From positions 1 through 34,339 of the forward strand of contig JAIPJN010000005.1 in assembly GCA_021734125.1 (NCBI GenBank): a stretch of DNA of 34,339 nt, written 5' to 3'. The first letter of the stretch is position 1. Each line of letters starts with the position of its first letter. The stretch comes from Patescibacteria group bacterium (lineage in GTDB: Bacteria > Patescibacteriota > Patescibacteriia > JAGPKW01). Shown piece after piece: positions 1 to 34,339 of the stretch. The notes beneath the pieces are model-generated. The model was not told the origin of the DNA, did no database searches, and saw only the letters and a program-made list of their open reading frames with translations. The translations under genes and the position numbers were made by a program.

Positions 1-158
1 TTGTTAGAGTTGATTATATTATAAAAGGTAATGAAGTTTATATTTTAGAAATCAATACCATTCCTGGTATGACAAAAAATAGCTTAATTCCTAAGGCTAT
101 TAAATATATGAATTTAGATTTGAAAGATTTAATTTTTGAAATAATCAAATATAGTTAA
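1..158 (+). CDS. ddl: D-alanine--D-alanine ligase, C-terminal end (partial)
   Basis: The reading frame is open from the window edge (first full codon at base 3) to a TAA at 156-158, giving about 51 residues. It contains EINTIPGMTKNSLIPKA, which matches the C-terminal ATP-grasp signature of D-Ala-D-Ala ligases (usually E-V/I-N-T-x-P-G-M-T, then S and P), where the Glu and Asn bind the metal ions of ATP. The enzyme joins two D-alanines in the cytoplasm for the peptidoglycan stem peptide. The N-terminal and central domains lie outside the window. ftsK starts 10 bases downstream, so the two are probably cotranscribed. Assignment rests on this one motif, but it is distinctive. Confidence 0.85.
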   Translation, partial: VRVDYIIKGNEVYILEINTIPGMTKNSLIPKAIKYMNLDLKDLIFEIIKYS

Positions 159-168
159 AAATAAAAAT

Positions 169-2442
169 ATGGGTAGACCAAAAGGTTCAAAAAATAAAAA
201 ACATAAAACAGTAAAATCTCCTTCAAAATCTCCTTCAAAAGAAAAGTATAAAAGTGATCCTATTATAGAGATAAGTCCTGAGATTAAAAGAACTATAGTT
301 CTTATATTTTGGATTTTAATTGCTATTTTATTTTTACTTGCTTTATTTGATTTGGCAGGACAATTTGGTTTTATATTGAATGATAGTTTATCATTTTTAA
401 TGGGGAAGGCTAGATGGTTTTTTGTTTTTGTATTTTTAATAACTCTTCTTTTAAGGTTTTTTAAAAGAAAACAGAAAAATGATTACAAATATTTTTTAGG
501 TAGTATTATTTTCTTTTTATCTGTTTTTGGATTTTTTATGCTTTTTGGTACTCCTTCAGATTTGAGTATTAAATTTTATGGAGATGGTGGAATATTAGGA
601 TTTCTTTTTGCTAAACTTTTCATTAAATATACTGGTGATATAGCTACATTTTTTATTTTATTTACTTTCGCTTTTATAGGATTTATATTAATGTTTGATG
701 AAGAATTTTTAAATAAATTTAAATCAAAAACTGTAGAAAATGAAGATTCTGATTTAGAAGATGAAGAAATAATAAAAAAAGCAAAAGAATTGAAGCCTTT
801 TAAAAATAAAAAATTATCTAAAAGAGAAAAAAAGTTTATTCATGATCTACAAGAGGAAACTGTTATTGCTTCTCCTGAAGATAGCAAGAAAAAGAAAAAA
901 TCTAAGAAAGTTACTCCACTTCCTAATAATTTAGAAAACTCTCTAAATAATGCTACTTCTAAAAAATATAATTTACCAAAGAAAGAAATTTATTTACCTT
1001 TAAATTTACTTTCTGATATTGAACCTACACCTGTTTCTGCTGGGGATGTTGAGCTTAAAAAACAAATAATATCTCAAACTTTAGAAAATTTTAATATACC
1101 TGTTGAAATGGGTAAAGTTAGAGTCGGTCCTGCTGTTACTCAATACACATTTAAGCCTTCAGATGGAGTTAAACTTCAAAAGATAGTTAATTTACAAAGT
1201 GATTTAGCTTTATCTCTTGCTGCAAAATCTTTAAGAATGGAAGCTCCTATTCCAGGTAAATCTCTTGTTGGTATTGAAATTCCAAATGAAAAATCTTCTA
1301 TAGTTTCACTTAAAGATCTTTTACAGAGTCCTAGTTTTAAAACTAGAAAAACAAATTTAACTTTAGTTTTAGGAAAAGATGTTTCTGCTAATGTTTTCAC
1401 TGCGGATTTAGGAAGAATGCCTCATCTTTTGGTTGCAGGAGCAACTGGAACAGGTAAAACTGTTTGTTTGCATGGTATTATAGCTTCGCTTATGTATCAA
1501 AATTCTCCTGACGATTTAAAATTTATAATGATAGATCCTAAAAGAGTTGAAATGACTTTATATAATGGGATTCCTTATTTAATAACACCTCCTGTTACAG
1601 ACAGTAGAAAAATCGTCAATGTTTTTAAATGGGCTGTTTCTGAAATGGATAGAAGATATCAACTTCTTGCTTCTAGTAAAAAAAGAGATATTGATTCTTA
1701 TAATAGTTCTGTTTCAAATAATGAAAAAATTCCTAAAATAGTTATTGTTGTTGATGAACTTGCTGATCTTATGATGCTTGCAAGGCAAGAAATAGAACCT
1801 TGTATAATTAGAATTGCTCAACTTGCTCGTGCTGTTGGTATACATCTTATTCTTGCTACTCAAAGACCTTCTGTTAATGTTATTACCGGACTTATAAAAG
1901 CAAATATTCCTGCTAGAATTTCTTTTTCTGTTACTTCATCTGTTGATTCTAAAACCATTTTAGATTCTGTAGGGGCTGAAAAACTTTTAGGAAAAGGGGA
2001 TATGCTTTTTTCTTCAGCTGAAATTTCAAAATCTGTTCGTATTCAAGGTACTTATGTCTCTGATGAAGAAATAAAAAATATAGTTCTTCATTTAAAATCA
2101 ATGGATTTTGATATTGAATATGATAATACTGTTGTTGAAAGACCTTCTATAAAAAATGGTGTTTCAGCTGGTGATTTTTCTGGTGCAGATGATGATTTAT
2201 TTGAAGAAGCTGCAAATGAAATTATATCATCTAAAAAAGCTTCTACTTCTTATCTTCAGAGAAAACTTAGAATTGGTTATGCAAGAGCTGCTAGATTAAT
2301 GGATTTATTAGAAGAGGCTGGAGTTGTTGGTCCTTCTGAAGGTTCAAAAGGAAGAGATGTTTTAATTGATTCATTTGATGATCTTTATTCTAATTCTAGT
2401 TCTTCTTCTGATCCTTTTGTTTCAGAAGAAGCAGAAGAATAG
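169..2442 (+). CDS. ftsK: DNA translocase FtsK/SpoIIIE
   Basis: This is a 757-residue septal DNA pump that moves chromosome ends into daughter cells at division. After a short Lys/Ser-rich start (with an SPSK repeat) come four hydrophobic segments at about residues 42-62, 81-99, 108-127 and 145-175. A charged Lys/Glu-rich linker runs to about 270 and is short for the family. The motor follows, with Walker A GATGTGKT at 424-431 and Walker B VIVVDELADLM near 525-535. The C-terminal 65 residues resemble the winged-helix gamma domain that reads polar DNA signals (STSYLQRKLRIGYARAARLM). The tail is Ser/Glu-rich. No Shine-Dalgarno sequence precedes the ATG. It follows ddl by 10 bases and probably shares its promoter. 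Confidence 0.96.
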   Translation: MGRPKGSKNKKHKTVKSPSKSPSKEKYKSDPIIEISPEIKRTIVLIFWILIAILFLLALFDLAGQFGFILNDSLSFLMGKARWFFVFVFLITLLLRFFKRKQKNDYKYFLGSIIFFLSVFGFFMLFGTPSDLSIKFYGDGGILGFLFAKLFIKYTGDIATFFILFTFAFIGFILMFDEEFLNKFKSKTVENEDSDLEDEEIIKKAKELKPFKNKKLSKREKKFIHDLQEETVIASPEDSKKKKKSKKVTPLPNNLENSLNNATSKKYNLPKKEIYLPLNLLSDIEPTPVSAGDVELKKQIISQTLENFNIPVEMGKVRVGPAVTQYTFKPSDGVKLQKIVNLQSDLALSLAAKSLRMEAPIPGKSLVGIEIPNEKSSIVSLKDLLQSPSFKTRKTNLTLVLGKDVSANVFTADLGRMPHLLVAGATGTGKTVCLHGIIASLMYQNSPDDLKFIMIDPKRVEMTLYNGIPYLITPPVTDSRKIVNVFKWAVSEMDRRYQLLASSKKRDIDSYNSSVSNNEKIPKIVIVVDELADLMMLARQEIEPCIIRIAQLARAVGIHLILATQRPSVNVITGLIKANIPARISFSVTSSVDSKTILDSVGAEKLLGKGDMLFSSAEISKSVRIQGTYVSDEEIKNIVLHLKSMDFDIEYDNTVVERPSIKNGVSAGDFSGADDDLFEEAANEIISSKKASTSYLQRKLRIGYARAARLMDLLEEAGVVGPSEGSKGRDVLIDSFDDLYSNSSSSSDPFVSEEAEE

Positions 2443-2505
2443 TAAAAATTTAGTAAATATTTATTTTATTTTATTATTAAATTAATCTATATAAGATATT
2501 ATTAT

Positions 2506-2530
2506 AAAGTAGCTACTTTTGCATTTTTTT
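2506..2530 (+). terminator. possible weak terminator after ftsK
   Basis: The palindrome AAAGTAGCTACTTT (2506-2519) can fold into a stem of about five pairs. It is followed by TGC and A, then a T run. The stem is short and A/T-rich, so termination here is only a possibility. It sits between ftsK and the next promoter. Confidence 0.3.
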
Positions 2531-2556
2531 ACCCTGGTGATAAATTGTGTATAATC

Positions 2557-2565
2557 TGTTATAAT
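2557..2565 (+). promoter_or_regulatory. extended -10 promoter for the HTH-recA operon
   Basis: TGTTATAAT is a perfect extended -10 element (TGnTATAAT). A second TATAAT lies ten bases upstream at 2550-2555. No good -35 is visible, as expected for extended -10 promoters. Transcription should start near 2572, giving a leader of only about 15 bases before the ATG at 2587. Confidence 0.6.
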
Positions 2566-2586
2566 CTATATAGATAATATAAAAAT

Positions 2587-3252
2587 ATGGAGCTTTCTTT
2601 TGTTTTAAAAAAAATTAGACTAGTTCAAAAAATAACTCAAGAAGAGCTTGCTTCTTCTTTTGTTTGTGATGTTTCTGAAATACAAGCATTAGAAAATGGT
2701 TATTATAATAGATTTATTTCTAAAAAAAAGATAAGAAAAATTTTAAAATTATATTCAAAAAAATTTGATTTAAATTATAAATATTTATTGAAATTATATA
2801 AAAATAATTTTAAAGATTATATTAAAAATAGATCTTGTATTTTTTTAGAAACTGATAATTTTAATCGGAAAAATATATTTTTACCAAATGTTGCTAAATA
2901 TTTACTTATATTTATTTTTAGTTTTAGTTTTATTTTTTATTTTTCTTTACAAATTAAAGATAAATATGAACCACCATTATTGCAGGTTATAAATCCTGTC
3001 TCTGATTATAAAACAAATGATAAAAAGATACTTGTTTATGGAAAAAGTGTTCCTGAGACTTCTTTAACTGTAAACAATAAAGAAATTTATATTGATGGCG
3101 ATGGAAGTTTTTCTTTTGAAATTTCTTTACATAAAGGTGTAAATATTTTAAAATTTGTAGCATCTAAAAAAGGAAGTAAAGAAAATGTAATAATTAAAAG
3201 AGTATTTTTAGAGGAGGAAAACCAGGTTGCTAAATTAGATAAATCTAAATGA
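2587..3252 (+). CDS. RodZ-like HTH membrane protein
   Basis: This 221-residue protein has a cytoplasmic helix-turn-helix of the Xre/RodZ type at about 5-65 ([19 protein letters not shown] then [10 protein letters not shown]). A linker follows, then one membrane segment near 105-124 (very Phe-rich). The C-terminal domain, about 130-212, looks like a small beta-sandwich of the glucodextranase-B type ([26 protein letters not shown]). The order HTH, membrane, outer beta domain is that of RodZ, which ties MreB to the cell wall. It is shorter than Escherichia coli RodZ and only loosely similar, so RodZ-like is safer than RodZ. recA follows after 7 bases in the same transcript. DNA binding has not been shown and may not be its role. 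Confidence 0.75.
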
Positions 3253-3259
3253 TAAAATT

Positions 3260-4276
3260 ATGTCAGAAAAAAAAGATAGTAAAAAAGATAATATAAATAA
3301 AAAAAATGAAGCTGTTGATTTAGCTTTAGATCAAATAAAAACTAAATTTGGAAAAGGTTCAATTATGAAAATGGGTGAAGCTACTACGATGGATCTTGAT
3401 TGTGTTTCTACTGGATGTCTTTCTTTAGATATTGCTGTAGGTAAGGGGTTACCTAGAGGTAGAGTTGTTGAAGTATATGGTCCAGAATCTTCTGGTAAAA
3501 CTACAGTAGCTCAACATGTTATAGCAGAAGTTCAAAAAAATGGCGGTGTTGCTGCTTTTGTTGATGCAGAACATGCTTTGGATCCTGCTTATGCTAGAAA
3601 AATTGGAGTTAATATAGATAATTTAATAATTTCTCAGCCAGATTATGGTGAACAAGCCTTGGAGATAGTTGAAACTTTAGTTAGATCTAATGCTGTTGAT
3701 GTTATTGTTGTTGATTCAGTTGCTGCTCTTACTCCTAAAGCAGAAATAGAAGGTGATATGGGGGATTCTCATATGGGACTTCAAGCTAGGCTTATGAGCC
3801 AAGCTTTGAGAAAACTTACTGGCGTTATAAGTAGAACAAAAACTGTTTTAGTTTTTATAAATCAAATCAGACAAAAAATAGGTATTGTTTTTGGAAATCC
3901 TGAAACTACTACGGGAGGGAATGCTCTGAAATTTTACTCTTCTGTAAGAATTGAAATTAGAAGATCTGCACAAATAAAACAAGGCGATAGTATAATTGGT
4001 AATCAAGTTAAAGTAAAAATTGTAAAGAATAAGGTAGCTCCTCCTTTTAAGACTTGTGTTTTTGATATCATGTATAATGAAGGTATTTCTGTTTCTGGTG
4101 ATGTTCTTTTGCTTGGAGTTGAAAAGGGAGTTATTGATAAAAAAGGTAATTCATATAGTTATGGAGATTTGAAGTTGGGTGTAGGTAAAGAAACTGCTAA
4201 AACTTTTTTAAGAGAAAATCCTAAAACCTTACTTGAAATAAGGAATAAAATATTGGAAATAATAAACAAAGTTTAA
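3260..4276 (+). CDS. recA: RecA recombinase
   Basis: RecA, at 338 residues, forms ATP-dependent filaments on single-stranded DNA, pairs homologous strands and triggers SOS cleavage. Walker A GPESSGKT sits near residues 74-81. The DAEHALDP region, the Walker B strand [12 protein letters not shown], loop L1 ([14 protein letters not shown]), the [10 protein letters not shown] segment and loop L2 ([16 protein letters not shown]) are all present. The acidic C-terminal tail of many RecA proteins is missing: it ends at the ILEIINKV helix. The N-terminus has an extra Lys/Asp/Asn-rich stretch of about 12 residues. It is cotranscribed with the RodZ-like gene and followed by a hairpin terminator. No LexA-type operator was recognised upstream. 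Confidence 0.98.
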
Positions 4277-4297
4277 ACAAAAACATTTTTTGTAAAT

Positions 4298-4329
4298 AAA
4301 AGTTTCACTTTAAAAGGTGAAACTTTTTT
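4298..4329 (+). terminator. Rho-independent terminator after recA
   Basis: An 11-pair stem AAAAGTTTCAC / GTGAAACTTTT (4298-4308 with 4317-4327) has an 8-base loop. Its 3' arm runs into a T stretch. It ends the HTH-recA transcript 22 bases after the recA stop. Confidence 0.85.
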
Positions 4330-4428
4330 ATTTTAAAAAATTAATCTAAATATAAGGTTATTTTCATATAATTTTAATTATTTTGTTTTAGTATTCTAAT
4401 ATCTATTTTAATTTTAAAAAATTGTTTT

Positions 4429-4989
4429 ATGAAAAAAATTAAAGTCTATTTTATTTTTATACTTTCTTTTTTATTTTTAATTATTTTATATATATTTTTT
4501 ATTTCTTTTATTTTAAAAGATTTGAGTAAAACTAGTTTAAAAAAATCTAATTTTAAAGTTTTAGAAAATGAAAATTTATTAGTTTCTAATAAGGTAGTAA
4601 AAAATGAAAAGTATAATTTTGAAATTCAATCTCCTTATAAAACTGAATTTAAAAATGATTATAAATTTTTAACTTTAAAAGATGAAAATTGCGTTTTAAA
4701 TATCGTTTCATTTATTAATAATGATATTAAAAATGTTTGTGATTGGGTTGAAAAAGAATGTTTAGATTTAGAATGTTCAAATTATATTTGTGAATATTAT
4801 AAAAATGATTGGTATAAAGTTAGATATTTTGGTGATTTTATGGGTTCTTCTGATTATGAACTTGTATATAAATATAATAATTATATTTATTCAGCTAATT
4901 TAGAGTGTTTTTCTTATGAATTGGATAATTATAAAAATCCTTTATTTTCGAATTTAATTTTAAATTTTAATGTAAAAAAAGATGATTAA
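4429..4989 (+). CDS. small membrane-anchored protein, unknown
   Basis: Family not recognised. The 186-residue product begins with a long hydrophobic helix (about residues 5-31, Phe/Ile/Leu-rich) that should anchor it in the membrane, with the rest outside. A polar linker of about 25 residues follows, then a compact domain of about 120 residues rich in Tyr, Asn and Asp. This domain holds six Cys in its middle and end (NCVLN, NVCDW, ECLDLECSNYICEYY, LECFSY), so disulfides are likely if it is exported. Its last 8 bases overlap the start of the next gene, so the two are translationally coupled. The neighbour is a secreted C39-like/beta-helix protein, and the pair may work together at the surface; that is inferred from coupling only. 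Confidence 0.7.
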   Translation: MKKIKVYFIFILSFLFLIILYIFFISFILKDLSKTSLKKSNFKVLENENLLVSNKVVKNEKYNFEIQSPYKTEFKNDYKFLTLKDENCVLNIVSFINNDIKNVCDWVEKECLDLECSNYICEYYKNDWYKVRYFGDFMGSSDYELVYKYNNYIYSANLECFSYELDNYKNPLFSNLILNFNVKKDD

Positions 4990-7702
4990 AAAAATACTAA
5001 AATTATTTATATTAATAACTATTTTGTTTTTTTATAGAAATACTTATGCAAAAATTATAGAAAATGTATTATTTAAATCTCAAGTTCCTCCTGGGTCTTG
5101 GAGTAGGACTTTAAATTGTGGCCAAACTAGCGTAATTATTGCTAATTCTTATTATAATAATTCATCTATATCTGAAGAAGATATAAAAAATATTGATATT
5201 TGGTTAAATGAAAAATTTTCTGATCCTATAAGAGATTTTAATGGATATTATACTAATACTACTAAATTAAAAACTTTATGTTCTGATTATTTTGATATGG
5301 ATTATTGCACTATAAATTCTGGGGAAAATTTATTTTCTTTTTTAAAAGAGCAAATAAATTTAGGTAATTTATCAATTTTACAAGTTAGAGTAAAAATGAA
5401 ACTTACTAAAGTTCCTCATTTTATGGTTTTTTTAGGGTATGATAATGATTTTGTTTATTTTCATGATCCTGGTCAGTCTAAAGGAAGCTATGTTAAATTT
5501 AAAATACAAGATTTTTTAGAAGTTTGGGAAAATCAAAATTTTAATTATTTATTATTTCAAAAAAATAAAAAAGAAGACAAAGAAGATGAGGTTGTAAATT
5601 TTTTAAAAATAAAAGAAGTAAATGCTAAAGAAAATAAAAATCTTGAAAATAATATTATAATTGATGAAAATAATGACGAAAATATTGAAAATAATGATGA
5701 AATTGATGATGCTATAATTGATAATGAAAATAATAATGTAGGAGCGAACAATGTTTCCCCAATTAACGAAAATGATTCAAATGCAAATAATGAAGATGAT
5801 GACGAAAATATTGAAAATGATGATGATGTAGGGGCGAACATTGTTCGCCCAATTGATGAAAATAATTTAGATAATAATGTAGGGGCGAACATTGTTCGCC
5901 CAATTGATGAACATGATTTAGATGATAATTCTGAACAAGAAGAAGAATATGGCTATATTACTAATGAAAATATATTAGTTTTAGGGCCTTATTTAAAAAT
6001 AGATTTAAATCCTCATCATGCTTCTACATCAACTCCAAAGGTTGATGTAGAGGAGAACGGTGTTCTCCCGATTGATGATGAAAATAATGATAATAACGAT
6101 GAGGATGAAAATGATGATAATAATAGTGACGAAAATACTGAAAATACCGATGATAATAATGACGAAAATACCGAAAACATCGAAAACGATGAAAATAACG
6201 ATAATGACAATAATGATGAAAACATTGAAAATAACGATAATGACAATAATGATGAAAACATTGAAAATGATGATAATAACAATAATGATGAAAATAACGA
6301 TGATGACGAAAATGATGATAATAATAATGACGAAAATGATGAAAACATTGAAAATGATGATAATAACAATAATGATGAAAATACTGAAAATACCGATGAT
6401 AATAATGACGAAAATACCGAAAATATTGTAAACGATGAAAACAATAATAATGATGAAAATAATGATGATGACGAAAATGACGAAAACGAAAATGATGGAA
6501 ATGATGAAGCTGATGAAAATGAAGAAAGTTTAGAGGTTAATAATTTATTTGGAGAATTAAATTCTGATATTACCTTAACCCCAGAAATTCCTTATACTAT
6601 AAATAGTGAATTTATTGTTCCTCAAAACGTAATATTAACAATATTACCTGGTGTTAAAATTTTATTTGGTGTAAATGGATCTTTAATTGTTGAAGGTAAA
6701 ATAGAATCTTTAGGTTCTTCTCAAAATAAAATTATTTTTACTACAAGTAAAACTGAAAATCCTGTAGAAAATTCTTGGAAATGGATAAAAATAAAGAATA
6801 GTGGTGAAGCAGTTTTTAATTGGACTATTATTGAATATGGTGGTTATGATTATTTATCAGGTGAAAAAAGAGCTCCTATAATAATTGATGGTGGTTATTT
6901 AGATGCTGATAATTTATATATTAAAAATATTGATAATGATTGTATAAAAGCAAATTTTTCTTATCTTAATATAAAAAATTCAAGTTTTAAAAATTGTAGA
7001 TATGGTTTAAATTTAACTAATTCCGAAGGTATTATAAAAGATTCTTTATTTTTAGAAAATTTTAATGGTTTTGTAATAAATAATTCTTTTTCTGATTTAA
7101 TTTTAAAAAATAATTCTATAAATAATTCTTTAGATTATTCTATAAAATTAATAAATTCTGTTCCTATGATTATTGATATGAATTATTCAGATAATAAATA
7201 TGATGAAATATTTTTAGATTTAAATTTAGATTTTGGAGATTATGTTTTAAGTAAAGGTATTTATTATGTTTTAAAAGTTAATTTATCAGAAAATACTAAT
7301 TTTACAATATCTCCTGGATGTGTTTTTAAGTCTTATAATTCTGGTTATTTTTCAGGAAGTTGGTATGTTAGATCAAATATTTTTAATGCTGTAGGAATGG
7401 AAAATTCTCCTATTATTTTTGATTCTTATTATGAAAATCCAGAACTTAATCAAAGGTGGGGAAAAATAAATTTTTATAATAATAATTTTTTAAATGCTGA
7501 AAATGTAATAATAAAAAATGGTGGTAGAAATTATTTTTTAGGAGAAAAAGGGTTTCCTATTTATTTAGAAAATGTAAAAAATATAAATGCTTTAAATATT
7601 TATTTATATAATAATTTTGAAAATGATTATTTTTATAAAAATAATTTAGAGGAATATACTTATAATCTAAATAATATTTATATAAATGATGAGGAAATAT
7701 AA
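4982..7702 (+). CDS. secreted C39-like cysteine peptidase domain + Asn/Asp/Glu linker + beta-helix
   Basis: This is a 906-residue mosaic. A signal peptide covers about 1-23, with cleavage likely after TYA. Residues about 26-190 look like a Peptidase_C39_2 domain: LNCGQTS places Cys46 as nucleophile, PHFMVFLGY gives His146 and YFHDPG gives Asp162, so the triad appears intact. Residues about 195-520 are almost only Asn, Asp, Glu and Ile, built from AAT/GAT/GAA triplets. They are interrupted by four peptides of the type VGANIVRPIDE that are encoded by GTAG-headed palindromes. From about 525 to the end it reads as a parallel beta-helix (PQNVILTILPGVKILFGVNG, then NxxIxxS-type coils). No cell-wall sorting signal is seen. 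It is likely an exported adhesin or enzyme on a flexible stalk; the substrate is unknown. Confidence 0.8.
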   Translation: MIKKILKLFILITILFFYRNTYAKIIENVLFKSQVPPGSWSRTLNCGQTSVIIANSYYNNSSISEEDIKNIDIWLNEKFSDPIRDFNGYYTNTTKLKTLCSDYFDMDYCTINSGENLFSFLKEQINLGNLSILQVRVKMKLTKVPHFMVFLGYDNDFVYFHDPGQSKGSYVKFKIQDFLEVWENQNFNYLLFQKNKKEDKEDEVVNFLKIKEVNAKENKNLENNIIIDENNDENIENNDEIDDAIIDNENNNVGANNVSPINENDSNANNEDDDENIENDDDVGANIVRPIDENNLDNNVGANIVRPIDEHDLDDNSEQEEEYGYITNENILVLGPYLKIDLNPHHASTSTPKVDVEENGVLPIDDENNDNNDEDENDDNNSDENTENTDDNNDENTENIENDENNDNDNNDENIENNDNDNNDENIENDDNNNNDENNDDDENDDNNNDENDENIENDDNNNNDENTENTDDNNDENTENIVNDENNNNDENNDDDENDENENDGNDEADENEESLEVNNLFGELNSDITLTPEIPYTINSEFIVPQNVILTILPGVKILFGVNGSLIVEGKIESLGSSQNKIIFTTSKTENPVENSWKWIKIKNSGEAVFNWTIIEYGGYDYLSGEKRAPIIIDGGYLDADNLYIKNIDNDCIKANFSYLNIKNSSFKNCRYGLNLTNSEGIIKDSLFLENFNGFVINNSFSDLILKNNSINNSLDYSIKLINSVPMIIDMNYSDNKYDEIFLDLNLDFGDYVLSKGIYYVLKVNLSENTNFTISPGCVFKSYNSGYFSGSWYVRSNIFNAVGMENSPIIFDSYYENPELNQRWGKINFYNNNFLNAENVIIKNGGRNYFLGEKGFPIYLENVKNINALNIYLYNNFENDYFYKNNLEEYTYNLNNIYINDEEI
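5738..5770 (+). repeat. GTAG-headed palindrome, in frame, copy 1 (degenerate)
   Basis: GTAGGAGCGAACAATGTTTC then CCCAATTAACGAA. It has the same layout as the two perfect copies downstream, but the outer stem is decayed: an inner AACA/TGTT pairing remains, with several mismatches outside. It encodes VGANNVSPINE. Looks like an older copy. Confidence 0.7.
5828..5860 (+). repeat. GTAG-headed palindrome, in frame, copy 2
   Basis: GTAG is followed by a perfect 9-pair inverted repeat with one central base, GGGCGAACATTGTTCGCCC (5832-5850), then AATTGATGAA. It is far more G+C-rich than its surroundings and encodes VGANIVRPIDE. Over 33 bases it is identical to copy 3. Confidence 0.85.
5879..5911 (+). 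repeat. GTAG-headed palindrome, in frame, copy 3
   Basis: Identical over 33 bases to copy 2 (palindrome at 5883-5901), 51 bases downstream, in the same reading frame and encoding the same VGANIVRPIDE peptide. The flanking Asn/Asp codons differ. Confidence 0.85.
6024..6051 (+). repeat. perfect hairpin abutting palindrome copy 4
   Basis: CTACATCAAC (6024-6033) pairs with GTTGATGTAG (6041-6050) around a 7-base loop. One more T-A pair lies outside. The right arm ends in the GTAG that heads the next palindrome, so two hairpins share this tetranucleotide. It lies inside the coding region. Confidence 0.7.
6047..6079 (+). repeat. GTAG-headed palindrome, in frame, copy 4 (different core)
   Basis: GTAG, then GGAGAACGGTGTTCTCC (6052-6068, a 7-pair stem with 3-base loop), then CCGATTGATGAT. 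The frame of the element is kept (encodes VEENGVLPIDD), but the stem sequence differs from copies 2 and 3 with compensating changes in both arms. Confidence 0.75.
6080..6530 (+). repeat. AAT/GAT/GAA triplet low-complexity tract
   Basis: About 450 bases made of AAT, AAC, GAT, GAC and GAA codons with occasional ATT or ACT. They encode Asn/Asp/Glu blocks such as NNDENIENDDNN in imperfect tandem. Because of the triplet pattern all frames stay open here, which produces long false ORFs on both strands. Likely prone to length change by slippage. Confidence 0.85.
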
Positions 7703-7724
7703 TATATATTTTGCTTATTTTATA

Positions 7725-7733
7725 TGTTATAAT
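7725..7733 (+). promoter_or_regulatory. extended -10 promoter of the secretion-like operon
   Basis: TGTTATAAT, identical to the box before the recA operon. The start should fall near 7740, about 39 bases before the ATG at 7779. This is the only clear promoter before the operon that runs to 18155. Confidence 0.6.
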
Positions 7734-7778
7734 TAAGGTGAAATAATTTAATTATTTGTTTTCTTTTGTTGTTTTTTT

Positions 7779-10700
7779 ATGAAACTTATTATATCACTTT
7801 TTAATGCATTACAAGAAGGAGTATTCTATCTTTCTAATATAATTATGAAAGGATATAGTTTTATTATGAATATTACTTCTACGGGTGTTAATGAGCCTGG
7901 AATTGTTGATGTTTGGATGATGTTAAGAGATATATGTAATATGTTTTTTATACTTATATTACTTATAATAGGTATTTCTACAATATTAGGTATAAAAAAA
8001 TATAGTTATAGAAAAAATCTAATTAATGTTTTAATATCAGCTTTTTTAATAAATTATAGTAAGGTTATTGTAGGTATGATGATAGATTTTGCTCAGATAT
8101 TTATAATACCTTTTAACGATGCAATTTCTAATAGTATTAGTTTAATAACACATCCTGCTTTTGTCATAGATGCTGGAGTAAGTAGTGTTTGGGCTGCTAT
8201 ATTAGGTTTTATTTTTTCTTTAGCATTTTTTGCTGTTGCTATAATAGCTTTAGTATATTCTTTAATCAGGCTAGTTTTTATATGGATAACTATTGCAATA
8301 TCTCCTATAATTGTTTTAGGTTATGGGGTCCCTTTTGATAAAGTTAAAAAAAGTTTGAAAGGATTTTTTCAAAAATTTATTTCTTTTCTAATGGGAGGAA
8401 TATTATTATCTTTTTTTATGTGGTTTGCTCTTTATATATTATCTTCGAGTTCTAGTGGTATGGTAGAAAATATAAAAAATGATACTTATTTTTATGTTCA
8501 TTCTGCTAATAGTGAAACTGAAGAGGTTAATATTAGTGGGTCAAATATGATGTTAATGATTGTTTCTTTAGTTTTTTTAATTTATGCTCAAAAATTTGCT
8601 ATAAGCTCTTCTAAACAAGCTGGAAATTTTGCAGGAGATATTGCTTCAAAAGCTAATTCTATTGGAATGAAACCCCTCAATAAATTAAAAGGTTTAGGTT
8701 TAAAATCCGCTAAATTAGGAAAGAGCACTTTAAAAGGAGCTGCAAAAGGAGCTGCTAATATACCAAAGAATTATGTAAGTTCTGCTTCTAGTAATGTTTT
8801 TAAAACAGGTCTTTCTTCTTTAAGAAACAAAAGTAATTTTTTTGATAGAAAAATGTCTAATCGTGAGGAGAGATTAAAGATGGGGAATGAAGCTTTTAGA
8901 CAACAAAGAACTGATAATTATATGTATGGAGGAACTCCAAGTTCAAAAGGTTCTATTAAGAAAGAAACTTTAGAAAGTTTAAAAAGAAATAAAAGTATGG
9001 ATTTAGCAAAATTAAAATCTGAAGGAGCTTCTGTTTCTGAAATAAAACTTGCTAAGTTTAATTGGGATTTAAAAACAAAAGAGAAAGAAATGCATAATAG
9101 TAGAAATAAATTAAAAAGTGCTTCTTCTCCTGATGAAAAAGATAAAATACAAAAAGAATTAAATACAAAAAGAGCTGAATTTTCTAAACTTAAAGGTGAT
9201 AAAGCTAAATATATAAATGAATTAAAAGATATACAATTTGGTAAATCTGCTTCTTCTGAAGATAGCTCTCAATTAAAAGATATTAAAGGTATAATGGATA
9301 ATATAGGAACTGGTGAAAATATTAATTTATCAACAGAATATTCTGATTTATTAGGAAAAGATGGAAAATTAAAGAAAAATATTACTTCTGATAGCAGAAA
9401 AGAAATTATGGCTACAATAATATCTAAGATGAAAAATAAAAATCTAAAAGGTAAAGACGAAGAATTTATAGAAAATAATTCTGCTTTGTTTAGAACTATG
9501 AATCAAGATGTTTTATCTACTATGAATTCTCAAATAGATAAAAATTACAGTGATGATGAACGTGTTAAGAAATTTAAACAAAAAATAAAAAATCCTGGAA
9601 CTTTTGAATTAAGTGATAAAGAAAATGCTGATATAGAAAAAGGTGATAAATATAAAGAATATCAAGATTTAATAAATGAGGCTTTTTCTGAAGTTAAAAA
9701 TATAAAAACTGAAGAAGAAAGGGATGAGAAATTAGGAGAATTAGATAAAAAAGGTGTTAAAGAGGATTTTAAAGAATTATTTAAAAAACAAGCTGATCTT
9801 ATTATTTCAAGAAAAGATCTAGAAGAAAGAAGAAAAATAATTTCTAGAAAAAGAGAGGAATTAGATGCAATTGTTGATACATCATATTATTCTAAAGAAA
9901 AATATGAAAAAGATATTAAAGAAATTTCTGATTTAGAAAAAGAATATAAAAAAGAAGAAAAAGACTATAAAAAATTAAAAAAACAAATTTCTTCTAAAAA
10001 AATAGAAGATTTAGATTTGGGTTTTATTAATAAAAAAGAAACTAATGAAGATGCTAGTTCTGATGATTGGGATAATAAAGGTTTTGAAGATAATTATGAA
10101 GGATTTGGAGAATCAAATTCTTCTAGTCAATCTCAAGATCAAGGTAAATCTGAAGATGCTAGTTCTGATGATTGGGATAATAAAGGATTTGGAGATGGGG
10201 GTTTTGGAGAATCTAATTTTTCTAATCAATCTCAGAATGGAAGTTCTAAAAATCAATCTGGAAGTTCTTCTAACCAATCTCAGTCTGAGTCTAATGCAGG
10301 ATTTAAATCTGAAAGCACTACAAACCAATCTCAAAATAAAGAAAATTCTGGGAAATCTGAAAGTGGAGATTCTAATAGTCAAGGAAATAATGGAGGACAA
10401 AGTTTTAATAATCAGTCTAAAAATCAAGAAAAATCTGGTTCTAATAAAAAATCTCAATTTCAAAATTCAGAGGCATTTAAAAATAATAGAACTTCTAATT
10501 TTAGTAAAAAGAGGTCTTCTGGTAGAAAGGCTAATAGTTCAATGAAAAATGATTCTAATCTTAAATATGCACAAAAAAAGAAAAAAGCTAAAGAATCAGA
10601 TAAAGATAATTCTTTTAATGACAACAATATAAATAATTTTGAAGATAATTTAGAAAAAGAAAAAGTAGAAAATAAAGGAAAAACTTATAAAGAAACAAAA

Positions 10701-10835
10701 AATAAAAGAAGAAGAAAAGCTCGAAAATCAAGTGGTACAAAGAATTTTTCTAAAAATCAAGAAACATCAGAAAAAACTGAACAGTCTGATTCTAGTGGGA
10801 ATTCTAAAAATAATAGAGAAAATAAAGGTTTTTAA
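7779..10835 (+). CDS. VirB6/TrbL-like polytopic membrane protein with a 700-residue tail
   Basis: This 1018-residue protein has about 290 N-terminal residues carrying six or more hydrophobic segments (roughly 50-70, 85-115, 130-165, 170-190, 198-225, 250-268). Their order and motifs (FIWITIAISPIIVLGYGVP, then a loop and FLMGGILLSFFMWFALYIL) match the VirB6/TrbL family, the inner-membrane channel part of type IV secretion systems. The remaining 700 or so residues are hydrophilic: a Lys/Glu/Ser-rich coiled-coil-like stretch to about 750, then a Ser/Asn/Gln-rich part with a 105-base tandem duplication (EDASSDDWDNKGF twice), then a Lys/Arg-rich end. Such a tail is far longer than in classical VirB6. 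First gene of an eight-gene operon that includes PrgI and VirB4. Family call is confident; the tail has no assigned role. Confidence 0.8.
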   Translation: MKLIISLFNALQEGVFYLSNIIMKGYSFIMNITSTGVNEPGIVDVWMMLRDICNMFFILILLIIGISTILGIKKYSYRKNLINVLISAFLINYSKVIVGMMIDFAQIFIIPFNDAISNSISLITHPAFVIDAGVSSVWAAILGFIFSLAFFAVAIIALVYSLIRLVFIWITIAISPIIVLGYGVPFDKVKKSLKGFFQKFISFLMGGILLSFFMWFALYILSSSSSGMVENIKNDTYFYVHSANSETEEVNISGSNMMLMIVSLVFLIYAQKFAISSSKQAGNFAGDIASKANSIGMKPLNKLKGLGLKSAKLGKSTLKGAAKGAANIPKNYVSSASSNVFKTGLSSLRNKSNFFDRKMSNREERLKMGNEAFRQQRTDNYMYGGTPSSKGSIKKETLESLKRNKSMDLAKLKSEGASVSEIKLAKFNWDLKTKEKEMHNSRNKLKSASSPDEKDKIQKELNTKRAEFSKLKGDKAKYINELKDIQFGKSASSEDSSQLKDIKGIMDNIGTGENINLSTEYSDLLGKDGKLKKNITSDSRKEIMATIISKMKNKNLKGKDEEFIENNSALFRTMNQDVLSTMNSQIDKNYSDDERVKKFKQKIKNPGTFELSDKENADIEKGDKYKEYQDLINEAFSEVKNIKTEEERDEKLGELDKKGVKEDFKELFKKQADLIISRKDLEERRKIISRKREELDAIVDTSYYSKEKYEKDIKEISDLEKEYKKEEKDYKKLKKQISSKKIEDLDLGFINKKETNEDASSDDWDNKGFEDNYEGFGESNSSSQSQDQGKSEDASSDDWDNKGFGDGGFGESNFSNQSQNGSSKNQSGSSSNQSQSESNAGFKSESTTNQSQNKENSGKSESGDSNSQGNNGGQSFNNQSKNQEKSGSNKKSQFQNSEAFKNNRTSNFSKKRSSGRKANSSMKNDSNLKYAQKKKKAKESDKDNSFNDNNINNFEDNLEKEKVENKGKTYKETKNKRRRKARKSSGTKNFSKNQETSEKTEQSDSSGNSKNNRENKGF
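10047..10188 (+). repeat. tandem duplication in the VirB6-like tail
   Basis: The segment starting GAAGATGCTAGTTCTGATGA recurs at a spacing of 105 bases (10047 and 10152). It is identical for at least 35 bases and encodes EDASSDDWDNKGF twice. The following segments (EGFGESN and GGFGESN) are also related, which marks a recent in-frame duplication. Confidence 0.75.
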
Positions 10836-10864
10836 ATAAATATAAAAAATAAATAAAAGGTTAT

Positions 10865-12463
10865 ATGGATAAAATTTTAGAGATAATTTTATCTCCTGAT
10901 TCTGAAAAATTTAGAGGTGATCTTTTTGAGAGATATGAAATTTCTGATGATGATATTTTTATTATAAATTCTAATTTTAAGAAATTTTTTTCTGGTGAAA
11001 TTAAATTTTTAGATTTTTTAAAAGAGTGTTCCGATCTTAATATAAAATTAATAGAAGAATATTTAGATTTTCATTTAAAATTAATAGAAGAGTATTTAGA
11101 TAGTGATTATAATACTTTGATGAAAGATTTTTCTAATTTTATTATTTCAAAAAATAATATAAATGGTAGTGATCAGCCATTGTTAAATAAAAACGATGAT
11201 GTTTTGAATAAAACAGGTGAAAAAAATAAAAAAAATAAAAATGATAAAAAAGGTAGTGGTCAGAGATCTCTGACCAATAAAGAAAATATAGGTAGTGACC
11301 AACGATCGTTGGTCAATACAAATTCATATAAACATGGTGATATAAAAAATATTTTGGAAGATGATAAAAATAAACGTAGTGATCAGCCATTGTTAAATAA
11401 AAACGATGATGTTTTGAATAAAACAGGTGAAAAAAATAAAAATGATAAAAAAGGTAGTGGTCAGAGATCTCTGACCAATAAAGATGATAAAACAGAAAAA
11501 TATGCTGAAGAAATTAGAAAAATTATAAAAGAAGAAATAAATCAAGATTTTTTATTAGGTGCAAAAAATAAAAATAAGGAATTAACTGATGGCGTTTTTA
11601 ATCCTTTTGATAATCCTTCTTTAATTGTTGATGAAGTTATTAATATTATAGGACTTAGGTTTAAAAATGAAAAAAATAGAGATAAATTTTATTCTATATT
11701 AATAAAATATTTGAAAAATATTAGGAATAAACATCAGTCTTATGAAATTTTAGTAGATGATAAAATAGGTTTATCTGTTTCTAAAATTGCTGCTGAAAAA
11801 ATATTGAATCTTACCGAAAAAATAAAAAAACAAAAAGAGAACAATCTACTTGAATATAAAAAAAGTAAATTAATAAAAAAAGAAAAAAAAGATTCAGTAA
11901 ATAACATATTAAATGTAAAATCTGATAATTCTATAGAAAATAAAAAAAGCAGTGGTCAGTCACAGCTTGTTAATAAAAAAAATAAAGATTTAACTGGATT
12001 AAAAACAGAAGAAGATATTTTTCACTTTTATGATGGAAATATTGAAGAGTTATATATGAAAAGAGAAAAAGAAAGATCTAAGGAAATAGATATGGATATG
12101 GATATTGGCGGTGATATTCATAGAGATTTTTTATCCAATAGATTAGTTGGCCCTGTTGAAGAATTAGCTTATTTTACAATTATTGATTTTAGAAATTTAG
12201 GAGAAGATTTAGATGAAAGAATAAAAAAATTAAAACAGAAAATTAATGTTTTGGAAGATTATGGTTTGAATAAAAAAATCCTTGGAATAAAAGCTTGGCT
12301 TAATTCAGAAGTTTCAGAAGTTTATAAAGCTATTTTAAATGAAAGTATTGAATTTGGTAGCATAGAAAATGCTGTTTTAAAAAGAAAAGAAAAGGGTCGT
12401 TTATATTTGACAGAAGAAGAAATAAATAAAATAGCAGAACTTAATAGGGAATTTAGAATTTAA
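10865..12463 (+). CDS. conserved-looking operon protein carrying palindrome-derived peptides, unknown
   Basis: 532 residues, no signal peptide or membrane segment. The N-terminal 90 residues are acidic with a tandem KLIEEYLD repeat (about 61-79). Residues about 100-215 are Lys/Asn-rich and hold five copies of peptides such as GSDQPLLNK and GSGQRSLTNK encoded by GTAG-headed palindromes; a sixth lies near 362. From about 238 a folded helical region follows (LIVDEVINIIGLRF). The last 110 residues form the most orderly part (LVGPVEELAYFTIIDFRNLG, then YLTEEEINKIAELNREFRI). From memory of other Patescibacteria, similar C-terminal regions occur beside PrgI/VirB4, but no function is known to me. The ATG is preceded by AAAAGG, a weak possible ribosome site. 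It sits 29 bases after the VirB6-like gene and 3 bases before the PrgI gene. Confidence 0.7.
   Translation: MDKILEIILSPDSEKFRGDLFERYEISDDDIFIINSNFKKFFSGEIKFLDFLKECSDLNIKLIEEYLDFHLKLIEEYLDSDYNTLMKDFSNFIISKNNINGSDQPLLNKNDDVLNKTGEKNKKNKNDKKGSGQRSLTNKENIGSDQRSLVNTNSYKHGDIKNILEDDKNKRSDQPLLNKNDDVLNKTGEKNKNDKKGSGQRSLTNKDDKTEKYAEEIRKIIKEEINQDFLLGAKNKNKELTDGVFNPFDNPSLIVDEVINIIGLRFKNEKNRDKFYSILIKYLKNIRNKHQSYEILVDDKIGLSVSKIAAEKILNLTEKIKKQKENNLLEYKKSKLIKKEKKDSVNNILNVKSDNSIENKKSSGQSQLVNKKNKDLTGLKTEEDIFHFYDGNIEELYMKREKERSKEIDMDMDIGGDIHRDFLSNRLVGPVEELAYFTIIDFRNLGEDLDERIKKLKQKINVLEDYGLNKKILGIKAWLNSEVSEVYKAILNESIEFGSIENAVLKRKEKGRLYLTEEEINKIAELNREFRI
11166..11191 (+). repeat. GTAG element A1 (shortened, decayed palindrome)
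   Basis: GTAGTGATCAGCCATTGTTA then AATAAA. Left and right flanks match the perfect copies, but the core is 3 bases shorter and no longer pairs well. It encodes GSDQPLLNK in frame. Confidence 0.55.
11253..11281 (+). repeat. GTAG element A2 (perfect 20-base palindrome)
   Basis: GTAG, then TGGTCAGAGATCTCTGACCA (11257-11276), a perfect palindrome, then ATAAA. In frame, it encodes GSGQRSLTNK. Duplicated 201 bases downstream as A5. Confidence 0.85.
11292..11317 (+). repeat. GTAG element A3 (perfect palindrome, different core)
   Basis: GTAG, then TGACCAACGATCGTTGGTCA (11296-11315), a perfect 20-base palindrome, then AT. It has the same size and frame as A2 but a different, self-complementary core. 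Encodes GSDQRSLVN. Confidence 0.85.
11376..11401 (+). repeat. GTAG element A4 (copy of A1)
   Basis: Identical to A1 from GTAG onward, offset by 210 bases; part of the larger tandem duplication. Encodes RSDQPLLNK. Confidence 0.6.
11454..11482 (+). repeat. GTAG element A5 (copy of A2)
   Basis: Same perfect palindrome as A2 (11458-11477) and same peptide GSGQRSLTNK. It belongs to the segmental duplication of 11166-11282 into 11376-11483; the first copy has 9 extra bases of Lys/Asn codons between A1 and A2. Confidence 0.85.
11949..11977 (+). repeat. element A6 (decayed, GCAG head)
   Basis: GCAGTGGTCAGTCACAGCTT then GTTAATAAA aligns base for base in length with A2 (29 bases), but both the head (GCAG) and the right arm have changed. 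Encodes SGQSQLVNK. It lies about 470 bases from the other copies in the same gene and reads as an old insertion. Confidence 0.55.
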
Positions 12464-12466
12464 TTT

Positions 12467-12898
12467 ATGAAACAATTTTTAGTTCCACAATTTTCTGATG
12501 TAGAACCTAAAATATTAGGTCCTTTGACTGTAAAGAATTTTATAATAATAATAATAGGAATTTTATTATGTGTTCTTGCTTGGAAGTTTGCAGATCTTAC
12601 ATTATTTATTTTAGAAGCTTTAGTTATTATAACTGTTACAGCTCTTGTTGGTTTTGTTAAAATTAATGGTAGATCTTTTCATTATTTTTTATTAGATTTA
12701 ATTAATTTTTCTAAAAAAGGTAAAATTAGAGTATGGAACAAAGATTATGATAAAATAAATACAATACAAGAAAAAAAAGAAGAAAAAAAAGAAGAAAAAA
12801 GAGAAAAAGACACTATAACTGGATCAAAATTAAATGAGCTTTCATTATTGCTTGATACAGGTGGTGCTTATAAAGTAGATGATGAAAATTTAAATTAA
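12467..12898 (+). CDS. PrgI family membrane protein
   Basis: This 143-residue protein begins MKQFLVPQFSDVEPKILGPL, the typical N-terminus of the PrgI family. Two close membrane helices follow (about 26-43 and 46-63), then the FHYFLLDLINF segment and a Lys/Glu-rich tail. PrgI/VirB3-like proteins sit in the inner membrane beside VirB4 in conjugation-type secretion systems of Gram-positive bacteria and Patescibacteria. It is packed 3 bases after the upstream gene and 5 bases before the VirB4 N-domain gene, as expected for an assembly partner. Confidence 0.88.
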   Translation: MKQFLVPQFSDVEPKILGPLTVKNFIIIIIGILLCVLAWKFADLTLFILEALVIITVTALVGFVKINGRSFHYFLLDLINFSKKGKIRVWNKDYDKINTIQEKKEEKKEEKREKDTITGSKLNELSLLLDTGGAYKVDDENLN

Positions 12899-12903
12899 TT
12901 ATT

Positions 12904-13614
12904 ATGGCAAAAAAAACAGAAACAATGCACAATCCTAAGATTACTAAATCTAAACCTTCTGCGTCTACACAGAAATTTTTAGATATTTCAGAAATAAGAG
13001 ATGACCTTGTTATTTTAAAAGATGGTTCTATCAGATCTGTTATTATGGTTTCTTCAATAAATTTTGCTTTAAAATCTGTTGAAGAACAGGAAGCCATTAT
13101 TTCTTCTTATGTAAGGTTTTTAAATAGTTTAAATGCGCCTATACAAGTAGTAATTCAATCTAGAAGATTGGATTTAGATTCTTATATTGAAGAATTAGAA
13201 GGGAATGCAAAAAAACAAAAAAATGATTTACTTAAAATGCAGATAAATGAATATATTAAATATATTAAAGATTTGGTTGTATTAGGAAATATAATGACTA
13301 AAAAGTTTTTTGTTGTTGTTTCTTATGATCCTTCTGGAAAATCTAATTCAAGTAAAACCTTTATGCAAAGTTTGACTGAAATATTTTCCCCTTCTGCATC
13401 TATTACTATTTCTAAAAAAAGTTTTGAAAAATATAAAGTTAATTTATTTAAAAAGGTGAATTATATAAAATCAAATTTAAATAATTTAGGCTTACTTACT
13501 ACAACTTTAGATACTAAAGGTCTTATAGAGTTGTTTTATTCTACTTATAATATGACTGTTTCTAAATATCAAAAAATATATGATATAGAGGAAATGAGGG
13601 TAGATGAAGAATAA
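12904..13614 (+). CDS. VirB4 N-terminal-domain-like (TraC-like) protein, stand-alone
   Basis: 236 residues without a P-loop. After a short basic start, KFLDISEIRDDLVILKDGSI and RSVIMVSSINFALKSVEEQE resemble the N-terminal domain of VirB4/TraC-type ATPases, the part that binds VirB3 and VirB8. A coiled-coil-like helix (IEELEGNAKKQKNDLLKMQI) and the strand KKFFVVVSYDP follow, as in that domain. It stands directly before the ATPase gene, separated by 19 bases. The ATPase keeps an N-terminal region of its own, so this may be an extra paralogous domain rather than the missing half. Cytoplasmic, membrane-associated role inferred. Confidence 0.72.
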   Translation: MAKKTETMHNPKITKSKPSASTQKFLDISEIRDDLVILKDGSIRSVIMVSSINFALKSVEEQEAIISSYVRFLNSLNAPIQVVIQSRRLDLDSYIEELEGNAKKQKNDLLKMQINEYIKYIKDLVVLGNIMTKKFFVVVSYDPSGKSNSSKTFMQSLTEIFSPSASITISKKSFEKYKVNLFKKVNYIKSNLNNLGLLTTTLDTKGLIELFYSTYNMTVSKYQKIYDIEEMRVDEE

Positions 13615-13633
13615 TATATTAATCTATTAATTT

Positions 13634-15694
13634 ATGGCATTTGATTTAAAACAATTATCTTCTATTTCTTCTGAAAATACTGATGAAAAAATTAATAAAA
13701 AGAAAAAAGAAAAGATAGATAAAAAAAAGCAAAAGGAAAAAGAGATAGACAAAAATACTGAAAAAGATATAAAGTTTGTTCAAGAAGAAAAATTGTATAG
13801 GAAAGGTACCGTGTCTGTGAGAGATTTGATTTCTCCTGCATCTATGAAGGTTACTCCTAAATTTTTAGAAATTAATGGTACTTTTGTTAGAACTATATAT
13901 GTTGTTAATTATCCTAGATTTTTATCAATAGGTTGGTTGAATCCTCTTATAAATATTGATAATACTGTTGATATAGCTATGTTTTTTTATCCTATTGATA
14001 TCCCTAAAATTTTAAAACAACTTCGTAATAAGGTAGGTTCTCTTCAGGCTCAATTAAATGCTGATGAAGAAAAAGGGGCTCCTAGAGATCCTTTAAGACA
14101 AGCTGCTTTAGAAGATATGGAAAATTTAAGAGATTCTTTAACCCAAGGAACTGAGCATTTTTTTCAATTTGCTTTATATCTTACTATTTATGCTGATTCA
14201 GAAAAAGAGCTTGAAAAATTATCTGATGAAGTAGATTTTTTGTTTGGTTCTAGATTAATATATACAAAAAGAGCTTTTTATCAGTCTGAACAAGGTTTTA
14301 ATTCTACATTACCACTTGGAAATGATGAACTTAATATTATTTTTAATTTAAATTCTTCTCCTATTGCATCATCTTTTCCTTTTGTTTCATCTGATTTAAC
14401 TTCAAATAGTGGAATATTATATGGAGTTAATGAACACAATAATAGTTTAATTATTTTTGATAGATTTTCACTTGCTAATGCAAATAGTGTTGTTTTTGCT
14501 ACTTCTGGAGCTGGTAAAAGTTATGCTGTAAAACTTGAGGTTTTAAGGAGTTTGATGATGGGGACTGATGTTATTATTATAGATCCAGAATATGAATATA
14601 AACAATTATCAGATGCTGTTGGAGGTACTTATATAAATATTTCTTTGAATTCAGAAAATAAAATGAACCCTTTTGATCTTCCTAAAACTCCTGGTGTTGG
14701 TGGTAGTAAAGTTTCTGATATTATTAGATCTCAGGTTATAACTATGAAAGGACTTTTAAAACTTATGGTTGGTGAGATGTCAAATACAGAAGATGTTATT
14801 ATAGATAAAGCCCTTCTTGAAACTTATGCTAAAAAAGATATAGACGCTAATGCAGATTTATCTTCAATAGAAAGTCCTCTAATGCAAGATTTTTATGAGG
14901 TTTTAAGTGGTATGGAAGGAGGTGAAGATCTTGCGCTCAGGGTAAAAAAATATGTTGATGGAACTTTTGCTGGTTTATTTAATAGTCCGACAAATGTTGA
15001 AGTTAATAATCAACTTGTTGTTTTTTGTGTAAGAGATTTGGAAGACGAGTTAAGACCTATTGGAATTTATAATATTGTTACTTATATATGGAATATTATA
15101 AGATCTGAGACTAAAAAAAGAATATTAATAGTTGATGAGGCTTGGTGGCTTATGCAAAATGATGATTCAGCAAAATTTATATTTGCCCTTGTTAAAAGAT
15201 GTAGAAAATATTATATGGGTGTTACCACTATTACTCAGGATGTTAATGATTTTTTAAATAATCAGTATGGAAGAGCTATTGTAACTAATTCTGCTATGCA
15301 AATTTTATTAAAACAATCTTCTGCTGCAATTGATAATATAGCTAAAGTTTTTATGTTAACTGAAGGTGAAAAATATTTATTATTAGAAAGAAGTGTTGGA
15401 GAAGGAATATTTTTTGCTGGTAAAAAACATGCTGCTATAAAAATTATAGCTTCTTATACAGAAGATCAGCTTATTACTTCTGATCCTAGACAACTGCTTA
15501 AAATAAAAGAAGAAAAAGAAGAATTTGAAGAAGAAATTAAATCTTCTGTTTCTGAGGAAACAAAAAAAGATTTAAAAGAAATAGAAAATAGTGATGAATT
15601 AAAAGATGAAAAAGATACAGAATTAGAAAGTAAAAAAGAAGATCCAAAGTCTTCTAAAAAGAAAAAAAATGAATTTGAATCTGAGTCAGAATAA
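13634..15694 (+). CDS. VirB4-type secretion ATPase
   Basis: This 686-residue ATPase is the probable energy source of the type IV secretion-like machine. A Lys-rich start (about 15-45) leads into an N-terminal domain (SVRDLISPASMKVTPKFLEI, then YPRFLSIGWLNPLI) shared with VirB4. The motor has Walker A ATSGAGKS (289-296), a DPEYEYKQL strand after it, and Walker B ILIVDEAWWLM (497-507). Further on are TTITQDVNDF and the usual C-terminal helical part. The last 65 residues are a charged Glu/Lys/Ser tail. No VirD4 coupling ATPase, VirB11 or relaxase is seen in the window, so a complete conjugation system cannot be claimed. Confidence 0.92.
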   Translation: MAFDLKQLSSISSENTDEKINKKKKEKIDKKKQKEKEIDKNTEKDIKFVQEEKLYRKGTVSVRDLISPASMKVTPKFLEINGTFVRTIYVVNYPRFLSIGWLNPLINIDNTVDIAMFFYPIDIPKILKQLRNKVGSLQAQLNADEEKGAPRDPLRQAALEDMENLRDSLTQGTEHFFQFALYLTIYADSEKELEKLSDEVDFLFGSRLIYTKRAFYQSEQGFNSTLPLGNDELNIIFNLNSSPIASSFPFVSSDLTSNSGILYGVNEHNNSLIIFDRFSLANANSVVFATSGAGKSYAVKLEVLRSLMMGTDVIIIDPEYEYKQLSDAVGGTYINISLNSENKMNPFDLPKTPGVGGSKVSDIIRSQVITMKGLLKLMVGEMSNTEDVIIDKALLETYAKKDIDANADLSSIESPLMQDFYEVLSGMEGGEDLALRVKKYVDGTFAGLFNSPTNVEVNNQLVVFCVRDLEDELRPIGIYNIVTYIWNIIRSETKKRILIVDEAWWLMQNDDSAKFIFALVKRCRKYYMGVTTITQDVNDFLNNQYGRAIVTNSAMQILLKQSSAAIDNIAKVFMLTEGEKYLLLERSVGEGIFFAGKKHAAIKIIASYTEDQLITSDPRQLLKIKEEKEEFEEEIKSSVSEETKKDLKEIENSDELKDEKDTELESKKEDPKSSKKKKNEFESESE

Positions 15695-15715
15695 TTTATA
15701 TATAATTAAAAAAAT

Positions 15716-16264
15716 ATGACTAGAAAAAAAATAATTATAATTTCATTAATTTTTTTGTTACTTAGTGCTTTTTTTGTATTTTTAATATATTTATTAGATA
15801 AGCAAAATCCTGATTATAATTTATTAAATAATAATGATAAGAATATTGAAGAAAAGGAAGAAGTAGCACCATCTTATGATATAGTTATCTCTGATCAAGA
15901 AAAAATAACATCTCTTTCAAGAGGTTTTATACAAACTTTAAAAACATATAATAATAAAACAAATTTTTCTAATATTGTTGATATGTATCCACTAATGACC
16001 GATTCTTTTAAGTCTAAAATGATATCTACTTTAGAAGGATATTTAGAAAATTCTGAGCCTTCTTCTGATTTTTTTACTCAAAAAATTCATGTTAGAGATG
16101 TTAATCTTATATTATTTAATGAAGGTGATACAGTTGCTAATGTTGAAGTATTTTGTGATAAATATTCTGGGGATGATCCTTCTAATTTAAATTTAGAGGA
16201 AGTTAAATATATTTTAGATTTAGTGAAAATAGGTTCAGAATGGAAAGTTGATAATATATATTAA
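15716..16264 (+). CDS. single-pass membrane protein with NTF2/VirB8-like outer domain
   Basis: 182 residues: a short basic start, one membrane helix at about 6-27, a polar linker, then a domain of about 120 residues. Its layout looks like a small NTF2-like fold: an N-terminal helix (ITSLSRGFIQTLKTYNN), a helix with FKSKMISTLEGYL, and strands ending in KYILDLVKIGSEWKVDNIY, a typical last NTF2 strand. VirB8 and TcpC of type IV systems have exactly this one-helix plus NTF2 form, and the gene follows VirB4 by 21 bases. The VirB8-like call is inferred from architecture and position; no sequence motif proves it. Confidence 0.6.
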   Translation: MTRKKIIIISLIFLLLSAFFVFLIYLLDKQNPDYNLLNNNDKNIEEKEEVAPSYDIVISDQEKITSLSRGFIQTLKTYNNKTNFSNIVDMYPLMTDSFKSKMISTLEGYLENSEPSSDFFTQKIHVRDVNLILFNEGDTVANVEVFCDKYSGDDPSNLNLEEVKYILDLVKIGSEWKVDNIY

Positions 16265-16265
16265 T

Positions 16266-16826
16266 ATGTTAAGTCAGGATCAAATAGAGAAAAAATATAA
16301 AAGAGAATTAGATAAAAAAAAGAATGATTATAATGTTTCTCAAGCTGAGAATATAAAACGTTCTAAGGTTTTTGATGATAAATATTCAGAAATTTCTTTA
16401 TCTTCTAAAGAAGCAGAAGAATCGGAGAATAATTTAGAGGATGAAAATCATTCTTCTAATTATGAGAAAGCTTTAAAAAGAAAATTAGAAATTAATAAAA
16501 AAAATAAAAAAACAAAATTAAAAAAGAAGGCTAAAGAAAAAGTAAAAAAGGAAAGTATTGATAAAGTTAAAAAGGCTGTTGCAAGAAAAATTTGGGTAGT
16601 TATTGCTCCATATTTAATATATATTATTCCAGTTTTATTAGGTATTCTTTTGTTATTTTTTATAATTTTATATGTATTTTCTATTTTTGATATAGGTAGA
16701 AATTATAATGATTATTCAGAAGATGAAAAAGCATATAATGAAGAAATTAAAGAAGATTATGATGCAGAAATTAAAGAAGATTATGATTCTGAGTATTGGG
16801 AAAATCAAGAAGAAGAGGATGAATAA
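16266..16826 (+). CDS. Lys-rich coiled-coil membrane protein, unknown
   Basis: Family not recognised. I start it at the ATG at 16266, one base after the upstream stop, rather than an upstream TTG that would overlap the previous gene. The 186-residue product has a charged first half that is strongly basic from about 65 to 100 (KKNKKTKLKKKAKEKVKKE), one long hydrophobic hairpin or helix at about 103-137 (WVVIAPYLIYIIPVLLGILL), and an acidic end with a tandem EIKEDYD repeat. The basic stretch should stay in the cytoplasm. Its place inside the secretion-like operon suggests a structural or accessory part of the machine. Confidence 0.65.
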   Translation: MLSQDQIEKKYKRELDKKKNDYNVSQAENIKRSKVFDDKYSEISLSSKEAEESENNLEDENHSSNYEKALKRKLEINKKNKKTKLKKKAKEKVKKESIDKVKKAVARKIWVVIAPYLIYIIPVLLGILLLFFIILYVFSIFDIGRNYNDYSEDEKAYNEEIKEDYDAEIKEDYDSEYWENQEEEDE

Positions 16827-16871
16827 AATCGTTTTTTGATGTATAATAAAGTAAATAATTTATAATTTTTT

Positions 16872-18155
16872 ATGAGTGAAAGATTAAAAAAAATATTGTA
16901 TGTTATAGGTTTTTTATTACTATCTATATTAATTGCTTTTTTAATATATTTTTTCTTTTTTAGAGATTTTGTAATAGATGAACCGATAGATTTAGGTGAA
17001 GAAACAGAAGAACAAACAGGTTCTACAGGCGGTCTTACTGGATCTCCCGAAGGTGGACAAAATATTATAGATGTTGATATAGATGAAGAAGAAGATGAAG
17101 ATGAAGATAGTTCTTTAGTTCCAGTTGAAGATACAGAAGAAGATTATCAACCTCCATCAGAATTAGCAAGTGGGGGTAAAACTTTATCAGAGATTATTTC
17201 TTTTGAAAATACATATAATCCAACTTTATCTCCTGGTGGTGATATATTGTCTTATAACAAAGATACAGGAGAATTTTCTAGATTAGACACTGAATCTGGT
17301 GAGAGTATTATATTTGATAGCATTTCTTATAAAGGTGCCGAAACTATAGAATGGTCTCCTGATTCTACAAAAGTTTTGGCAGAATTTCCTGATGGTTCTA
17401 ATGTTATATATGATTTTGATAAAAATAGGCAATATGTTTTACCTACTAATTGGTATAATTTTGACTTTACAGAAGATAGTTCAGGTTTAGTTTTTTTAAC
17501 AGAAAGTACTGATCCTAAAAAAAGATGGCTTTCTACTTCTGATGTTGATGGTTCTAATTATAATCCCATTGAAAATTTAGGTGAAAATGAAAGATTTGTT
17601 GATGTTGTTTATTCCCCAAATGATCAATATATTGCTCTTTCTAGAACAGGAAAACCTCTTGGGTTATGGAGACAACAAGTAATTCCTATAGGTTTAAATG
17701 ATGAAAATTTTAAGGCTATAGAAATAGAAGGTAGAAATTATCATCCTTTATATACTCCAGATGGAGAAAAAATGGTTTATGATTGTTATAATTTAGAGAG
17801 TAATTATAAACCTATTTTGTATGTAGTTGATGTTGCCCCTGGAAGTGTTGGATTAGACCATTTTTCATTGAATATTAATACTTGGGTTTCTAAATGTACC
17901 TTTAATAATTCTGGAACTTATTTATTTTGTGGTGTTCCTAGAGAGCTTCTAAAAGGATCTGGTTTATTTGAGGAATTTTCTAAAGATACTGTTGATGATA
18001 TTTATGCTATAAATATTTCTACTGGAAATTCAGTAAAGATAGCAGAACCAACAATAAAAGTTAATATTGAATCTATGTTTTTATCTGAAGATCAATCTGT
18101 TTTGTATTATACAGATTCTTCTTCTGGGTCAATTTATAGTATTAATTTAAAATAA
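16872..18155 (+). CDS. membrane-anchored beta-propeller (PD40/TolB-like) protein
   Basis: 427 residues. One membrane helix at about 7-28 is followed by an acidic linker (residues 37-95, with EEEDEDEDSS). The rest looks like a six- or seven-bladed propeller: blades begin with phrases such as SPGGDILSYN, WSPDSTKVLAEF, YSPNDQYIALSRTG, YTPDGEKMVYDC and FNNSGTYLFCGV, typical of PD40/WD40-like repeats. It should act outside the membrane as a binding scaffold. It closes the operon, 45 bases after the previous gene. A TATAAT at 16842-16847 in the gap could add a promoter. Ligand unknown; similar proteins near pilus or secretion genes are recalled from Patescibacteria, so a machine-associated role is plausible. 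Confidence 0.75.
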   Translation: MSERLKKILYVIGFLLLSILIAFLIYFFFFRDFVIDEPIDLGEETEEQTGSTGGLTGSPEGGQNIIDVDIDEEEDEDEDSSLVPVEDTEEDYQPPSELASGGKTLSEIISFENTYNPTLSPGGDILSYNKDTGEFSRLDTESGESIIFDSISYKGAETIEWSPDSTKVLAEFPDGSNVIYDFDKNRQYVLPTNWYNFDFTEDSSGLVFLTESTDPKKRWLSTSDVDGSNYNPIENLGENERFVDVVYSPNDQYIALSRTGKPLGLWRQQVIPIGLNDENFKAIEIEGRNYHPLYTPDGEKMVYDCYNLESNYKPILYVVDVAPGSVGLDHFSLNINTWVSKCTFNNSGTYLFCGVPRELLKGSGLFEEFSKDTVDDIYAINISTGNSVKIAEPTIKVNIESMFLSEDQSVLYYTDSSSGSIYSINLK

Positions 18156-18167
18156 TATATAAAACAC

Positions 18168-18196
18168 TTTACAAAGCTTTTATTAAAGGTTAGAAT
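18168..18196 (+). promoter_or_regulatory. promoter of tRNA-Leu
   Basis: TTTACA (18168-18173), a 17-base spacer, then TAGAAT (18191-18196). The predicted start near 18203 is about 12 bases before the tRNA. Confidence 0.6.
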
Positions 18197-18214
18197 ATTT
18201 TATATAGTTTATAT

Positions 18215-18302
18215 GCCGAGGTGGTGGAATTGGTAGACACGCAAGACTTAAAATCTTGTTTCATTTTATGAAGTGCGGGTTCAAGTCCCGCCCTCGGCAC
18301 CA
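18215..18302 (+). tRNA. tRNA-Leu (anticodon TAA)
   Basis: 88 bases with acceptor stem GCCGAGG / CCTCGGC, discriminator A and encoded CCA. Anticodon stem CAAGA / TCTTG with loop CTTAAAA gives anticodon TAA, reading UUA, a very frequent Leu codon here. A long variable arm typical of Leu tRNAs and a T arm with GGTTCAAGT are present. Confidence 0.97.
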
Positions 18303-18312
18303 ATATTAAAGC

Positions 18313-18341
18313 AGTGGGAACGCGCCTTGGCGCGTTCCTAC
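18313..18341 (-). repeat. intergenic GTAG-headed palindrome, also a likely terminator of tRNA-Leu
   Basis: On the minus strand it reads GTAGGAACGCGCCAAGGCGC then GTTCCCACT. A 10-pair stem, GGAACGCGCC / GGCGCGTTCC (18317-18326 with 18329-18338), closes on two bases. It has the same head and size as the in-frame elements but a different core. On the plus strand the stem is followed by TACAA and seven T, so it can serve as Rho-independent terminator 14 bases after the tRNA. It is a striking G+C peak in an A+T-rich gap; the rest of 18342-18435 holds nothing I recognise. Confidence 0.8.
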
Positions 18342-18435
18342 AATTTTTTTAATAAATTTATTTCAATTTTATTTTATTTTAATTTTATTTTAATTTTTAT
18401 ATATCATTATTAAAGTGTTTTTAATTTAAAAAATA

Positions 18436-20514
18436 ATGATTATAAAAAAATTTTTATTTATATTTTTATTCTTATTTTATATAAGAAATGTTTATGCTAT
18501 CTCTGAAGGAGATATAGTAATAAATGAAATTATATCAAATCCAGCTGATGGTGAATCTGAGGCTATAGAACTTTTTAATGAAACTAATAATGAAATTATT
18601 TTAGATGGATTTTCTTTAGAAGATGCTACAGCTAATCCTTTTTATTTAGATGATTTTATTATAGAAGCTAATGGTTTTATATTTTTTACACAAGGTGAAG
18701 ATTTTTCCTTTGTTTTGAATAATTCTTCTGAAACTTTAAAATTAAAATATAATGATTTATTAATAGATATTGTAGAATATGGTACTTCTGAAATTCCTTT
18801 TCCAGAAAAAGGAGAATCTTTATGTAGAGATGATGAAAATTTTTTTATTACTGAAGATAATACTTTAGGTTTTGAAAATATTGTAAATTCATCTGAAGAT
18901 GAAGATTCTTCCGACTCTTCTGATTCTTCAACTCCTGATTCATCAGAAGAGGAAAATAATAAAAAAAATTTAATAAAAGGTAATATTATAGTTTCTGAAT
19001 ATTTCCCTTTTTCTTTAGAAAATGATGAATTCATAGAATTATTTAATAAATCTAATAATCATATTGATATTTCTGGTTTTTATATAAAAAATTCAATATC
19101 TTCTTATTATTTTGATGATATTATTTTAAATCCCAATGATTATTTAACTATTTATAGGAAGGATTTTTTATTTCCGCTTTTAAATGATAAAGATTTTTTA
19201 AAAATATATGATAAAAAAGATAATTTAATTTTTAATTTTGATTATAAAAATCCCTTAAAAGATTTTAGTTATATATTTGATAAAAATTCTAAAAAATATA
19301 TTCCAACTCAAATTTCTACTCCTGGTTCTGAAAATATTTTAAAAAAACAAGAAGAATTTCCTATTATAATTTGTGATTTTCCTGAAAAATTTCAAAAAGG
19401 ATTAGCTTTTAATTTTAATTGTTCTGATTCTTATAGTTTAACCGATAATAATTTAGATATAGAAGTTTCTTGGGGAAATAAAAAAAGTTCTTCTTTTGAT
19501 AATTATATTATGTTTTTAAAGGAAGGGACAAAAGAAATAAATGTAACTTTAAAAACTTCTTCTTTACTTTCTTCTTTTTCTAAATTTTTTATTGATATTT
19601 GTGATACTTCTGATTTAAAAGATAAAGAAAAGGATTTAGAAAATAAAATAATAAAAAAGGATGATTTAATTTTATCTACAGAAGAATCTTCTGAAAATAT
19701 TTTAGATGATAACTTAGAAAATTTTATAGAAGTTTTAAATATTTCTGATTTTTCTGATTTAGAAAAAGATGATTATATAAAATATTGTGGAATTGTAACA
19801 TCTTTACCATCTGATATTTCCGATAAATATTTTTATATAGAGGGGGCTCAAATTTATAACAATAATTCAAATTTTATACCTTTAGAATTATCTGATTATA
19901 TTTGTGTTTATGGTGATTTTTCTACCTATTATTCTGAAAATAGAATTAAAATTTCAGATATTTCAGATATTTCTTTTTTAAATAAAGCTAATATAAATAT
20001 TTTAAAAATTGATGAACTAGAGGATTTAAATAAAAATATCGGGAATTTGGTTGAAGTTTCTGGGGTTATTACTAATAAAAAATCTTATAAAGTTATTTTA
20101 GAATCAAATTTTGGTAATCAATATGATATACAATTATTATCTGATAATATTTCTTCTTCTGATTTTGTAAAAGATAAAAAATATAAGATTTTAGGCATTT
20201 TAAGTCTTAGAAATTCTAATTTTAGAATTATTCCTAGGTATATAGAGGATATAGCGCCTATAGAAGAGGAAAAATTAGATAAATCTTTAGAAAATAATAA
20301 TTTAGAAAGTTCTAATTTAGAAGAACTTGAAGAAGATTTTTTGGTTGGAGAAGATAATAATTTAGTAGAAGAAATTTTTATAGAAAATGAATCGAAAGAA
20401 GTTCTTTTAGATCAAAATAATAAACAAAAAATATTAATTTTTATTTCATCATTTCTTTTTTTAAGTGTTTTAATTTTAATAATTTTTAAAATTAAAAAAA
20501 ATATTAAAAAATAA
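18436..20514 (+). CDS. exported lamin-tail/OB-fold surface protein with C-terminal membrane anchor
   Basis: 692 residues. The signal peptide ends near VYA (about 22), like that of the C39/beta-helix protein. Two lamin-tail domains follow: about 27-130 (VINEIISNPADGESEAIELF, LDGFSLEDA) and about 178-285 (VSEYFPFSLENDEFIELFNK, ISGFYIKNS). After a beta-rich middle, about 445-600 looks like OB-fold-type segments (YIKYCGIVTSLP, VYGDFSTYYSENRIKISDIS, NLVEVSGVITNKKSY). An acidic stretch leads to a membrane helix at about 665-683 and a Lys tail. Lamin-tail domains in bacteria often sit on secreted nucleases or DNA-binding proteins, and OB folds often bind nucleic acid, so contact with outside DNA is a reasonable guess, not shown. 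No nuclease motif was seen. Confidence 0.75.
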   Translation: MIIKKFLFIFLFLFYIRNVYAISEGDIVINEIISNPADGESEAIELFNETNNEIILDGFSLEDATANPFYLDDFIIEANGFIFFTQGEDFSFVLNNSSETLKLKYNDLLIDIVEYGTSEIPFPEKGESLCRDDENFFITEDNTLGFENIVNSSEDEDSSDSSDSSTPDSSEEENNKKNLIKGNIIVSEYFPFSLENDEFIELFNKSNNHIDISGFYIKNSISSYYFDDIILNPNDYLTIYRKDFLFPLLNDKDFLKIYDKKDNLIFNFDYKNPLKDFSYIFDKNSKKYIPTQISTPGSENILKKQEEFPIIICDFPEKFQKGLAFNFNCSDSYSLTDNNLDIEVSWGNKKSSSFDNYIMFLKEGTKEINVTLKTSSLLSSFSKFFIDICDTSDLKDKEKDLENKIIKKDDLILSTEESSENILDDNLENFIEVLNISDFSDLEKDDYIKYCGIVTSLPSDISDKYFYIEGAQIYNNNSNFIPLELSDYICVYGDFSTYYSENRIKISDISDISFLNKANINILKIDELEDLNKNIGNLVEVSGVITNKKSYKVILESNFGNQYDIQLLSDNISSSDFVKDKKYKILGILSLRNSNFRIIPRYIEDIAPIEEEKLDKSLENNNLESSNLEELEEDFLVGEDNNLVEEIFIENESKEVLLDQNNKQKILIFISSFLFLSVLILIIFKIKKNIKK

Positions 20515-20611
20515 ATATCAATGTATTTTTATAAAAATTAAGTTAAAATTTTATTTTCTTACTTTTACTTTATTTATATGAGTTTCAAATGTATTGAATT
20601 AATACATGGTA

Positions 20612-20640
20612 TTGATTTACTTATTTTCTTGTGATATCAT
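20612..20640 (+). promoter_or_regulatory. promoter of tRNA-Asp
   Basis: TTGATT (20612-20617), a 17-base spacer, then TATCAT (20635-20640), preceded by TGA, so also an extended -10. The predicted start near 20647 is 8 bases before the tRNA. Confidence 0.65.
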
Positions 20641-20654
20641 TTATTTATAAATTT

Positions 20655-20732
20655 GGTCCTATGGTGTAGCTGGTCTAACACGTCGCCCTGTCACGGCGAA
20701 GATCACGGGTTCGAATCCCGTTGGGACCGCCA
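20655..20732 (+). tRNA. tRNA-Asp (anticodon GTC)
   Basis: 78 bases with acceptor GGTCCTA / TGGGACC (one G-T pair), discriminator G as expected for Asp, and encoded CCA. Anticodon stem TCGCC / GGCGA with loop CTGTCAC gives GTC. T arm ACGGG TTCGAAT CCCGT. Confidence 0.97.
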
Positions 20733-20742
20733 TATTTAATAA

Positions 20743-20768
20743 TTGAGATTATAAAATCTCGATTTTTT
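20743..20768 (+). terminator. terminator after tRNA-Asp
   Basis: Stem GAGATT / AATCTC (20745-20750 with 20755-20760), 4-base loop, then G, A and a run of seven T. Confidence 0.7.
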
Positions 20769-20799
20769 TATTTTTAATATTATATAAAAACTATAATTT

Positions 20800-20808
20800 T
20801 GCTATAAT
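20800..20808 (+). promoter_or_regulatory. extended -10 promoter of the TspO-like gene
   Basis: TGCTATAAT, a perfect TGnTATAAT. Start expected near 20815, about 30 bases before the ATG at 20845. No convincing -35. Confidence 0.55.
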
Positions 20809-20844
20809 ACTTATAGATTGAATTAATTTTAATAATAAAATTAT

Positions 20845-21651
20845 ATGAATAAAAATTTAATTATCAAGATTTTAGCGCTTATTTCATATGTTGTTATGGT
20901 TGTTATTAATAGCTTGGCTAATATTTTAGATTTTAATAATTATACAACAGGAGAAATATCTAATTTATATCCAAACCTTTTTGCTCCAGCTGGTATAGCA
21001 TTTTCTATTTGGGGACTTATTTATCTATTATTATTTGTATATTCTATTTATCAATTTAAAAAGAGTGATAATGAAGAATTATATAGAAAAATAAATATTT
21101 ATTTTATACTATCATCTGTTGCTAATATTTTATGGATATTTTCTTGGCATAATAATATAATTTCATTATCAGTTTTATTGATTGCAATAATATTATTTTC
21201 ACTAATAAAAATTGCAGATTTATTAAATAAAGAGAAGCTTTCTAAAAGAGATGCTATTTTAATAGCATTACCTTTTACTATATATTTTGGATGGATCACT
21301 GTTGCAACTATAGCTAATATAACAACATTCTTAGTAAGTTTAGGATGGGGACGTTTTGGTTTACCTGATTATATTTGGATGATTATAATATTATTAATCG
21401 CTACTTCAATTGGTGTTTTAAGATTATTTAAAGACAAAAGATATTCTTATGGACTAGTTTTTATTTGGGCTTATACAGGAATATTAATAAAACATATTTC
21501 ATCTTCTGGTTTTGCTGGTAGATATATGCAAGTTATTATTACTACTTCTATTTGTATCTTAGTATTTTTAATTTCTGAAATTATTTTATATATTAAGAGT
21601 AGAAAAAATAAAATAATATCAAAAAATCCAGAAATTAAAAACGTTCTTTAA
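20845..21651 (+). CDS. TspO/MBR-like tryptophan-rich membrane protein
   Basis: 268 residues with about seven hydrophobic segments, so an integral membrane protein. The segment LFAPAGIAFSIWGLIYLLLF and later ANILWIFSWH, with Trp at helix ends (FGWITVATIAN, YIWMIIILL, VFIWAYTGILIKH), match the wider TspO/MBR tryptophan-rich sensory family. It is longer than classical five-helix TspO (about 160 residues). TspO proteins bind porphyrins and related ligands; the ligand here is unknown. It stands alone with its own promoter. The gap after it (21652-21812) contains only A/T-rich sequence with no gene or clear signal. Confidence 0.7.
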   Translation: MNKNLIIKILALISYVVMVVINSLANILDFNNYTTGEISNLYPNLFAPAGIAFSIWGLIYLLLFVYSIYQFKKSDNEELYRKINIYFILSSVANILWIFSWHNNIISLSVLLIAIILFSLIKIADLLNKEKLSKRDAILIALPFTIYFGWITVATIANITTFLVSLGWGRFGLPDYIWMIIILLIATSIGVLRLFKDKRYSYGLVFIWAYTGILIKHISSSGFAGRYMQVIITTSICILVFLISEIILYIKSRKNKIISKNPEIKNVL

Positions 21652-21812
21652 TTTTTTATTTACCAGTAATTTTCTATAAAATCCGATTTTTTAAAAAATA
21701 AGACCCTTTTTTATTCTGAATTTTACTCAAAAAAAGTTAGATTTTTAATTAAAAAAGTTCCGTTGATTAATGTAAAAACTGTTTTAAATAATAATTTAAT
21801 AAAAAATATTTT

Positions 21813-22013
21813 ATGAAAAATAAAAAAATATTATTAATTAGTATAATTTTATTCATGTTAGTTTTAATTGGAGTAACTGCAGTAGAACCAGTTTCGAAAG
21901 CTTTAGATTGGATAGAGCCTTTTTTGCCTACAATAATAATAACTGGATTTTTTACTTTTATAGTTTCAGTTTCTCTTTTTGTTTATTTTATTATAAGTAA
22001 TATTAAAAAATAA
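21813..22013 (+). CDS. small two-helix membrane protein, unknown
   Basis: 66 residues, not recognised. It has a Lys-rich start and two hydrophobic helices (about 5-24 and 38-62) around a short loop with EPVSKALDWIEPFLP. It begins and ends cleanly and is followed by a terminator, which supports a real gene. No ribosome site is seen. The function is open; toxin or phage-holin-like roles would be guesses. Confidence 0.5.
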   Translation: MKNKKILLISIILFMLVLIGVTAVEPVSKALDWIEPFLPTIIITGFFTFIVSVSLFVYFIISNIKK

Positions 22014-22093
22014 TTATTTAATATATACTAGATTTTTTATAATCTTAAATTAAGTAAGTTTGTAAACGGTTGTTGAAAAATTTCATAATAAAA

Positions 22094-22127
22094 AAGCTGA
22101 TCATTTTTTTGACCAGCTTATTTTTTT
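22094..22127. terminator. bidirectional terminator between convergent genes
   Basis: AAGCTG A TCA pairs with TGA C CAGCTT across a T-rich loop (22094-22103 with 22110-22119, one mismatch). T-rich sequence follows on the plus strand and a TTTTTT run on the minus strand, so it can end both the 21813 gene and the minus-strand 22126-22380 gene. Confidence 0.75.
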
Positions 22128-22380
22128 ATTTTTTTATTTTTCTAAATTTACCTCTTGTAAATTTAAAAATATTAAAGCAAAGATTTTTAGAATATGGTGA
22201 AGCCTTTTTATAAGATTCAAAAATTCTAAAATTTTCTTCACTAATTTTTAAAACCCTATGATCGTACCCTTTTTCATCTTTTATAGATGGACTTATTGCT
22301 TCTTCCATTACTCCAGAATCGTGAAGAAGTTTAGTTAGGGTATAATTTGTAAAATCATTCAAAGGTTCTAAATATAACAT
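22126..22380 (-). CDS. small protein of unknown function with a perfect Shine-Dalgarno site
   Basis: 84 residues, family not recognised, no signal peptide or membrane helix. It begins MLYLEPLNDFTNYTLTKLLH and ends with a basic tail (FKFTRGKFRKIKK), and looks like a small soluble alpha/beta protein. It differs from every neighbour in having a textbook ribosome site, AAGGAGG five bases before the ATG, and a sigma70-like promoter upstream. That suggests either recent acquisition from a donor that uses such sites or a need for high expression. Divergent from rubrerythrin. Confidence 0.65.
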   Translation of the reverse strand: MLYLEPLNDFTNYTLTKLLHDSGVMEEAISPSIKDEKGYDHRVLKISEENFRIFESYKKASPYSKNLCFNIFKFTRGKFRKIKK

Positions 22381-22385
22381 ATATT

Positions 22386-22392
22386 CCTCCTT
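22386..22392 (-). promoter_or_regulatory. perfect Shine-Dalgarno sequence
   Basis: On the minus strand AAGGAGG is followed by AATAT and ATG. It is the only strong Shine-Dalgarno site found before a gene in this window, and it fixes the start at 22380. Confidence 0.8.
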
Positions 22393-22409
22393 AAATAAAA
22401 GTTTTTGTA

Positions 22410-22438
22410 ATGGTATCTAATTTTCAATAAAAAATCAA
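22410..22438 (-). promoter_or_regulatory. promoter of the 84-residue gene
   Basis: On the minus strand TTGATT, a 17-base spacer, then TACCAT. Start expected about 22 bases before the ATG. Confidence 0.45.
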
Positions 22439-22509
22439 ATTTATTTTTGTATTTTTAAATAATTTTTGGTAATATTTATATTACTATAAGAATTTTAATT
22501 AAAAAAAAT

Positions 22510-23079
22510 ATGGCTAAAAAAACTTTTGAAAATTTAGTAAATGCTTTTATAGGAGAATCACAAGCTAGAAATAAATATAGTTATTATTCAAAAATTGCTA
22601 AAAAAGAAGGATTTGTTGAGATTTTTAATAAATTTTTAGAAATTTCAGAACAAGAATCAGTTCATGCAAAAAGAATTTATGAATTTATACAAGATTTTAG
22701 AAAAGATGAGGATATAAAAGTTGATTTGAAAGTAGATACTTCATCTTTAGTTTATGGTTCTACATCAGAAAATTTAAAAGCTGCAATTGCTGGTGAATCT
22801 CATGAATATCAAGAAATGTATCCAGAATTTGCTGAAATTGCTGAATCTGAAGGATATTCAAAAATAGCTGATCGTCTTAGAGCTATAGCAAAAGCAGAAG
22901 AAAATCATAAAGAAATTTTTTCTAATTTTTTAGAAAATATTGAAAATAATAGTGTTTTCAAAAAGAATGAGGAGATTTATTGGGTTTGTCAAGAATGTGG
23001 TTATATTCATTATGGAAATGAAGCTCCAGAACTTTGCCCAAGTTGTAATCATCCTCAGGCTTATTTTAAAGTAAGATAA
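22510..23079 (+). CDS. rbr: rubrerythrin
   Basis: This 189-residue protein is a non-haem diiron peroxidase that removes hydrogen peroxide in anaerobes. Residues 1-145 form the four-helix ferritin-like domain with the paired Glu/His ligand motifs: NAFIGESQARNKY, EQESVHAKRI, IAGESHEYQEMY and EENHKEIF. Residues about 158-189 are the rubredoxin-like iron site, WVCQECGYIHYG then LCPSCNHPQAYF, with four Cys. Length and order match classical rubrerythrins. A weak promoter may lie at 22447-22475 (TTGTAT, 17 bases, TAATAT). Its presence beside nrdDG fits an anaerobe that meets oxygen now and then. Confidence 0.96.
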   Translation: MAKKTFENLVNAFIGESQARNKYSYYSKIAKKEGFVEIFNKFLEISEQESVHAKRIYEFIQDFRKDEDIKVDLKVDTSSLVYGSTSENLKAAIAGESHEYQEMYPEFAEIAESEGYSKIADRLRAIAKAEENHKEIFSNFLENIENNSVFKKNEEIYWVCQECGYIHYGNEAPELCPSCNHPQAYFKVR

Positions 23080-23097
23080 AGTTTTAATTATTAAAAA

Positions 23098-23814
23098 GTG
23101 TCAGGACATTCTAAATGGGCTACTACTCATAAACAAAAAGCTTTAAAGGATTCTAAAAAATCTTCTGTTTTTTCTAAATATGCAAAATTAATAACAATTT
23201 CTGCAAGAGATAAAGGTGGGGATTTAGAAACTAATTTTAATCTTAGAATTTTAGTAAATAAGGCAAAAAAAGATAATATGCCAAAGGATAAGATAGAAAA
23301 TGCTATAAAAAAAGGAACAGGAGAATTAGAATCTGAAATTATAGAAGAGCTTTTATATGAAGCTGTAGGTCCTTATAATACCCAATTTATTATAAAATGC
23401 ATTACTGATTCAAGAAATAGATGTGCTAATGATATAAAACATATTCTTTCAAAAAATGGAGGTAATTTATCTTCTGTTATTTGGAATTTTGATTATTTAG
23501 CAGTTTTTGAAGTTGATTTATCAGAAAATAAAATAGATTATGACAAATTTGAGCTTGATTTAATAGATTTTGATATAAAAGATATTATAGTAAAGAATAC
23601 TTCTATTATTATATATGCTGATTTTTCTAAATTTTATGATATAAAAAATTTTTTAGATTCTCAAAATATTGTTATAACTTCTGAAGAAATAAAATATATT
23701 CCAAGATCCAAATTAAATTTAGCTTTTAAGGAATTAGATGATGCTTTAAAATTAAAAGAGACTTTGTTAGATTATGAAGATACTGTAGAAATTTGGACTA
23801 ATTTTTCTATTTAG
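23098..23814 (+). CDS. yebC: YebC/PmpR family protein
   Basis: 238 residues, the usual family length. It begins at a GTG (23098), which is clear because the family always starts M-S/A-G-H-S-K-W, here MSGHSKWATTHKQKALKDSKKS. KNAKKDNMPKDKIENAIKKG-like and YEAVGPYN regions follow (YEAVGPYNTQFIIKCITDSRNR). YebC proteins bind DNA in some bacteria, and recent work links them to ribosomes stalled on proline stretches. The gene lies 18 bases after rubrerythrin, probably in one transcript, and its 3' end overlaps the convergent minus-strand gene by 8 bases. Confidence 0.93.
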   Translation: MSGHSKWATTHKQKALKDSKKSSVFSKYAKLITISARDKGGDLETNFNLRILVNKAKKDNMPKDKIENAIKKGTGELESEIIEELLYEAVGPYNTQFIIKCITDSRNRCANDIKHILSKNGGNLSSVIWNFDYLAVFEVDLSENKIDYDKFELDLIDFDIKDIIVKNTSIIIYADFSKFYDIKNFLDSQNIVITSEEIKYIPRSKLNLAFKELDDALKLKETLLDYEDTVEIWTNFSI

Positions 23815-24667
23815 TTTTAAAATTTATATTTAAAGCTAATTTTTTCTTTCCCATTATTGTTTTAATACTTTCTCTACTAGAAATTTTTCTGTATTTTTTT
23901 ATTATATTAGCCTTTTTTTTATTACTTATTTTATTATTTATAATATCAGGTCCACCTATACACCCACCTTTACAATTTAATATATCTATAAATCTGTAAT
24001 TTGTTTTGTTATTATTAATTTTATCTAGTATTTCTATATTTTCTTTTATTCCCTCTGTTATTAGTATTTCATTTTTTTTAAATAATTTTGATATTTTTGA
24101 AGTTTTAGATAATCCTCCTGATATTGGATATATTTTTGTATATTCTCTGATATAAGAATTAAATTTTCTTTTTTTATTTAATTTATTTATATCTATTTTT
24201 TTATAATCAAAAATTTCTTGTAATTCTTTAAAGGTTATAGTTTCATCTACTATATTATTATTGTCTGTTTCTAGTATCCTTTTAGCTTTACATGGAGATA
24301 TAAAAACTATTTTGTAATTAGGATTATGTTTTTTTATAATTTTTGCTGTAGCAATAAGAGGAGAATCATATTTTAATAAGTATTTTTCTAGTTTAGGGTA
24401 TCTATTTTTTATAAGTGTGTTAACAGTTGGACAAGGAGAGGTTATATAATATTTTTGATTTGGGTTCTCTTTTATATATTTTATGTAATAATAATTAGTC
24501 ATTCTTGCTCCAAATGTTAATTCTGTTACTTTAGAAAATCCTAATTTTTTAAGTGCGTTTATAATATTTGGATATTTAAAATCGATAGGGAAGCTTGGAG
24601 CTATTAAACAATATGTTTTTTTATTATTTTTTATTAAACTAAGAACCTTTTTTTGATAAATATTCAT
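23807..24667 (-). CDS. minimal [FeFe]-hydrogenase-like H-cluster domain protein
   Basis: 286 residues matching the C-terminal catalytic domain of [FeFe]-hydrogenases (Fe_hyd_lg_C). The three signature loops are TSPCP (Cys79), SPCKAK (Cys126) and NCKGGCIGGP (Cys232, Cys236), so all four cluster ligands are kept with the right C-x3-C spacing. The usual TSCCP loop has Pro in place of the proton-transfer Cys, as in sensory or poorly understood subgroups. There is no N-terminal ferredoxin part and no PAS domain, and no hydE/F/G maturase is in the window. It may hold only an iron-sulfur cluster and act as a redox sensor or electron carrier; hydrogen turnover is doubtful. It has its own promoter and converges on yebC. 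Confidence 0.8.
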   Translation of the reverse strand: MNIYQKKVLSLIKNNKKTYCLIAPSFPIDFKYPNIINALKKLGFSKVTELTFGARMTNYYYIKYIKENPNQKYYITSPCPTVNTLIKNRYPKLEKYLLKYDSPLIATAKIIKKHNPNYKIVFISPCKAKRILETDNNNIVDETITFKELQEIFDYKKIDINKLNKKRKFNSYIREYTKIYPISGGLSKTSKISKLFKKNEILITEGIKENIEILDKINNNKTNYRFIDILNCKGGCIGGPDIINNKISNKKKANIIKKYRKISSRESIKTIMGKKKLALNINFKTK

Positions 24668-24708
24668 ATTTTTATTAATTTTTAATAACTTTTAATAACT
24701 TTTAATTA

Positions 24709-24717
24709 ATTATAACA
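24709..24717 (-). promoter_or_regulatory. extended -10 promoter of the hydrogenase-like gene
   Basis: On the minus strand TGTTATAAT. Start expected near 24702, giving a leader of about 35 bases made of AAAGTTATTA-like repeats before the ATG. Confidence 0.55.
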
Positions 24718-24763
24718 TTTTTGTAGAACAAAGTGGAACTTAAAGTCCTTAAAATTCAATATC

Positions 24764-24784
24764 AAAAAAGCCATTTTTTTGGCT
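24764..24784 (-). terminator. possible small terminator in the divergent gap
   Basis: On the minus strand AGCCA, six A, TGGCT (24769-24773 with 24780-24784), then a T run. The stem is only five pairs. It lies upstream of the hydrogenase-like promoter in the 290-base gap 24668-24958 and could block antisense transcripts from nrdD. Nothing else clear is seen in the gap except a TATAAT at 24865-24870. Confidence 0.35.
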
Positions 24785-24958
24785 AAAGACGCCTGTGGAT
24801 ATTTATGTTTTATGTCTAATATTAGATTAAAAATTGTTCAAAAAAAATTAAAATATTTTTTATTTATAATGCTATTATATATTTAAAGAGATTGAAAATA
24901 TAATTATTTATTTTTCTGTCTATTGTTGTATATAAATTGTTAATAACTTGTTTATATT

Positions 24959-27073
24959 ATGTCTATAACAAAGGTAAAAAAAAGAAATGGAGCTATAGTT
25001 AATTTTGATATATCAAAAATAGAAAAAGCTATTTTTTTAGCAGCTAAATCTGTTGGTGGAGATAATGAAGATCAATCTAAAGAACTTGCTAAAAAAGTAA
25101 AAGAAGAATTGTTTAATAAATTTGGTGATTCTATACCAACAATAGAAGATATACAAGATACTGTTGAAACTGTTTTAATAGAAAATGGTCATGCTTCTAC
25201 TTCTAAAGCTTATATTAGATATAGAGAAAAAAGAGAAATTGCTAGAAATGAAAAAGATGTTGTTGTAGAAGTTAATAAAACTGTATCTGAATATTTAGAT
25301 AAGTTAGATTGGAGGGTAAATGCTAACTCTAATCAAGGCTACTCTTTAGGTGGTTTAATGCTTAACACTTCTGGTAAAGTTACAGCTAATTATTGGCTTT
25401 CTTGTCTTTATCCTAAAGAAGCTGGAGATTTTCATAGAAATGGAGATTTTCATATACATGATCTTGATATGTTTTCTGGATATTGTGCTGGTTGGAGTCT
25501 TAGAGCTTTACTTGAAGAAGGGTTTAATGGTGTTAGCGATAAAATAGAATCTAATTCACCTAAACATTTAAGTTCTGCTGTTGCCCAAATGATTAATTTT
25601 TTAGGAACTTTGCAAAATGAATGGGCTGGAGCTCAAGCTTTTTCTAGTTTTGATACTTATATGGCTCCTTTTGTGAAAAAGTATGAAATAGAATTAAGAA
25701 AAAAAATAGAAGATAATAAAATTACTTTTCCATCTGAAAAAGAAAAAGAGGAATTTATAGAAAGTGAAGTTTATGATTATGTTTATCAAAATATTCAGTC
25801 TTTTGTTTTTAATTCTAATATACCATCTAGATGGGGAACTCAAACCCCTTTTACTAATATAACTTTAGATTGGACTGTTCCAGAAGATTTAAAGGATAAA
25901 AGGCTAAAATTAGGAGGAAAATATTTTGATTATACTTTTTCTGAATTAAAAAAGGAAATGGATATAATTAATAAAGCTTTTATTAATGTGATGTTAAAAG
26001 GTGATGCTAAGGGTAGAATTTTTACTTTTCCTATTCCTACTTATAATATAACTTCTGATTTTAATTGGGATACTGAAAATGCTAATTTATTATTTGAAAT
26101 GACAGCTAAATATGGAGTTCCTTATTTTCAAAATTTTATAAATTCAGATTTAGATCCAGGAGATGTTAGATCTATGTGTTGTAGATTGCAACTTGATTTA
26201 AAAGAATTAAAAAAGAGAGGTGGAGGTTTATTTGGCTCTTCTGAAATGACAGGTTCTGTTGGTGTTGTTACTATAAATTCAGCAAGAATTGGTTATGTTT
26301 ATAAAGATAATGAAAAAGAATTTTTAAAGAGGCTAGATTATTTAATGGAAGTTGCTAAAAATGTTTTAGAAATAAAAAGAAAGGAAATACAAAAATGGAT
26401 AGATAGAGGTCTTTTTCCTTATACAAAAAGGTATTTAGGTCGATTAAAAAATCATTTTTCTACAATTGGTATTAATGGTTTAAATGAAGCTATTAGAAAT
26501 TTTTATTCTGATTCTGAAAATATAACAACAGAAGAAGGTAAAAAATTTGCTGAAAGAGTTTTAGATCATATGAGAGAAAAGCTTGTAGATTTTCAAGAAG
26601 AAACTGGTAATTTATATAATTTAGAGGCTACTCCAGCAGAAGGCGCTACTTATAGATTTGCAAAAGAAGATCAAAGGAAATATCAAAATATTTTACAAGC
26701 AGGAACAATAGAAGCTCCTTTTTATACAAATTCTTCTCAACTTCCAGTTGGTTATACTGATGATGTTTTTGAAGCTTTAGAAAATCAAGAAAGTTTTCAA
26801 AGAAAATATACAGGAGGAACTGTTTTACATCTTTATACTGGGGAAAGAATGTCTTCTGACACTTGTAAAGTTTTAGTAAAAAAGGTTCTTGAAAAACATA
26901 GAATTCCATATTTAACTATTACTCCTATTTTTTCAATATGTCCTATTCATGGTTATATTCCGGGGGAACATGATTTTTGCCCTATATGTGATAGAGAACT
27001 TGGTATTACTTCAGATTCTGATTTAGATGAAGAGTTTAGAAAAACTTATAGGGACGAAGAAAGTTATAAATAA
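24959..27073 (+). CDS. nrdD: anaerobic (class III) ribonucleotide reductase, main subunit lacking its glycyl-radical tail
   Basis: 704 residues. The N-terminus (about 3-90, VKKRNGAIVNFDISKIEKAI) is an ATP-cone that senses dATP/ATP. The ten-stranded barrel follows, with DFHIHDLDM, PSRWGTQTPFTN, the active-site Cys pair RSMCCRLQLDL (407-408) and GSVGVVTINSARIGY. Near the end is the zinc site CPIHGYIPGEHDFCPICD (Cys661, His664, Cys674, Cys677). A normal NrdD would continue into the loop with the radical Gly, but this frame stops at 27071-27073. The missing piece is the separate gene at 27146. The enzyme makes dNTPs without oxygen. A hairpin spans the stop codon. Confidence 0.95.
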   Translation: MSITKVKKRNGAIVNFDISKIEKAIFLAAKSVGGDNEDQSKELAKKVKEELFNKFGDSIPTIEDIQDTVETVLIENGHASTSKAYIRYREKREIARNEKDVVVEVNKTVSEYLDKLDWRVNANSNQGYSLGGLMLNTSGKVTANYWLSCLYPKEAGDFHRNGDFHIHDLDMFSGYCAGWSLRALLEEGFNGVSDKIESNSPKHLSSAVAQMINFLGTLQNEWAGAQAFSSFDTYMAPFVKKYEIELRKKIEDNKITFPSEKEKEEFIESEVYDYVYQNIQSFVFNSNIPSRWGTQTPFTNITLDWTVPEDLKDKRLKLGGKYFDYTFSELKKEMDIINKAFINVMLKGDAKGRIFTFPIPTYNITSDFNWDTENANLLFEMTAKYGVPYFQNFINSDLDPGDVRSMCCRLQLDLKELKKRGGGLFGSSEMTGSVGVVTINSARIGYVYKDNEKEFLKRLDYLMEVAKNVLEIKRKEIQKWIDRGLFPYTKRYLGRLKNHFSTIGINGLNEAIRNFYSDSENITTEEGKKFAERVLDHMREKLVDFQEETGNLYNLEATPAEGATYRFAKEDQRKYQNILQAGTIEAPFYTNSSQLPVGYTDDVFEALENQESFQRKYTGGTVLHLYTGERMSSDTCKVLVKKVLEKHRIPYLTITPIFSICPIHGYIPGEHDFCPICDRELGITSDSDLDEEFRKTYRDEESYK

Positions 27074-27078
27074 CTTTC
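27059..27078 (+). other. hairpin across the nrdD stop codon
   Basis: GAAAGTTA and TAACTTTC form a perfect 8-pair stem with loop TAAA. The nrdD TAA is the first codon of the 3' arm. No T run follows directly, so it is not a normal terminator. It could stabilise the RNA end or lower expression of the downstream piece. Confidence 0.6.
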
Positions 27079-27145
27079 TGGCTGTTTGGCTTGATTTTTA
27101 TTAAAAAATTTTATTAAATATAATTAATAAATTAAAAAAAGGTAT

Positions 27146-27316
27146 ATGACTATACAAAATAAAAGAACAAAATGTGAAGTTTGGATGAGAACTATGGGTT
27201 ATTATCGTCCTGTTTCACAAATGAACACTGGTAAAAAAGCAGAAGCTTGTTCTAGAAAAACTTTTAGTGTTGTAAATTCCATGAACTCTAGATTTTTAGA
27301 TCAATATTCTGAATAA
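27146..27316 (+). CDS. stand-alone glycyl-radical domain of NrdD (56 residues)
   Basis: ATG to TAA, 56 codons. The product reads KRTKCEVWMRTMGYYRPVSQ, then MNTGKKAEACSRKTF, which corresponds to the C-terminal loop of class III reductases (C-E-V-W-x-R-x-M-G-Y-x-R-P-V, N-x-G-K). Gly18 would be the radical glycine activated by NrdG. It lies 72 bases after the nrdD stop and in the same frame. TAA, TGA, TAA and TAA interrupt the gap, so single readthrough cannot join the two. AAAGG lies three bases before the ATG, a weak ribosome site. Codon use matches the neighbours and the domain is intact, so it looks like a working subunit, similar in idea to the spare-part protein GrcA of Escherichia coli. 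Confidence 0.88.
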   Translation: MTIQNKRTKCEVWMRTMGYYRPVSQMNTGKKAEACSRKTFSVVNSMNSRFLDQYSE

Positions 27317-27327
27317 TTTTTGTTTTT

Positions 27328-27579
27328 ATGTATTATTTACTGTTTACAACTAGTAATTGTTTTAAGTGTCCAAATTTTAAAAAAAATGTTTTAAAAGAAA
27401 TAAATTTTAATGGTGAAGCTTTAGACGAAAGTAATGATGATTTTTTAAGTAGAGCTGAAAAATATTCTGTTATGTCTGTTCCTTCTGTTATTATTTTTAA
27501 AGATAATACACAAAAAGAAGAAATTTTTAGAACATCTGAAGAGTATGATTTTTTAATTTGGGCAAAAAATAATTTATGA
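27328..27579 (+). CDS. thioredoxin/glutaredoxin-like redoxin (NrdH-type role)
   Basis: 83 residues with the fold order of a small glutaredoxin. YYLLFTTSNCFKCPNFKKNV carries the redox pair Cys11-x-x-Cys14, SVPSVIIFK has the cis-Pro, and a C-terminal helix ends the protein. It starts 11 bases after the glycyl-radical gene and overlaps nrdG by ATGA. Some class III reductases (the NrdD2 group) take electrons from such a redoxin instead of formate; the operon position makes that likely here. The actual partner is inferred. Confidence 0.82.
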   Translation: MYYLLFTTSNCFKCPNFKKNVLKEINFNGEALDESNDDFLSRAEKYSVMSVPSVIIFKDNTQKEEIFRTSEEYDFLIWAKNNL

Positions 27580-28286
27580 TAATATCTGGAATACAAAAAT
27601 TTAGCACATTAGATTTTCCTAGTTATGTTAGTTGCATAGTTTTTACACCTTACTGTAATTTTAGATGTAAATATTGTCATAATAGCGAGCTTGTTATTCC
27701 ATCTGAAATAGAAAAAATAAAAAATACTTTTATCCCTGAAGAAGTATTTTTTAATTTTCTTAAAAAAAGAAAAAATAAGCTTGATGGTGTAGTTATAACA
27801 GGTGGTGAACCTACTATGCAATCTGATTTAAAAAATTTTATTTTAAAAATAAAAAAAGAGGGTTTTTTAGTAAAATTAGATACTAACGGAACAGATCCTA
27901 ATTTAATTGCAGATCTTTTGGAAAATGATTTGATTGATTATATAGCTATGGATGTTAAAGCTCCTTTGGATAAATATAAAAAAATTATTGATGTAGATAT
28001 TGATACTAATTTAATAAAAAGAAGTATAGATATAATAAAATCTTCTAGTATAAATCATGAATTTAGAACTACAATAGAAAAGAGTTTACTTGATATTGAT
28101 GATATTATGGAAATTGGAAAATTAATTTCTGGATGTATGAAATATGCTATGCAAAAAGTTAATATACATGAAAATGTTTTAGATAAAAATTATCATTTTT
28201 TAGGTGCTTATACAGATGAGTGGTTTGAGCAAGCTAGAAAAATGCTTGTAGATGAACATTATATAGATAATTGTGAAATCAGGTAA
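27576..28286 (+). CDS. nrdG: anaerobic ribonucleotide reductase activating enzyme (radical SAM)
   Basis: 236 residues. YCNFRCKYCHN (Cys27, Cys31, Cys34) binds the [4Fe-4S] cluster that splits S-adenosylmethionine, preceded by GIQKFSTLDFPSYVSCIVFT as in the NrdG2-type activases. GVVITGGEPTMQ is the SAM-contacting GGE motif, and KLDTNGTDP and YIAMDVKAP follow as usual. It should place the radical on Gly18 of the separate 56-residue protein, so here the activase acts on a small subunit rather than on a fused tail. Last gene of the nrdD operon, overlapping the redoxin gene by 4 bases. Confidence 0.93.
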   Translation: MIISGIQKFSTLDFPSYVSCIVFTPYCNFRCKYCHNSELVIPSEIEKIKNTFIPEEVFFNFLKKRKNKLDGVVITGGEPTMQSDLKNFILKIKKEGFLVKLDTNGTDPNLIADLLENDLIDYIAMDVKAPLDKYKKIIDVDIDTNLIKRSIDIIKSSSINHEFRTTIEKSLLDIDDIMEIGKLISGCMKYAMQKVNIHENVLDKNYHFLGAYTDEWFEQARKMLVDEHYIDNCEIR

Positions 28287-28296
28287 TTTTAAACTG

Positions 28297-28325
28297 TTGT
28301 TTTTTTAGCTTTCGTTTGTTAAAAT
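28297..28325 (+). promoter_or_regulatory. promoter of tRNA-Cys (and perhaps the next gene)
   Basis: TTGTTT (28297-28302), 17-base spacer, TAAAAT (28320-28325), with TGT just before it (extended -10). Start near 28332, ten bases before the tRNA. Confidence 0.6.
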
Positions 28326-28341
28326 AACTCTAAATAATTTT

Positions 28342-28412
28342 GGCGACTTGTCCGAGTGGTTAGGTCAGGGTCTGCAAAACCCTTTACAGCGGTTCAAATC
28401 CGCTAGTCGCCT
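28342..28412 (+). tRNA. tRNA-Cys (anticodon GCA)
   Basis: 71 bases with acceptor GGCGACT / AGTCGCC and discriminator T, as expected for Cys. Anticodon stem AGGGT / ACCCT with loop CTGCAAA gives GCA. T arm GCGG TTCAAAT CCGC. Unlike the other three tRNAs here it lacks an encoded CCA (CCG follows the discriminator). No hairpin terminator follows; a Cys-rich protein gene starts 41 bases downstream. Confidence 0.95.
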
Positions 28413-28452
28413 CCGTTTTTATATTTATTAATTAAAAAGTTAAGTAAAAAAT

Positions 28453-30354
28453 ATGGATAATAATGAAGAGCAAAACAACTTGGAGGAATTAAAAGAAAAG
28501 GATACAAATAAAAATGAAAATAATATTTCTTCTAAAGAAGAAACAGAAGAAATAAAAGAAAATTTAAAATCTAATAAAATTAAAGATTTTTTTACTAAAT
28601 CTAATAATAAAATTAATTTTGAAAGAATCTTTTTAATTTTTTCTTCTTTAGGTTTTCTTGTTTTTTTATTTTTATATTTAAATACTGTAGGTCTATTTTC
28701 TAATATTTCAATAGCATCTTCATATAATGGTGAAAAAGTAAAAGTAGATCTTTATGCTATGAGTCAATGTCCTTATGGTGTTGAAGCTATGAATACTATG
28801 GATTCAGTTTTAGATTCCATGGGTGAAGTTATAGATTATAATATAAATTATATAGTAAATTTAGACGATACTGGTAATTTAACTTCTTTACATGGCGATC
28901 CTGAAGTAAAAGGAAATATAGTTGAACTTTGTGCTAAAGAATATGCTCCAGATAAATATTTAGATATGATTTCTTGTATGAATGAATCATATTCAGAAAT
29001 TCCAGATAATTGGAGAGATTGTGCAGCAGAATCTTTTATTACTTCTTTAGATCAAATTAAAACCTGTTATGAGGGTGAAGAAGGTGAGGAATTATTAAAA
29101 GAAAATATGAAAAAAGCTAATGAATTGCAAGTTGCTGCTAGTCCTACTTTTTATATAAATGATGAAAAATATCAATCAGCAAGAGATGAAGTTAGTATAA
29201 AAAGATTTTTATGTTCTCAAATAGATTATGATTATAAAGCATGTTTTGACATTCCTGCTTGTGTAGTTGATAGTGATTGTGTTGAAGAAGCTGATAAGAT
29301 TGGTAAATGCATAACAGAAGGAGATGAATCATATTGTGAATATTATGATCCTGAAACTATAGACCTTACAATTTTAAATGATGAAAGATGTGAAGATTGT
29401 GCTTTTGCAGATCAAGTTGTAGCTTCTCTTTCGCAAATATTTAAAGGCCTTAATATAGAAAAGATTGATTATAATACTGAAGAGGGAAAGAAAATATACG
29501 AAGAAAATGATTTAGAATTTTTACCATCTTTCTTATTTGCAGAAAATGTTAAGGGTGGAGAGGGATATCAAAATGTACAAAATTATTTATATGAAAAAGG
29601 TGAATATTTAGAACTTGCTGTTGGTTCAGAATTTAACCCATCTTTAGAAATATGTGATAATTCTAAAGACGATACAGGAAATGGTTTAGTAGATTGTTTA
29701 GATCCTGATTGTTCTTCTGCTCTTGTATGTAGACAAGAAATAGCTAAAAACTTAGATGTTTTTGTTATGAGTGATTGTCCTTATGGAACTCAAGCTTTAG
29801 ATGCTTTAAAAGAAGTGAATGAAAATTTTAAAGACGATAACATTAATATAAATGTTAATTATATAGGGGATCATTATACTGAAGAAGAATTTAATAATTT
29901 AAATGATATTGCTAAGGGTATGTGTGAACAAAGATCTAACGATAAATATTATTGTTCTCTTCATGGTGGATATGAGGTTGAAGAAGATATTAGGAGTTTA
30001 TGTGTAAATAATTATTATCCTGATAAATTTTTAGAATATACTTGGTGTAGAATTGATCAAGGTATAAAAGATGGTGATTATGCAGAATGTTTTAATGGAA
30101 GAATGGATGTTGCCACAATAGATAATTGTGTTTCTTCTTCTGAAGGTACTTATTTATTTGAACAAAATACTCAAATTGCTAAAGATTTAAATATTGGAGC
30201 TAGTCCTACTTGGGTTGTAAATAATAAATATGAAGAGTCTGGGGTAGATGCAAATGCTATAAAACAGGCTTTTTGTAAATATAATTTAAATATTGAAGCT
30301 TGTGAGAATGAATTGAGTTCTACTGCAACTTCTGCTGATGCTTCTTGTAGTTAG
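28453..30354 (+). CDS. membrane-anchored protein with DsbA-like and thioredoxin-like domains
   Basis: 633 residues with 27 Cys. A charged cytoplasmic start leads to one membrane helix at about 57-77, and the rest lies outside. Domain 1 (about 97-260) is DsbA-like: VDLYAMSQCPYGVEAM, then ASPTFYIND. The middle (about 300-400) looks like a short thioredoxin fold with DERCEDC. Near 400-425, EICDNSKDDTGNGLVDCLDP is a Cys/Asp-rich metal-binding-like repeat known from surface proteins. Domain 2 (about 430-615) repeats the DsbA type: VFVMSDCPYGTQALD and ASPTWVVNNKY. Both DsbA domains have CPYG instead of CxxC, so they keep only one Cys of the redox pair and may bind or isomerise rather than oxidise. 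Probably involved in folding disulfide-rich surface proteins; substrates unknown. Confidence 0.8.
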   Translation: MDNNEEQNNLEELKEKDTNKNENNISSKEETEEIKENLKSNKIKDFFTKSNNKINFERIFLIFSSLGFLVFLFLYLNTVGLFSNISIASSYNGEKVKVDLYAMSQCPYGVEAMNTMDSVLDSMGEVIDYNINYIVNLDDTGNLTSLHGDPEVKGNIVELCAKEYAPDKYLDMISCMNESYSEIPDNWRDCAAESFITSLDQIKTCYEGEEGEELLKENMKKANELQVAASPTFYINDEKYQSARDEVSIKRFLCSQIDYDYKACFDIPACVVDSDCVEEADKIGKCITEGDESYCEYYDPETIDLTILNDERCEDCAFADQVVASLSQIFKGLNIEKIDYNTEEGKKIYEENDLEFLPSFLFAENVKGGEGYQNVQNYLYEKGEYLELAVGSEFNPSLEICDNSKDDTGNGLVDCLDPDCSSALVCRQEIAKNLDVFVMSDCPYGTQALDALKEVNENFKDDNININVNYIGDHYTEEEFNNLNDIAKGMCEQRSNDKYYCSLHGGYEVEEDIRSLCVNNYYPDKFLEYTWCRIDQGIKDGDYAECFNGRMDVATIDNCVSSSEGTYLFEQNTQIAKDLNIGASPTWVVNNKYEESGVDANAIKQAFCKYNLNIEACENELSSTATSADASCS

Positions 30355-30393
30355 TAAAAATATTGTATGTGATAATGTACACCCAGTAAAAAT

Positions 30394-30427
30394 AAAATCG
30401 TCCATTTAAATAAATGGGCGATTTTTT
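30394..30427. terminator. bidirectional terminator between the DsbA-like gene and tRNA-Met
   Basis: AAAATCGTCCATTT pairs with AAATGGGCGATTTT (30394-30407 with 30412-30425, one G-T pair), loop AAAT. T residues follow on the plus strand. On the minus strand it starts immediately after the tRNA CCA and ends in TTTTATTTTT, so it serves both genes. Confidence 0.85.
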
Positions 30428-30501
30428 GGTTGCGGGAGTAGGATTTGAACCTACGACCTTCTGGTTATGAGCCAGACGAGCTGCCACTGCTCCATCCCGC
30501 T
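30427..30501 (-). tRNA. tRNA-Met (anticodon CAT), initiator-like
   Basis: 75 bases including encoded CCA. On the minus strand the acceptor is AGCGGGA / TCCCGCA: position 1 (A) faces A72 and cannot pair, the hallmark of bacterial initiator tRNA (usually C-A). Anticodon stem TCTGG / CCAGA with loop CTCATAA. Only two of the three G-C pairs that mark initiators next to the loop are present; the third is T-A. D arm GAGC/GCTC and T arm GTAGG TTCAAAT CCTAC. Called initiator because of the 1-72 mismatch. Confidence 0.9.
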
Positions 30502-30517
30502 ATATATTAACTTTTTC

Positions 30518-30546
30518 ATGCTAATATAATTATCTTCTTTTGTCAA
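30518..30546 (-). promoter_or_regulatory. promoter of tRNA-Met
   Basis: On the minus strand a perfect TTGACA (30541-30546), 17-base spacer, then TAGCAT (30518-30523). Start near 30511, ten bases before the tRNA. It has the best -35 box in the window. Confidence 0.7.
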
Positions 30547-30571
30547 ATTTTAGTTTACTTATAATTTTATA

Positions 30572-30580
30572 TGTTATAAT
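30572..30580 (+). promoter_or_regulatory. extended -10 promoter of metG-ruvA-murE
   Basis: TGTTATAAT, identical to three other boxes in the window. Start near 30587 gives a leader of about 24 bases. It diverges from the tRNA-Met promoter. Confidence 0.6.
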
Positions 30581-30610
30581 GTATTTAATTATTAACCCTT
30601 TAACTTATAT

Positions 30611-32062
30611 ATGTTTAATAAGTTTTATATAACAGCAACTTTGCCTTATGCTAATGGAAATCCACATTTAGGACATGCTTTAGAATTTATACAAGCTGAT
30701 GTTATTTCTAGATATAAAAGAAGTATAAGTTCTAAAGATAATGTTTTTTTTAATCTTGGTGTAGATGAACATGGTTTAAAAATATATTTAAAAGCTAAAG
30801 AATTAGGTTTAGAACCTATTGAATTAGTTAATAAAAATACTCAAATATTTAAAGATTTTTGTTCTTTGCTTAATATTTCTTATGATAATTTTTATAGAAC
30901 ATCTTCTGATTTTCATAAAGAAAATGCTAAAAAGTTTTGGAATATTTCATTTAAAAATGGAGATATTTATAAAAAGAAGTATAAAGGATTATATTGTGTT
31001 GGTTGTGAGTCTTTTGTTTTTGAAAATGATTTAGTTGATGGAAAATGTCCTTTGCATAATAAAAAACCTATTTTAATAGAAGAAGAAAATTGGTTTTTAA
31101 AACTTTCTAAATATAGAAAAGCTCTTTCTGATTTTTTATCATCAGGAAATAATATAAAACCTGATTTTAAATCGAATGAGCTTTATAATTTTAATTCTCA
31201 AATTTCTGATATATCTATTTCTAGAAGTGTAGAAAATTTACCTTGGGGAGTTGAAGTTCCAAATGACAGTAGTCAAGTTATGTATGTTTGGTTTGATGCT
31301 TTAACTAATTATCTTTCTGCTTTAAAATTTAACAATAAGAGTTATGAGGAATGGTGGAATAATGAAAATTGTGAAACTATTCAAATTTTTGGTCCTGATA
31401 ATTTAAGATTTCAAGGTGGAATTTTTCAAGGAATGCTTAAATCTTTCAATTTTGATTTTACTAAAAAATTACTTTGTCATGGAACTATTTTAGATAATAA
31501 TGGAAATAAAATGAGTAAAAGTATTGGTAATGTTGTAGATCCTATAGAACAAATTAATAAGTATAATTTAGATGCTTTTAGATATTATCTTATAGTTGGA
31601 ATGTCTACTTTTGCTGATAGTCCTTATAAAGAATCTACACTTGTTGATTTATATAATTCTCATTTAGCTAATAATTTTGGTAATCTTTTAAATAGAGTTA
31701 TACATCTTGCTAATAAAAATGAAGTTTCTTATTTTTTAGATGAAAATAAAATTGAAAAAGATTTTAATAATAATTTTATAAAAGAGCCTTTTGAACAATT
31801 TAATAAATATATTGAAGAGTATGAATTACAAAAAGCTTTTTTAAAGATTAATGAAGTAAATTCTTTGGCCAATGAATATATTACTGAAAAAGCTCCTTGG
31901 AAAATGGAAAATAAAGATGAAATTGAAAATATTTTAAATAATTTAAGTATTTTATTATATAAAGTATCTTCTATTTTAGAGATTTTAATTCCAAATTCTG
32001 CTAAAATAGCTAAGGATATGCTTACAAAAAAAGAAAAAGGAATTTTATTTGAAAAATTATGA
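30611..32062 (+). CDS. metG: methionyl-tRNA synthetase
   Basis: MetRS, at 483 residues, charges tRNA-Met in the cytoplasm. The class I HIGH motif is HLGH (19-22, after TLPYANGNP) and the KMSKS loop is KMSKS at 300-304. A zinc knuckle lies at about 130-148 (CVGCESF then CPLH). The anticodon-binding helices fill the C-terminus (APWKMENKDEIENILNNLSI). It stops there, without the extra tRNA-binding OB domain found in many longer MetRS, so it is a short form. It is divergent from the initiator-like tRNA-Met 109 bases away. Its last 4 bases overlap ruvA (ATGA). Confidence 0.97.
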   Translation: MFNKFYITATLPYANGNPHLGHALEFIQADVISRYKRSISSKDNVFFNLGVDEHGLKIYLKAKELGLEPIELVNKNTQIFKDFCSLLNISYDNFYRTSSDFHKENAKKFWNISFKNGDIYKKKYKGLYCVGCESFVFENDLVDGKCPLHNKKPILIEEENWFLKLSKYRKALSDFLSSGNNIKPDFKSNELYNFNSQISDISISRSVENLPWGVEVPNDSSQVMYVWFDALTNYLSALKFNNKSYEEWWNNENCETIQIFGPDNLRFQGGIFQGMLKSFNFDFTKKLLCHGTILDNNGNKMSKSIGNVVDPIEQINKYNLDAFRYYLIVGMSTFADSPYKESTLVDLYNSHLANNFGNLLNRVIHLANKNEVSYFLDENKIEKDFNNNFIKEPFEQFNKYIEEYELQKAFLKINEVNSLANEYITEKAPWKMENKDEIENILNNLSILLYKVSSILEILIPNSAKIAKDMLTKKEKGILFEKL

Positions 32063-32619
32063 TTTTTTATCTTGAAGGTTTTATATTAAATGTTTTTTCT
32101 GACTTTTTTGTTATAAATGTTTCAGGAATTGGTTACAAGGTTTATATAGCTTCTCCTAAGCTTTTTTCTTTTAATGTTTCAGATAAAATATCATTATATA
32201 TTTATCAAAATTTAAAAGAAGACTCTTCTGATCTTTTTGGATTTTCTAATATTTCTGAAAGGGAATTTTTTGAAAAATTAATTTCTGTTAAGGGAGTTGG
32301 ACCAAAATCAGCTTCATCTATACTTATTGGTTCTGATATAAATATTTTAAAAGAAGGAATAGCGACTGGTGATGTTAATATTGTTTCTAAAATTAAGGGG
32401 ATAGGTAAAAAAACAGCAGAAAGGATTATTTTAGAACTTGCAGGTAAGTTAAATTTAGAAGATATATTAAAGAGTGATAATTTGAAAGATGTTTCAGATG
32501 AAGCTATAGGAGCTCTTATTAGTTTAGGGTTTTCTGAAAAAGAAGCAAAAGACTCTTTAAATTCAATTGATTCTAATTTGTCTGTTGAAGATCAAATTAA
32601 ACAAGTTTTAAAAAAATAA
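32059..32619 (+). CDS. ruvA: Holliday junction protein RuvA
   Basis: 186 residues, close to the normal length. Domain I (1-63) is an OB fold (ISGIGYKV-like VINVSGIGYKVYIASPKLFS). Domain II has two helix-hairpin-helix motifs: VKGVGPKSASSIL near 76-88 and IKGIGKKTAERII near 111-123. Domain III at the end (SDEAIGALISLGFSEKEA) is the RuvB-contacting part. RuvA tetramers bind four-way junctions and load the RuvB motor; ruvB and ruvC are not in this window. Translationally coupled to metG by ATGA, and murE starts one base after its stop. Confidence 0.96.
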   Translation: MIFYLEGFILNVFSDFFVINVSGIGYKVYIASPKLFSFNVSDKISLYIYQNLKEDSSDLFGFSNISEREFFEKLISVKGVGPKSASSILIGSDINILKEGIATGDVNIVSKIKGIGKKTAERIILELAGKLNLEDILKSDNLKDVSDEAIGALISLGFSEKEAKDSLNSIDSNLSVEDQIKQVLKK

Positions 32620-32620
32620 G

Positions 32621-34018
32621 ATGTTTTTTTATAAAATTAAACAATTTATTAGAAAAATTACTCCCAAATTTTTTATTAATTTTTATCATTTTACATTAGC
32701 TTTTTTAGCTTCTTTATTTTATGGTTTTCCTTCAAGAAAAATGATAATTGTTGGAATTACTGGTACTAATGGTAAAACTACTACTGCTAATATGTTAGCT
32801 TCTATTTTAGAAGAAAATAATTATAGAGTTGGAATGACGACAACTATTAATTTTAAAATAGGAAATAAAATTTGGGAAAATGAAACTAAACAAGGCATGC
32901 AGGGAAGATTTAAAATGCAAAAATTACTTTTTTCTATGAAAAAAGAACTTTGTGATGTTGCTATTGTTGAAACTACTTCTCAAGGTATAGAACAATTTAG
33001 ATCTTTTGGTATAAAATATGATATTTGTATTTTTACTAATATTACCCCAGAACACATAGAAGCTCATGGCGGTTTTGAAAATTATAAGAAAATGAAATTA
33101 AAATTATTTAAACAATTAGAAAATAGAAGTAAAAAATTTATTAATGGTAACTACATTCCGAAAACTATAATTGCTAATTTTAATGATTCTTCTGTTTTAG
33201 ATTTTATAAATTTTGATGTTGATAAAATTTATGGAAATATAGTTTATGATGGTGATAATAAAATAGATGTTTCTGATTTTATTTCTGATGAAAAATATAG
33301 TTTTATATTTGCTAGGAATTTAGATTTAGATATTAAAACTTCTTTTGATTTAATTTATCAAAAGAATCCTTCTTCTTTTGAGAATTCTAGAATAAAACTT
33401 AATTTATTTGGTGTTTATAATATTTATAGTGCTATTTCTGCCTCAAGTTGCGCTATTTCTTTGGGTGTTAATCTTGATTCTGTTAAAAAATCTTTAGAAA
33501 AAATAGTTACTATTTCTGGTAGAATGGAATTTGTTCCAAATACTAAAGGAGTTTTTGGTGTTGTTGATTATGCTCATGATCCTATCTCACTTGAAAGAGT
33601 TTATAGAAGTTTAAAAAATATAACATTAAAAAATAATTCCAAACTAATTTGTGTTTTAGGTTCTTGTGGTGGTGGAAGAGATAAAAAATCTAGATATCAG
33701 AAAGGTTTAATTGCTGGGAAATTATGTGATTATGTTTTTGTTACAAATGAAGATCCTTATGATGATGATCCAAAAGAAATTATAAATGATGTTTTTTCTG
33801 GTGTTTCTGCTGCTTCTTCTAAAAAAGAAAATATTAATTGTTTTAAAATAGATTCTAGAAAAGATGCTATTTTAAGAGCTGTTAATATTTCAAAACCTGG
33901 AGATGTTATTGTTGCTACAGGTAAAGGCTCTGAGAGATGTATAGTTTCTAAAAATGGAGAAAAAATAAATTGGAATGAATTTGAAGTATTAAAAAGTGCA
34001 ATAGAATCTAAAAAATGA
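32621..34018 (+). CDS. murE: MurE-like Mur ligase
   Basis: 465 residues of the UDP-MurNAc-tripeptide ligase family, which adds the third residue to the peptidoglycan stem. GITGTNGKTT (45-54) is the ATP loop. ETTSQGIEQ, TNITPEHIEAHGGFENY, SGRMEFVPN, VVDYAHDPISLE and GSCGGGRDKKSR are the MurE order of motifs. The usual DNPR signature for diaminopimelate is replaced by EDPY, so the added amino acid cannot be read. The first domain, which normally binds the uridine part, is cut to about 40 residues with a hydrophobic segment. That may mean a membrane-linked or altered substrate. Starts one base after ruvA and ends in a TGA that forms part of the next promoter. Confidence 0.85.
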   Translation: MFFYKIKQFIRKITPKFFINFYHFTLAFLASLFYGFPSRKMIIVGITGTNGKTTTANMLASILEENNYRVGMTTTINFKIGNKIWENETKQGMQGRFKMQKLLFSMKKELCDVAIVETTSQGIEQFRSFGIKYDICIFTNITPEHIEAHGGFENYKKMKLKLFKQLENRSKKFINGNYIPKTIIANFNDSSVLDFINFDVDKIYGNIVYDGDNKIDVSDFISDEKYSFIFARNLDLDIKTSFDLIYQKNPSSFENSRIKLNLFGVYNIYSAISASSCAISLGVNLDSVKKSLEKIVTISGRMEFVPNTKGVFGVVDYAHDPISLERVYRSLKNITLKNNSKLICVLGSCGGGRDKKSRYQKGLIAGKLCDYVFVTNEDPYDDDPKEIINDVFSGVSAASSKKENINCFKIDSRKDAILRAVNISKPGDVIVATGKGSERCIVSKNGEKINWNEFEVLKSAIESKK

Positions 34019-34024
34019 TATAAT
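34016..34024 (+). promoter_or_regulatory. extended -10 promoter overlapping the murE stop
   Basis: TGATATAAT, where TGA is the murE stop codon and also the TGn of the extended -10. Start near 34031, about 20 bases before the ATG at 34051. Confidence 0.5.
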
Positions 34025-34050
34025 TTTAGTGTAAATATAAATATATTATT

Positions 34051-34339
34051 ATGAAAAAGGTTTTTATTTTATTTCTTTTTTTAAGTTTATTAGTTGTTTT
34101 ACCTGGTTTTGGTTGTAAAGACACTGTTATTTCTTCTAGAATTAAAGATGAAGTAGAAAATGTAAATCTTTCTTATTGGAGAGTTTGGGATAATTCTTCT
34201 GATTTTTCTCCTTTAATAAAGGCTTATAAAGATGATCATCCTTATGTAAAAGTATCTTATAAAAAAATTAGATATGAAAATTTAAGAGATGAATTAATAG
34301 ATGCTTGGTCTAGAGATAAGGGGCCAGATATTTTTAGTA
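34051..34339 (+). CDS. extracellular solute-binding lipoprotein, N-terminal part (partial)
   Basis: Open from ATG to the window edge, 96 codons. A Lys-Lys start and hydrophobic stretch end in LPGFGC, a loose lipobox, so Cys22 is probably the lipidated residue. LSYWRVWDNSSDFSPLIKAY, then HPYVKVSYKKI and RDKGPDIF, are typical of family 1 sugar-type solute-binding proteins of ABC transporters (YWxxW, HPxVKV, GKGPDIF). The ligand cannot be told, as the rest is missing. It has its own promoter. Confidence 0.8.
   Translation, partial: MKKVFILFLFLSLLVVLPGFGCKDTVISSRIKDEVENVNLSYWRVWDNSSDFSPLIKAYKDDHPYVKVSYKKIRYENLRDELIDAWSRDKGPDIFS

Follow-up and report, generated by a model that had tools for sequence, protein, structure and literature searches.

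The window, by which we mean the whole stretch of 34,339 nucleotides analysed here (24% GC), contains at positions 10865–12463 of the plus strand a gene for a protein of 532 residues, to which no Pfam, NCBIfam or PHROG family was matched. On one side lies a membrane-protein gene (7779–10835), which its position suggests to be VirB6-like, and on the other a pair of PrgI-like and TraG-ATPase genes. The gene carries a set of short palindromes on its sense strand, denoted here as REP elements of family A. The original prediction placed three perfect 20-bp palindromes preceded by GTAG in the gene, TGGTCAGAGATCTCTGACCA twice and TGACCAACGATCGTTGGTCA once, and all three are present. A palindrome scan located GTAG + TGGTCAGAGATCTCTGACCA at 11253–11276 and GTAG + TGACCAACGATCGTTGGTCA at 11292–11315, read in frame as GSGQRSLTN and GSDQRSLVN, respectively; the 20-mer of the latter is also found at four other genomic loci. 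The third intact element, at 11454–11477, is a duplicate of the first.

Matching to the family identified two decayed elements, one at 11166–11189 (GTAGTGATCAGCCATTGTTAAATA) and its duplicate at 11376–11399. Each scores 19/24, compared with a best match of 13.8 on average and 17 at most in the composition-shuffled gene (n = 300). A MAFFT alignment reveals a direct duplication of 11163–11284 and 11375–11484, in which the two copies (approximately 110–120 bp) are the same except for a small indel and one base at the edge, and which contains the element pairs 11166 + 11253 and 11376 + 11454. One intact and one decayed copy were thus made by local duplication, leaving about three independent elements in the gene. 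Six elements had been claimed for it, of which these three intact and two decayed ones stand. The sixth (11949–11972, plus strand) has a GCAG head and a score of 16/24, within the range of the shuffled gene, and the alignment of this segment with two same-family orthologues has one-residue gaps only, so that no element-size insertion is present. Judging from the sequence, it is probably not a REP element. Across the window, six GTAG-headed palindromes score at least 9, against 0.05 expected from 20 first-order shuffles.

Further GTAG palindromes lie elsewhere in the window. The gene at 4982–7702 (906 residues) holds two intact elements of a second family, B (GTAG + GGGCGAACATTGTTCGCCC, at 5828–5850 and 5879–5901, plus strand), read in frame as VGANIVRP. 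It also contains a decayed copy at 5738–5760, read by eye, and a diverged, shorter palindrome at 6047–6068 (GGAGAACGGTGTTCTCC after GTAGA), both on the plus strand. A long low-complexity stretch of the protein, rich in Asp, Glu and Asn, is encoded at 5640–6450. The elements at 5738–6079 do share the GTAG head, as the earlier list of elements had it; the list omitted an intergenic palindrome of a third family, C (GTAG + GAACGCGCCAAGGCGCGTTC), at 18318–18341 on the minus strand. It belongs to a segment (18215–18341) in which a tRNA-Leu gene is followed within about 15 bp by the element. A scan for all families, covering approximately 282 kb of stretches, shows at least four GTAG families, the stems outside family A including GGGCGMACANTGTKCGCCC, GAACGCGCCNNGGCGCGTTC and a longer GAACAGGACGAY...RTCGTCCTGTTC; the counts for families A and B come from pattern searches of the whole assembly.

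Stem variation and dispersal of family A

The 663-kb assembly, which is approximately 70% complete, was searched with a degenerate pattern (GTAGKGRYCARNNATNNYTGRYCM) in which the two sides of the stem may vary independently, overlapping matches from double-foot copies being merged by hand. The search yielded 51 distinct exact-pattern loci with 22 distinct sequences, and 45 of the loci are perfect palindromes. Two-sided changes, the covariation between stem arms by which the prediction was to be checked, occur at six of the ten base pairs (1, 3, 4, 7, 8 and 9). Complementary letters fill 503 of 510 cells; when the 3′ letters were shuffled 2,000 times, a procedure that ignores the relatedness of copies, paired cells averaged 389 and reached 415 at most. 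When only the distinct sequences are counted, 213 of 220 cells are paired and the shuffle maximum is 178. Since the search itself fixed part of the stem and allowed only some letters at certain positions, the invariant pairs are uninformative, and the evidence consists of the six varying pairs.

Base pairs 3 and 4 are seen in all four combinations (GT, AC, GC and AT), so a literal inversion or swap of the outer arms was rejected. The “swapped” cores that had been described, TGGTCA/TGACCA and TGACCA/TGGTCA, both exist and are merely two of the four states of these pairs. Some cores contain HIP1, which we take to be GCGATCGC; this motif was set aside, as it is GTAG plus 20 bp that is conserved, and other cores carry CCATGG or AGATCT.

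The loci are spread over many contigs. For 42 of the 51, the surroundings were checked for ORF context and double-foot ends: 33 are outside long ORFs, while nine lie in stop-to-stop frames of at least 200 residues (an ORF-based count made with no gene predictor), and eight end in CTAC, giving the double-foot form GTAG...CTAC. The stem covariation, together with this dispersal largely outside long ORFs, indicates that the hairpin DNA is conserved and not the peptide, as first proposed: complementarity is kept while the letters change. A search of 381 genomes of the class matched the pattern in no more than three. Family A is therefore essentially absent from the class, which rules out a cross-species family alignment, and the covariation rests on the copies of one genome.

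RAYT-like transposase genes

Two RAYT-like ORFs are present in the genome, at 2993–3418 of contig C10 (ORF 1) and at 2719–3258 of contig C28 (ORF 2). ORF 1 matches the NCBIfam model NF047646 (REP_Tyr_transpos) with an E-value of 1e-16 and is above the cut-off of PF01797; ORF 2 scores 22.9 bits against the PF01797 cut-off of 23 bits. Both are under the curated cut-off of NF047646 (80 bits). The motifs are NHIH, WQ and YIIENP in ORF 1, and DHIH, WQ and YIRDNP in ORF 2. A search of PDB sequences with ORF 1 returned no match.

Four intact GTAG palindromes (GGGCGCACANTGTGCGCCC) bracket ORF 1; they are a family B variant, one compensated base pair apart from the window elements at 5828 and 5879. The GTAG head that the elements of 10865–12463 were said to have in common with those of 5738–6079 is indeed common to both, and a variant of the latter surrounds a RAYT-like gene. 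In ORF 2, an in-frame GTAG palindrome sits between the HUH and Y motifs, and the RAYT-like gene of a same-family genome (G001) likewise holds an internal in-frame GTAG palindrome; ORF 1, unlike these two, has none. Contig C28 (5773 bp) is very rich in REPs, with several GTAG families around and inside the RAYT-like gene. In this assembly of approximately 70% completeness, intact family A elements directly flank neither ORF, and family A is for this reason not attributed to either.

RAYT-like matches occur in 38 of the 57 genomes of the class that were searched, 17 of them over the curated cut-off. Several relatives (G010, G014, G026, G036, G055 and others) have many matches per genome, up to 18, and some matches in relatives are split in frame, which REP insertions within these genes could explain. 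Among 30 RAYT loci scanned, 29 of them outside the genome of the window, most have no GTAG palindrome in the fetched flanks; a general link between the RAYT gene of every relative and GTAG palindromes was accordingly dropped.

Comparison with described GTAG-tagged REPs

The available portion of Di Nocera et al. (2013, PMC3733652) describes GTAG-tagged REPs whose stem positions take alternative complementary residues, which are associated with RAYTs and some of which are intragenic; there the stems are 5–13 bp, the elements occur as singletons and in clusters, mostly in intergenic DNA, and some genomes have several families. The elements studied here resemble that superfamily, as far as it is covered there, in having a short palindrome with an unpaired GTAG on one side, in the large number of dispersed copies whose stems vary in a complementary manner (family A), and in being mostly intergenic with some intragenic copies (9 of 42 in long frames). 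The arrangement of a RAYT gene with GTAG repeats nearby (REPtron) is seen in ORF 1 with its four intact family B palindromes. A difference is that most stems in that portion of the paper are 6–9 bp with short loops, whereas family A is a loopless palindrome of 20 bp.

Another likeness is to TnpA_REP subclass 2.4 (RAYT group 4), for which internal in-frame REPs, reported as a unique feature, and double-foot GTAG...CTAC REPs have been published (PMC6006769); the same paper includes variable-stem GTAG-tagged REPs, among them intragenic ones. The internal in-frame REP is found here in the C28 and G001 ORFs, and the double foot at 8 of 42 family A loci. The motifs of ORFs 1 and 2, which are candidate members of the subclass, are close to the subclass motifs (NH[IFV]H, WQ and YIxNNP) and not exact, with DHIH in place of NHIH in ORF 2. 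The original prediction of a single class of mobile palindromes with a variable stem is partly supported by the covariation, the dispersal and the segment missing in relatives (see below), but the class is not new: GTAG REPs, including in-frame and double-foot forms, have already been described, and the present elements belong to that class.

Two other systems are partly similar. According to the accessible part of PMC3733652, the Rickettsia palindromic elements RPE-4 and RPE-6 are also short and palindromic and lie within protein genes of organisms with small genomes; they carry a CGTC tag instead of GTAG, with no transposase association reported in that part. PARCELs (PMC2996958) are likewise palindromic DNA that is translated, but form tandem amphipathic repeats of 25 residues, with no GTAG head or RAYT link in the abstract.

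The GTAG hosts named in the available text of PMC3733652 are Proteobacteria, Cyanobacteria, Chloroflexi and PVC, with Patescibacteria not among these. PMC6006769 mentions neither Patescibacteria nor Parcubacteria. No report of REP or RAYT in these groups was found in the open-access literature searched, and papers beyond it are possible. The host, an uncultured bacterium of very small size, probably belongs to Patescibacteria, judging by the named best matches of its TraG-type ATPase. The present results extend GTAG REPs and RAYT-like transposases to Patescibacteria, and the covarying family A stems are a usable data set on REP stem diversification.

Copies within genes and their origin

The REP-bearing segment of the window gene (11159–11485, about residues 99–207) is missing from the orthologues in two other same-family genomes, G001 and G002, which lack about 107 residues. 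In the glycyl-tRNA synthetase of contig C14, approximately 30 residues come from a GTAG palindrome together with 24-bp units derived from it; the in-frame array (11118–11220) consists of the REP followed by the tandem units QRSLTSTN, QRSLDNTN, QQSLTSTN and QKSLDN, and the insert is missing in all six relatives compared. REP-derived tandem units also form an N-terminal extension of TruB (C13:8498–8606) that is lacking in the same-family G001; the TruB of one more distant relative has a longer N-terminus, which is unrelated. A further copy is in the lysine-rich C-terminal tail of an S1-domain protein (C8). These empty sites were read from protein alignments between genera and represent absence in relatives, not insertion at an exact GTAG border. 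At the level of sequence comparison, the missing segments together with the dispersed copies speak against an origin by local duplication only. The in-frame copies in a conserved tRNA synthetase whose orthologues are without them would be clear cases in which mobile DNA has entered a protein; tRNA synthetase and tRNA pseudouridine synthase genes are among the intragenic hosts given in the available portion of PMC3733652.

In the sense orientation, the TAG of GTAG is always a stop codon in one frame, and a second frame meets TGA in most of the variants found inside genes. Seven sense copies lie in the window gene or in the S1-domain, glycyl-tRNA synthetase, TruB and C39-peptidase-like ORFs, and every one of them uses the remaining frame. 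The frame preference that had been noted is real in that these seven copies share one frame, but stop codons account for it at least in part; if only stop-free insertions survived, the observed frame use would follow.

The palindromes are, with high probability, GTAG-tagged REP elements spread by REP-associated tyrosine transposases (HUH, IS200/IS605-like). Each element would be a non-autonomous unit of approximately 24 bp, in which a GTAG guide that stays unpaired precedes a perfect hairpin stem. The transposase would recognise GTAG and the folded single strand and then insert copies; E. coli TnpA_REP recognises GTAG plus the hairpin (PMC8266576). Only stem variants that still fold would spread. 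Within genes, an insertion would be kept only where the frame is free of stops and the linker tolerant. In the window gene, the insertion would have fallen in a K/N-rich linker, and the region would then have grown by local duplication.

Alternatively, the palindromes could be non-mobile binding sites or RNA hairpins, such as terminators or sites for DNA-binding proteins, held in place by selection. Many copies are outside long ORFs, one lies directly after tRNA-Leu, and for REPs elsewhere PMC3733652 gives roles in termination and mRNA stabilisation as a hypothesis. Such fixed sites are nevertheless very unlikely, given that the GTAG head is unpaired, that in-frame copies lie within genes for glycyl-tRNA synthetase, TruB, an S1-domain protein and a RAYT-like protein, and that the near absence of family A from the class is as expected of a lineage-specific mobile family. 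Selection for the peptide GSxQRSLxN, in which local tandem duplication would have amplified the coding repeats and codon choice would have produced the palindrome as a side effect, would fit the real duplications in the window gene, the tandem QRSL-containing units without GTAG into which the glycyl-tRNA synthetase and TruB elements run, and the QRSL encoded by both intact window cores though all four codons differ, but it was rejected as extremely improbable because the copies outside long ORFs show the same covariation, in-gene copies also encode QPWL, and the GTAG head is kept though irrelevant to the peptide while copies vary in complementary pairs.

Taking the palindromes as transposase-spread REPs, it is conceivable, if somewhat doubtful, that this family supplies the lineage with new coding sequence, by in-frame invasion of housekeeping genes followed by expansion of the core into tandem coding repeats. 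Loopless stems that are open in one sense frame would then have entered glycyl-tRNA synthetase, TruB, the S1-domain protein and the secretion-operon gene of the window. The TruB and glycyl-tRNA synthetase arrays have the spacer ACAAATCA in common, and a pattern search found it in these two genes only.
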